Assembly: GCA_038503035.1 (NCBI GenBank)
Contig: JAVSML010000046.1
Location: forward strand, 627,662 to 691,661
Direction of reading: 5' to 3'
DNA length: 64,000 nucleotides
From: Crocodylus rhombifer
Taxonomy: Eukaryota > Chordata > Crocodylia > Crocodylidae
The notes under the pieces: model-generated
Seen by the model: the letters and a program-made list of their open reading frames with translations, nothing else
Databases searched by the model: none
What the model was told of the DNA's origin: nothing
Shown: positions 1-64,000 of the stretch, one piece after another
Numbering within the stretch: position 1 is the first letter of the stretch
Layout of the letters: every line of letters begins with the position of its first letter
Made by a program: the position numbers and the translations under genes

Positions 1-164
1 GTACGTACGTGTGTTTGAACACAGTAACAGAGTCAGCACGTTTTTGTAGAAAAGCCATGAAACAAGTGCTGATAGTCTGCCTGGGATTGTACTGCTTTGA
101 TGACAAATCTCACATTGTATTGGGTTTTTAAATTAATGCTACATGATCTTTCTAGGCACTTTGG

Positions 165-2078
165 CTAGGGACAGACATTACACATAAGCCAGTTTAAGTG
201 ATCAGAAACCGGTTTAAACCTGTAACAGAACTGAAGTTCAGTGTACATAAACCAGTTTCAGAATGGCCGAAACCAGTTTGAAATAAACTTGGTTGAATGT
301 AGTATCAGACTTAATGGAGTGAGCTCAAACCAGTTTATGCAACCTTCTTGGTTTAAGTTAAACCAGAGTACCCCACCATCTCGGCATGGTCTCTGGGCTG
401 GGTCCTCTGCTCCAGTGGAGCTGGGCTGGCCCCACCTCTCTGCTCCCCAGCCAGAGCAGGGGCAGGGACCTGGCCAGACGCTGGCCCAGAAGGGAGAAGG
501 AAAGAAGTTTATTCCTGCTCCGCCTCCCTTCCCTTTCCCACCAGCATGGATCCGCACTTCTCTGCTGGCTGCTCCAGTGGTGGAGGCATGGCCAGCTCCA
601 GCAGTACCCTGTCCTGAGTTGGCCAGGGAGGAGTTTAATTTCTCCCTCCCTGATCTACCGGCAGGGACCCAAGCTGGGGTCTGCCAGGCACTCCCCTCCT
701 CGCTGCTGCAGCGGCCGAGCTAGGTGCAGCCAAACACCGGATGGCCTGGCCCCAAGGGAGCGGGGAGTGGAGTTATTTTCCCCTCTATCCCCGGGGGATC
801 ACATCTGGGTCTGCCCACCCTGACTGCTGCCACTTACTCCCTGCTTGGGGAAAGCGGTAAAATAAGACCCTTCTCCCCTACCGCCGGATGCTAGAGGGAG
901 TGGGGAATAATCCTGCTCCCTGCCCCCACCTAAGGGGCCCTGTTGGCTGGTCTCTGGCCAGGCACCTGCCCAGGTGCTGAAGGGCAGGGCTCTTGATGGG
1001 GCCAGCAGCCCCTATCACAGTGTCCAGGTAGTGCAAACCTCTTCCTGGCCAGAAGCGTGAGCCACTCCCCAAGCCCCCCAGCACGGCTCCCCACAGGGAA
1101 GGGGCCCGCGCTCTGGGAAACCATAACGGGGCTGTTGTCCACATCACAGTCTCTCCCTACCCCCGCCTCTCTGCTCCTCTGGCCAGGCAGGGGAGAAGCC
1201 AGAGGTTGGCTGGCAGGGCCCCTTAGGCGGGGGAAACAGGGAGCGGGGTTATTCGCCACCCTGTGCCCAGGGGCTGCAGCAGGACCTGCCTGCCCTGACC
1301 GCCACCGCTTTCTCTGTGCCCAGGGAAAGTGGTGGAATAACAACTGTCATGGTTTCCTGGAGTGCAAGCCCCTTCCCAGCAGGCGACTGTACTGCGGGTG
1401 CTTGGAGAGAGGCTTGTGCATCCAGCTGGGAAGACGCTCGCACTTCCTGGACATCATGACAGGGGCTGCTGTCCCCAAGAGCCCTGCCCCCTCGCTGCTA
1501 CAGTGCCTGGGAGGGGGCATGGCAGGAGGCTGGTTGGCAGGGGCAAGGAGCAGGGTTATTTCCCCCTCCCTCCAACGTCCAGTGGAGGGGGCAGGAGGAG
1601 GTATTATTGGCTGATTGCCCCAAGCAGGGAGTGAGTGGTGGCAGTTGAGGGGGGCAGACCCAGCTGCAGTCCCTCGGGAGTAGAGGGGGGAAATAATCCC
1701 CTTCCCTGCCCCCTCTGCCTCAAGGTCCATGCTGGCCAGTGTTTGGCCATGCCTGGCTCTGCCACTGCAGCCACAAGGGGGGAGAGCCAGCAGGCCCCAG
1801 CCCAGTCCATGTTGGTTGGACAGGGAGGGGGGAATTAAAACCCTCCCTGGCCAGGTCAGCACAGCCTTTTGCACCCCCCCCCCCCTCTCCCCTGCAGCCA
1901 AAGGTGCATTTTAGTGCCCTCCAGCTCCTGGTCTGAGCAACTGCAGGCACGTGCCTGCATTTCCTCAGTCCAGAGGGAATGTTTGTGCACTTGCAAATTG
2001 GTTCAGCCTAGGCACGTTAGACTAACCTGCAAAGATTGAATCAATTCAGGCTCTGACTTTTTGAATGTCTGTCCCTAG
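165..2078. mobile_element. Non-autonomous DNA transposon with terminal inverted repeats, about 1.9 kb
   Basis: The left end reads CTAGGGACAGACATT and the right end is its inverse, AATGTCTGTCCCTAG, so the stretch is bounded by about 15 bp of inverted repeat. Subterminal DNA (about 180-350) is rich in the motif AACCAGTTT and its variants. The core (about 380-1930) is very GC-rich and holds several diverged internal repeats built around a GGGAGCGGGGTTATT-like motif. No transposase can be read; the open frames in the core are low-complexity, overlap on both strands and match no family I know. No clear target duplication was seen beyond a palindromic TA or CTAG. An inverted relative lies at 25079-25945. 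Superfamily not assigned. Confidence 0.75.
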
Positions 2079-2773
2079 CGTATAAGTACACAAGGCATCA
2101 ATGTCTAGTCTAAGAAACTTACTACATCACAAAAAAAGACAAACAAACACTGTTTAGCAAATGTAGAAGTCCCTGAAATGGCAGGAAACTGTTTTTATGG
2201 CGCACACAGTTGAACATTAAAACACTCTTACAGAAAAGGTGAGACATTTGCAAGGTTTCCTCAATGACAACTTAAGACTGACACTACCATACTTCCTGTA
2301 AGGAAAATTTGCCTTTCATATAGCGTGACAAAATAGTTTGAGAGGGAGGGGGAGCTTTTAAAGCTCTTTCCAGGTTAAATCAGCATTACCCCCTTCCAAT
2401 TTGCAGAGTTCCCTTTTAAAGGGCCAGAAACTCCATACTTCCACTTCTACAGGTGGTAAACATTTTAGTTTGCTGTTCCTCACCCCCTCACTACTGTAGC
2501 AACAAAGATGACTGCTTTTCATTTATTTTCCTTAACACTTGGCAGTCAGTCAGACAGTCATCAAGAGTGGGTAGAGCCCCATACAATATGCTAGCAAGCG
2601 ACTGTGAGTTTAACTCATACACGAGTAGCTAGGAGGAGACTATTAAAAGGAACTGAACAGTATTTCATCATAATTGCAGCAGAGCCACAATAGTTTCCAA
2701 AAGGTTTAGGATGCGATTTTTTGTAAGGTGTATCAGATTCCCCCCATCACAAAATTAGCATTTTTTTGATTTT
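2079..2773. other. RAB27B intronic DNA, nothing recognised
   Basis: AT-rich single-copy-looking sequence, with no exon, RNA gene or repeat that I can support. By position it belongs to intron 3 of RAB27B, between exon 3 and an exon 4 outside the window. Confidence 0.4.
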
Positions 2774-3070
2774 GGGTGTCTATACACATGCTCAGGGGGG
2801 AGGTGCATTATAATGTGAGTGGCTCTCAAATAGCTGTTCTAATTAAAATGCCGTAGCCTCATGTATATTCAGCATCTTGTGTTTCAAAATGGGTGTGGGG
2901 GCGCTTTACCTAAAGTTCATTCGACAAGTTTAAAAGTGCCCCCATCACTATTCTGAAACATGGAACACTGAATAAACATGATGGTAAGGCGTGCTGCAGA
3001 GTCCTAATTAAAACGCTCCAGCATACTCCACTATGGCATGTTGGAGCACATGTATAGGTAGGCACCCTTT
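2774..3070. mobile_element. MITE-like element, about 300 bp
   Basis: The left end GGGTGTCTATACACATGCTC is mirrored at the right by GAGCACATGTATAGG followed by GGCACCC. The interior shares blocks (TCTAATTAAAA, GTGCCCCCATCAC-like) with the interrupted element at 33831-34985, so the two are copies of one family. It has no coding capacity. It sits 70 bp from the donor side of RAB27B exon 3. Confidence 0.65.
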
Positions 3071-3140
3071 AAGACTTAAGCAGTTAAAATGCTCGTGTTT
3101 GATTTGAGGAACAGGAGACAGGATAAGTTCTTATTGTTAC

Positions 3141-3226
3141 CTTTCCTGCCCAGCTGTGTCCCAAAGCTGGAGATGTACTTTGAAGGCTTTCCCTGAAGAT
3201 CCATTGGGTCCTCTGCTGTTGTATAC
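3141..3226 (-). CDS. RAB27B: RAB27B coding exon 3 (partial gene)
   Basis: This 86-nt exon continues the small GTPase begun in 9378-9530. It reads V-Y-N-S-R-G-P-N-G-S-S-G-K-A-F-K, then V-H-L-Q-L-W-D-T-A-G-Q-E and AG of the next codon, which is residues 52-79 plus part of 80. It carries the WDTAGQE switch II / G3 motif with catalytic Gln78, and the Rab27-type insertion before it. The acceptor is TTTTTTCATTAG|GTA and the donor AAAG|GTAACA, both on the minus strand. Phase matches exon 2 exactly (exon 2 ends on a complete codon). The sequence fits RAB27B better than RAB27A (GPNGSSGKAFKVHLQLWDTA). Rab27B recruits effectors that move and dock secretory granules and exosome-producing compartments. 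Exon 4 (RSLTTAFFRDAMG region) is not in this window, so it must lie left of base 1. Confidence 0.93.
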
Positions 3227-3765
3227 CTAATGAAAAAAGAATTGGCTGACTTTAGTCAATAAAGTCATTTCCTGCTTGTATTAAGCTTTTTAAGTACAGC
3301 ACATCATCAACTCATTTTACTGCATTGAAACCAGTAAAACCAAGAGAGGATTAGAAGTTAGGTATTTAAATAAAATTGATTCCTACAGAAATTTGCATGC
3401 AAGAGCATTCTGCTTGAATGGGCCGCCTATGATATTTCTAAACCAGAAAGCTAATAGTGTGCTTGAAATGAAAGGATTAAAAACGCACATAAATTGTCTT
3501 CAAATCCTAATTCTGCTAATCTTGGTATGCACGTACACTGAATAGACTTCTAGATTTAATTTAATTGCTATTCTTATAAATGGTTTAGAGTGGCTGACAA
3601 GATTGATCAAGAAATGGGTATTTCCCTAATGAATATATTAAGCATTTAATGTCTTTCTTATTAATGGAATTGCAAAAACACTGTGCATGAAGAAGGTATT
3701 GTGACCTTTTCTTGAAGCTCACTCCTTAACTGTAACAACATCTCTTTTCAATAAGCTATTATTCA
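3227..3765. other. RAB27B intron 2, proximal part
   Basis: AT-rich intronic sequence beginning with the polypyrimidine tract and acceptor of exon 3 (minus strand). No repeat or RNA gene recognised. Confidence 0.5.
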
Positions 3766-5290
3766 CAGATTCATGAATTGTGAGGGTCTCGAAGGGACCT
3801 CGCAGATCATCAGGTCCAGCCCCCTCTGCTCTAGGTAGGAAAACAACTGGAGTCAAGTGACTCCAGTGAGGTGATTGTTCAGTCTCCTCTTGAAAACCTC
3901 CAGGGTAGGTGACTGCACCACCTATGGAGGGAGTTCATTCCACAGTCTGGACACCCTGACTGCAAAGGAATTTTTCCTGGTATTAAGTATGAAGTGGTCT
4001 TCCAGGAGTTTATATCCATTGGTCCTGTTCTTCTCCAGGGGTGCCCTGGTGAACATCTGTTCATTAAGCTCCTGATGCACTCCTCTGATATAGAGGTAAG
4101 TTTCTATCAAGTCTCCTCTCAACCTTCTCTTCTTTAAGCTAAAGAGGCCCAGATCCCTCAGCCTGTCTTTGTATAGCTTGCCTTGCAAGTCCCTTATCAT
4201 ATAGGTGGCTCTTCTCTGGACCCTCTCAAGTTTTTCCACAACCTTATTGAAGTGTGGCACCCAGAACTGGATGTAGTACTCCACCTGCAATTTCACCAGT
4301 GCTTAGTACAGCCCGAGTATCATTTCCTTAGTTTTATATAAGATGCATCAGTTGATGAATGCCAGCGTGTTGTTTGCCCTGCTGGCCACTGCATTGCACT
4401 GACAGCTCATGTTCATGCAATCGTCAATCATTACCCCTAGTTCCTGTTTAGCCATAGTGAAAGTCAAGCTGTCACCTCCAAGTCTGTACGTATGTTGAGG
4501 GTTATTTGCCCCCAGATGGAGCACCTTACACTTGGAAGTGTTAAACTTCATCTAGTTCTCGTCTGCCCAACTCCCTAGCCTGTCCAGGTCCACCTGTATC
4601 TGCAATCTCTCTTCTGGCATGGCCACACTGCCCCATAACTTGGTGTCATCCATTAACTTGGCCAGCAAACTTTTCACTCCCCTATCCAAATCATTGATAA
4701 AGATATTGAAAAGCACCAGTCCAAGCACGGACCCCTGAGGGACTCCACTGGCCACTTCGCACCAGGATGACACGGATCCATTCATGAGATTTCTCTGGGT
4801 CCTACCCTGTAACCAGTTTCTTCCACACTGAACCATCAAGCAGCTGAGCCCACAAACTTCCAGTTTTCCCACAATGAAATCATGGGATACTAGATCAAAA
4901 GCCTTTTGGAAGTCTAGGTATGTAGCATCTACCTTGTCTCCCATTTCCATGTGGTGACAGACCTGGTAGCAGAAGGAGATGAGATTGGTAAGACAAGACC
5001 TACCCAAGACAAAGCCATGTTGGCTGTCATTCAGAATCTTACCTTCCGTGAGTGTATCACATTCTTTAATGAGCTTTTCCAGGATTTTCCCTGGGATAGA
5101 GGGTAGGCTGACTGGCCTATAGTTGCCCAGATCCACCCTCTTCCCCTTCTTGGAGATGGGCACAATGTTGTCCCTCTTCCACTCCTCAGGGATCTCTCCA
5201 GTGCACCACAAATTCTGAAAGAGCTTTGCCAGGGGTTCCACGATGACCTCTGCCAGCTCCTTCAGCACTCGTGGATGGAGTTCAGCACAC
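3766..5290 (-). mobile_element. CR1 LINE fragment, 5'-truncated, decayed
   Basis: On the minus strand this is the 3' part of a CR1-type non-LTR retrotransposon. Block 5268-4552 reads reverse transcriptase: [59 protein letters not shown] and then a degraded active site, LMDDTKL where FADD is expected. Blocks at 4551-4348 and 4296-3922 carry the C-terminal region (RVQRRAT-MIR, GLFSLKKRRLRGDLIETY), in frames broken by stops or indels. The 3' end lies near 3766, with the usual GAAGGGACCTC-type CR1 terminal region. It is inserted antisense to no host exon, in RAB27B intron 2. An older subfamily than the copy at 56505. Confidence 0.9.
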
Positions 5291-5759
5291 TCACATTTTA
5301 TAATGTCTTATAAAAGACATTAAAGTTGTGCTGTTAGAGGTAGCAAGGTGGCAACACAACCTAGTTAGAGCAAGGCAGATTGAATTTTTTTTGGTGACAG
5401 TGATGTCTGGCAATTTCCTTTGAGAGGATGAACACACATATTCACAATTGTAACTTTCAATGTTTTTACTCTTTGACTGTTGTTGCTTTTCTGCCCTCAA
5501 TGGCAGATACTCGAAGTGATATGATGCAGGAACCACAATAAGTTCTGTGGATTGTAACAGCAGGCTGGCCAAAGTACTGCCAGGCAGGATATGGCTGTTG
5601 GAACCTCTGTTACCGTGGGAAGTTCAACTTAGCATGCCACTAAATACACTGTAGAAGCACTTCCGGTCCACTTCTGGGTTCGCTGCCGAGCATGTGGGAT
5701 GCTCCATTCACCCCAGCATTGCAGCATTCGTGAGCCACGCTGGTACCTTGAGGTATGTA
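5291..5759. other. Intronic sequence, nothing recognised
   Basis: Intron 2 of RAB27B. Contains a short ATAATGTCTTATAAAAGACATT inverted stretch at about 5298 just beyond the CR1. No gene supported. Confidence 0.35.
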
Positions 5760-5925
5760 GAAAAAACATTTAAAGCTGTGTCTATGGCTGAATCAATGAT
5801 CCTCTGAATCAGCACTGAGTCTTTGGATTGGGCTGAATTGAATCAGGGACAGTGATCCGAATCAACGAATTGAATCACTGTCCCCAACTTGGGCTGAATC
5901 TGATTCAAATATAGCCCTACTATTT
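5760..5925. mobile_element. hAT-family fragment (GAATCTGATT-rich)
   Basis: The stretch is full of GAATCA / TTGATTC and GGCTGAATCTGATTC words and contains CACTGTCC next to GATTCAAT. The same vocabulary makes up the subterminal regions of the hAT element at 33917-34719, so I read it as a fragment of that family. The ends are not visible. Confidence 0.5.
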
Positions 5926-6305
5926 ACATTGATCTAAGTGCAAATAGCACAGAAGCTCCAGGAAGGTTAGATTCATCAAAAAATGGCCAACCTGATTTAA
6001 TTTAGCTGTACCTTAGAGTTGCACCAAGTTAGATTGGGTACAGTCAGACTGATCTAACTGAACTTCTGTAGATGTTCCGACTGCACCCCTGGGCCTGGGA
6101 AAGCCCAGCCGCTGGCACCAATCCTAGAGCTGCACTTTTCCTCCTGCCCTGGCACCAGGCTTTTTTTAGCCCCCTGGCCCCTCCTCTTCTAATTAGACAG
6201 ACAAACCTATCTATTTACTGAGTTGTATTGGCAGGGAGGAGGAAGCATTTTTAACTCATTCTAACCCCCCAAGCTTCTAGATGTAGTGTCTGTACAAAGC
6301 CTTAG
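5926..6305. mobile_element. Fragment of a TIR element related to 21011-21506
   Basis: Shares ordered blocks with 21114-21506: GATCTAAGTGCAA, ACAGAAG(C/T)TC, AAAAATGGC, GACTGATCTAACTGAA, and GGGAAAGCCCA followed by CTGGC. The right end resembles the right terminus of that copy (CCCCCCAAGC-TTCTAGA). The left terminus is missing, so this is a truncated copy. No coding capacity. Confidence 0.55.
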
Positions 6306-6718
6306 AGCCAGAAAAAGTTGTCAGAAATCTCTTCGCAGATTCTAACAGTGGGGCTGGGTTGCTGGAAGGTGTCTAATGTTCATGTTAGAAGTGCTTTAGG
6401 AGAGTGAGTGTACTCCAGAAAAAGTGTATGAAATGGTACCTCCTTATGCCAGAGATCTTAGCTTGGTGTGTTAATCTTGCAGGTTTATTGATGAGACACA
6501 AAAACTAAACACTAAATTTACAGATCTAGTGATGCAGATCTGTAAATTGTTCATTACATCAAGATTCACTTCCATTCCTATTTAGTGAGCTAAACAGGAA
6601 TGGAAATGAATCTCAGTGTAATGAACAATGGAGAACATGAACAGGGCAGCTCTAAGAGGGTCACTCACCCAGCTTCCTGAACTAGGACAGTCTGTTCTCA
6701 GTTCAGGCTTTCAAAATA
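6306..6718. other. Intronic sequence, nothing recognised
   Basis: RAB27B intron 2. At about 6515-6630 there is a loose inverted arrangement (CAGATCTGTAAATTGTTCATTACA and a later TGTAATGAACAATG), which suggests another small palindromic repeat. No gene. Confidence 0.35.
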
Positions 6719-7055
6719 CAGGCATACCTCATTTTATTGCGCTTCGCTTTATTGTGCTTCGCAGATATTGCGTTTTTTACAAATTGAAGGTTTGTGGCAA
6801 CCCTGTGTCGAGCAAGTCTATCGGCGCCATTTTTCCAACAGCATTTTTTTAGCAATAAAGTATTTTTTAATTAAGGTATGTACATTGTTTTTTTAGACAT
6901 AATGCTATTGCACACTTAATAGACTACAGTATAGTGTAAACATAACTTTTATATGCACTGGGAAATCAAAAAATTCATGTGACTTGCTTTATTGCGATAT
7001 TTACTTTATTGCGGTGGTCTGGAACCGAACCTGCAATATCTCCGAGGTACGCCTG
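6719..7055. mobile_element. Tigger1-type (pogo/Tc1-mariner) element, internally deleted
   Basis: Starts CAGGCATACCTCATTTTATT and ends CTCCGAGGTACGCCTG, flanked on each side by TA (6717-6718 and 7056-7057), the expected target duplication for Tc1/mariner/pogo. The left about 130 bp (GCTTCGCTTTATTGTGC, GCAGATATTGCG, AATTGAAGGTTTGTGGCAAC, GGCGCCATTTTTCCAACAGC) and the right about 200 bp (GGTATGTACATTG, AGACATAATGCTATTGCACA, GGTGGTCTGGAACCGAAC) match what I remember of mammalian Tigger1 ends almost base for base. The transposase gene is deleted, with the join near 6840-6860. Non-autonomous; in RAB27B intron 2. Confidence 0.88.
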
Positions 7056-7057
7056 TA

Positions 7058-8419
7058 GGTTTTATTCCTCATGAAGAGGTTTCACAGTCCAACAAACAAG
7101 TCAACCCAAACCCGGGGAAACAAGTAACCCATCCACCCACCTAGAACCCACTGCCTTCTTGCACCAGGAGGAGGAACCTACTGCCCCTGTGCTTCTCTCC
7201 AGCGCTACTGTCTGTGCTCTCCCATCTGTACCCCTTGCTGGAGATTTTAAATTTTTGTCATGGCTGTCTCCTCATTAGCTATTATCAGCTCCCGTTGGCT
7301 CCTAATCTCCCACTCAGGAAGACTATTATCTCCTGAGCCACTGCTACTGGGTTTCAGCCTCCTGATAGCCAAGTACCTCCTTACAGTATCCTTCTTTATT
7401 ATTAGCTTATGCTTTATAGTCTCAATACTGGTCCCTTTAAGAGTATGCTGCTATATTTATTTATCAGAATACAATTTTAAATTAGAACTGGGCAAAATTT
7501 TTTGAGAACTAGTTTTATTCAGTTTTCAGTTGGGAGTCATCTGGTACTACTCATGATTTCAGGCAAAAACTGGCAGAAATGAAAAGGTTCGTGAAAGGTC
7601 AAGACACTTAATTTTGACCTGTTTTGAGAGTTATTTGACTTAGAATCTGTTAAAGTTAAAATCCTAAAAATGATTTTTTTTAAATTTTGGCACAAACAAG
7701 ATGTTTTGGTTGACCAGCAGTAAACTTCCCTTTCAATTATGAGTTTCATTTGATGTCAGCCCAAAACAACTTTTGTGACGTGCTGGGAAAATTACTTCAT
7801 TCTTCCAGAATTCACTGAATTTCCAGTTTTAAAATTAATCTTATTTTTAGCTAATTCCTGATCTTGGTAAAAAGGAGGATTGCAGAGCATTTGTAACTTT
7901 TGAGTCTTTATTTTAAAATTTCAGCATAACTTTACAATCCTTTACAAAAGGATTTCTCTACAAAATTGGGAGAGCAGTACTTTTAGTTTATTCATCATCC
8001 TTTAAAGAAAGGTGTAGCATTTCTGCTAACTCTTTCATTCTGCCTATTATAGTGGATGCTTCCTATCTCTTAAAGTACTCAACATATATCATGAAATTCA
8101 AGAGCTTCTATTTGCATTTACCTTCTCCCCCTACTTCCCTACCATTGGAAATTGAAGAATTTGCCCAGTTTTAATGGGCAACCAATGTTAGGAGTGCAAG
8201 TAGAGGCCAGATTTCCTGATTCTGAATCCTGTATTTAAATTTTTCTTCAAGAAAGCTACAGGCATTGAAAACTGCATTTAACCCTTAATAATATTATGTA
8301 AAAGATGAAACTTGCATACACTGCTTTAACAAACACACACCAACCTAGCTTGGAAGAGAGAGTTTCATTAATGTCTTCACTACTGAATTGTGACCAACAG
8401 GAAATACAGACTGTCAAGT
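7058..8419. other. RAB27B intron 2, apparently unique sequence
   Basis: Moderately AT-rich, with no repeat that I can name. Short open frames here are not supported by codon pattern, motifs or splice context. Confidence 0.4.
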
Positions 8420-8655
8420 AGCAGGGTAGTCTAATGGATGAGCACAAGCTTGAAATCTGAGGACATCTGTAATGTTCCCAGTTTGCCACAGTTCTGTCAC
8501 GTTGGACAAGTTGTCACCTTTAAACCTATTTTGCCTCCCAAACTTCTCTTATCCTGTCTAATTAGTTTGTAAGCTACAAAGGCAATGACTATGCCTTGTC
8601 ATATGTTATTGCATCATCTAGCACAAGACCCTAATCTAGGCTGCCAGGCAACTTT
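8420..8655 (+). mobile_element. MIR-like tRNA-derived SINE, old copy
   Basis: The left part (AGTCTAATGGATGAGCACAAG) resembles a tRNA-derived promoter A-box region. It is followed by a core like MIR (CCAGTTTGCCACAG, TTGGACAAGTTGTCACCTTTAAACC) and a tail with GTAAGCTACAAAGGCAATGACTATG and AGCACAAGACCC, the CORE-SINE/L2-type 3' end common in amniotes. Diverged; boundaries approximate. Confidence 0.6.
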
Positions 8656-9377
8656 ATGAAAGTACTAGCTTCCTTCCCCTTGCCTCCTCCTAATTTTGAC
8701 TTGACCTAAGAAACTAAAATGTAGGGGGAAAAAAACAATATTCTAAAAGCAGCTAGAAGAGGAATAGCCCAGGGTTACCTAAAATTAGTTATCAGAAGTA
8801 CAAGGAACAGTCCAGTCTTACAATGGGCGGACCTAGGATTTTCAAAAGGGTGGCGCAGATGGTGTGGTGCTTCACCACATACAACACACCACATTTTTCT
8901 CCAGTTCAACTAGAATTTTTACTAAAATGCTGAGGGCCTAGTACTATATTATTCAGTTTAAGATCAAAGCAAGAACAAATATAACTATTAGACTGGGTAA
9001 GAGTTAAAACAGTCTGCAGAGCTGTGAAATATTTGGGAGACATTACCAGGAATGGCTAGCAGACAGCACAAATCACAAGAGAAAGCATAGCTTGATTTGT
9101 GGAACATCAAGACCCTTCAGAAGGATAGAGGTTCATTAACATGTGTGGAGCAGAGAGATCAGCAGAAATCAAGGAGATGATCATGAGCTGTAAAGTCAAC
9201 TGACTCCCGTGCTGCCTGAACAGAAAGGCCTCTGCCCCTCCACCCCGGCAGTTGGTTGTGAAGTTCAGATGGAGCAGAAATCAAAGGGGGAGTGGGGGTG
9301 CAGGTGTGCCCATGAGTCTCACATAAAATATGCTCTCAGAAGCATGGAATCTACATATCTACCATATAAAAACTTAC
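8656..9377. other. RAB27B intron 2, distal part
   Basis: Runs up to the donor of exon 2 (minus strand GTAAGT at 9377-9372). Nothing else recognised. Confidence 0.5.
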
Positions 9378-9530
9378 CACACGCTTTTCCCGAAAGTCAA
9401 TTCCTACTGTTGTGATGAATTTGGGGTTAAACTTGTTGTCTGTGTATCTATACAGAAATGTTGTCTTCCCAACCCCAGAGTCTCCAAGGGCCAGGAGTTT
9501 GATCAGATAGTCATAGTCCCCATCAGTCAT
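9378..9530 (-). CDS. RAB27B: RAB27B coding exon 2: start codon to switch I (partial gene)
   Basis: Encodes residues 1-51 of a Rab GTPase: [16 protein letters not shown], then [20 protein letters not shown] and [15 protein letters not shown]. The P-loop GDSGVGKT is at residues 16-23, and the switch I / G2 region TTVGIDF at 40-46. The residues [14 protein letters not shown] distinguish RAB27B from RAB27A. The ATG at 9530-9528 is the normal vertebrate start, and the sequence before it is spliced leader, so the start is secure. The exon ends in GTG|GTAAGT at 9378/9377, phase 0, and joins exon 3 at 3226. The product is a prenylated, membrane-attached GTPase controlling secretory granule and exosome docking. 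Only 79 of about 218 residues are in the window. Confidence 0.97.
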
Positions 9531-9549
9531 AGTGCTGATCTTTATGGAC
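9531..9549 (-). other. RAB27B: RAB27B 5' UTR part of exon 2 and its splice acceptor
   Basis: Nineteen nucleotides lie between the acceptor (CTTCTCTTTGTGCAG| on the minus strand, AG at 9551-9550) and the ATG. The strong pyrimidine tract and CAG show that at least one noncoding exon lies upstream, at higher coordinates. Confidence 0.85.
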
Positions 9550-10030
9550 CTGCACAAAGAGAAGAGAAGGTTAGGAAAAAAAAAATTAAAATTAAAAACG
9601 TGAGAGGCAAAGGAGTTTGTGGACTACAAACAGTCCTTGTTATGCCTGCTTTTTCCTTGGACCCAAAGAAGAATGCAATGCATTAGAAATCTTGCCTAAG
9701 CCTATTCCAACCATGCAGTTGGCCCACAAACATCCTTTCCTTACTTTATTTCCTGGACCATTACAGGAAGTGGTTGCACTTCTTAGACTTCTCGACTCCA
9801 GACAGCTGCTTTCTTCTGTTACTTTACAAGGCCTCTTTGTACTGGGGTTCCCTGAAAAACAGCTTCAGCTAGAGATGAAGGAAGTTCCTAAGCCTTTTGC
9901 TTTACTCAATCTTCTCTCATCCAACCACAGTAAATCATTAATTGCAAAAAGATACCTCCACCCTCCAACAGAAGTGCTATTCTCCAACCAGGAGAACATG
10001 CTAGGAAGCATTACTAAAAAGCCACGAAAG
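9550..10030. other. RAB27B intron 1, proximal
   Basis: No repeat or exon recognised. Contains short A-rich runs near 9578-9600. Confidence 0.4.
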
Positions 10031-10285
10031 CAGTAGTTCTCAACCTTTTTAGGTTCAAGGGATCCCTTGGAAAATGCCAGCTCTTAGCACTCTCTCATTG
10101 TTTGGCTACAGAAAAATAACAGAGCAATTCTGTTGCTGCAAAGAATGCAAAAAGACTGCAATAGGTCAGAGTGTTTTTAACACGATAAACTTCCTTTATG
10201 ATGTCTCTGGGTTTATCTTGTTCCGTGTTTTTCATGTTCACCTATTAGCACCAGCATTCCTTAGCACCCCTGGAAAGGATTACAC
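10031..10285. mobile_element. hAT-like fragment (left end intact)
   Basis: Begins CAGTAGTTCTCAACCTTTTT, a hAT-type terminus, and continues with ATGCCAGCTCTTAGCACTC and a region matching the order of blocks in 18380-18659 (AAATGTCAGCTCCTAGGTTTC there). The right terminus is missing. Confidence 0.5.
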
Positions 10286-10399
10286 ATTCTGTAAGGAATC
10301 TGCAGTTTCTCTCTTCCTCCTACTTCTGACATACTGACATAAGAGTCCCCTTTTAGTGTCTTTTATGTCCCTTGCCAGTTACACCCAAGCTTGTAGCTG

Positions 10400-10675
10400 G
10401 GTTATATTAATAGGAGCATCACTTGAAAATCAAGGGAAGTCAGAGTAATTCTTCCACTCTATTCAGCTCTGGGGAAGCTTCGCTGAGAGTACGACATGCA
10501 GTTTTGGGCCCCACACATCAAGGACGTGGACAATTTGGAAGGTGTGACAGTGATCATGGGCCTGAGAAGCAAAACTTATGAGGAAAGGTTGAAAGAAATA
10601 GTGTTATTTAGTTTGGAGAAGAGAAAAATGAGCAGGCGGTGGGATTTGAAAAGTTTTCAAATACCTGAAGACCAC
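10400..10675 (+). mobile_element. CR1 fragment, old
   Basis: Plus-strand remnant of the CR1 C-terminal region. It reads MQFWAPHIKDV-DNLEGV, SKTYEERLKEIVLFSLEKRKM and ends near the FKYLK-like stretch. Short and broken; both ends are lost. Confidence 0.7.
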
Positions 10676-12105
10676 CTGGGAGGCCCCACTCCTCCACTGG
10701 TCCAGGATGCATGCTGCATGTGGTGCCTGGTCCAACCAATCCAGAACCTTTGAACTGCTCTTGGGTGAGACGCAGTGTTGCAGACAGGCTGGAGTGGGCG
10801 TCATGTGCAGCACAGATCCCAGACCAGCTGGGGTAGGTACGGTTGTATGTAGCATAGATCCCAGAGTGGGTACCACATCCATGGGATCTGGCATAAGGTG
10901 GCAGGGAGATTGGAGCAGGGGTCCATGGACCCAATCCAGCCCATAAACCAGCCCCATGCCACTCATCTGATGAGTTTGATAACCCTGGTAAAGGAAAAAA
11001 AAAAGACGAAAAGGTGGATCATACATCACACAAGAACAAAAGAAACTTTTGCCTCCCTGGTAACAGCCCGAGATGCCAGACTTAGCTAACCAGAGCTTGG
11101 AGTTCATTATAACGCTGCCACTTTCACTCATTCATTTACAGACTCTACCCTTTATGCTGAAGACAGTCTCAAAATCATGACGAGCCCTCCTGATTCCCTG
11201 GCAGCACCTAACTATTTTAGATCCTGTCTGAGCAAAGCAGGAGCACACAAAGGTCATGTACTATCTTTTTTTTTTACTGACGAACAACCACAAACAGCTA
11301 CTGGTTAGCAGCAGCACTAGAAAAAAAATGTTCAGAGAACTACTGCCATTTGTCATGAACTTAAAGACCGTTTCGTTGACTTAAACAAATGAGCACTAGC
11401 TAGAATTCTTATTTTGGAGCATCAGTGCCCCAGATCAGAAGTCTGCAGGATGCATACACCCTGCTAGGAGACTTAATTATCTCAGGAGACAAAACTCTAG
11501 GATGGGAAAAACCAAGGTTTTAGAAGCTTTCCATTCCACAATGTAACATGCATGTGGCATTTTGAAGGCACTCTCATGGCAAAAAAAGAAAAGACTGCTA
11601 GCTGGGTGGTCAGGACACTTGTTACTTTCAGCGGGCAGTTTATTATGGCAACAAAAATCACCATTAAGCTCTACTTCCAACACAGGAAGATACCTGAAAC
11701 ATGACTGATCGTTAGACAAGTTGTACTAGTTGCTATGAGTTTTTCAGAGAAATGGTTGACATGGATATTATTCCAAGTCAGACAAACTTAAACAAAAAGT
11801 CCTCAGATTCAAGACAACATAGGAGATAAACAGGGATTCAGTGAATAAAGATAACTTGTGTAGTTCTGCTGTTTACCCGTTCTGTGATCTTGGGCACTCA
11901 GAGCAACAGAGCCACAAGAAAGCTATCATCTACACCAGTCTCTCAACTAGTAGGTCATGACTCCCAGAAGACCCAGAAGATTGTATTACATTTAAATTAA
12001 AGAATTTTTTACCCATTCTCCATATAACCCCTTACTCTTGAAGACAATTATGCAATCAGCCTCTTGGAATACATATGCAGTATGGATTTTCATTCTACAC
12101 ATTCA
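10676..12105. other. RAB27B intron 1: GC-rich repeat fragment, then unique sequence
   Basis: 10680-10960 is GC-rich and contains an imperfect tandem pair (GCACAGATCCCAGA then GCATAGATCCCAGA, about 56 bp apart). It looks like part of a dispersed element. 10990-12105 shows poly-A/T runs and a MIR-core-like remnant near 11870-11905. No gene supported. Confidence 0.35.
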
Positions 12106-12343
12106 TTAATGCACATTAGTTACTGCACATTTAATTTAGTAGTTGCTTAATGAAGTACTAACTAAATGCACGTTAACTATAGTTACTGTGCAGTAGTGCT
12201 GGCACACAGTTTTTTTGTGATGCTTACTGCGCAGTAGCCTAATAACACTGTGCAGTCCTGTATTAGCACAGGTTTTGACCAGCACGCTACTGTGCAGTGT
12301 TATTAGGTTACTGAGCAGTGTCTCATGTAGACATGCCTGCTTA
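12106..12343. mobile_element. MITE with fold-back core
   Basis: The right end carries CATGTAGACATGCC, the terminal motif shared by several elements of this window. Inside, ACTGCGCAGTAGCCTAATAA and CACTGTGCAGT (about 12226-12258) are answered by ACTGTGCAGTGTTATTAGG and TTACTGAGCAGT (about 12291-12320), a long hairpin. The left end is not sharply defined. Confidence 0.55.
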
Positions 12344-12500
12344 TTTTTGTATTTATTATAAAGATGAGGGACCATACATTTTTTTTAACTTGGAATAAGA
12401 GCCTGAAAATGTTGAAAAGAACAGAGTTATAAACTAATAACAATAGTTATCCACATTTTAAAGGCCCTGAGATCGTGGAAATTAGGATTAGGTACATACA

Positions 12501-12844
12501 AGGTGCATCTACACATGTGCTTTACTGTGGAGTAGACTTATTAGCTCCACAGTAAAGTGCTACCATCTACACATGTGCTGGTATTTGAGTGCAGTAAATG
12601 AATTAATTCCGTCATAGGATAGTACTGTCAGGAACAGTGCTATCTTATGGTGAGGTACTTAACTGTGCTGCAACGCACCTGTAAATGCTGCAAATTGCTC
12701 CCAGTCAGCCCAGCCAGCTGGGGCCCTGCTCCACCTCAGCTCAAATTGCTGCTATCCCCGGCACTGTGCCTGGGAGCAGTTTATTCCAGCATGAACTGAT
12801 CCAGAGTTTATTGTGTCAAATTATTTTCACACGTAGATGTACCC
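12501..12844. mobile_element. MITE, about 344 bp
   Basis: Left end AGGTGCATCTACACATGTGC; right end CACACGTAGATGTACCC, its inverse with a few changes. The first 80 bp contain a second copy of the terminal motif (CATCTACACATGTGC at about 12570) and the inverted pair TTACTGTGGAG / CTCCACAGTAA. Non-coding. Confidence 0.65.
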
Positions 12845-13903
12845 ATTGTACAAAATAGTTTACCTTTATTAATCTAAGTACCTTACGTAAATGAAAGTCT
12901 TTGCTTCCTTTGGAGTTTAATTAATCCCAATATGGATGGGCTTCCATTCTATTTAGGTTTCTCTATCATGCCTATTGCCATGATACCAGAGCTCAAATCC
13001 CTGGGTCAAATTCTGATCTCAAATAGTCCTATTTATCCCAATATAATGATAAAGTTTCAGTCAAAACATGGTTTTGCTGCATGGGCATTAAAATGAAGTA
13101 CCAGCTTGCTTTCGACCAGCAAATGGAAACTGATCCAAATGTAGGCCAGTCACAATTTGTTCTATTTAAAGCAGCAAAAGGGCCAAATTCAATACAGTTC
13201 AACCAGCATACATGAGCTTTCACAGATACAAGGCAGCTCAGGGAGGCTACGCAGCTTTAGGTACATCTTTTGACTTAGAAATGATCAAAAGTTTAACAAC
13301 AGAAGCTTCTGTGGCAGTGTTAATACCTTTCTACTCCAGAGGGAGTCCAAAGCACCTGAGATGTAGCCTTACAGAAATTCTTTTAATACTCTTCAACCTT
13401 GCAGAGTATAACAAGCTGACCACAGGTTCCCCATAGCAGTATGGTTACATCCTTCCTGTCTCTCTCCTGTACATCAAATCTAGGACCAGAATTTCTTTGT
13501 CTATAACACTTCTCTACACTGTTCTCTCTCTAGTTATATGTAGCAGATAAAAAAAGCTCTCTTGAGAAGTGACCATTTTGTTAGCTTGCCGTCTCAGGTT
13601 ACTTAGATTAATATTGCATACTAATGATGAGATGCTGAAACCAACTGGTGGTTCTACCTCATATACCTTGGACATTTGACTTCTCTCAACCAGGTGTAGA
13701 AAGGTTTGAGGGTAGAGTTAAATGTACAAAGGTGGACCTATAAAGGAATGCATAATGAGTTTGCTCAATATTTATTGGATCTCTAGGCAGTGAAAAAGAA
13801 TAGAAAATGAATTAACACATAAGTTTAATACCTCCAGCATGAGCTCAGCAAAGGTATTGCTATTATTGGCATCAAGTAATTCTTTAAAGAAGAAAGAGAT
13901 ACT
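12845..13903. other. RAB27B intron 1, nothing recognised
   Basis: AT-rich sequence between two MITEs; no coding or RNA signal that I can support. Confidence 0.4.
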
Positions 13904-14154
13904 GGGAGCGTCTAACATGTGCATTAATGTGCTTTTCCTAATGCGCATAAAATTTAGTACCTCCAATGTGAAGTAATAAAAGTGCAGTAAGCTGCCCTAA
14001 TGTACAGTAATGAAACCATACGCTTTTTTCAGTGATGTGTAATGCACAGTAACCTATTTTACTGTGCATTAGCGTATCTTAACTTTTTTTATGCAACACT
14101 TTAATGCACAGTAAAATATGCTACTGCGCATTAAAGAGCACATGTAGGTGTGCC
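13904..14154. mobile_element. MITE with palindromic core, about 250 bp
   Basis: Ends are GGGAGCGTCTAACATGTGC and its inverse GCACATGTAGGTGTGCCC. The core has repeated palindromes of the word TAATGCACAGTA: 14040-14052 against 14059-14071 (13-bp stem) and again at 14102-14133. No coding capacity. Confidence 0.7.
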
Positions 14155-14624
14155 CACTTTCATTTATTCACTGCATTACAATGTTACAATTTTCAAGTTT
14201 TAACTGAACCTATGGGACTCCATTTATCCCCATCACAAAAATAAGAATTAGTTCTTATAGTAAACACATCTTGAAATAGGCCCAATGATGAAGAATTTTC
14301 ACACCACTTCTGAACAGAGTTAATCGAGTTTTCAGCAAGTCTCAGACTGGCCTGATCCAGTTCCAGGAACGATCAATCTGCCATTGAGGATCCGGTGGCA
14401 AATCTTCAGCATATGACTGGTTGAAAACCAATTTACATTTGATGGGAATGTTAACACTGAGAGCCTCAAAAGATGGAAATTACAAGACCTGTTTTATAAA
14501 GATTCTGAATTTCATTTCAAAACAGTACCAAAGTTTTTTCACTGCAATAGATGCCTTGAACTAGAAATTAGTAGTAGCTGTCCTTTACCAATTGAAATAT
14601 CATTATACTCTATTTTTAAAATAT
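14155..14624. other. Intronic sequence, nothing recognised
   Basis: Unique-looking sequence between a MITE and a CR1 fragment. Confidence 0.35.
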
Positions 14625-15575
14625 AAAATCATAGAAAATGAGGGTTGGTAGGGACCTCAGATGATCATCTAGTCCAACCCTCTGCTTAAAACAGGAAAAT
14701 CCCCAAGTAGATTGTTCCAGCCAAGGCTTTGTTTAGCTAGGTCTTAAAAAGCTCCAAGGATGGAGATTGCACCACCTCTCTGGGTAACCTGTTCCAGTGC
14801 TTTACTACCCTCCTCATGAGAACGTTTTTCCTGGTACATAAAACTTCCCTTGCTGCAACTTGAGATCACTGCTCTTTGTTTTGTCATCTGCCATCATTAG
14901 GAACAATCAAGATCCCCCCTCTTTATATGAACCCTTCAGATAGTTGAAGGCTACTATTAAATCCCATCTCAGTCTTCTCTTCTCCAGACTAAGTCAGTCC
15001 AGTTCCCTCTGAGTCTCCTCATAAGTCAGGCCCCTAACCATTTTCACTGATCTCTACTAGACTCTCTTCAATTTGTCCACATCTTTTCTATAGTAGGGAG
15101 CCCAAAACTGGACACCGTACTCCAAATATGGTCCCATCAGTGCCAAATAGAGAGAAAAAAGTCACTTCCCTCTATCTGCTGGAACATTTCTACTAATACA
15201 GCCCAGTATGCCATTAGCCTTCTTGGCAACAAGGGCACACTGTTGGCTCATATTTAGCTTATCGTTCACTGTAACCCCCAAGTCTTTTTCTACAGAGCTG
15301 CTGCTTAGCCAGTTGGTCTCCAGCCTGTAGTGGCGCGTGGGATTGTTCCATCCTAAGTGCAAGACTTTGCACTTGCCCTTATTGAACCTCATGAGATTTC
15401 TTTTGGTCCAATCCTCCAATTTGTCTAGGTCTTTCTGAATCCCAGCAACACCCTCCAGCATGTCCACTACCCCCAACTTGGTGTCATCTGCAGACCTGCT
15501 GAGGGTATACTCTACTCTATCTTCCAGATTGTTGGTGAAGATATTGAACAAAACCAGCCCCAGGACTAACATATT
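14625..15575 (-). mobile_element. CR1 fragment, 5'-truncated
   Basis: The minus strand carries the CR1 3' end. At 15572-15162 it reads VLFNIF-NNLED, a changed active site (SADDTKL instead of FADDTKL), DWTKRNLMRFNKGKCKVLHLG and DLGVTVNDKLNMSQQC. The 3' end lies at the ATCATAGAAAATGAGGGTTGG boundary near 14625, typical of CR1 termini. Stops and indels after the 15162 block show that it is dead. Confidence 0.88.
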
Positions 15576-17435
15576 CCTTGTTATAAGAGTCTGAATTATT
15601 CAATTCAACATGTTTTTTAAAAATTCAGATACTCCTTAATCTGTCAATTCATATCCAACACTATCTTGAAAGCATTCAAGTGTATTGGATTTGACATACT
15701 GCACTGTACATTTCCCATTCGGTTTGCACTGCAGTTTACTTCTACAGCCTGTATATGCTTAGCACACCGAGCACAAGGAAGGTTTGCATTTTATAAGCAA
15801 CCAAACAGGAACTCTCTTAGGGAGAAGGTATCTTTTCATAGTTGCCAAAAAATACTTTCTTCATTTTTAGATTCACAGACACATTAAAATATGCATTCTT
15901 TGTTGCTCTAATTGGTACACCTGGTTGTATTTTCAGAACTAAAGAAATGTCAGAAACTTAAGCTATTGAAACAGAATAACACTGCCATTCCTGGTTAACC
16001 TGAAAGAGCCACAACATTTAGGCAGGAACATATGACTCAGAAATCATGATTCAGACGCATGATAAGTGAGTACAGTAGATAATCTTACTATCTTGTCAAC
16101 TGAACAATTTATTGCAGAGAATGGTTCAGAAACCAGCATACTTAAGCACAGTGAGGTTATACAGCACTGCCCAGCTGAATGTTACAGTATTACAACTCTT
16201 TGCTGGGTGAATTTCCTACTTGCACCCAGTCAAGTTGTGTTTATTGCCACCTTTGGCTTGCCCTACCACAATCTCCTCTCCTACATATATGAAAAGAGAA
16301 CAAGATTCACTGTTGGAGGAAGTCACAAATCTCTCTCAGTGAGAGTTGCTTCCAGTTTCTGTTCATTTACTTCAACCATGAAATTGTCCTCATACCTCTC
16401 CAGGTGCTCTTCTTCCTTCCCTTGCATCCCTGCCCACATAGCTCACATGCCCATCACTTTCCATCAGTACCGCTACACAAACAGCTCAGCTGTACCCTCC
16501 TGTTCCTGACCCTTCTGAATCACAGCCTGTGTTACCAGCATCCCTGTGTCACCTTTTTGACCTCAAGGCAACCAAGAACCATTAAACAAACCAAAAACTA
16601 ATTTTCCTTCTGTCCAAATGGCAAATACTCTTTATCTCTTATCCTGACTCTTGATTATTTTGTTCAATCCCTATTTAACATTCTCCAGCCATAGCACAAG
16701 AGATAATGTTGAGGTCCAGCACATTGTAAAGGAGGATTGTTCAAATAGTAGCCCACAGGCCACAAATGCAGCCCCGGGGACTTGGACTGCGGCCCCTAGG
16801 TTGCCTCCCAGGTGGTGTTCCCCTCACCGCTCTACCTGCTGCTGCGGGGGACCTCAGAGGGGAGCAGGCCATGTGGGAGCCCACATGGCAGCATGGGAGT
16901 GAAGGCAGAGTTTATAAATTGTCTTTCCAAAAATCTGTTATAATACATGTATTTTAATACGTTCTGATATTCTTTGCCATACTGAAGAGTCTCAAATCTT
17001 GATTTTTCTGCGTGTTAGTCCTTACTGGCACACTTGGATTCCTAGACTTCTGCCAAAAAAAAAAAAAGTTTGTATTTCTGTTTTTAATTTCCAGTTCAGT
17101 TACACGTCATTTAGGTGAAAACAGAGTCAAAGTGTTTTCATCAACTAACCTATTCAAGGCTTTAAAAAACCCCAAAAAACGTTTTGAGATTGTGCATAGG
17201 TTTCGAAGCTGGTCAAAACAAGTTTTCTGGTACTGAAGTTCTAGCTTTTCCTGTTTGAGATCCGGCAAAACTAAAGCTACGCCACCTTCACTGTCAGCCT
17301 CCGATTCCTATCACTGCTCCGATTCCTCTTATTCTCTCTCCACTTTCTTCATTCCTTTGATATACCGCTAAAATGGCAAGCCTCCTGCGTCCTTTGTGCC
17401 AACCACCACTCTGCTGACCTTTCTCCCACCCGTTA
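15576..17435. other. Intron/intergenic, small repeat scraps
   Basis: Mostly AT-rich. A GC-rich scrap at 16735-16905 (GCCCACAGGCCACAAATGCA) and a C/T-rich scrap at 17280-17350 (repeated CTCCGATTCCT) look like pieces of dispersed elements. No gene supported. Confidence 0.3.
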
Positions 17436-17530
17436 CTAATCTTTCCTATTTAGAGTAAGGTCCTTGGAGATGGACAGCCTTTTGTTCATTTTGTACAGTC
17501 TACCATAGCGGGGCTTGAGTCTTGTGAGGC
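17436..17530 (+). mobile_element. SINE/CORE-type 3' tail fragment
   Basis: TAGAGTAAGGTCCTTGGAGA, GGACAGCCTTTTG and TTGTACAGTCTACC follow the order of the conserved amniote SINE tail (as at 8560-8640). Short and diverged. Confidence 0.4.
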
Positions 17531-18379
17531 CTCTGTGTAACTCTCAGAAGTCCCATCATGTGCAATTTCAGGGCGGAGAGTCTTGACTGAATCTCAGACA
17601 CAGCTATCTTGCTGCTGAGAAGAAAGTCCAGTTGTTTGATCAGCATGGCTCGATGTGCCAAGATAAAAACAGGGCAAATACTACCAACTGTTCATTTGCG
17701 ATTTTAGCGTTTCTTGACGTAAACCAACACGTAACCCTGCTCTTTGAATTCTGCCATCACTTGATGGAGAAAGGGGAGCTGAGCTTTCTGATGATGACAA
17801 AGTCAATCATCTATATTTCCTGTAGGAACAAGATGCTCTGGACAGGATTAAGACTGAAGCCCCATGCTGTTTCTTTTATCTGCATGTTGCAGAGACCTTG
17901 TCACAGGAAGGAAAGAGGTTTAGAGAGAAACCATTACCCATTGTTCCCTTCTTCCCTTTATAGCTGTATGATAAAAGCTAGTCAAGAATTTTCTGAAATA
18001 TATTTTTATCAGAAAAATGTCATTTAATTGCAATGTAACTGGCCTGTAGGAGCAATTCTGTTTTTAAGCAGGAATCCCAGTTCAAATTCTAATCTACATT
18101 GTGTTCAAAGCTACTTTCATTTGAAAACAAAAATGAGCTAATTCATACTAAAAAAGTAAAAGACAAAAAGTCAGAACATGGAATCTCAGATTGGATTCGT
18201 TGAAACAGACTGCTAATAACAATGCAGGGAGAGGACTGGAGAGGCCTCGAGTCCTGAGCCCGTTCCCCTGAATTTGCAGATAACCATTGTCCAAAGAGTC
18301 CTAAAAATTGTCCTCCGCATCCCCTCTCATACTACAGCCCCAAAACACATTATGATAAAAAGTCAAAAGTGCCTGACAA
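17531..18379. other. Nothing recognised
   Basis: No repeat termini, splice-flanked coding segment or RNA gene that I can support. Confidence 0.3.
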
Positions 18380-18659
18380 CAGTGATTCTCACACCTTTTT
18401 AGACTCCTCAGAAAATGTCAGCTCCTAGGTTTCACTCAGTTTTTGACTCTGCAAAAATACCAGAACAATTTTTCTGTGGCAAAGACCTCAAAAAGACCAA
18501 AAACATGTCAGGCTTTTTGCAATGCATTTGTATTTGAAATGCTATCTTGTGAATCAGGTTTGCATCCCTAACACTGCTGTAATTGCCTGGTATCCCACAG
18601 CACCCTGAAAGTATTTCGAGGCACTCAGGGTGCCACAACATCCTAGTTGAGAACCACTG
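18380..18659. mobile_element. hAT-type non-autonomous element, 280 bp
   Basis: Left end CAGTGATTCTCACACC and right end GTTGAGAACCACTG form a degraded inverted repeat of the CAGTGGTTCTCAA type. The flanks CCTGACAA and CCCTGCAG are only loosely similar, so the target duplication is not proven. A relative is at 10031. Confidence 0.6.
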
Positions 18660-19287
18660 CCCTGCAGTGTGCCAGAGGTAGAAAGCACATAGGTGCTGGC
18701 AGTGCTCTGACTCTGCAATACCAGAAATGTTGCAGTAATTCACTTCTTGTCCCTGTTCTGGCATGCTAAAATATTGGAAGTTTTAATGGATCAAAATTTT
18801 CTGCATCATACTTTTTCTGCATCAATATACTGATTGTTCCCACCATGATAGTAGCTGCTAAATACAAGCCAAGTATGCAGTAGAGGGAATCTGCTGTCTC
18901 AAAAACTGAGAATACAAACTTCTACTTTAATTAAGTTTATTAGATTTTGTTGAATCCTTTCTTTATTAATATAAGTTTGTGTGTGAAGACATGACCCCTT
19001 TATATAGTCACCCCCCACACAGTAATTATTTATAATGCCTCTAAGTAAAGATTAAGCCAACAGCAGAAGGAAAAATTGAGTTCTTCAGAAGCAAAAGATT
19101 TTATTTCTCTGCATATGCCATTAGTAGTGAGTGTCAGGTAAGGACCCGACAAACAAGAACAACGTATGCAAAAAAATGGCTCTAGAACGAAGTGATCCAC
19201 AGATACCTGGATATTTGGGTGCAGTGCACAAATGGCAAAAGGAGCTATAGTAGTTGAAGGCTTCTGAATATTACTGTTAGCTACCAG
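18660..19287. other. Nothing recognised
   Basis: AT-rich, unannotated. Confidence 0.3.
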
Positions 19288-19862
19288 GGACAAGTATCAT
19301 ATTTATTCAAATCAAACATGAGTGTCCCCCCCTCTTGCTAAATGGGGAAAGAATAGCTTCTCATCTTAAATCTGAGTATAAGGTGGCAAAGGCAGGGTCA
19401 GCCCAGCCTGGTAAGAGCTGCTGCGATGATGGCTGCTCCAGCTGGACCCCAGAGCCCAGGCCAGAGCTGCTACCACTGTCACTGCTACTGTGGTGGGCTG
19501 GTGCCAGAGCAACCATGTCTCCATGCTGGAGTGGGGTTGGGGACAATGTGGAGGGAGGGCAGGTAGCAGGGGCACAGCAGAGCAGGTACCAAGGGTGGCA
19601 AACAAAAGGGCAGGGAACAGGTGGTAGAGTTCAGGCTGCTTGGCCACCCTCCCACACCTCTCCCACAACCTTCATTGCCTTCCCTGCTGTGGCACTGGGA
19701 GGTGGGGGGAGGGAAATGAAGTTAAGATGATCTTCCAATAAGTAGATTCTACATGCAGAAAATTATAACAAATTTATAAATTTTCCATGAACAGAGTCTA
19801 GTTATTGGGGGGTTGATCTAACATTCAGAGTTGCCTTGGATTTGGGTAAGTATGGTACTAGA
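19288..19862. mobile_element. TIR element with GC-rich core
   Basis: The left end AAGTATCATATTTATTCAAA and the right end (inverse of TAGTACCATACTTACCCAAA) look like eroded inverted repeats of about 20 bp. Between them lies a GC-rich segment (19390-19700) with open frames in several phases, as in other long elements here. No transposase. Confidence 0.45.
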
Positions 19863-19873
19863 ACTGGTGGGCT

Positions 19874-20205
19874 GGTGGAGTAGGGGTTGGCAACCTTTCA
19901 AAAGAACAGACTGCCAACTTCCACCCCTTGCAGTGTCCCAGCCCTTCCTGCTCTGTGCTGCTTGTTTCCCTTGCCCCCATAATGAAGGTTTGCTTATCAA
20001 GTGCTACCAAAAACCATGGCCATGCCAGTGGAGAACAGCTAGGTTGGAGGCAAGGGTGACCTGCAGAGAGACCAGCCCTTGGCACAGAGTACAGAACAGC
20101 AGCAGATGGCTTGGGAACACAGCCCTTCTAAGGGGCTGGTGCACGTGCTGGCACATTTTGCTACCTCACCAGGCTGGATCCAACCCATGAATCACAGGTC
20201 ACCAG
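19874..20205. mobile_element. hAT-like fragment with GGGGTTGGCAACC end
   Basis: Starts AGTAGGGGTTGGCAACCTTT, a terminus widespread among hAT-derived elements in reptile genomes. The body is GC-rich and ends near a GGCTGGATCCAACCCATG stretch. The right inverted terminus is not seen. Confidence 0.45.
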
Positions 20206-21010
20206 CAGCTTTAAGTTTTATACTTTACAGATAGTATAAAAAATCGAAACAAGCCTGTCCTACAGACAAAATACTTACTTGGGTTTTCACTATTACTTTG
20301 GGCAGTGAAGGTTAAACCTATAACAAAACAATGTACACAGGAGAAATAAGAAAATTCAAACAGGGACCACAAGTCAACACAGCAATAATAATAATCTCCT
20401 TTCTGTTCCCACGTCATGCAGGATTGTACCTGCTCCAGGCATCTCAGTAAATAAACGGCTCCTAGGAGAGTTCCCATCCAAAAACATTATCTGCCCTCTT
20501 GTAGGATTGGCTTTAATGTGGCATACATATTTTAAGAGATGAAAGTTATGCATTGTTGGTACATTTGCAATTGGAGAATACCAACTTTGAGCTCCATCTG
20601 CTGACTGACTGAAATACCAGGAAGGTAGGGAAGATCAGAAGGGCTAAAGATGCGTATTCATGAAGCCTCTAAGAGGTTGGTTTTAGATTCCTTTCAGCAT
20701 GCAGACTAACTAAAAAACAGGTCTCAATTATTACTGAGAAGGCTTCTTCACTCCTTTCTCAGAAGAAGCAAGGAAAGCCCCTTGAAAGGAGCATGGAAAA
20801 ACTACACAGCAATGGTGATTGCTGCATTTTTTTCCTGAAATTCTAGAAGCCACATCAGATTTTCTTTTCCTCTTCAAGTTATTAATTAGAAACGTAAATC
20901 TGCAAAATCTGCACACTCTCTGCTGCACTCACAATCATTATTCTACATACTCAAAGATAGTGAGCAACTTCCCAGACCGGTCTTCCACTTTTAAGGACAG
21001 AGACATGGGC
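20206..21010. other. Nothing recognised
   Basis: AT-rich unannotated sequence. Confidence 0.3.
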
Positions 21011-21506
21011 TAGGTACAGATGTTCGGGGAGGTTATACTGAATTAAAAATGGCCACCTGATCTAATTTAGCTCTCCCAGGTGTGGACCGTATACTTAGAT
21101 TGACCTAATTAGGGATCTAAGTGCAAGCTGTACAGAAGTTCAGATTGTTCTAAAAATGGCTGACCCCGATCCAGGTTAACCCTACCTCAGAGGTTGTCTA
21201 ATTTAGATCGTGTCTAGCAGGACTGATCTAACTGAATTTCTGTACAGTTCTCAGCTTAGCCCCAGGGCTCGGAAAGCCCAACTGCTGGCCCCAGCCCTGG
21301 GGATGCTCTTTTCCTCCCCATCCCCCTGGCACCAGGCTATCCACCCAAGCCACCTGCAGACCCTGCTAGCCCCCCCAATCTCCTTCCGTGGACCCCCACC
21401 TGCCCCATCCTCCCCCCACCAGACCTCCTGCTAGCCCCACACCCATCTATGTAAGACTTAACTGATCTAACCTCCCCCTAACCCCTCCAAACGTCTGCAC
21501 AGCCTG
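21011..21506. mobile_element. TIR element with C-rich core, about 500 bp
   Basis: Left end TAGGTACAGATGTTCGGGGA is matched by the inverse of the right end (AGGCTGTGCAGACGTTTGGA on the opposite strand). Subterminal blocks such as CTGATCTAA recur in inverted copies, and the core (21240-21460) is C-rich. A truncated relative lies at 5926-6305. Confidence 0.6.
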
Positions 21507-24500
21507 TAAAGGGGACTCAACTGTGGTTTCTGAAGCACCTTACTATGAACCAAGTACCAATCCAAGCAACACAAAATGAACACAATTACCCCACAGCAGA
21601 GTGCTGATAATAAGTCAAAAGGCGTTGAGGCTCAGAGCTTTGAACAGCGTATATTAGAACTTGGACTTTATATATGGGCGAAAAATCAGATTAGTTCAGA
21701 TGAAAATAATTAAAAATAGTTATTTTATATAAGGGGCAGGGGGTGGAGATCACCCATTAGACTTGGGATATTGCCTTCAATGTTGCAGAATGAAAGGAGG
21801 GCAAGAAAGACGTAAACAGCACATTTAAAATTGGAGCTATCATTGGGGAGCCTCACAGCTGTCTCTCAAATGAGGGAAAGAGATAGACCACAGAAGGGAA
21901 AGCAACACACCCACAAGACAAAGCCGGTACAAATTATACCAAGGTTGCACAACGATTCACCTGAAATCCTCTGCCCAAAAAAGTCACCTAAAATAAAGAC
22001 AATTGAGCCTTTCTGAAATCCCAAAAACAGAGTGCACTGATGCCCTCACAGTTGCGTCAGTGTGAAATTGGTGCATGACCTTTTCTTTAACCGGACAACA
22101 GCTAATGAAACCCAGAACCCATCTCCACCTCCTCCCACCTAGTTACTTCCCTCCTCCCACGACCCTTTTCCTGTAAAGTCACCAAATATACCCCCGGTTT
22201 CTTTGTAGTTACTATAAACCCAGAACCAAAACTGATCTTTTATTTTCCAAGTTCAAAGGTGTCAAAAATAAGCCACAACTGTAGCACAGTCATCTTTCAG
22301 ATCTGGAGCCTTACAAGCTGGCCACTAGTGTTTGCATAACACCTCACTGAAATCAGTAAGCTATTGCATGTAAGAATCTCTTTGAGAGTCAGGGCCCTGG
22401 GAGAGTGACTCTTTTGATATTAATAATCCAAGATGTTCTTTGTAATAGGTGCAAGAACCCAGATGCAAATAACATTGTATTGTCAATAGTCTGAAGTTTG
22501 AACTTGCCTTCTTTGTCCACTCATCACTGATAAAAGAATAGAGAATACAAGTTACCATTTGTTGCAAGCTCTTTTGACATCACACATGAATACAGAAGAC
22601 TAGTTTATTAATTTATTGCACATGCTGCAGTACACAGCCTACAAAGGCAGCATTAAATATGGAGATGAAACGCTCCTCATTTTACTCTTACAAACAGGTC
22701 TAATTCAGGCAAGCAAAGCGGGCAGGATTTAGCTCTGAATTTAAACATTAATAAACATGCCTACAAGCAGGTTTTTAAATGTGTGGTTTAAACAGCAAGA
22801 AAAAAAGAGAGATATAAGAATCTCCCATTCTAGTTCACTCGTGTCACTACTATTCTAAAGGTTATTCATTCATGTTCTCAGTCACCCAAGTGCTTTAATA
22901 TTTTCTAAGCACGTACCTGAAAATTCATGAGATTTTCCTCCCAAGTCTTCTCTCTAAACTCAGGCCATGTTTAATTGGAGCAGGAGCTCCTCTGAACTCC
23001 TTCCCCAAATCCCTAAGCACAAGTTCCATATATAATTGGTTCCCTTATACTCCTGCAAACATCAAAATCGTAACTGCACTGTTCTCACAAAAAATGGAAC
23101 TTAAATATCTAATGAAATCAGTTTCCCTCATTTTTTCAGTAATAAAAAAATTAAACAAATGTACCTCTAAAATAAATTAGTGGATTGGTTCCCAGAGACT
23201 ATAGTTAAAAAATTCCCCTGGTATTTTCCACCACTGTTGAACAGAGGATAAGAGATTGGTTATACCACGTGGGAACATATGCATTCTCTCTATTTTGCTA
23301 TTTCAAAAACCTGCTTGGTAAGTATATGAATCAGTTCTGTGGCTGACTAAGCTAGGGAATGCCTTACGGGTAATCCATTCTGTCACACTTGAGTGATCGG
23401 ACAGTGTAATTGTGCTACTGACAATAAAGGAATAATATTGATTTTTATAAATAACGTTAAAATAAAAATATTAAATATAAAAATAAAAAGAAATTTTCAA
23501 ATAGCAGTAACACACTGCTAGTAAAAATCTAAAAATTAAGTACCACTAATTTTTCATCCCCTCTGCAAAAGGGCAGATAAAACAGGCAGAAACATTTCAG
23601 TGAATTGTTGCAATTACCAAGGGGAAAAAAAAACCCCCAAAATGAAAGAGAGGAATCCTGGGTTTATTGTACAGGATCTCAGCTAATCTATTCACAGTGG
23701 CAAAATATAATACTCATCGTCATTATGAAGTTTAAGTGCCATACAAGAATTAAACAATAAAGTAAGATGTGTCTGGGGTAGTCAGACTTAGTGTAAGTGT
23801 GAACAGGAGCCCTACGATAAGCGGGATGTCATTCTTTTTTTATACATATTTTATGGGTCTGAACCAACTGACTATGAATGCAATGAGAGTCATTCAAAAT
23901 ACCAGCTTAGCTGCTGTTTGCAGACTTGCAATTCTGACACTGATCAAAATGCTAAATCTATCACTATCATTCAAAGACAAAGTGAAAGCTACCATTACTT
24001 TTGCTACTTATTTACCAAAGTGCCAGAGGAAAAAAAATCTATGAAATGTTATAAGATAGGGTTGAAAGACAGGAACTGGGTTGTGCTTCCCTTGTCACTG
24101 AATAAACACGATATGGTTACTCTTACTTTGTTTCTTTGACCTTACCACAATAAATTTTTAAACCTGAAATCCATCATAAAGGCTTACAGGATCTCTGTGG
24201 AGAGACAATATCTTGCCCTTCAGCCTGAATATTTCAGCTAAATTATGTTACTTTAAAATCAAAAACAGGAGGAACACAGTGATTAAAACTTTGTGAGTAG
24301 GTGAAGAATCCAAATCTGAACATTACACAAAGGAGACTTGAAGAACTTCCAGCTATTCATGCTTTTTTATCTTCCTACATCTTCCTGTAAAATTAGTGCA
24401 TTTACAAAGAAGAGGTAAAAAAAAAAGGAAAGAAAATAGAAATGGACTCCAAAACTAAGAATATACGGTCAAAATTAAGAACTCAGTTGGACATTTAGAA

Positions 24501-25078
24501 TCAGACCCTCAGTTGGTATAAATTAACATAGATCCACTAAAATAAAGAAAGGAAGCAAAATGGCTACCTCAGGAGCTCTTTAATGACTTAAAAAGTGAAA
24601 AAAGGAAGCTTCCACAAAGCAGGAACAAGGGCACATATCTGGGCAAATGAGCCACGAGCTGAGTACTAGCTACATGAGGGGCTCCTTAAGGCTTCCAAGT
24701 TTCACAGTGAGCCTAGAAAACCTCAGGTCCTTGACCTTAGAGCAATATATATGGTAGGACTAACCTTGAGCTGAAAGCCTAGGCAGTCCTAGCATCTCTG
24801 ACTCCAAAGCAGTCTTGGGTGATGGTAGTAGCTGCCCTGGAACTTTCGTCCTTGGAACCTTGGATTCACCAGCAATCCCCCAAGTAAGATGGCAGACAAG
24901 CAGGCAGATCTGCACTGGCCTCCCTGCCTATGTACTGGTGGACAGTCACCCACAATGAGAAATTTGCACGTCATTTTTTAAATTTTAACACACATTTTCT
25001 GATTTCCAACCCGTTTCTTCCTAAAATTCCCTGCCATCTCTAGCAACAAGAGCTGTGATGGCTTCTTGTTCCCGAGGG
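21507..25078. other. Long repeat-poor stretch
   Basis: About 3.5 kb of AT-rich DNA without transposon ends or coding evidence. Locally very A/T-rich at 23440-23500. Possibly unique intronic sequence; I cannot say whether it is conserved. Confidence 0.4.
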
Positions 25079-25945
25079 CTAGGGACAGACATTCAAAAAG
25101 CCTGAGCCTGAATTGATTCAACCTTTGCAAGTTAGTCTAAGCTGGCTAGGCTAAATCACTTTGTAACTGGACAGACATCCCAGACATGCAGGCAAAGAAG
25201 CCAGGGAGCACTACAGCAGCCCTCCCTTCCCTTCCCTTCCATAGGGCTGAGCTGAGGGGGCTGTGGGCCTGGCTGAGGACACTGTGATTAGGGTGGGGTT
25301 GCCCATTGATAATAGAGCATTTATTACCTCTTTTATCAGCATTTGCAAACCATCAGAAAACAAAACCTTGTTCATTAGTTCAAGCTCTTCTTAAACAGCT
25401 TTTTCCAAAGGAAGGAATGCAGGGACATTACCAGCTGTACTGTTAATTAGCTCCTAAGGGACACTGTCCTATCTGCCTTACAAAGCATTAGCTAGCATAC
25501 CCTATGCTGGTTATAGTCCATGCTGGAGGAGAGAAGAGGAAGGAATCTCTGCTTAAGCAGCAAGTGGTGAGAGGGGGAGAGAGAGGGGTACAGTGAAGCC
25601 AGCAGACCCTGCTGTGCCTGCAAGTCTCTTCCAGAGCTACAGTCAGGGAGCAGAGGGGAGGGGCCAGCTCTGCTGTAGATCAGAGAGACCCGCCCACCTC
25701 AGAGAGCATGCCCAGATGCTGGGGGAGTCTGATTTATCTTAAACCAGCAAGGGGTCTGGGACAGACATTGCATAAACTGGTTTGAGCTAAGTCAGTTAAG
25801 TCTGATACTACATTCAACCAGATTTATCACAAACTGGTTTCAGCCATTTTCAAACTGATTTATGTACACTGAACTTTTGTTCTGTTACAGGTTGAAACCA
25901 GTTTCTGATCACTTAAACTGGTTTATGTGTAATGTCTGTCCCTAG
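25079..25945. mobile_element. TIR element, inverted relative of 165-2078
   Basis: Bounded by CTAGGGACAGACATT at the left and its inverse at the right. Its right 200 bp (GATTTATGTACACTG, GTTACAGGTTGAAACCAG, CACTTAAACTGGTTTATG) are the inverse of the left 200 bp of the element at 165. Its left 130 bp (TTGATTCAACCTTTGCAAG, AGTCTAAGCTGG) are the inverse of that copy's right end. The middle differs and is shorter, 867 bp in all. Confidence 0.75.
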
Positions 25946-26126
25946 AGCTCATTTCACAAGCTGTGATCTAGCCCCAAGAAATTTTTTTAGCTGGGTCCAT
26001 TAAGGGGCAAGAGGGATTTCTCACCAATTTCAACTTTCTAGCTATCTTTTCCCCCGCTCCTCCTGCTCCTTACCTGTCCTATTGCTTCTCCCAGATCTAT
26101 TTCTTAACTATCCCAAACCCCACTGG

Positions 26127-26314
26127 CTAGGGACAGAAGTACTAACTTAATTCACCATAATCAGCACTACGGCACATAAGCAGAGATGAATCATTTTTAG
26201 TTGTGCTACTGAGCATTAGACTAAATTTACTGTGCATTAGCATGGGCTTTGCCCACTGTGCTAATGCTCAGTAGATTTAGTTTAATGTGCTCCAAGCGTC
26301 CCGTGTAAACATGC
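26127..26314. mobile_element. MITE with long fold-back core
   Basis: The left end CTAGGGACAGAAGTACTAAC resembles the CTAGGGACAG family, while the right end (GTGTAAACATGCC) resembles the CATCTACA-type MITEs. The core 26210-26290 is a hairpin: GAGCATTAGACTAAATTTAC and TGTGCATTAGCA pair with TGCTAATGCTCAGTAGATTT and AGTTTAATGTGCTC around GGGCTTTGCCC. Possibly a chimera of two families. Confidence 0.5.
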
Positions 26315-26479
26315 CTACATTTTTCCTGTGCAATTCTGTATTGAATCTATTTAGACCAACTTTCTGTGTGGGGTGTTTTCTATGTGGTTGCTGTTAAGTA
26401 ACTGTTCAAAGTCCACAGATATTCCATTGAAAATATAAGAAGCAGGTAACACTCATCCCTTGTTATTTTGGATTAAGGG

Positions 26480-27935
26480 GATTAAAACTGGATTGAAAAC
26501 TGGCTGGATTGCTGGGCTCAGAGGGTAGTAATCAATGGCTCTATGTCTAGTTGGGAGCTGGTAACAAGTGAAGTTCCCTAGGGGTCATTTTTGTTCAATA
26601 ACTTCATCAACAACTTGCAAGATGGCACAAAGTACACCCTCAGCAATTTTGCAGATGATACCATGCTTGGAGGAGTAGTAGATATGCTGGAGGGTAGGAT
26701 AGGATTCAGAGAGACCTAGAAAAATTGGAGGATTCATAGAATCATAAAATCATAGAATTGAGCCAACAGAAATCTTATGGACTACATGCAGATGAGCACA
26801 GTTGTGTGGCATGCAGCATTGCAGGTGCGGCCATGCGGTATGTGGCACGGCAAACATGCAAAACCCATGCGGACAAAAAAAGTGGAACAGCGCATGCAGA
26901 GGCAGTGAGCATGGCCTAAAACCAGAGCCTTGCCACCCAGAGCCACACTCCAGCTGCTGGTCAGGCTCCAAGTGGCAGGATCACTGCTGCTGCAGCCCCA
27001 GGAAGCCCCCAGAACCACAGGTAAGGCTACCCCTACACAAACCAGGTAACCTGCCATTTGCCAGAGGGTGCACAGCACAGGAGTCCCCCAGGGACAAGTA
27101 GCAGCGGCACAAGGCGTGCCACTGCTTCTTGTCCCCAGGGAAACAAATGCCCATGCCCATGTGGACATGATCATGAAGTTCAACAAGGACAAGTGCAAAG
27201 TCCTGGGGGACAACCCCATGCACTGGTACAGGCTGGGACTGACTGGCTGGGCAGCAGCTCTGCAGAAAAGGACCTGAGGGTTACAGTGAACAATGAGCTG
27301 AATGAGAGCCAAGTGTGCCCCTACTGCAAAGAAGTCTAATAGCATACAGGGCTGCATTAGTAGGAGCATTGCCAGCAGATCAAAGGAAGTGATTTTCCAC
27401 TCTATTTGGTACTGGTGAGACCACACCTGGAGTCATGTGTTCAATTTTGGGCCCCCACTACAGAAGGATGTGTACAAATTGGAGAGAGTCCAGCAAAGGG
27501 TAACAAAAATGGTGAGGGGGATGGGGGACATGACTTCTGAGGAAAGGCTGAGGAAACTGGGCTTATTTAGTTTGGAGAAGAGAAAACCGAGGGGGCATTT
27601 AATAGCAGCTTTCAACTACCTGAAGGGGGGTTACAAAAAGGATGGATTGAGACTGTTCTCAGTGATGGAAGATGAGAGAACAAGGAGCAATGGTCTCAAA
27701 CTGCGGCAAGAAAAGTTTAGGTTAGATATTAGGAAAAACTCTCACAAGGAAGGTAGTAGAGCACTAGAACAGGGTACCCAGAGAAGTTGTGGAATCTCCA
27801 TTCTTTGAGGTTTTAAAGACCTGGGCAGACAAAGCTTTGGCTGGAATTATATACTTGGGGGTGGTCCTGCTTTGAGCAAGGGGCTGGACTAGATAACCTC
27901 CTGAGGTCCTTTCCAACCCTCATTTTCAATGATTA
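26480..27935 (+). mobile_element. CR1 fragment interrupted by about 430 bp of other DNA
   Basis: The plus strand reads CR1 reverse transcriptase remnants at 26500-26735 (GLDWLLGS-like finger, then [11 protein letters not shown] with a changed active-site flank). It resumes at 27168 (MKFNKDKCKVLGDNP, GWAAALQKRT) and runs to 27935 through a readable C-terminal block at 27437-27808 (FGPPLQKDVYKLERVQQRV, GLFSLEKRKPRGHLIAAFNY, RLDIRKNS). The insert 26736-27167 begins with CR1-tail-like TCATAGAATCATAAAATCAT, so a second retroposon probably landed here. Dead. Confidence 0.8.
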
Positions 27936-29320
27936 GAAGGAAAGTCTCTTGATTATTCTTGCGTTCAGATGCATCCTAGCAGCTTTCCTGGGCTCAAACA
28001 GGAATTATATATGTATTTTTTAGCACAGAATTCAGCCTCTGGCAACAAAACTGTCTTAAATTTTTTTGGTTAATGGCTTGTCTTCAGTGCTAAAAAGCTG
28101 CATTTTTACCTTACAGTAACTAGTACTCATGAGCTATCCCAAGGTGAAAACACAGCAAAAACAGGTTAGTTTAGCTTCAATGTAAACCCTAGGCTACTAC
28201 CTAGGGTTTACCTCCGAGAATATACACTGTGGTAAAACAAAAGTGCTTTGTCTTCACTGCATTTTTACCTTTCAAAGGCTTATGTACATTAGTTATCCTT
28301 AGGTTAAAAAAAATGGAATTTTGTAGCAGTGAGTACAAGATATCGAACTGTCACTGCTAACCACAGTCTTGGACAGAAACTGTATCAGAAGGATCGACTT
28401 ATCCTCCTGCTCTCATGGAGTAACCATGCTGACTACAGCAGGCTAAGCCCAGAGGAAAAATGAAGGCATTTGATCTGTAATTCTCTAAGGGTAAATTCTG
28501 CTGTCCTTTTACACCAAAATAAAGCCAGAGTCATGCCACTAAAAGTTTTTGAGAGATACAAGTCCAACACACTATTCTTGTATACACTAACACAGCCCCT
28601 GTTAACAGGTCCTGCTGGCCTTGACCGGATATGCTCATATCTATGTGGAAGACAGAATTTTGCTTGTGATACTTTGCCTGGCGACGAAAATTATGATTCT
28701 ACTTTTAGGAGAGGGAAGTCTGGACTAGATCTATTTTCTAGCTACTTCTCACAGGGAAGAGAAGCGGGTAGCAAAGAACCTTGGTGGAAGGGGAAGCTGA
28801 GACAAGGGAGGGCCTCCCCCATGACTAACAAGAAAATCAAGTGGGGGTCAGCAGCACTACCATAAATCTGAGGACAGTATTAATGAACTGGTTGAGTGGG
28901 CAGTAGTAGTTGACTGAGGGGAGGTGGACAGGTGATGGATGAGTAGACAGGCAGAAGTGACTGGAGACAGAATTCACTGGACTGGAGAAAGGAAGAACTG
29001 ACTGGGATGGAAGGGACTTGTCTGTTGAGTAGAACAGATTGATTGGAGGAATGTAGATCTACTGATGGAAATGACCAGACTCCAGTTTGCAGGCCTTGCA
29101 GTATAACTAGATATGTGGGGCAGACAGGAAGGCTGGCTGGGGCGCAGGGTGCTTCAGCATAGGACCTCCACAGCATGTGAGGACAGAGCAGTAGGCAGCC
29201 CTGCACTGTCTGATCCCCTGTCTTCACATTTGTCCTGGTACACGCCGCTTTTTACCACTTCTTTATTCACCCTTTTTTTTGGCTATTGGGCAATCCCAGT
29301 AGCAAATTCTGCCCTCACAC
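27936..29320. other. Intron/intergenic with a small fold-back repeat
   Basis: 28079-28345 looks like a small palindromic repeat (see finding at 28182-28211). 28860-29080 is a diverged GACTGGA-rich low-complexity run. No gene supported. Confidence 0.35.
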
Positions 29321-29988
29321 TAGATTTCATAGATTTCATAGACATCAGGGCTGGAAGAGACCTCGGGAGATCATCGAGTCCAGCCCCCTGCCCAAAGGGC
29401 AGGAAGTCAGCTGGGGTCATAGGATCCCAGCAAGATAAGCATCCAATTTACTCTTGAAGGTGTTCAATGTAGGTGCTTGAACCACCTCCGCTGGCAGACC
29501 GTTCCAGACCTTGGGGGCTCGGACAGTAAAGAAATTCATCCTTATGTCCAGCCTGAAACGGTCTTGCAGGAGTTTGTGACTGTTCAACCTAGTCATCCCT
29601 TGGGGCGCTCTGGCAAACAAACATTCCCCCAGATCCTGGTGGTCACCCCTGATAAACTTATAGGTGGCCATCAGATCACCCCTGAGCCTGCGCTTTTCCA
29701 GGCTAAAGAGTCCCATGGCTCTCAGCCTATCATCATAAGATCTGTTTTCCTGACCTCTGATCATGCGTGTGGTTCTCCTCTGGACTCTCTCAAGCTTCTC
29801 CACATCCTTTTTGAATTGTGGAGTCCAAAACTGGACACAGTACTCCAGCTGCGGCCTCACCAAGGCCGAGTACAAGGGGAGAATGACATCCTGGGATTTG
29901 GTCGAGAAGCATCTATGGATGCAAGCCAGTGTTTTGCTCGCTTTATTAGCCGCAGCATCGCATTGCAGGCTCATGTTCATCTTGTGGC
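29321..29988 (-). mobile_element. Young CR1 3' fragment
   Basis: Minus-strand CR1 3' end, almost identical to 56505-57165. It encodes MNMSLQCDAAANKASKTLA, LERVQRRTTRMIRGQENRS, MGLFSLEKRRLRGDLMATY and ends LDAYLAGIL. The frame from 29980 to 29417 is open for 187 codons. Truncated abruptly at about 29988, as in typical 5'-truncated LINE insertions. The 3' tail is a pair of TAGATTTCA units. Confidence 0.93.
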
Positions 29989-32801
29989 ACTACATACAGT
30001 TTAACATGCTAGGCGTGCAGTCTGTGGTACCACAAAGAGGTTTTTTATGCCACAAACCGCACATGCCTGCATCTCTAGATCCAGCCTAAGTCTTCTCTCC
30101 TTCAGACCAAATAATCCCAGCTCTTCCAACCTTTTCTTGTAAGTCCTATTTCCTAAACTATGTTTGCTTGCTCTGGGCCAAATCTAGAAAGGGATCTCTC
30201 TACGTTGGACTTGCATGGACTTCAGGCACTTCCAATCACTTGCTGCCAGGCTTGAAAGCACCTAAGCATCATAAACAACCCCAGGCTTTTTTAACCAAAA
30301 ATTTCCCCAAACATTTTGCTTCTGCACTAGCCCAGGAGCATCTTGGATCTAAGCCGACTTAGGATCCAAAAATGAGGGCTTTCTGAGGGGCTTCCATCCT
30401 TCCTTGCCATGCCTTTGTGCCTAGTACTCTGCTCAGAGCAAGGATTGTTTTAGATGCAATTCTGAAGTACCCAACTCTGCTCATACATGGCACAGGGAAC
30501 CTAGATATCTAGAAGTTAGGCATTGCTTGTCAGTACTGCATCACTGAAGTTAATTTTTGGGTTTAAGCCCATAATGCTTGGGTGAGAAGGGGCTAGTAAA
30601 AATTATCCAGCCTCCCACACTTTCATTTTTGCTAGTGAAACAGAATATGTTGGGGGAAAATCAAATACACCGTTATCTTTGTGACTCTTATTAGGAGTAA
30701 TTAAAACATTCTGAAATAGTCCTATACAATTACTTACATTGTTTCATTTAAAATAATATATATATACTGTAGTTCTGAATCACATTCCCTATACCTTGTT
30801 CTGCTCTTGCTTTGACCAGGTTTACACTACAGTAATTCCATTTATATGAATGCAGTTATCCCTCATTTACACTTTTCTTACCAAAATCAGGCACCTTGAC
30901 ACTTGTGCATCAATTGATACTCAGGCTGTGTAGTAGGTGGCAGAAACCCCCATGTATAATTTTGATCCCTGGGAAATAAGATTACCTTGGCACCTTTCTT
31001 AAAGCAGACAGTCTTACAAAATGTCTGTATCATCCCAAACTGCATTGGAAATACTGCTTTGTGATATTTTCCTGTGGAATAAAGCATTTCATTTTACTGC
31101 CTTGTTGTGGGTATTGGAAGATAAGCTAATGGCTACTAAGTATGCAAAGGCAATCTGGAAATGAGGGCACCCCTGCTCCACTAACAAGTATTTCAGAGAC
31201 AATGAGAGTGGGCAAGGCATGCTACTCAGCAGCACTAGGGATGTTCATTTTGGAGGCGTCGTTTTCAGTTTTTCAGCTAGAGAGCCTCCTAGGTTTGATG
31301 TGCTAATATGTGAAGGACCTGCAGCTCTTCCTGACTACCTTTTGGATACCCAGCTGTCCCAGAAATCACAGCATCACAAACTGAATGTTGCCCCAAAATC
31401 AAAAATAACATTTGAAAGTTTGACTGTGGCTCTTATAAATAGGTATTTAAAATGTTCTGTTATTGAAGTAGGGTTTTGCTAAACCAAAGCTTACTAACAG
31501 CTTGACTCTCTTGGCCTGTTTGTCATAATTCTTTCCCCTGCATGCTGGGCTATATTTTTTTGGATTTGCTCAGCATAAAGACAGAAAGGGGCATGGGCCA
31601 AATGTAAACTCACTTCCTGAGTTCTGGATCCATATAAGGCCAGGGATGAATCCAGAGCAGGTACAAGTGTCTGGCTTCAACTCCTTTTGGTCACGCTGCA
31701 CTCGAGCTGTTGGTGTGGGGTCTGGCTGGAGCCCCTGACCCCAGGGGGTGAGTGCTGCTGCTGTCACTCATCCCTTCCTTTCCCCTGCTGCTGAATGCAG
31801 TGGGAAGTAAGAGGAAGTGGGAGGATGAACAGCCCCTGGTCTCCAGATCCATGTGAAAGCAGGGTCTCTGGCCAGCCCCTATCCTGATCAGCTGGTGAGC
31901 TCAGCACCCACTGCTAACACACTGGCAGAAGCCTGTGCTGACCAGCGAGCCCAGAGTTCCCTACACACGCACGGCACAGCCAAGTGGGGGCATCTGTTCT
32001 GCCCCCAGTACTGAGGCTTGGAGTAGGGGAACTGTGAGTCTCTTATGCAAGTTTTACACATGCTTTAGAGCCTCTGTGAACCTCCGAATGCTTTCAACCC
32101 CCTTCAAGACCTCTGTATTTGACTAGAAAGACATGAAAGGGTTTTGGCATACCTGAAACATGTTCTGTGTCTCAGGGTCCTGAACACATGTTCACTGGGA
32201 TGCAGAGCCTGTTTGGAAAGCACCTGGTGCTTTGTGGGAACTTCCAGAAAAAAAAGATAGCAATAACAATGCTAAATCACAATACCAGCTGAAGTCTCTC
32301 TACTGTTCGTGCAGGCAGATATAAATTCCCTATGCCATTCTGTTTAAATAAAAATATACAGCAGTGATCAAAATTGTTTGACTTGTCAAATAATCTGCTT
32401 CCATTTAACATGACTCTTAAAGCACTATGCATAATAAAGAATGCTTCTCATGGATAGTGGTACATTAGCAAGAAGTCACTTAAAAAGCACTGATGTCTTT
32501 TATGCATTTAAATCACTGCTTTTGAAACAGTAAATTATATCTCCATTCTAGAGTTGACAAGCCCACGTGAATATTGAGGCAATTTGATTATTCAGTGTAA
32601 AGGTCTTAGGAATTAAATACATTCTGCTGCTCAGACAAAAATGATTTACACCTGAATACTTAACCTTTACATGGCCAGGGAAAAACTTATTCCTTCTCAG
32701 CACACTGCAGTGCATAGTGCTGAGGAGCGGAGTCTTTCAGTTTTTCCTAGACTCTCCCTCCAGAATTTCCCTCTAACTATAGGGAAAGAAAGGAGCTAGA
32801 C
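29989..32801. other. Mostly unique sequence with a short CR1 scrap
   Basis: 30085-30165 is a short minus-strand CR1 scrap (CTTCTCTCCTTCAGACCAAA, CCAACCTTTTCTTGTAAG). The rest shows no repeat ends or exons. An ATATAT run lies near 30757. Confidence 0.35.
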
Positions 32802-32941
32802 CCCAGAGGTGTAACAAGCATTTTCGCTGACCTGGGCAGCAGCAGTGGTTGGTGGAGCCAGTGGTGGCCACCATCATTCTTGAACCCGCTCAATATTGGC
32901 ACCCTGGACAGTGCCTGGATCACCCATCTCTTGTTATGGGA
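32802..32941. repeat. Short dispersed element with GGTGTAACAAG end
   Basis: AGAGGTGTAACAAGCATTTT at the left is weakly mirrored by ATCTCTTGTTATGGG at the right. Related wording occurs at 43009 (AGAGGTGTGGCAAGATATTT) and 49560-49700 (CTGGGCAGGAGCAGCAG, AATTGGCACCC). Family not named. Confidence 0.4.
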
Positions 32942-33830
32942 TTGCTAGACCCAACTTCTCTCTCTCCCCCAGGTTTTTTTACCTGCTGCTACACAAAGAG
33001 AGATGCAGGTTCCTTGGATGAGTGAAAAGTTTGTAAATCAGTGAAAGGTCTATAAGGAAGTGAAGTGAGTCAGTACCTGCCTCTGGCAAGATTAGGTACC
33101 TGTTGGATTATCCTGCTATGAAACTTTGCATATCTGCGTCTTCACCAGCACACTCTGACACAGCCTGTTAGCAGGTGCAAAATATGCAGGAAGTAACAGG
33201 TTTAAACTGAAGCCAACCTCTTAATGCTGCTCTGGCTCAGGGGATGTATTTTCTTCCTTGAAATTTACAAGGTTAAATCTTTGATTCTCTATTGATCGAT
33301 CAATCCATCAAAGGATTATTTATTGTGCTCTGAACTCGTTGTGGTTTAAACCAGAGAAGCAATCGTATGTTCTCTTGCTCTCCAGACAGGAACAAACTGC
33401 CATTCAATAAAACCACATTAACTAATAATGAAAGACATATGGCAAAATGTTAACTATTACAAAGCTGTACACAAAAAGAAAGGATCTGATCTCGGTTATC
33501 CCACTGTAAATCAGGAGTAACTACACTGAAGTCACTGGAGTTACCCTGGTATGGGACTGATGCAAATGAGAAGAGAACTCCCCCCCACTAAAAAACAGGG
33601 CTATACTTTTCTAGTGCGTGTTAAGGCAGATTCATCCTAGGCTGCTAAATTTAATGCTGTAACAACAGGTTATGTTGCAATGCATAAAGTGTGAAAGTAA
33701 TATTTACAGTTTTAAATGATTTTTAGATTGAGGATATCAACAAAAAGAAAATGGAAGTGAAGTCTTTGTGAGACTGTGAGGGTGTGGGCAGATATAATGC
33801 TTAGAACATTCTAAATACATTATAAACCCC
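32942..33830. other. Nothing firm; a conserved-looking old repeat
   Basis: 33480-33580 (TAAATCAGGAGTAACTACAC and TGAAGTCACTGGAGTTAC) resembles an old amniote dispersed repeat; similar phrasing occurs near 40140-40220. No gene. Confidence 0.3.
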
Positions 33831-34985
33831 AAGGGTGCTTTTACACGTGCTCCGGGGGTGGGGAGAGTAGCGCTCTAATTAAACCGCTGCCGTGTCTCGT
33901 GTATCAGCATCTCCACTAGGCCTGTGTGAAGCGGCTAGCGTTCACTTTGGATTTGGATTCGGCAGATTCGGGGGACACTGATTCAATCTGGTAATTTGAA
34001 TCACTGTCCAGAATTGATTTGGCCGAATCTGATTTGGCCGCCACCAAATCGATGGAATCTATGAAACAAACAGGCCCCATCCCACGCCCGCTCTCCCAGC
34101 CCTGTCAATGGCGGCCCCACCTGGCTGAAGTGTCCCAGCTCTTTAAAAAAAACCCCCAAAACCCCTGCACTCACTGGCTCCTGCCAGGCAGGAGTAGGGG
34201 GGAGAATCCCTGCTGCCCCCCACTGCCCCATGCTGCATGGGGTGCTCTGCCATGAGCCCCCATCCCCTGCCCACTCTCCCAGCCCCATCAATGGCTGCCC
34301 TGCCTGGTCCCAGTGTCCCAGCTCTTTAAAAAAAGAAAAAGAAAAAGTCCCCACTCACCAGCTCCTGCAAGACAGGGGGGAGATCCCCACTGCCCCCTAC
34401 TGCCCCACACTATGTGGGAGGCTCTGCCACAAGCCTCCAGAGACCCCAACAGCCGCTGTAGCATGTGGTGAGTGTGGGGCTTTTTTTTTTTTTTTTAAAA
34501 AGTTGGGACCAGAGCCCAGGTCCAGCTTCCTGCGGCAGTGAGCAGGGAGTGCCCAAACTGCCTAATCTCCAAATCTTTTCTGAATGAATTTGGAGGCTTT
34601 GAATTGATTTGGACCTTTTTATTGGACTTCTGATTTGATTCAGATTCAGAGATTCAGCCACCAAATCAGGCTGAATCTCCTCTGAATCAAATCAGCACCT
34701 GAAGCTTTGCACAGTCCTAATCTCCACGTTTAAAAATGACAGTGGGGGGCACTTGAACTAAAGCTTGTTTGATGAACTTTAGTTCAAGTACCCCCACCAC
34801 CATTATTAAGCATGGGGACACTGATACAAAAGACACAGGAGGCTGCTAGAGTGCAGCAATTGCCACGTTCTAGCAGACTTAATTAAATAAGCCTGCAAAA
34901 TGTACTGAAATTCCAGCACATCGGAGCAGTCTCTGCACTCATGTATAGGGACTCCAGGAGTCTGGATATACACACCATTTAAGAC
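33831..34985. mobile_element. MITE, split by a nested hAT insertion
   Basis: The left end AAGGGTGCTTTTACACGTGC and right end GGATATACACACCATTTAAG bound an element whose blocks match 2774-3070. It is interrupted at 33917-34719 by a hAT element, so it is the older of the two. Without the insert it is about 345 bp. Confidence 0.6.
33917..34719. mobile_element. hAT non-autonomous element, 803 bp, with 8-bp target duplication
   Basis: Left end TAGGCCTGTGTGAAGC and right end GCTTTGCACAGTCCTA are 13/16 inverted repeats. The element is flanked by ATCTCCAC on both sides (33909-33916 and 34720-34727), the 8-bp duplication expected of hAT. Subterminal regions are dense in GAATCTGATT-type words. The GC-rich middle holds a partial internal duplication (AGCTCTTTAAAAAAA-like segments at about 34138 and 34319). 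No transposase. Confidence 0.9.
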
Positions 34986-36959
34986 TGCTTAAACTTCCTG
35001 GAATGCTTCAAAAGCACACTGAAAAAATCAAGTGTTATTCTGAGTCCTCTGTGAACTGGCTCAGTGTTATGTGGGGACAGAATTTGGCATGCCTGTTCCT
35101 GGTCAGTCCTCCAAGTGTCCCAAATTGCATATCTTCTCACCAAGCCCCCTCCCCCAAATATATGCAGGGCAAGAGGCTACTCGGGATTGCACCCAGGACT
35201 CTACAGATCAAATCCACAGTCCCAGATTCCCCCAACACTGAGGCAGGTAGACTGTAGTGAAGGAGTATAAACAGAGACTAGAGGCAGGTAGACTGTAGTG
35301 AAGGAGTATAAACAGAGACTATTTTTAAGTCCTCAGATCCGGTAAGAGTCCTGCCCCTCACCACTTCTAGCACTCACTCTCTTCTCCTCTGTCCACAGCA
35401 TCACAACTTTTCCCTTTCATTCCCCTCCCCCACCCCCACTCCTTCACCTACATCTGACTCTAACTGATCTAGGGGTGCAGGAAGAAGGGGGATCAAGAGT
35501 TCCCCTCTTACTCCAGCTAGGAACAGCAGCAGCAGTGGTGGCAGTGGGCAGGTTCCTCTTCTCTGCCTGGTCCCCCCCCGACAGCCCGGGAGCAACCCAC
35601 CCACCACTGCTGCTGTGCCTGGCTGAGCCCAGATGGAGAGAGGCAGGAGTGGCTCTGCACCCCACTTTCCCCCTTCCACCCGTAGAACTAATCAGTGGGG
35701 ATGTAACAGGGAACCTTAACCCTGTTACAGGGAAAAGAGGGCCAGGGAATAAAACTCAGCAAGGCCACTTTAAAACCCAAACTTTTGTAGCCTGAATAGG
35801 AAAGGACTTCCTGCAGCAGAGAGAAGGTTTGCTTGAACAGTCAGAGTGGTAGAAGTCCTGGCTGCCTCTGCTGAGCAGGAAGGGACAAGGGGTGAACCTG
35901 ACAGGGGTCTGCTTTTCAGTTTTTCTCTCTCTCTCTTCCTCTGCCCACTTGTTAGTAACACCCAGCGGACCAGGGCAGCTGTGAAGGAAGTTATGGAAGT
36001 TGCAGAGCACAGTGCACAGCACCATGTACATTCATGCTTCTGGGAAAAAGGTAGGCAGAAGTCACAGCTGGGCTCAAGCCCAGGAGAGTCTAGGATCCTA
36101 AGATGAAGCAAAGTGGGGAGAAGCCCCAGTCAAAGACAGAGAGGATGAGGGAAAGAGAAGGACAGATCCCCAGATAGTGTAGCCAGACTAGTAGCCTGGG
36201 GACAAGTAGGGGGGAAGCAAAGCAACCATGCTTGGGCCCTGGTTATGCATAGCTGCCTCCTAAAACAGGATCTTAATTCTAACATCAAGGTGTGGCTGGT
36301 AGGAGAGAGGAATCAGATCGGGGGGCTGGGGAGGAGCATGGATGTAGTACAGCCACCAAGGGGCTTCAAAACCACTCTGTTACAAGGGACAGCAGCAGTG
36401 GCAGTGGTGAGTGGGTTTTGGGAGAGGTGGGGATATGCTGCTAAGGATGGAAGGAAGGAGGGAAGAGACTCTTGCCTGCTCTCAGGACTGGTAGACCTGT
36501 GGCATGGCCTGAAAGGGGCTGCAACAGCACCATTGCACTCCCTCTGGCTCTGCCCCTGCCAGGTGCTGGGTGGCTGTCCCTCCCAGGCTGTGGTTCCTAT
36601 GGGACTCAACCCACATGAGCCTGGCACCCTAGAGCACAAGTTCTCTAGCAGGGAAATGAAAATGAAAATTTGACTTTCAAGACAGGATTTAAAAAGCAGT
36701 GGAAGCCTTGGGAGGCCCCCAGCATCTGGCAATCCTTCCACTAAGGAGCTTAATGGTCTGTGTACTCTACCCCTCCCTGATGATGTTTCAGCAGCAGTGC
36801 AATCCCTAACGAGGATCCTGCAAAAAATCCTTAGCAATGAATGTACAAACACTTCTGTACAGGGCCAGTTGTGAATTGGTTTCTAATTGGTGTCGTTCTT
36901 GGAATGGTTCAAGTGTTGTATCTGTCCACATCATGGTGGACATTAAGTGGATACATCAT
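34986..36959. other. GC-rich dispersed DNA and a 41-bp tandem duplication
   Basis: 35340-36700 is rich in GC and in purine or pyrimidine runs, with many overlapping open frames that share no domain I recognise. Likely repeat cores, but no terminal repeats were found. See 35240-35321 for the tandem duplication. Confidence 0.3.
35240..35321. repeat. Perfect tandem duplication, 2 x 41 bp
   Basis: The unit begins GAGGCAGGTAGACTGTAGTG and ends AAACAGAGACTA; copies are 35240-35280 and 35281-35321 with no difference. The lack of divergence points to a very recent slip or an assembly artefact. Confidence 0.97.
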
Positions 36960-37858
36960 CGGTTGAATAACCACTAGCAAAGAGTAACTATAAATGGATC
37001 AATGACAGGCTGATAGGAGGTCTCAAGTGGGATTCCCCAAGGGTCTATTCTGGATCTGGCACTGCTTAACATTTTTATTAATGATTTGGATTCATGAATA
37101 GAGATCATACGGAGATCCAATCTTCAGACATAACCAGAGTGGGAAGGGTTGAAAACATCTTGGAAGTTAAGGTTAAAACTCAAAAGGGTCTTGATACATT
37201 GGAGCTAATAAAATAAAATGCAAAGACAAAGTGCAAGGTGCTACTCGGGGGAGAAAAAACAAATGCACAAATACAGTGAGGGATAATTGTTTTTTGGGAA
37301 GGATTTGGGGGTTCTGGTGGCGTACACTCAATATGAATATGCAATTTGATGGCATCACAAAAAAAATGCAGATTGGTGTTGCATTAACAGAATCATTGTA
37401 TTGAAGATGCAGGAGGTGACAGTACCAGTCTGCTGGACACTGGTTAAGCCTCAGCTGGTGTACACTGTCCAGTTTAGGGCACTGAATTTTAAGAAAGATG
37501 TAGAGACACTAGAGAGGGGAGGAAACACTAGCAGATCTCAAGTATTTGAAAGTTTGCCAAAAGAGGAATGGAGAAACACTGTTCCCCTTTGCCATGAAGC
37601 ATGAGACAACTGGCAATGGTTTAAACTACAGCCAAAAAAAACACCTCTTGGATCAGACCTCAGGCAACACTTCCAAACTGTATGAAAATCGGGCACTGCA
37701 ACAAACTGCCTAGGGAAGTTGTGGAATTCATTCACTGGAAGTTTCCAGATGTTGGAAGAACAGCTGTCTGGGATGGTTTAAAAAAAAGCAAAACTTGCAT
37801 TTGTTCTAGGGATTGGACTAAACAACCCTCAAAATCTCTTCAGATCCTGTGATTCTGA
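36960..37858 (+). mobile_element. Ancient CR1-type LINE remnant
   Basis: Plus-strand blocks in the correct order: GGGATTCCCCAAGGGTCTAT (VPQG-like), TTTTTATTAATGATTTGGAT (FINDL), GTCCAGTTTAGGGCACTGAA (VQF-AL), AAGAAAGATGTAGAGACACT (KKDVETLE). It ends at CCTGTGATTCTGA. Heavily mutated; more diverged than the other CR1 copies. Confidence 0.7.
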
Positions 37859-40800
37859 GGAGCAAGTAATGTATGTGCATGTCTCCTCAACATCAGCTCC
37901 AAGGGAGAAACAGGAGCTGTCACCTACTCGTAGGGAGGGTTCCTAGAAATATATGTGTGCTTATAGGGAGTGGTCCTAGAAACAAAAGGCAGTGGTATTT
38001 TTCACACTACAAATGAATGTACTTCTGTGTGTCTAAAAGCCACACTACCAGTTGGCAGAAGTGAAGGATTTATACACAAGAAAAAATCTGAGGCAATATA
38101 TCCCAATGGTCTGCATTTATGTGATTGAGTAAATAGCAATTACAACATCTAAATGCAAGTCCTGTTGTAGTGGTTATAATTTTACATCTGGATAGGTCAG
38201 CCCAGAGCTGTCCAGCTGGTAGCACTCAGGCCACATACAGCCAGTGAGGGGTTCATCTGTGGCCCATACTCTCCCCCTGGCTTCACACTCCTCCATCACT
38301 CTGGTGACTCCTAGGGTTGCCATCATAGAGGACAGTCCAGTTGTCCCCTGTCCTCTATTGATACGAAACCGGACGCCTTTATGTCCTTTATTTTTCTCTT
38401 TCCTAAGTTGGACAGTCCTGGGTCTGCCTTAGGAAAGTTTAGCTATAAGGGAGTGTACATACTTTAAAATGGCTTGCTTCACCCTGACTTGTCAGTAGGT
38501 TGCAATATGTTGCTGTGTCTTTGAAGACCAATGTAAGGCGAGGGCCGTGAGAGCTATCACTTATCTCCCCAGCTGTTCAAACTTTCACAATGCCATGGTG
38601 GAGCTGAACCTGCAAACACCGAAGTGTACAAAGCTACCAGCATTGGCTTCTTAACTATTGGCACGTTATACCCGATTCTGAGAGTATTGCACCAACCTGA
38701 AGTGCTGCAGCTTTGCTGATGTGGGGGTTGAACCAAGTTGAAATGGCCTTCCCATATTATTCAGAAGTCTGAAATCAAGAATGGAAACTCTTTTCTGTCT
38801 TGAGGCACATGCTTGCTGACATAAATGGCAGTAATGGCAAAAATCAGCCCTTTCTTCTCACAATGCCAGCAAGTCTGATTTATTTTTCACTTGGTGACCG
38901 TATTTTCTCTTCTAAGCCTGATTTATAAAATCAGTTTAAAAGGAACTTGTAATACTGAGTGCAGGACAGACACAAACATATAGCTGAGTTCACATTGTAT
39001 CAACAGACCAAGCCAGCCTATTTTTAACCTCATTCTGCAAAAGTTCTGCCTTGCTATCCTTTCATAGACTTAGTCATCAAGTGTGGCCCTTATGTGAAAT
39101 CAGGTCAATTTACATTAAGCTGATCTATTACAGCAATGATATTTCTGAGTTAGCAAGTCTTAAATCAAAAACGTATTTTACATTTAGACAGTGGTGGTTG
39201 TTGGGTGTGTGCGAGAGAGAGTGAGCTTTTTGTGCATTTCATATCACACTGTAGTCTCAGTGACTCCCACATCAACGGAGCTTCGGAGCTATGAGCGATA
39301 CCAGTATTTGGCATCCTGAGAGCATAGGTATTCATGGAGGATTTGTATTTGTATTTTTTTTTTTTTTTTTTTACAGATTTAGGCTGACAATGATCCCTAG
39401 AGAATTCCATTTTAGTCATCTGCCCTCTCCAAAACAGAAGTCCATCAAGGCAAAGTATATAATGTTGAACTTCATTAATTTAGTTAAATGCACTTCAGTG
39501 TGTCCACCTCTACCTCAGAGAGAGAGAAATCAGATCCATACAACATACAAACTGGTTGTGTTGCAAACTAAAACCCATAAATCTTCCCTCCCTTGTTTGC
39601 CACTCCTTATTTCTACCAGCTAAATAATATTAATGCATCCTAATAGGAGCAAAACCAACACTTTAGGGTTACTACTTAAATCACTGAATTGGGGTACATC
39701 TTTTATTTGGAAAGCAACTATTTTGCTTAGCAACAAAAGGCATCTAACAAAAAGGACAGGGAGGGGGAAGGATAAATTAACATTTGGTGCATGTCAGCTT
39801 CAAGAGTGTCCACTTCGTGACAGCTGCCTGGAGAAGATGGTAATCCAATTTGTATTGAAATTGTCAATGGACCCCTCATGAACAGTGATGATGAAGCTCA
39901 AAAAATGTTTCAGTGTAGCAGGATCAATATAACCTTCTCATTAATGTGAAGCAACTTGCTGCTGATTGCCTGGAATCCTCCCGGTCCTCCAAGAAAACCT
40001 TTTGGTACGTAGATGGTGCAGCACTAGGGTTTTATTCCAGATAGCACATGGGAAGAGAGCAAGGTTTTAGCAAGAAAGGGAAAATGTGTCAATGTTGATG
40101 TGCAAGCCACTGTTGGTGACACCCAAATTGTATGCGACAAAACCCCAGGGCCAAATTCTGTTCTTTTTACACCTGTATAAAAACTGTTGCATCTCCATTG
40201 ACTTCCTTAAAGCAGTGCGAATTAGGAGTGGCCAATAGTAGGACCTAGCCTTTAAGCTTCCCACATTTTTCATAAATTGGAATTAAGGGGCCCAGTTCTG
40301 CTCCTCTGAGGACAGAATATACTCTAATATCCTAAAGCAGAGTTTCACTGCAACCAAGAAGCAAAACCCACTGTCTGCCATGACAAAATTCATTGATTAA
40401 GCACTGAAGATAATGTGCATGTAATGACCAACAGCAGCTTTTAAACACAACACAAAATTGAGGGTAATTATAAAAATCACACAAAAAAACAAATCAAACA
40501 CTGAACCAAAGCAAAATGACATGCTTCTCAAAGAACAAAATTACCACTAGACTTTTTAATGAATGTTTCAAGGGAGGTGGTTTCTTCAACAACTTTTGTC
40601 TCGACCTGTCTTGGGCTGCCTGACAAGCTATTCAGAAAGCACACGTGTAAAGTTTAGCTGCTCTAAAATGGAAGCACTGATGCCTGGAGTCTTTTAAAAC
40701 CAGCTGTTCGATATGCAAACGCCACAGAGGACATCAAAGCAACAGTTTTCTGGTGCCCCACCTCTGCATATATTTCCCTGGCACAGAAATCTACATGTTC

Positions 40801-41019
40801 TTGAAAAGCATCACTTTGAAAAGTATAATCTGAAATGACAACAGGTAAGAGGAGACAAAAACAGGAGAAAAGACGTTTGCCAGGCTCAGGCCCTGCACTC
40901 TCTACCTGCAGCACTCACTTCTGACACAGTTAACACTCAGTTATGCACATGCTGCACAGCTGTGAATAGTCTCCAGAACTAATGCTAGCTTCCTCTCTCC
41001 GCCCCTCTGCCAAACTCAC
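37859..41019. other. Mixed unique and fragmentary repeat DNA
   Basis: 38200-38430 holds scraps of dispersed elements (CCACATACAGCCAGTGAGG; CTGTCCTCTATTGATACG). 39353-39374 is a T run of about 22. The remainder is unannotated. Confidence 0.3.
39353..39374. repeat. Poly-T run
   Basis: About 22 consecutive T (or A on the other strand) following GTATTTGTA. No SINE body adjoins it that I can recognise. Confidence 0.9.
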
Positions 41020-41420
41020 CAGGGTATGAACTTCTGCGCTGCTGAGGATTTGGTGTTGGATTTCAGGCGGCGAGGTTTGCTTTACCTTTCCGAGGGACTA
41101 TCCCCTTTCAGCTCCTCAAAAACAAACCTCCCACAGCAGCCCAGGTTCCTTTGAAAATGTTTAAAAGTGCCGAACCACTCCTACAGTCCTGGGTGAGTGT
41201 GGCTTTCTCCAGCTGTCAGGACAGGGAAGGAACTGAAGTCGTTCCTAGCACCACCCCCAGGAACCAGCCTGACCAGGCTTCTATCGGAAAGGCTTGTATG
41301 AGAAGAAGGCGTGTCCTGTGTGTCTGTACACGGATGTAAGGAACTTACCCGAGGCAAATCTTCCTTGTGACTCAACTTCATGCACTACTAACTGCTAAAT
41401 ACACACTCTGCCCTTTCTTA
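41020..41420 (-). promoter_or_regulatory. Candidate RAB27B 5' noncoding exon / promoter zone
   Basis: This CpG-richer, repeat-free patch carries two good splice-donor matches on the minus strand, CCTCGG|GTAAGTTC (exon end 41349) and CCCTG|GTGAGTTTGG (exon end 41020). Upstream of the first are an AP-1-like TGAGTCA (about 41373) and a weak TATTTAG. RAB27B needs a noncoding exon above 9549, and a donor here would give an intron of about 32 kb. This is inference; no transcript evidence is visible. Confidence 0.25.
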
Positions 41421-41747
41421 AAGGCTGTTTTTTTCTGATCATGGTAGGCTTAAAATGCAATCAGCTGCTCTAGGCTATCTAGGGCAGTTTAAGGCATTTT
41501 ATGTGCCCAATAGGACTGCATTGATCATTTTACCAGCACAATATCTATACAGAAAGTGCATTTAGCATGCCTGGATGGGTATTTTTTCTACCAGTCTATT
41601 TCAGATTCAGTATCATGTTTATAGTGTTTCACAAGCCATTCTGGCTAACTGCGAGTTATTTTTGCATGGCTCTTATACTACAAGAGCTGTTAACTTGCCA
41701 AAGGACAAGTGTCAGGTATGGTATATGACAGACAGCCAAAACAACGG

Positions 41748-41789
41748 ACTATTCATGCAGGAAACCTAACTATTCATGCAGGAAACCTA
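41748..41789. repeat. Perfect tandem duplication, 2 x 21 bp
   Basis: ACTATTCATGCAGGAAACCT plus A occurs twice in a row (41748-41768, 41769-41789) without change. Confidence 0.97.
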
Positions 41790-41925
41790 AAATGCAGTGG
41801 CAATTTCTTCTTACTGTAAGTTATTAGTCCTATAAGCTCTGGTCGTTACATCCAACCTAAGTCACTTTCAACAGTCAAAAACAAGGGAGTACCAAACTTG
41901 TATCAAATCTTGGTGATGTAGAGTA

Positions 41926-42443
41926 ATACCCTATTTTTCTCATAAAGTGCACACCTTATTTCCCAGGATCAGCCTCCTAAAAGCTGATTTTTGCCTGAAA
42001 TAGAGGCATCCTGCTTTGATTCCTGATTCGCAGGGCAGCAGTTCTACTATTACAGGCAGCTGAGGGAGTCAATAGCCCATTGTTTTTTACTTCACAGGTG
42101 TTAACAATCATTTCTCCTTTTTAATGGCCATTCCACTAATCAAGCTAACTTTTCTTAGGCCAGTTTTTTTTGTTGTTTGTTTTCTATGGCTTCTGGTTTC
42201 TTTTGTTATTTCACCTTTTTTTTTTGTTTTTTTACCGTAATAGGTCTACTCCTGGAGACCAGTGTTCAGTTTTATTTAAACAGGAAAGGGAGGGTGAGTC
42301 AGCTGAAGAATAGGCTCTGTCTTTGCTCTGCCCTGCTTTCTGCTATCTACAGCCATGATACTGGGGGAAAAAATCTTCATAATGCCTTTCAGAAATAAAG
42401 TGTGTATTATATTTGGGGGTGTGATATAGGTGAGAAAATACAA
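41926..42443. mobile_element. TIR element, about 520 bp
   Basis: Left end ATACCCTATTTTTCTCATAA and right end, inverse of ATTGTATTTTCTCACC, with AAAGTG-CACACCTTATTTC mirrored by GAAATAAAGTGTGTATTA. The interior has no coding capacity. Resembles reptile non-autonomous DNA elements; superfamily not assigned. Confidence 0.5.
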
Positions 42444-44209
42444 TATCTTTGCTTTCTTTCAGAAGTTGAGCTATGCCTACCATCCATTTCATGATTAACA
42501 CCTAACTCAAAGAACAAAGCTCTACCAACATAAAATACAGCCAATACACTTTCTCATAGCTTGCTACCCATTATAAGACATACTCAGCATGTTGAGTAAG
42601 AGCAGAGCAGCAGGTCAAAGATCCACCCAACCGTGGTAGTATGGTTAAAGAATGCAAGTTTCTCTACCTAACAGCAAACAAGGGAGTGACATGGATAGCA
42701 TCACATCTTTTCCGAACTGACTCACTAGCCTAGCAACCAAGTATACATTTATGGTTGGTTAGGCAGGAGCAGCCTTCAGTCTGAAGCTTGAACTCAGTTC
42801 TGGATCCAAAGCAAGATGCTTTAAATTGCCCTGTTGTACTTACGGAGAGCAGCAAATGGTAAACCTTTATTTCCTTGATCAAAGACATCCTAAGGAATAG
42901 GGCAAGAAAATGGAACTAGAATTAGTTGGGAAAGTGTGTTCTCACATGATGAACATTTTTGGTGTTTCACAATTTCTCCAATTCCACATCAGCATGAAAT
43001 CAAGCAGAGGTGTGGCAAGATATTTTAGTACTCAAGCTGGGTGGGGAGGAGGGAGGAAGGGGATGGTGCTGGCCATGGGAGAGCAGGATGAGGGATGGGG
43101 AAAGGAGGAGTGGACTCTTCCCTGCCCCGATCCCTGCACTTGAGCAGCAGCTACTGGAGCTCCTGCTGTAACAGTGTGACCTGGGCTGCTGTAGCTGCAG
43201 GATGGGCTGGCTTCATGCTGGTGCAGCAGCTCAGTTGGTGCACACTCCACCAGGCCACTCCTGGTGCCCCATCCACTCCCCCGCTTCCAGATACACTTCT
43301 TGAAGCAGAGCTGCACCTCCTTGGCAAAGACTGGGACCGGGAGGGTGCATTCCACGCACCTTGCTCATCATTTCCCTCTCCCACAGATACTCTATGGGGC
43401 ATGGGGCTGTCTGCCTGGCTTCCTATATCTAGGCTGCACAGAGCAGTCTCTGCTATGGAAATGCTTCCTGGGGAGGAGAGAGGCCATACTGGCACCCCAA
43501 GTCACACACAGGGTTGGGCCCCTTTCCCCCTGCACTAGGTACACTACTGAAATCAAGACTTCTCAGTGTGGAGGGGAAAAAGATAAACAAGGAGAGAAGT
43601 TTATAGATCTGAGAAGAGTCAGTCCAGTGGCTGGTGCACCCACTATAATGTAGGCTCCTGGGTCAAGTTCCTGGCCTATACGTCAGCCTCCCACATACCA
43701 GTTGAATGCCAAAGCCATCAGGCTATTCAGGGTGGGTCTCTCTCCAGCTTTTCTGTTTGAAAAGGTCTGAGGTGTACAGAATAAACAAAGAGTAAAGAAC
43801 AGTAACGGGAGCAGGGAGTTGGGCTCAGATCCAATAAAGGACTCTGGTGCCACAGAGTCTAACTTTCAGGCCCCTAGATTGTAACCAAGAGTCCATTCAG
43901 GAGCCTAAACTCCCTATGAAGTCCATGGGGAAAGTTTGATGCCTCAGACTGGGATTCAAAATGACCAGAAGCCAGTGCAAGGGGCTGCCAACAGCTAGCC
44001 CATACGTAATGCTAAGCAGAGGAGTGTTTGTAAAGGCCCAGTCCCTTTCTGCAGTTGAAGCAACTAACTCTGCTTCCAGAAGCTTTCTGTCTGCTTCACA
44101 TCCCAAGCCTAAACCCTCCCCTGAGAGCTGATACTATAGCTATTCTCTGAAAAAAACTATTTTCTTTTTAAAATGAAGTGGAGATACCTGCCTTTGATAT
44201 AATAACCTA
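42444..44209. other. Unannotated, with a GC-rich block
   Basis: 43009-43545 is GC-rich and begins like the dispersed element at 32802 (GAGGTGTGGCAAG). Open frames on both strands there overlap and carry no recognisable domain. The rest is unremarkable. Confidence 0.3.
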
Positions 44210-46312
44210 GTTCAAGCACTCCCCATTTTTCCTTTGGAAGCTGTGCTATCTGCAGGCCCCTATCCTTGGGGCGCAGCAGGACACAATTCCTCTGCGCAGG
44301 AAGGTGGGAAAAGGGCCCAAGAAACCTTCATGGCTGAGTGCAGATATCCAGGATGCCCTGAGGACAAAGAAAAAAGTGTACTGGCGGTGGAAGCAGGGCG
44401 CAGGGACAAAGGAGGAGTACACCTCCCTGACCTGAGCTTGTAGGGATTTGGTAAGGAAAGCTAAATCAGCACTGGACCTTAAATTAGCTTCTGAGATTAA
44501 GCATAACAAACAGTCCTTTTTCAAGTATATAGGTAGCAAGAAGAAGTCTCAGGGTAACATTAGATCCCTACGGGGCAGGGCAGGGCAGTTGGTGACGTAC
44601 GCGCGAGAGAAGGCAGAACTCTTCAACGAGTTCTTTGCCTCCGTGTTCCTGTCTGCTGACAATGGGGTGCTCTTGGGTGACAGCGTAGAGAGGCCCAGGA
44701 AGGATACGAGTCTCCCGACTGTTAGTTCAGACCTAGTTAAGGATTACCTGGAGGGCTTAGATGTGTCCAAGTCGGCGGGCCTGGATGACCTTCATCCGCG
44801 GGTGCTGAGAGAATTGGCTGGTGTCATCGCGGAGCCATTGGCACAACTGGTCGAGGACTCCTGGTGCTCAGGCCAAGTCCCTGAGGACTGGAAAAGGGCC
44901 AATGTGGTTCCTATTTTCAAGAAGGGGAGGAAGGAAGAGCCTGGCAACTACAGGCCAGTCAGCCTCACTTCTATCCTGGGGAAGGTCTTTGAAAAAATTA
45001 TCAAGGGCCACATTTGTGAGAGCCCTGCAGGGGAAATGATGTTGAGGGGTAACCAACATAGGTTCGTGCAAGGCCGATCCTGCCTGACTAACCTGGTCTC
45101 TTTCTATGCCCAGGAATCAAAGAGCTTAGATGGGAAGGAGGAAGTCGATGCCATCTTCTTAGATTTCCAGAAGGCCTTCGACCCAGTGTCCCATCCAATT
45201 CTGGTGGGCAAGCTGAGGGACTGCGGCATTGACAAATGCACGGTCACACGAGTGGCAAACTGGCTTCAGGGGCGCACCCAGAGGGTGGTGGTGGATGGGC
45301 CGATGTCGACGTGGGAGGGTGTGGGCAGCGGAGTCCTTCAGGGCTCGGTCCTTGGGCCAGTGCTGTTCAATATCTTCATTAGCGACCTGGACGAGGGTGT
45401 GGAGAGCACCCTGTTCAAGTTCGCTGATGACACCAAGCGGTAGGGTAAAGTGAATACACTGGCAGGCAGGGACCGCATCCAGGTAGACCTGGATAGGTTA
45501 GAGAAGTGGGCGGATCTGAACAGGATGCGGTTCAATAAGGACAAGTGCAGGGTGCTGCACCTGGGGAGAGGGAACCAGCATTATGGTTACAGGTTAGGGG
45601 CTGACCCTCTCGGCAGCACAGAGGCAGAGAGGGATCTTGGAGTCAGGACTGACTCCAGGATGAACATGAGTCACCAATGCAATGAAGCAATAGGCAGAGC
45701 CAACCGCACCCTGTCATACATCAACAGGGGCATCACTAACAGGTCGAGAGAGGTCTTGCTCCCCCTCTATGCGGCGCTGGTCAGGCCGCAGCTGGAGTCC
45801 TGTGTCCAGTTCTGGGCACCGCACTTCCAGAGGGATGTAGAGAACCTGGAGAGGGTCCAGAGGAGGCCACTCGTATGGTTGGGGGCCTCTGTAGCCAGCT
45901 CTATGAGGAGAGGCTGAGGGACCTGAATCTCTTTAGTCTCCACAAGAGGAGACTGAGGGGGGATATTGTGGCTGCCTACAGCCTTATCAGGGGCCACCAG
46001 CGGGGAAAGTCTGTTCACCAGGGCCCATCTTGGAGTCACCAGGAACAATGGCCACAAGCTGAGGGAGGATAGGTTTAGGTTAGATATTAGGAAGAACTAC
46101 TTCACTGTAAGGGTGGCCAGAGCCTGGAATGGGCTTCCCAGAGAGGTGGTGCTCTCACCTTCCCTGGAGATCTTCAAGAGGAGACTGGATAGGCACCTGG
46201 CTGGGGTCTTATGACCCCTGCCACCCCCAGTGCTCCTTCCTGCCCATGGCAGGGCATCGGACTAGATGATCTGTCTAGGTCCCTTCCCACTCATTGATTC
46301 TATGATTCTATG
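44210..46312 (+). mobile_element. CR1 LINE, 5'-truncated, older subfamily
   Basis: 2.1 kb of plus-strand CR1. It opens inside the linker between endonuclease and reverse transcriptase (KVYWRWKQGAGTKEEYTSL) and ends at the CR1 3' terminus, which has ACTAGATGATCTGTCTAGGT and the octamer tail TGATTCTATGATTCTATGAA at about 46293-46314. Its coding frame is described separately as a pseudogene. It differs at many residues from the young copies at 29321 and 56505, so it belongs to another lineage. Confidence 0.95.
44448..46214 (+). pseudogene. CR1 ORF2 reverse transcriptase, inactivated
   Basis: 44448-45443 reads 331 codons: the RT fingers ([20 protein letters not shown]), [54 protein letters not shown] and the active site FADDTK. 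The next codons are CGG TAG, a nonsense change where the young copy has Leu-Trp. The same frame continues ([33 protein letters not shown]) to 45917. A frameshift near 45868 moves the reading to [20 protein letters not shown], and a second near 46005 moves it back to [16 protein letters not shown] and [11 protein letters not shown] (stop at 46214). One nonsense and two frameshift lesions in this part, and the endonuclease is absent. Confidence 0.9.
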
Positions 46313-46609
46313 AATGGAGGTTCATGAAGCCAGAAGTTGGAAGCACAAGAGGGAGCAGGACTGTGTTGTTTAATGGCTAGTGTGTACACTGGGAAGGAGG
46401 GGATCCTGGATTGCTGCCCCTGCTCCCAGAACTGTTGATAGAGTTTACCTCAAATGGTCAGATTAAAAACAAACTTGAAGTCGCTTAGCAAACTTGTCCA
46501 TTAATTTTTCCCCGTCTTGAAAATATATCCAAGTGCAATACTTGGTTGTATAAAGAAGAAGTATGGGATGAGATGCCATTTTACCTCTGTATATAGCATT
46601 GGTGATAAT
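46313..46609. other. Nothing recognised
   Basis: Short spacer after the CR1 tail. Confidence 0.3.
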
Positions 46610-47030
46610 GTAATATGGCATATAAGGCTGGTATCCAGCTTTTAAAAGATGCTGATAAATCAGATAGAAGTTACAGAAAAGAGATATAAAAGTGATTAGA
46701 GGGTGGAAGAAAATGCCTTACGATGAGAAACTTAATGAAGTCAGCTTGTTTAGCTTATCAAAAACAGCCAGAGGTGATTACACTGTAGGACTACGTTCAC
46801 AGGAAAAAAATACTGGCTACCCTGTAACCCAGTGAAAAATGGTGTATCATGAACTAATGGCTAGAAGCTGAAGTTAGACCAATTCGTAATAGAAAGAAGG
46901 TATAAATTTTACAGAAAGTATAATTAGCCATTTTAGTAATCTACCAAAGAAACAGACATTGCTCATACCAATTGAAACTGGAGGCCTTTCAGAGACATAC
47001 CCTTTAGCTAAATGTGGTTAAATAAGGCAA
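46610..47030 (+). mobile_element. Ancient CR1/L3-like remnant
   Basis: TGAGAAACTTAATGAAGTCA, TTGTTTAGCTTATCAAAAAC and ACACTGTAGGACTACGTTC follow the order of the LINE C-terminal region (LFSLSK-like). Strongly diverged, no frame left. Confidence 0.45.
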
Positions 47031-47078
47031 GCTGTTTTTCTCAGCACGGTATGTGCTATACAGCAGGTCTGTCAGCCT

Positions 47079-47381
47079 GGGCACATCTACAGATGCCCCT
47101 ATGGTGCCGTTGTTACTGTGCCATCATTTAGTACTTCCTTTTGGAAGGCTTTCTTTAAAGCACAGCATGCAGCACTCCTTAAGAAACTCAAGGCGGTCCA
47201 AAAGGAAGTACTAAACGATGGTGCAGTAACAGCCTGTACTGCGCCATCCGCGTGATGCATGCTTATTTTTACCTGAGACATGCTACACCGAGGGAGTCTG
47301 TCACTATGGTGATGTAGCTGCAGCATCATGGTTTCTGCCCGCCGATGCTATGGCAATGTAGCATCGCATGTAGATGCGCCC
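47079..47381. mobile_element. MITE with fold-back core, about 300 bp
   Basis: Left end GGGCACATCTACAGATGC; right end GCATGTAGATGCGCCC. Inside, TTACTGTGCCATCATTTAGT and ACTTCCTTTTGGA (47112-47144) pair with TCCAAAAGGAAGTACTAAAC and GATGGTGCAGTAA (47197-47229). It contains one arm of a separate 33-bp inverted repeat shared with 47483-47515. Confidence 0.72.
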
Positions 47382-47657
47382 CCTGTGATAGACTGCAGAA
47401 CTGACTAAATAAATTAGTGGCCCCTTCTGGTTTTAAACTCTGTGAATATTCAAGAGATGATGCCAAGGAAGACAGGCTCCCATTTCTTAAGGAGTGCTGC
47501 ATGGTGTCCTTTAAAGTAGAAAGATGACAAGCAGAAGGGAGATCCTTGCAGGTCAGTCTAGGAACACAGTTTGTGAGATGGTATAAGTTTAATATCTGTG
47601 TATTCAAATGTTATCTGTAATCTCCATGGGAGATTACCACATCCTGTGTTATACAAT

Positions 47658-48625
47658 GTGTCGCGGGGCACCCCCATGCCCCGCTTCTAGGGAGGCTCAA
47701 CCTCGGGAGGGGGAGAGGTGTAGCAGGGCACTAGGGTGCCTGCTACTGGCATTAGGAATAAGGGCTGAGGAAGCTCCCTGAGATAGTACAGGTGTTGGTT
47801 GCCGGAGCAGCCAGGCTGGTCACAAGACCAGAAGGGGGCAGGGCCGGGCCTTTATAAACAGCCCAGGCCAAAGCTTAGCAGTAGTTCCTTTCTGACAGCT
47901 TGAGGTGCAGGAGAGCTGAGCAGGGTAAAGATGAGCGGCGTGGCCTGAATGCAGAAGGGGCTGCACCATGGTAAGGGCAGAGAGACCCCTGACAGGGAGG
48001 CCTTTGCAAGAGGGCCAGGTGGGCCTAGAATCTATGTTATAGCCAGGAGGCTTATCGCTGTGTTACAGCCGTTTGGCTTATGGTTCTGTTTAGTTCTTTG
48101 TGTTATACCGGAGGACCGGGTGAGGCTGTAGGGGTGCAAGGAGGCCTCACAGGGGCTCCCCAGTAGCTCGGGGGTTCCTGGTGCCCAGCGAGGGCACAGC
48201 GACTGGTGCCACAAGCTGGCTCGGCAGCACAGTGATTGGCGCCACAGCTGGCACAACGGGTGAGCGCCAGAGAGGTGCGGTGTGTGGGGTGTTGAGACCC
48301 CAGCCCGTGAGGGCGGTATCTTGCCCAGTAGGGTGTATGACCCAGGAAAGGGGTGTGGGGCCAGGTAAGGCTGAGGCCGCCTGAGCCCTGTGGTGAGAAG
48401 CCCCAGTGTGGGCAGGAAAGCGCGAGAAGCATGGGGCAGGCCCCAGAGAGGGCGAGTACCATGGGAAGCGCGGAGCACGGGCCCAGATGCGGGGGTGACC
48501 GCACAACGTACGAGAGGCAGGCCCTGGGGTGGGCGCTGCCTGGACAGGGAAAGCCCCGGAGGGGGGCAGGCCTAGTGAGAAGCCCCGGAAGAGGCTATTA
48601 ACTGGGACACTCAATGGCCAGCCAA
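47658..48625 (+). repeat. GC-rich LTR-like dispersed repeat
   Basis: Starts TGTCGCGGGGCACCCCCATG (TG start), with the inner palindrome GGGGCACCCCCATGCCCC. A TATA-like CTTTATAAACAG at about 47850 lies 30 bp before AGCTTAGCAGTAG. The 3' side holds imperfect direct repeats TGGTGCCACAAGCTGGC and TGGCGCCACAGCTGGC at 48205 and 48238. AATAAAATGAG at about 48642 is polyadenylation-like. These features suit a solo LTR plus leader or a short non-autonomous LTR element, but no gag/pol frame, clear primer site or target duplication is visible. Confidence 0.4.
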
Positions 48626-49017
48626 ATGTATGTATTTTAATAATAAAATGAGTGAAAGAGAGTGACAAAGCACTGGAAAAGCATGAAGAATAACAGCAAA
48701 GAAGAAATAAATGTAGATCTTACTTTACATACTGTTCTTGCCTCTCTCTGTGTCTCTGTCTCTCTCCCTCATGCTTCATGAAAACAAGTCTCCATTTTGA
48801 AAGCTAAATTTCTAAAAACACTTGAGTGCTAAAATTGGACATGCAAAGAAACCCTTCTATTGTGGGAGAAGGAACCCTTCTATTCAGCCTTAGTATTGTT
48901 ATAACCTAAGTATCGCTTGTGATAGCATAGTTCAATGTTTTGGGGGTGTTTTTTGTGAGTCCAATGCTAAGAACTAATAGGAGCTGCTCAGACATCATAG
49001 TAATATCTGAGCAGGAT

Positions 49018-49143
49018 GACAGACTGGTCCAGATCACTTCGAGTTGATCAGGACTATATATATAAAACAATCCATATAGGCATACCATCCTTCTCACCAC
49101 TTGCAGGCCCAGTGAATGTATTTATAAATATCATAATTATCAT
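49018..49143. repeat. Diverged direct repeat, copy 1
   Basis: GAGTTGATCAGGACTA, CATACCATCCTT, TCACCA, TGCAGGCCCA and GTATTTATAAATA appear in the same order at 49772-49905, with scattered substitutions and small indels. Confidence 0.8.
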
Positions 49144-49771
49144 ACTAATTCTGAATGAAGAAGTGTTAAAGTTACAATGGTTTTGCTACATTTCTATTGC
49201 CACAGGAATATGCTGAGGTAGCAGCTACATACTGGCGTTATTCAGCACCTGTCTGTCCACACCCCCAAACAGGATCCAGCTGTTATCCAGTCTGGCCATT
49301 TCTGCATTTCTATTCTCTCCCATTGTTTTTGGCTGGTTTAATACAGAGAAGTAAGTGGCAGGATGGCCAAAGCTTAAGGCCCACCATCCTCTACAACTCC
49401 GAGACATTTTCATGGAGACCAAAAAGAGGACATAGGTATCACTGAGTCCCAGTTAGATCAGCATTGTACACAGAAAAGGCAAACAAGACAAAATACAGCA
49501 TAAACTTCAGCAAAGCTAATTCTGGCTGCTTTCACTAGTGATCTCAATAAGTAAATTTCAGAAGTGTAAGAAGCAGTTTTTGCATCCTGGGCAGGAGCAG
49601 CAGTCAGGCCACTAGTGGCCGTGGCAAACCACCAATCTTGTGATCCCTCAAAATTGGCACCCAGACCTGGTGTCCCTCTTAACCATTCTTAGGTACACCA
49701 CAGGCAAACATCAACAGATACTAATAGTTTTCCATATGCAAGTCAGTGATGAATTTGGCAGCTAGTTTTCT

Positions 49772-49905
49772 GATCTATCACTTAGAGTTGATCAGGACTA
49801 ATATATATATCTAAGACCATCTGTATAGACATACCATCCTTATCACCATGTGCAGGCCCAATCAATGTGTTTATAAATAGTATGATTTTTATAAATAATT
49901 ACATT
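49772..49905. repeat. Diverged direct repeat, copy 2
   Basis: Second copy of the block at 49018-49143, same orientation, about 750 bp away; extended by an ATATATAT run. Confidence 0.8.
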
Positions 49906-50393
49906 TTAAATACACAGCAGATATAGCAGTTATGTGATAATGACTGATATACAGGTGGAACCCCATGCTACTGTAGTTACATTAATAATAAGAACATGAA
50001 CGGTACCAGAAACCCCATATTTCAGTACCCAAGCTGTCTCATTCAGTATTTTTGCACTACCATTTAGAAGTCTCCCAAAGTGAGGCTGAGCCAAAAGAGG
50101 AGGTTATTCATATAGGTTCTACTTATTCATCTATGCTATATTCACTATGAAGGCTCTCTAACTCTTTTCTGAAGCCCTTACTAGCAATGAGGCTAAGCAG
50201 TAACTGTGTGGAGTAGCCTCTACTGGCATAGATGGGGCTACTTGGTGGGAGCACAAGTCTCCATTTTGAAAGCTAAATTTCTAACAGAGGGCAAAATATA
50301 CTGTGACACATCAGGGAATTCTTGTACTATTCTGTAGTGTTTACATTGAAATGATTTGGCTTTCCAGCCTTTAGGAAGAAGTGTGGATAATTG

Positions 50394-51170
50394 TAGGAGT
50401 ATCTACATATGCAATAAGTGTGCCTGAATAAACTCTGGTGCAGTTCATACAAGAGTTTACTACTCCTCAAGGCAGCACTTACATGTATGCCCAGGACCAC
50501 AGCATGTTGAGCCAGGGTGGTACAGCCCAGGCTGTCAGGGAAGCTGCGGGTTCAGGAGCTGCTCTGCCCTGGCTCATCATACTGCAGAAGGGCTGGCTGG
50601 GGCATGATGATAGCACTGCAGCACCCTCATGCCCCAGCCAGTCCTGGTCAACATCTAGACATGCATTGCAGCAGTGCAAATAACCATCAGGCAACACTCA
50701 AAAGGTAGCCAAAGAAAATGATACAAAGATGCACTCAAAGTCGCCCTCAAGCTTGGAGGCACTGACACCAACAGCTGGGAGAAGCAAACTGTTGACCATT
50801 TGGCATGGTGCCACCTGGTCCACCAAGGCATGTGCCACTTTGAGGCCCAATGACTCATTACCAAGGTGGAATGGCAGCAACAGAGGAGGGAGAAGGAGAC
50901 CAACCCAGGGCTGTGAATCCCACTCCCCTGTGCAACAACATGCCTTCATTGCTGAAGAATGAATGCATCTAAAATTGGGTTCCTCACTCGCATGAGGACC
51001 CATCAAGCCTACTGAATGTCATCCTCAACTTCGAGGGACTGCCACTGCTGACTTATTGCAGGGTTAATTAGTTTATTCTGGCCTAATAGGGGTACACATG
51101 TACATGGTGACACTTTACTGTGGAGCTAATTAGTCAACTTTGCAGTAAAGTGCATGTGTAGATGCTCCTA
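50394..51170. mobile_element. TIR element, about 780 bp
   Basis: Left end TAGGAGTATCTACATATGCA; right end TGCATGTGTAGATGCTCCTA, an inverse with few changes. The right 80 bp contain a secondary inverted pair (TTTACTGTGGAGCTAATTAG and CTTTGCAGTAAAG). The core carries diverged, overlapping open frames without known domains. Same terminal motif (ATCTACA) as the smaller MITEs. Confidence 0.7.
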
Positions 51171-52663
51171 GTAAGTAGCATTTCATTCTCTATTCAGTTT
51201 GAACATGCAGGACCTCTACTATTATTTGTTCATTTGTTATGACGTGTATCCAACACCATGTGCATAAATAGAGTAGCTACAAACAACCTTTCATGGTTGC
51301 ATAGAAATAGCAGACCTTGTGCCATTTTCAAAGGTTTACCAGCCACTTACATTTCTGCCTACAAGGTATCTGAACCTTTCTAGGATTTGTTTACTAGCTG
51401 CATTTACCATGGGACTATAATCCCCATTGTCTCTCACATACTCAACGTTTGTTACAACTGAGCTTTTACACAGATGCTCCAGGTGCCCTCTTTAGGGCAC
51501 ATCTGACACAGCCCACCTCTGAAAAAGCAATCATTCAGTAGCTGATCAGCACCAGCCACTTCAATTTGAATGCCCACCCGGGTGTGCATCACTCTTGCTA
51601 GAGGTCACCACTTCCATTTTTGTTGATTTGTTGCAGTCTCTACTGATACAGTAACATCCATGCTTGCGAACAGATGAGTTCCAACCCTGTTAGCAAATTG
51701 TTTCAGTAAGGCCAGGCTACCTTTCTCAGACCAGAGATTTCTCATAGCATATTTCAACCTGGTAACCTTTGCAGCGTTGGATTAACTCCTCTAGTTCCCC
51801 CATGCATGTATTTATTCTACAGGTTTCTGGTGCCATATAAATTGCTGTGATATCTGTGGCAGCAGATCTTAGAGAGAAAGTGAATTTGTAAAATATCTTT
51901 ATTTTGGGGGTAACTTTTCTCTTCCTGTCCTACCAGCCTGTGAGTAGATGCAGCAGTCTGTGGTTTGCTTCCTCTTGAGCCCTTAAATTAAGGAGGGCTT
52001 CTCACTCACGGAACTCATGTTTCCTGCCTACGCCTCTAATAATTAGAATTAAGCCTTATTCACAGAAACAGGAAACATTTATGGATCCTGTTCTTTTCAG
52101 ATACAGATTAACTTCATACTGTATGCAGCAATGACTAAACACTTACTAAAAAAACAACTAGCATAAAACAAAAACAAACTGAAGAGGTGACATCTGTTAA
52201 ATGAATCTTCTCTTGGCTTTGCTTTGGAAATGTTAGCGGGTTATGGCATTTATCATCCCATGAATAGAATATTTGCATTAGCTGTTACATTACACCACAC
52301 TAGAAGACAAACATATTCTCTCTCCTACTCTTTCAGTGCCTACACATTTGCTGGAATGCAACTACTAATGAATACTTGGATATATTTTTCTATTTTCCAA
52401 GAAAAGCTTGTAGCCATTGTGCTTTCCTCCTATATCCCCCTACTACTTATTCTTTATCTGGTCCAGCAAGCCCAGCCATTCAAGTCCCTCTTTTAAAACC
52501 TACACTTGAAAACTGTATCTAGTGTAAGTAATCAACGTTAAAATTATATTCACTAAGAAAAAAATTCACCTCTGCATAGAAGGCTGTAAACTTGGGATGA
52601 TGTTGAACTCAAATGGCTCACTGCTTTTATGCTGACCCTCTGAACAGAGGAGAATTTCACCCA
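51171..52663. other. Nothing recognised
   Basis: AT-rich, no transposon ends, exons or RNA genes supported. Confidence 0.35.
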
Positions 52664-53709
52664 TAGGCACATCTACATGTGTTGTTAATGTGCCTGAATT
52701 TCTTGCGCATAAAATTCAGGTGCACTAGGGCACGCATGTGTGCCCTCACTGGCAGCAAACTGAACCCAACAGGAGCAGCCTAGCACATGGCTGCCCCCCT
52801 CCCCCTCCGCAGCAGCCAGGTGGAGCTCCAGACTCCCCTGGGTGCCGGCCCCAGGCTGGCAGGGGACTCCAGGGACAGCCCTGAGCTGGCAGGGGGCATG
52901 GGAGTCAGGTCTGGGCTTTGGGGGTTAGGGGAGCTGTCCCAGCTCTGGAGACCGCTCTCTTCCAGCCACACAGAGATCAGGGCTGGCCCTGAGCATCGGG
53001 GGTATGGGGTCCTTGTTCAGGGGGCAGCACCCCGCTAGCCTTGAGGAGATTGGGGTTGGTCTGGGGGGAAGATCCCAGCTATGCAGAGCTCCCAGACAGA
53101 CAGAGGACAGTGCTCACTGAGAGCCAGCCCCAGAGCAGGGTATGAGGCTGCCAAGTGGGCAGACACCTCCTTACCTTCCTTGATGACAAACTGATCCAGC
53201 AAGTTCATGTCAGGCTCCTTCCCCACCTGCAAGCAAATTAAGGGGAAAGATGAGGGTGCTGCTGCTGCTTGAGCATGGGGCATTACCCCAAGCCAGCACC
53301 ACTAAGCTGGGCTGTAATCCTGAGCTCTGCATGGCTGGGAACTTCCCCCAGAACCAGGACAGGTTCCCTTGGTGCCTGGGCCTTGGGGACAGCCCTGATC
53401 TCTGTGTGGCTGGGAAGGAGCTGCCCTGGAGCCAGGACTGCTTCCAATTCTCCCCAGAGGTGGGGCTTAGCCAGGCACCCTGATTTCCCTGCCTGGGCTG
53501 ACCAGGAGCAATTTGCTTCCAGTCAGCATTTACATGTGCACCTTGGAGCAGTAGTTTAAAGTGCCATTTTCTAGTACCTGTATCTGTAGGTACTAGCAAA
53601 TGACACTAATCTAGTTCACAGTAATTGCTGTGCACGTGTAAATGGTGATGCTTTATTGTGCAATAGATTGGTGTGATGCACAGTAAAGCATCCTGTGTAG
53701 ACATGCCCA
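52664..53709. mobile_element. TIR element, about 1.05 kb, GC-rich core
   Basis: Left end TAGGCACATCTACATGTG; right end TGTGTAGACATGCCCAA, an inverse with changes. Subterminal AT-rich stretches contain TAATGTGC, AATGCACAGTAAAGC-type words seen in the MITEs. The core (52760-53500) is GC-rich with imperfect internal repeats (GGGGACAGCCCTGA-like, TGCATGGCTGGGAA-like, GTGTGGCTGGGAA-like). An exon-like segment on the minus strand is reported at 53175-53226. Confidence 0.65.
53175..53226 (-). other. Exon-like segment inside the TIR element
   Basis: On the minus strand a 52-nt open segment lies between an acceptor with pyrimidines (CCCCTTAATTTGCTTGCAG|) and a donor (GGAAG|GTAAGG). It can be read as VGKEPDMNLLDQFVIKE plus one base. 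I do not recognise the protein. It may be a captured host exon, a transposase remnant or chance. Confidence 0.3.
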
Positions 53710-56504
53710 ATGAAAATAATTTTGAGGTAAGGTTGGAGTGTTGGTTTAGCCATGCTGGTCCAGGAAATGTACAAGGCAAGGATTTTTTGTGAATTTTTTT
53801 AAGGACCAACTCTAGAGCAGGGGGATACAGTCAGTCCAATAATAGATGTCACAAAAATCCTTGTTTATCAATAACTCCAAAAGAACTATACTGTGTTGTA
53901 GAGGCCATGGGGAGAAGCTATGCCTGGTTCAGTCTAGAGTGGAAGCAAGAAGAAATGAGGAGGGAACTGAAGGGACTGCAGTACACAGTGTAATGTTCTG
54001 AATTTTTCAGTGTTTTTCCCTTCAATATTTTCTTGGAGAGTTTAGATGATGAAATATATTTGAACTGTTCTGAGCAAGAACTGGCTGTCCATCTCACATA
54101 ATTTCATTTAGATGAGTTGATTTATAGTTTTTTAATGAAGTATGCTTTTTCCCTACTCTTCCCTCTGGATACTTTCATATTATTCATCTAAGCACAACAA
54201 AAACAGATCAATTTTTCATTTCTGTGAACAGCCTAATAGTTCATGCAGCCCTAAGTCACATCTCATTTATGCCAGATGCTTCCTTGCCTCAAATCTTCAT
54301 TAGATTCCAGCCAGAGTTACCTGTATCCATTATTATATTACACAAATAATTTCAAAAGTGGACTAAGGCAAAATATGGATTGTATATACCCAAACCCATG
54401 CATAACTCCTACTGTGTCACCTAGGCTTTAACTAAGTCCCTTGTAACCTGCCCTGTTGAGACAGTGATAAATGTCATAATTAGGAACTTTTTTTTATGGA
54501 TTAAGCCATTGTGTTGATTAGGAAACAATGAAAAAAAGGCCACAGACTGAATAATGATTATCACTTTCTAACAATTACCATTGGAACTGGCTGCAGCATA
54601 CACAACGCTGCAGTACTCCAAGTGCTTATTAGTTACTCAGAACCAACAGGTGTCCATGCATAGAAAAATAATGTGTGCTGTTTTCGCACTTTAGAAATGT
54701 TAAAATTGGACATACAAAGTAGAGTATTAGAACTATCATGCTTCAAATTTATTTGTGGGGTGAAATAACTGTAATTAATTATAATAATACAGATAAAGAA
54801 GTATTTGGAACTCAGGGAACACGTTTGCATCCTGATTCACTGCCACTTAACATCTTTTGGACTCATGTGCATCTGCACAAAACAGATGGCTGCATTCAAG
54901 AATTTGGTGGCTCCAACCCAACAACACCAGCCTTGCCACACAGAAGCTGAAAACCACAGCAATGTGGCTGTGGGACAGCCTAGGGGCATCCCTTCATCAG
55001 CAGAAATGGCTGGGAGCTCTATACCACTACAGCAGTTTTTTGGGAGGGCTTGCCTTTGTTCCAAGACATATGAATACTCACAAACATAGAAATGGAAAAA
55101 AAAGGGCTTGAATCTTCAGCACCACTGGTGCTCTTGTAAAGTTTTCAAGGAGAAAGATGGTTTCTGTCCCATCAAGCATCCAGCTCACGCTGACCAGCTG
55201 CTGCTCCAAAGCATCTCTTGCCTGACTGCCACTCTCCCCAACCTGTTAATGAAGCAGATGAGTATTCTGACTTTCAGACCCAATTCTAATCTCTTACCAA
55301 CGCTAATGTAGCTTTATGGAAACATTAGTTCCTTAGGTATTTATGTAAGTAGTTCCACATATCTGCTCCCATGCAGATTATCACGTAGATCACTTTTAGT
55401 GATAAAGCACAAAAATGCTTTTTGCACCAAATGCTCTTATTTCTGATGGCACCTGCAACATGGGAGAAACATATGATGTTCTAAATTAAATTAATCTCTA
55501 GAACCTGGTCATGGAGCATGCTTTAATATAGCATGTGAATCTGATTAAACTTTGCTGATTACTGGAAAATGTTGTTGAAAGTATGGTGTTCTGAGCAAGA
55601 GGAAAGCTTTACACATTATACAAATGAATCCCTCTAATAAGATTGCCATAAATTCATCTGTTAGAAAAAAAACCCTTTCAATACACCTATGAATAATTCT
55701 GTGGATCTGCTGCAAAATAATATTACTGGTAAAGTTCAGGAACCCTTAGCTGTGAACTATGACTATAATGGTGACAAAACATAATGAGAAATTTTGACTA
55801 ACCTGTCATTACTTCTAGCAAAAGACCCATCTAGCCCCAGGTGTGTCTGTTTAGTAATGACTAATGCCCTCGTTCTTAACAAGACAACCAGTGATAAATG
55901 CTGAGACTAGTTATTGATCTCTTTCCTTTTCCCTTTTTAGGAGAAATTAAGTACCTACCAGAAAATAAATTGGGTAGAAGCGTTCTAATGGCAGAGGAAA
56001 TTAGGAGCAGTTGGTGAAATAGATAGGGGAGTTGGAAAGGCATGAACCTACTGAAGTCTACAAAGGCTGAAAGAGGTTGCTGGAAAAACTACTGCTACAG
56101 TGAGGTGTACCAGAAACTGCACCTGACTGGGAGTGGCAAGCAAGGGGCAGAGGCTGTTGAGTAGCAAACAGCAATGGCAGATCAGGAGAAAGGGCAGGAG
56201 ATTTGCTCCAAAGAAATGAGTACATCCAAAGAATCAGCAGTGGCCTTCTTGCACTTAGAGGAAGACAGGTAGTCAAGCTGGTCAAACTGGTTTTCTAGTG
56301 TCTCTGCTGTATCATGCAGACTTATGCCCTCACTTCCTAGTAATGTTTTATCTAACTTTTTCTTATATATCTGTACTGCTGGAGTTTCTTAGTTTCCTGT
56401 TAGCATCAAGGACCTTTGCTGCAAATATATAGGTTAAACTTTTCTCCTTACTTCCAGGCCATCTCTTTCTCCTTCTCTCTCATGGAGTAATTCCTTTCCT
56501 TCCT
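53710..56504. other. Unannotated stretch
   Basis: 53728-53815 (TTAGCCATGCTGGTCC, AAGGACCAACTC) looks like a scrap of a dispersed repeat. The rest is AT-rich with no supported gene. Confidence 0.35.
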
Positions 56505-56587
56505 TTCATAGACATTAGGGCTGGAAGGGACCTCGGGAGATCATCGAGTCCGGCCCCCTGCCCAGGAAGCCAGGAAGTCAGCTGGGG

Positions 56588-59515
56588 TCATAGGATCCCA
56601 GCAAGATAAGCATCCAATTTACTCTTGAAGGTGTTCAATGTAGGCGCTTGAACCACCTCCGATGGCAGACTGTTCCAGACCTTGGGGGCTCGGACAGTAA
56701 AGAAATTCTTCCTTATGTCCAGCCTGAAACGGTCTTGCAGGAGTTTGTGACCGTTCGACCTCGTCATCCCATGGGGCGCTCTGGTGAACAGATGTTCCCC
56801 CAGATCCTGGTGGTCACCCCTGATAAACTTATAGGTGGCCATCAGATCACCCCTGAGCCTGCGCTTTTCCAGGCTAAAGAGTCCCATGGCTCTCAGCCTA
56901 TCATCGTAAGATCTGTTTTCCTGACCTCTGATCATGCACGTGGCTCTCCTCTGGACTCTCTCAAGCTTCTCCACATCCTTTTTGAATTGTGGAGCCCAAA
57001 ACTGGACGCAGGACTCCAGCTGCGGCCTCACCAAGGCCGAGTACAAGGGGAGAATGACGTCCCGGGATTTGCTCGAGAAGCATCTATGGATGCACGCCAG
57101 CATTTTGGTCGCTTTACTAGCCGCAGCATCGCATTGGAGGCTCATGTTCATCTTGTGGTCAATGATGACCCCCAAGTCTTTTTCTTCTGTAGTGCTAACC
57201 AACGTAGCACTGCCGAGCCTATAAGGGTGCTGCAGGTTTTTCCTCCCAAGGTGAAGAACCTTGCATTTTTCAGTGTTAAACACCATGAGGTTCTCATCTG
57301 CCCACTTGCTGAGCTTGTCCAGGTCAGCCTGGATCACCCGCCTATCTTCTGGCGTGGATGCTTTGCCCCAAAGTTTGGTGTCATCGGCGAACTTGGCCAG
57401 TCCACTCCTGACTCCAATGTCCACATCGTTAATGAAGATGTTGAACAGTATGGGTCCCAGGACAGAGCCTTGAGGGACCCCACTGGTCACAGGGCACCAC
57501 GATGAGTGACTGCCATCAATCACAACCCTCTGGGTCCGACCACGAAGCCAATTTCCCAGCCAGCGGATCGTGGTGGAGCCAAAGCCACAACTGGGCAGTT
57601 TGGCCAAGAGGTGATCATGGGATACCAGATCAAAAGCTTTTTTGAAGTCAAGATATATGACATCAATCTCTTCTCCCTGGTCCAGGTGATAGGTCACCTG
57701 GTCATAGAAGGAAATGAGATTGGTCAAACAAGACCTACCCGCAACAAACCCATGCTGGCTGTCCCTTAGAATGTTAGCCTGGGCCAGTCCCTCAAGGATG
57801 GCCTCCTTAATAAACTTTTCTAAGATCTTCCCCAGGATAGAAGTCAGGCTAATGGGCCTGTAGTTAGCCGGATCCACTCTCCTCCCTTTCTTGAAGATCG
57901 GCACCACATTGGCCTTCTTCCAGTCTTCGGGCACTACACCAGAGCGCCAGGAGTTTTCAAAGATCCGTGCCAGGGGCTGGGCTATGACGCTCGCCAGCTC
58001 CTTGAGTACCCTGGGGTGCAGGTTGTCAGGGCCAGCTGACTTGAAGGTATCCAGCTTCTCAAGGTGTTCCTTCACGAGGTCAGCATTGATGAAGGGTAGG
58101 GGATCCCCCTCACCCAGATTTCCCTGTCCCATAGCAGGCATGGGCATCCTGTGTGACTGATGAAAGACTGACGCAAAGTACCTATTTAATAGGTTGGCTT
58201 TTTCCTGGGCGTCAGTTGTCAGCTGCCCCATCTGGTTTAGCAGGGGTCCAACATTGCCCTTGCTTTTCCTCCGGCTCCCCACATATCTGAAAAAGGACTT
58301 TTTGTTGTCCTTGATGCCTGAAGCTAGTTGGAGTTCAGTTGCAGCCTTGGCTTTCCTGGTTTGGTCCCTGCAGGACCGGACCAGCATGGAGTAATCCTCC
58401 TTGGAGGTGAATCCTGTCCTCCATCCTTTGTAGGCTTTCCTTTTTAGCCACAGTAGGTCCGCTAGGTCTCTGGAGAGCCAGGGGGGCTGCTGTGCCTTCT
58501 TGCTGCCTTTCCTCCGTGTTGGAATAGATTTAGCTTGTGCACTGAGGATCACTTCCTTGAGAAGCAACCACTCTTCTTGAACTCCCAACTCCCTGGGGTC
58601 ATGGTCCCTGAGGGCCTGACTGACTAGCCTCTTGAGCTTGTCAAAGTCGGCTTTTCTGAAGTCAAGGACTTCTGTGTTGCTGACTGACTTGCCAGCTTTA
58701 CGGTGGATGGTGAAGGTGATCAGCTCGTGGTCGCTGTCACCCAACTTCCCATCAATCACTAGGTCGCCGATTAGGTCATCCCCCGTAGCCAGTACCAGGT
58801 CAAGCAGTGCTTTGCCTCTCATTGGCCCATAGACTTCTTGAGTCAGGTAGAGGTCATCCACGCACGAGAGAAAGCTTTGCGCCCGCTCAGATTTAGCTGA
58901 GTGATCTTCCCACGAGATGTCCGGGTAATTGAAGTCACCCATGACAACCAAGGTCCTGGAGCAAGCAGCCTCAGTCAGTTCCTGGGTGAACTCCTGGTCA
59001 AGCTCGGGACTTTGAGTGGGAGGTCTGTAGTAGACTTCCACCGTTGTGTCCCCTGTGCCGAATTCCCCACGAATTTTTACCCAGCGGGTCTCTAGCTGTC
59101 CATGCCAGTCGCCAACATCAGCTTGCAGGGACATGTAGCTTTCCTTGACATAGAGAGCTACACCCCCGCCCCTTTTGTCAACACGATCCCTCCTGTACAG
59201 GGTATAGCCCTCTATACCCGTGGTCCAGTCATGGGTGGAGTCCCACCAGGTCTCCGTTATCCCAATGACATCATATTTCTTTGCACTGAGCAGGAGGAAG
59301 AGCTCGTCCTGCTTGTTGCCCAGGCTCCTGGCATTAGTGTACAGGCAGGCAAGTGTGCCCCTGGGGGCTCTTGCCTTGCCCACAGATTGTGCCAGGGCTG
59401 GGGCAGGGGTGGGCTCCCTTAAGTGCCCCTTTAAGTGCCTTGGTCCACTGGCTTTGCAAGGGCCATTCAGCGGGCCAGCAGGGGCAGTAGTCCCCCCATC
59501 CCCCAGCGGGCTTAG
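56588..59515 (-). CDS. CR1 ORF2: AP-endonuclease and reverse transcriptase, intact
   Basis: The frame is open for 975 codons from the end of ORF1 (59515) to the TAA at 56590-56588. Numbering from the GTG at 59383, the AP-like endonuclease has TNARSLGNKQDEL (16-28), GITETWWD (41-48), RGGGVALYVKE (71-81), MGDFNYPD (148-155) and GDSDHELI (215-222). The reverse transcriptase has [12 protein letters not shown] (489-500), DSQHGFVAGRSCLTN (541-555), [16 protein letters not shown] (575-590), [15 protein letters not shown] (634-648) and active site FADDTKLWG (665-673). A C-terminal region (LERVQRRATCMIRG, RRLRGDLMATYKF) follows to LDAYLAGIL. All catalytic residues are present. There is no in-frame ATG between ORF1 and the endonuclease, so initiation is not conventional (see finding on -1 frameshifting). 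The product would nick target DNA and reverse-transcribe the CR1 RNA. Confidence 0.93.
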   Translation of the reverse strand, partial: LSPLGDGGTTAPAGPLNGPCKASGPRHLKGHLREPTPAPALAQSVGKARAPRGTLACLYTNARSLGNKQDELFLLLSAKKYDVIGITETWWDSTHDWTTGIEGYTLYRRDRVDKRGGGVALYVKESYMSLQADVGDWHGQLETRWVKIRGEFGTGDTTVEVYYRPPTQSPELDQEFTQELTEAACSRTLVVMGDFNYPDISWEDHSAKSERAQSFLSCVDDLYLTQEVYGPMRGKALLDLVLATGDDLIGDLVIDGKLGDSDHELITFTIHRKAGKSVSNTEVLDFRKADFDKLKRLVSQALRDHDPRELGVQEEWLLLKEVILSAQAKSIPTRRKGSKKAQQPPWLSRDLADLLWLKRKAYKGWRTGFTSKEDYSMLVRSCRDQTRKAKAATELQLASGIKDNKKSFFRYVGSRRKSKGNVGPLLNQMGQLTTDAQEKANLLNRYFASVFHQSHRMPMPAMGQGNLGEGDPLPFINADLVKEHLEKLDTFKSAGPDNLHPRVLKELASVIAQPLARIFENSWRSGVVPEDWKKANVVPIFKKGRRVDPANYRPISLTSILGKILEKFIKEAILEGLAQANILRDSQHGFVAGRSCLTNLISFYDQVTYHLDQGEEIDVIYLDFKKAFDLVSHDHLLAKLPSCGFGSTTIRWLGNWLRGRTQRVVIDGSHSSWCPVTSGVPQGSVLGPILFNIFINDVDIGVRSGLAKFADDTKLWGKASTPEDRRVIQADLDKLSKWADENLMVFNTEKCKVLHLGRKNLQHPYRLGSATLVSTTEEKDLGVIIDHKMNMSLQCDAAASKATKMLACIHRCFSSKSRDVILPLYSALVRPQLESCVQFWAPQFKKDVEKLERVQRRATCMIRGQENRSYDDRLRAMGLFSLEKRRLRGDLMATYKFIRGDHQDLGEHLFTRAPHGMTRSNGHKLLQDRFRLDIRKNFFTVRAPKVWNSLPSEVVQAPTLNTFKSKLDAYLAGIL

Positions 59516-60609
59516 TTTAAAGCCCAGTGGAGCAGGTCAGCCAGCCTGGCTGAGAAGAGCCTCCTCCCCAGGGGAGAGAGGTGGAGGCCATCTCTTCCCA
59601 GCAGCTCGCTGCCTCTCTCTCCAAAGAGCGGGCTGTGGTCATGGAAGCCAAAGCCTTCCTGATAACACCGGCGCCGCAGTCTTTGGTTCACCATGTGGAT
59701 CCTCCTCTCCCTCCTCAGCCCATAGCCTGAGACTGGGAGGATCGACGAAAACACCACCTGAGCTCCCAGACCCCTAAGCCCCGCTCCCAACTCCCTGTAG
59801 CGCCTCATGACCTGGCTGGGGGTGCTCCGAGCCGTGTCATTGGTGCCCACATGAGTGAGGAGCATGGGGTAGTGGTCTGTGGGCCAGAGGAGCTGCGGGA
59901 TCCTCTCCGCAATGTCTCGGATGCGGGCCCCTGGGAAGCAGCATACTTCCCGGGCTAAGGGGTCGGGGCGGCAGATTGCCCCCTCAGTGCCCCGCAGGAT
60001 GGAGTCTCCCACAACAAACACCTTACGCTTTGTCTTGGGGAGAGCAGGGCCAGTAGCTGTGGTCGAGCCTGGGTTGCCTGCGGGGGCTGGCAACTGCGTG
60101 GGCTCTGCTGGGGCTGCAAGAGGTGCGAACCTGTTGCTAAGCTCCGGCGGGGCAGGGGCCTTGGTGCGGCGGGCCTTGAGGCCCTTGACCACCTTGGTCC
60201 ATGCCCCTGACTGGGCAGAGCGGGAGGTCCCAGAGTCCTCCTTAGTCGCGGAGGGAGACGGAGCTCTCCCCTGCGGCTCCCGGGGGAGAAGGGCCTAGCA
60301 GTAGGAGTCTATCTCCTGCTCACAGTCCCTGATGGCACGCATTCTCTGGACTGTAGCCTGGAGCTCCTCCAGCTGGCGTGCCAGAGACCCCAGTAGGAAG
60401 CAGACCCCACAAGGGGAGGTGGCCATGCTCCCGGGCCCCAGAGCCTGAAAAAGGGACAGGGAGCCCCCGCAGCCAAGAGCCAGGGGCTCTGTCTGCGTGG
60501 AGCCCGGAACCATGGGCTCCGTCTGGGCGGCCGTCTCTGAGGTGCCTGATGGGGGGGCCGCAGAGCCCGAGGGGACCCTCGGGGTGCGGCGCGTGCCCAT
60601 CCGTGTCAT
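59512..60609 (-). pseudogene. CR1 ORF1 with SGNH/GDSL-type esterase domain, one in-frame stop
   Basis: Reading from ATG at 60609: a Ser/Pro/Thr-rich start, CGVCFLLGSLARQLEELQAT-like coiled-coil segment, then TAG at 60297-60295 (plus-strand CTA). The same frame continues without another stop to TAA at 59514-59512. The part after the stop contains the esterase: VFVVGDSILRGTEG (GDS block), LLTHVGTNDTARS (HxGxND-type block) and DGLHLSPLGRRLF (catalytic Asp-X-X-His). Such ORF1p bind RNA and form the CR1 ribonucleoprotein. The stop is a single point change, so ORF1 is dead in this copy unless read through, while the esterase portion is intact. The last codons, TTA AAC before TAA, include the slippery heptamer. 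Confidence 0.85.
59515..59521 (-). other. Candidate -1 ribosomal frameshift site (slippery heptamer)
   Basis: On the minus strand ORF1 ends GC T TTA AAC TAA. T_TTA_AAC is a canonical X_XXY_YYZ heptamer in the ORF1 frame. A -1 shift leads to CTA AGC CCG, the frame of ORF2, which stays open into the endonuclease domain. The heptamer lies in a potential small hairpin (GGGCTT / AAGCCC around TAAACT). It is followed about 10 nt later by two G runs and a C run able to form a short stem. Confidence 0.45.
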
Positions 60610-60997
60610 GCCTCTGGTAGGCTGGCTACGGCTGGAGCTGGCTATGGCTGGGGGGGGTCGCAGGCAGGGTCTCGTGCCCTCCCACGCCCTCCCCTGCGTG
60701 AACTCCGCGCTAACTCAAGCGCCTGTTTACACAGCCTGGTCGCAGGGCTCCCTGGGGGGCTGGGCCAAGTAGGGGCCTGGGCGGAGGCTTGACCCGGCCT
60801 GGCACCAGGCAGCGGCCTCCTCCGAGCAAGCAAGGAGTTAACCCCTTCCCACCACGAGCCCGCTTACCTCTGGTTGTGCTGGGGGTCGGCAGGGGGCTCG
60901 GTGGCTGCTGAGGGGGTGTCTCGGGGGCTTCGGGGGAGTGGGGGCGCAGCGGGCTTCACCCGCGCGTCTCTCACTGCTCCAGAGCCTACCTGAGTGT
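60610..60997 (-). promoter_or_regulatory. CR1 5' UTR / internal promoter region
   Basis: CpG-rich leader of the full-length CR1 on the minus strand, between the 5' end of the element and the ORF1 ATG. Non-LTR elements carry internal promoters in this position. No TATA box is evident. Confidence 0.6.
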
Positions 60998-61860
60998 GGT
61001 TTGTTTTTTTTTTAGAAGGTTAGTTTGAGGTTTACTCTGGTATAAATTGCAATCATGCCCTGCTTGAATCTTTCCATAAACTTAATTCTCTCCATCCCTC
61101 TAATTGCATGCATTGCTATGTGTAGGATAACAAGTATAAATTGAGCCCTCTCAGATCATTCTCCAAGCTCCGGGTTATCTTTTCTTGCTTTTCATGGTTC
61201 CTCACCCCCTCAATTCCCCCACTTCTTTCATTTCTACAGGATAAAACTTTGGGGGTGGGAACTGTTCATGATTTTCAGAATGCATTGCAAATGCAGACAC
61301 AATATAAACAGATTGCTGTTAGTTATGAATGTGAAAATACCAGTGGCTTCCCTCCCCAGAATATGAAAAGACACTGAGAATTCCTGTTCAGTACCAATTC
61401 TTGTCAAGTCAAAGAAACTGAAGGAGGCATAAGCAAGTGAAGTGTTTGGCCTGGGATTTGCTTTTGACAATTAACAACATGACAACATGTCATAAGAGGG
61501 TTATTTTTTAAAGACTATTTTAAAGACCTTTTTTGATGGAAATACATATACTAAGAAAGTCATCCAAACTATTTCTGTTTTCAGCCAAATTATGTATACT
61601 TTCTGGCTTTCATTTTTTTTGCCAGAAAATTAAAAAAATCATCAGACAGCAGGCAATTTTCCCAAAAACTTTAATTTATACAATAACTAATTTTCTGTTG
61701 AAATATAGTTCTGATGGAAAACTTTCAATCAAAATTGGTCTCAAAACTAGGGTTTTTTTTTCCTTTGTTATTTTTCAGTGTTCTGTTTTCCACATTTTCT
61801 CTGTGCTATTTTTGGCTCTTTCTGGGTGTACGGTAGGAGATGGAGGCTTCCATATCATAT
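60998..61860. other. Spacer between CR1 elements
   Basis: AT-rich, with a T run near 61005. Nothing recognised. Confidence 0.35.
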
Positions 61861-63482
61861 ACAGAATCATAGAGAGGAAGGGCTAGAAGAGACCTCCAGA
61901 AGTCATCCAGTCCAACCCTCTTCTTGAGGCAGGGTCATCCCTATTCAAACCATCCTATATAATCTATAATCTGAATTCTATATACACAGTACTCCAGATG
62001 GCCTAATTAATGCTGAGTAGAAGCACAATCTCCTCCTATGTCTTGCACCTAATGCTTCCATTGATGCATCCCAAAACCGCATTTGCCTTTTGTGCAGCTG
62101 CATCACACGATAGATTCATTTTGACTCTGCGATTTACCAAGACTCCCTCCCATGTCCTTTTCCATGGTGCTGTCATCCAGCCAAGTGTCACCCACTTTGC
62201 ATTTGTGTTTTTGATTATTTCTCGTGAGGTGTAGCACCTTGCATTTGTCTGTATTGAATGTCACCCTGTTAGTTCTAGCCCAGCTTTCCAATCTGTTGAG
62301 ATCCTTCTGAATTGCACTCCCAAACTTCAACATGTTTGCTGGATGTCACCCTAGTTTTTCTGCAAACTTGCTCAGGAAGCTTTCCATGTCAGCATCCAAA
62401 TTGTTAATTAACACAGTGAACAGCACCAGGCGAAGGACAGGCCCCTGTAGGACTCCACTTGAAACCTCCTGCCATTCTAATGTAGAGCTGTTAATAATTA
62501 CCCTTTCCCTGTGGCTACTGAGCCAGTTATCTATCCACTGTACAGTAGTTTTATCTAGCCCACATTTCTCCAATCTGTTTATGAGAAGGTAATGCAGGAC
62601 CTTGTCAAAAGCCTTGCTGAAGTCAGAAACACTAGGTACACAGCATTCCCTTCATCTACCCAAGTAGTTCCTTTGTCAAAGAAGGAGATCAGGTCTATTT
62701 GACATGATTCATTTTTCATAAAACTAAGCTGGGTGCTTGAGATCAGCCTTTCCTCCTCCAGATGCTTTTAAATGGCCTTTCTTAGAATTTCCTCCAGTAA
62801 CTTTCCAGCTATTGAAGTGAAGCTAACTGGTCTGTGGTTCCCTAAACCCTCTCCCTCCCCCCACCCTCTTCCCCCCTCTTTTTTTTTAAAAAAGAGGCAC
62901 AATGTTAGTTCTTTTCCAGTCCTCTGGTACCTGACCCATCTCCAACAACTTCATGAAGATCATTGCCAAGGGCTCTAGATCTCTACCAGTTCTTTCAGTA
63001 CCCTGGGATAAAGATCATCATGCCCTACTGACTGACTTGAATTCAGAGAGACCCAACAAAAGCTCTCTGATCATCTCTTTTGTTATCTCCTCCTTCAGCT
63101 CACCCTCCTCCTTACCCACATCATTCTTATTAGGTGTCTGGCAGCAGCTTAATTTTTTTGGGAAGACTGAGGCAAAGTACCCATTGAGTAGCTCCGTTTT
63201 CTTTGCATCTTCTGTTAGGCACCCCCCCCCTCTCCCACCCTGGTTTGTTAACAGTAAACTCACAGCTTCCTTTGTCCTTTTTTCTCTGACCAATATACTT
63301 ATGGAACTGCTTTTTGTTGTCCTTAACCTCCTTTGCCAGGTGGAACTCGTTCTTTATTATTAGCAAAACTGTCTCAGGAAAACCTTCCCTCGCATTCATT
63401 ATTTGAGCTACCAGTCCTTCCACTAAGGAATTTTGCTTGGAAACTGCTGATAAGTACCTACAGTTCCCTAAAAACAAATTTT
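61861..63482 (-). mobile_element. Old CR1 fragment, 5'-truncated
   Basis: Minus-strand CR1 remnant. 63477-63018 reads pre-RT linker (AKEVKDNKKQFHKYIGQRKK, LLNGYFASVFPKK). 62573-62346 has KCGLDKTTVQWIDNWLSSHR, SSGVLQGPVLRLVLFTVLIN. 62333-62103 has RLESWARTNRVTFNTDKCKV. The 3' end is AATCATAGAGAGGAAGGGCT at about 61866. The core RT region 62580-63010 is represented only by scattered phrases in broken frames. More diverged than the copy at 56505 and of another lineage. Confidence 0.85.
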
Positions 63483-64000
63483 TAAAAGACTTTGAAATAT
63501 TCTGGTATAATCAATCAAGCTACAAAAAATAAAAATAAAAACCAAATTCTTCTAAACCTGCTCTTATTTATTTCTGTCCCATCCTGTTTTTTCCTATGCA
63601 AATCCCATGTTATAGTTCTTCCACCAATAATGCCTGAAGCACAAACAATATTGAGTGCTTTGCAAAGAATGAACCTGTTGGTGGTAGAAAGCTAGCATCT
63701 TGTTCTTTCCTGGGTAGCATTCCTTAATGCTTTTATAATTTGAATGGGGGACTAAGAGCTTGCTGCTGCATGTCTCATTTAAGTAAGATTTATACACAAG
63801 AGGAGCCAGACTGGCTTTGGCTAAAGTAAGGAGCAGACCCTTAACTGATCAAACTGAAAGATTATCTTTGCTGAGATCCCAGAGACTGAAATGTCAAGCA
63901 GTTTAGTGACATATGCATTGGGAGTAAAATTAAGTGTGACAGATTGGCCAGTGAACATACACACCCTCCAGAGCAATGTCACGCTTGATTTGACAGCTGA
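63483..64000. other. Nothing recognised
   Basis: Right edge of the window; AT-rich, no supported feature. Confidence 0.35.

Follow-up and report, generated by a model that had tools for sequence, protein, structure and literature searches.

The heptamer U_UUA_AAC ranks among the most shift-prone for mammalian ribosomes, and in the available text of PMC5009743 coronavirus-type signals carry it with the replicase or polymerase frame downstream in −1. A second relevant case is −1 frameshifting stimulated by G-quadruplexes (G4s), in which UUUAAAC is followed by G tracts and for which the accessible part of the study gives tested spacers of 3 to 10 nucleotides (nt) (Yu et al., PMC3919603). Unusual translation is also on record for non-LTR retrotransposons, among them HeT-A and other recoding elements (PMC5009743) and, through reinitiation, SART1 and L1 (PMC5972666). 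CR1-clade LINEs combine an esterase ORF1 with an ORF2 for endonuclease and reverse transcriptase (RT), and PMC4316615 and PMC3905857, in the portions available, treat the two as plain frames, without frameshifting. The crocodilian CR1 paper of this pair reports that, once the living crocodilians had diversified, activity was confined to its group E; families I to V below are separate labels.

The CR1 copy considered here lies on the minus strand, as do all features given, of a window of 64,000 nt, the whole stretch of Crocodylus rhombifer DNA that was analyzed. Its junction has the heptamer and phase of the coronavirus-type signals, the succession of UUUAAAC and G tracts of the G4 system, and the domain order of CR1-clade LINEs. 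From sequence comparison, this junction is likely to be a −1 programmed ribosomal frameshift site, at which ORF2 would be made as an ORF1-ORF2 fusion at U_UUA_AAC.

Results

Judged by its domains, the window element is a CR1-clade non-LTR retrotransposon. ORF1 (59512 to 60609, its start taken as the first in-frame ATG to follow the last stop upstream) contains an SGNH/GDSL esterase domain (PF13472; 59560 to 60012; E = 1.4e-10), and ORF2, open from stop to stop over 982 amino acids (aa) in the −1 frame (56588 to 59536), encodes an APE-type endonuclease (PF03372, with PF14529 also matching; 58727 to 59320) followed by an RT (PF00078; 57221 to 57892; E = 5e-33). The best protein relatives of this ORF2 are LINE ORF2s of alligator, lizard, and turtle. 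ORF1 carries a private nonsense codon (60297 to 60295), absent from all four sister loci that reach this position (seven sister loci were examined), so the window copy is probably dead, its ORF2 nonetheless being open.

The 3′ end of ORF1 reads CTC CAC TGG GCT TTA AAC TAA, which places T_TTA_AAC (59521 to 59515) in X_XXY_YYZ phase with the ORF1 codons GCU UUA AAC and directly against the stop UAA (59514 to 59512), just as the first-pass annotation had described. That annotation also had the −1 frame running open into the endonuclease; it is open through both endonuclease and RT, but the linker that leads to the motif CLYTNARS (59348 to 59521, beginning FKLSPLGDGG) comprises 58 codons rather than 44. 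The linker contains neither a stop nor an in-frame ATG, in agreement with the first-pass annotation, the first ATG in the −1 frame being at 59134 to 59132, within the endonuclease. Two nearby ATGs, which had been described as in other frames or running into stops, lie at 59499 and 59466, not at about 59502 and 59474, and both read in the frame of ORF1, soon meeting stops. As a string, TTTAAACTAR is by itself unremarkable, occurring once in the window and at least once in 34 of 100 shuffles; what lifts the junction above chance is that the string meets the ORF1 stop in exactly this phase and turns up again in other families.

GCU-UUA-AAC-UAR forms the end of ORF1 in five CR1 families (I to V) of this genome, and the ORF1 ends of families I and II are 60% identical. 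In family I, U_UUA_AAC is exact and in phase in all 28 loci read, the window copy included (8 and 20 loci from two sets, with at least 40 listed), and is followed each time by TAA; in families II to V, the abutting stop is mostly UAG. Family II has the junction in 24 of the 29 loci sorted there, with the heptamer exact in all 24 and followed by TAG in 23 and by CAG in 1, although one of the 24, L018, turned out to be III-like. The family III junction was read in two loci (L027 and L018), and family V provided a single whole junction (L130). The old family IV, for which 70 loci were read among 150 listed, has the junction in 56, and the heptamer is exact in 27 of these; its majority sequence is TTTAAAC-TAG, and agreement per base is 0.92 within the heptamer versus 0.87 on each flank, with a few loci resembling duplicate contigs (L054/L055). 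The shared ancestry of the families means that neither counts nor tests are independent. The comparison of CR1 copies that the first-pass annotation had called for finds the heptamer to be the majority sequence in families I to IV, an outcome that supports frameshifting.

The nucleotide evidence comes from families I to V of one genome, and other species were compared as proteins. Scans of viral contigs and genome contigs returned no CR1 DNA of other species except one element (L069, on a MAG contig), whose junction differs from the heptamer type. Among the 150 listed copies, at least 41, mostly of family II, carry a 1011-aa ORF2 frame (counted by eye; one has an internal TAG), and an ORF2 without an upstream AUG therefore seems to have multiplied recently.

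The −1 linker is free of stops in all four of families I to IV (55, 75, 57, and 47 codons, respectively), whereas the other frames of these linkers contain one to three stops (frame 0) and zero to four (frame +1). Given composition, the probabilities of a stop-free linker are 0.26, 0.067, 0.12, and 0.078, and their product is 1.7e-4 if they are treated as independent. In each of the four, the −1 frame stays open past the junction and leads into a conserved product. An in-frame ORF2 ATG, the possibility that had been singled out for checking, is missing from the linkers of families I, II, and IV, but that of family III has one Met, 31 codons from the heptamer. An in-frame linker Met is also present somewhere in turtle and lizard CR1, and initiation there is therefore possible in these and in family III.

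These linkers bear directly on whether ORF2 instead has a translation start of its own, reached by termination-reinitiation or located at a non-AUG codon in the linker, with UUUAAACUAR acting as a termination or reinitiation signal, comparable to SART1 stop-start coupling or to the unconventional start of L1 ORF2. There are precedents: the available text of PMC5972666 describes reinitiation for SART1 and a proposal of it for L1, and the annotated ORF2 proteins of turtle and lizard CR1 begin at a linker Met. The turtle Met is not fixed, however, one protein (P0208) having Ala where another (P0026) has Met, with the upstream VGYREEA kept in both. Ahead of the endonuclease, an ORF2-frame AUG is absent from families I, II, and IV, and none overlaps the upstream stop or lies near it; in the one locus inspected from each of families I and II, the first ORF2-frame AUG falls past the YTNARS motif, and every AUG between the heptamer and that point, including the nearest, belongs to the frame of ORF1. 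Each of the four linkers does contain the near-cognate starts GTG and AGG, some in fair context, but none occupies a shared position, whether the heptamer or the endonuclease motif is taken as the reference point. Nor would reinitiation seem to need the exact phasing of U_UUA_AAC, and we regard separate translation of ORF2 as unlikely.

Codon usage separates the heptamer from the remainder of ORF1. At ORF1 residues that are identical between families, the last three excluded, codons agree in 29 of 70 cases between families I and II (1 of 11 for Leu), 25 of 65 between I and III (2 of 11), 17 of 32 between I and IV (2 of 6), 13 of 30 between II and IV (0 of 3), 11 of 32 between III and IV (1 of 6), and 64 of 93 between II and III (6 of 13). 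GCT TTA AAC is the same in families I to IV, and in V, a conservation of the heptamer beyond what the protein sequence requires in four families of one genome, plus V. It is thus very improbable that the Ala-Leu-Asn tail is kept for the ORF1 protein's own need, with the heptamer as a by-product: UUA, one of six Leu codons, and GCU, one of four for Ala, are constant in all five families, against a drift of the other shared Leu codons of ORF1. The tail does recur at the protein level, ending 78 of 129 ORF1 homologues (from frogs, a lizard, turtles, birds, and alligator). The rows of a 15-row alignment, on which a profile search was built, were pre-chosen as ALN-ending, and the invariance of A, L, and N within that alignment is therefore no evidence. 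Homologues of other tetrapods with the C terminus present mostly end in ALN; TLN, CLN, SLN, and SLS occur once each, and the Thr, Ser, or Cys replacing Ala before LN all still permit NNU. Splicing of ORF1 to ORF2 at the AG of UAG can practically be dismissed, since the one turtle model that fuses esterase and endonuclease exactly here (P0208, presumably through a predicted splice) is a protein model and not a transcript, the upstream GGCGGGCUUUAAAC makes a poor pyrimidine tract, the sequence in family I is UAAG and not UAGG, and a spliced RNA would not serve as a full template.

The GGGCTT/AAGCCC hairpin noted at first pass is not general: its AAGCCC arm adjoins the site only in family I, and no such arm occurs in the printed stretch of families II, III, and V. 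In family IV, an AAAGCCC lies further downstream and could close a larger loop by pairing with GGGCTTT. Folding, also suggested at first pass, yielded no downstream stem exceeding shuffles, with z from −0.7 to +1.4 in one test and, in another, 0.17, 0.82, 0.48, and 0.84 of shuffles as good in families I to IV, respectively, candidate arms such as CCGCTGG/CCAGCGG of family I included, and nothing beyond shuffles 5 to 9 nt downstream, where a stimulatory structure is expected of −1 sites. A strong stimulator is not needed at every −1 frameshift site.

All five families have a run of at least four G beginning 11 to 12 nt past the heptamer. In the window copy, this run (59500 to 59504) starts 11 nt past the heptamer, after a spacer (59505 to 59511) whose sequence differs among families, and a second G-run follows at 59497 to 59492. 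G4-aware folding of 15 loci gave a clear energy gain in families II and III, a slight gain in one of two family I loci, and a gain in one of eight family IV loci; a quadruplex in every family was not adopted, the clear gain being limited to II and III, and is kept as a possibility. With a stop directly against the heptamer and a gap of 10 nt before the G-run, the junction departs from the usual layout, in which structure lies 5 to 8 nt downstream.

Discussion

The proposal of −1 frameshifting made at first pass gains support from the recurrence of the junction in five families, the open −1 frame in four, the fixed codons, and the ALN ends. A ribosome at the end of ORF1, with UUA in the P site and AAC in the A site, would slip back by one base onto UUU AAA; having slipped, it would miss the abutting UAR stop and read through the linker into ORF2. 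The product would be an esterase-endonuclease-RT fusion beside a majority of plain ORF1 protein, in a ratio like that of Gag to Gag-Pol. That slippage occurs, and with what efficiency, we infer from the sequence; the fusion would presumably be the active form, and the G-run 11 nt downstream presumably helps slippage. More tentatively, the polymerase of tetrapod CR1 LINEs in general might be produced as an ORF1-ORF2 fusion by way of a −1 site older than the frog/amniote split. In this view the site would need no pseudoknot: the drive would come from the abutting stop and from a G-tract 11 to 12 nt downstream that either folds into a quadruplex or is recognized by a protein, for instance ORF1p or a host factor that binds G-tracts.

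Among the openly accessible papers searched, none had a title or opening of the abstract that dealt with CR1 frameshifting. If it is real, frameshifting of the Gag-Pol kind would determine how much ORF1 protein a vertebrate LINE makes relative to polymerase, in contrast to the reinitiation proposed for L1, and changing UUA to CUG offers a one-codon test of a translation question that is open for LINEs.

The junction nonetheless differs from each of its closest counterparts. Compared with the coronavirus-type signals as presented in the available text of PMC5009743, the CR1 junction has its stop immediately after the heptamer and a G-run 11 to 12 nt downstream, gives no support for a stem or pseudoknot, and belongs to a LINE. 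The G4 study, in its accessible part, used reporters with inserted G4s (PMC3919603), whereas strong G4 scores in CR1 are confined to families II and III. Among the non-LTR elements with unusual translation, HeT-A, as portrayed in that part of PMC5009743, lacks an RT of its own, unlike CR1, and SART1 has overlapping stop and start codons (PMC5972666, available text), at a place where an AUG is missing from CR1 families I, II, and IV.

RESULTS

The CR1 copy in the window lies on the minus strand and belongs to family I of the five CR1 families (I to V) told apart in the Crocodylus rhombifer genome. The CR1 content and alligator-like protein relatives likewise indicate a crocodilian. Its ORF1 has a Pfam match to an esterase domain (PF13472), and its ORF2 has matches to endonuclease (PF03372/PF14529) and RT (PF00078) domains. 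ORF1 ends GCT TTA AAC TAA, placing the slippery heptamer U_UUA_AAC (59521-59515, minus strand) in phase and next to the stop, as the first-pass annotation had read it. The ORF2 frame, -1 relative to ORF1, is open from stop to stop between 59536 and 56588 on the minus strand, and all seven ATGs from the heptamer up to the first ORF2-frame ATG (59134) are in the frame of ORF1. A nonsense codon in ORF1 (60297-60295, minus strand) is private to this copy, being absent from the four sister loci that reach this position among seven examined, so the copy serves as a representative of its family rather than of a live element. Next to the CR1 copy lies another LINE relic (62103-63510, minus strand), decayed and recognized by eye in translated frames.

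The string TTTAAACTAR is not rare, occurring once in the window and at least once in 34 of 100 shuffles, so the test is its recurrence across families. Of 40 listed family I loci, 28 were read (8 plus 20, the window copy among the 8), and every one of these carries the heptamer followed by TAA. The alligator ORF2 start as query returned 30 loci, mostly family II; the junction is present in 24 of the 29 sorted there, and the heptamer is exact in all 24, followed by TAG in 23 and by CAG in one (L026). One locus counted among these 24 (L018) turned out to be III-like and, with L027, forms the basis of family III, and L030, among the five loci that gave no match, turned out to be family V. Family IV, which is old and decayed, was retrieved with the turtle ORF2 start: 70 of 150 places listed were read, and 14 that lack the junction or the adjoining upstream bases were excluded from scoring (one, L049, has an exact heptamer at its broken end). 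Among the 56 scored, some of which resemble duplicate contigs, the heptamer is exact in 27, the stop is TAG in 42 and TAA in 3, and the majority sequence is TTTAAAC then TAG; per-base agreement is 0.92 within the heptamer versus 0.87 on each flank. The whole family V junction was found in L130 only. Ten extra loci fetched in search of this family yielded one member, seven that best matched family II (one, L131, interrupted just upstream of the heptamer), and two without a junction. In L030, the family V copy is cut short immediately before the heptamer (L030:1302) and fused to inverted CR1-like sequence.

Conservation of the heptamer exceeds the needs of the protein. Family-majority ORF1 ends were compared over ~380 bases, where residue identity is 76/127 (I-II), 71/127 (I-III), 102/129 (II-III), and 34 to 36 of 112 to 119 for pairs with IV. 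Where residues are identical (Met, Trp, and the last three positions excluded), the same codon is used in 29/70 (I-II), 25/65 (I-III), and 64/93 (II-III), and in 17/32 (I-IV), 13/30 (II-IV), and 11/32 (III-IV), the family IV counts being weak because decayed copies bring stops and shifts into the majority and make its reading unreliable away from the junction. Leucine codons mostly differ (agreement of 1/11, 2/11, and 6/13 for I-II, I-III, and II-III; 2/6, 0/3, and 1/6 for I-IV, II-IV, and III-IV), and yet the terminal GCT TTA AAC is the same in families I to IV and also in V, all from one genome. Pooled agreement without II-III is ~0.16 for Leu, ~0.22 for Ala, and ~0.8 for Asn, so that one pair would keep all three codons by chance ~3% of the time.

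At the protein level, 78 of 129 ORF1 homologues (P0097-P0133 and P0174-P0265, many of them close relatives of each other) end in Ala-Leu-Asn (ALN), a share that is a biased estimate because the second search, represented by the best 120 of 149 among the matches listed, used a profile of ALN-ending rows; the distant matches P0134-P0173 were excluded before the count. The ALN-ending proteins include those of alligator, turtles, birds, a tegu, and poison frogs. TLN, CLN, SLN, and SLS occur once each, and NNU-UUA-AAC is still possible in all but SLS; the other 47 end elsewhere and, viewed by eye and not one by one, appear mainly truncated, partial, or mis-modelled.

The linker from the heptamer to the endonuclease is free of stops in the -1 frame in families I to IV, spanning 55, 75, 57, and 47 codons after TTT AAA CTA (one locus each for I, II, and III; the majority for IV). 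The chances of this by composition are 0.26, 0.067, 0.12, and 0.078, with a product of 1.7e-4 if independent; family I by itself carries little weight, because its +1 frame is open as well. The family V copy in L030 has an indel downstream. The first-pass claim that ORF2 lacks an in-frame ATG here stands for the linkers of families I, II, and IV, but that of family III contains one Met. The family IV linker, GDGDQSPEVSGEVG, resembles GEGDQSPEVSGKVGYREEAQAG in the turtle protein P0026, upstream of its annotated Met, and a second turtle protein, P0208, retains VGYREEA but not the Met; together, these suggest that the region preceding the annotated Met is translated. The protein model of P0208 (Natator depressus) fuses the CR1 esterase and endonuclease at the junction, presumably via a predicted splice.

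Folding of the 90 nt downstream of the heptamer gave nothing beyond shuffles (z of -0.7 to +1.4), and stems starting 2 to 12 nt after it were equalled in 0.17, 0.82, 0.48, and 0.84 of shuffles for families I to IV. The hairpin GGGCTT/AAGCCC, suggested earlier as a helper, is ruled out as a general feature: family I is the only one in which the AAGCCC arm adjoins the site, and in family IV AAAGCCC comes farther downstream. A run of at least four G's (region 59492-59504, minus strand, in the window) follows the heptamer in all five families, after a spacer that varies among them, starting at 11 nt (I to IV) or 12 nt (V); its chance from composition alone is 0.016 to 0.040 per family, and the Gly codon opening it is GGG in every family. 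In G4-aware folding of 15 loci, a quadruplex was favored in the loci of families II and III and in one of the eight from family IV; of the two family I loci, one favored it slightly. Yu et al. report from reporter assays that quadruplexes placed downstream of UUUAAAC increase -1 frameshifting, with an optimum at 6 to 8 nt among spacers of 3 to 10 nt (PMC3919603). This precedent and the recurrence of the G-run make the run a candidate, as yet unproven, helper of frameshifting.

DISCUSSION

By a count made by eye, an ORF2 frame of 1,011 amino acids occurs in 41 of the 150 copies listed (mainly family II), one of the 41 having an internal TAG. Elements that lack an AUG ahead of the endonuclease thus seem to have multiplied recently, and some non-canonical route to ORF2 must therefore exist. 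The main rival to frameshifting is reinitiation or non-AUG initiation; the near-cognate starts GTG and AGG are present in all four linkers of families I to IV and share no position. The conserved heptamer is the feature common to the families, and -1 slippage on it is the most likely route to an ORF1-ORF2 fusion. A ribosome at the end of ORF1 would slip on U_UUA_AAC, bypass the abutting UAR, and read on into ORF2, producing the fusion at some low rate.

A CR1-like element (L069:272-4399), whose contig is catalogued as Poribacteria MAG sequence and may be sponge DNA, has ORF1 and ORF2 in one frame with a single stop between them and an ORF2 start without ATG, which is a different expression puzzle from the CR1 junction. 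The open-licence literature searched, as available in part and with the original CR1 sequence papers outside it, yielded no account of CR1 frameshifting. For non-LTR elements, the sources consulted mention HeT-A frameshifting, SART1 stop-start coupling, and L1 reinitiation; frameshifting at U_UUA_AAC is well established (PMC5009743), as the first-pass annotation had stated, and its proposed use in CR1 is apparently new.
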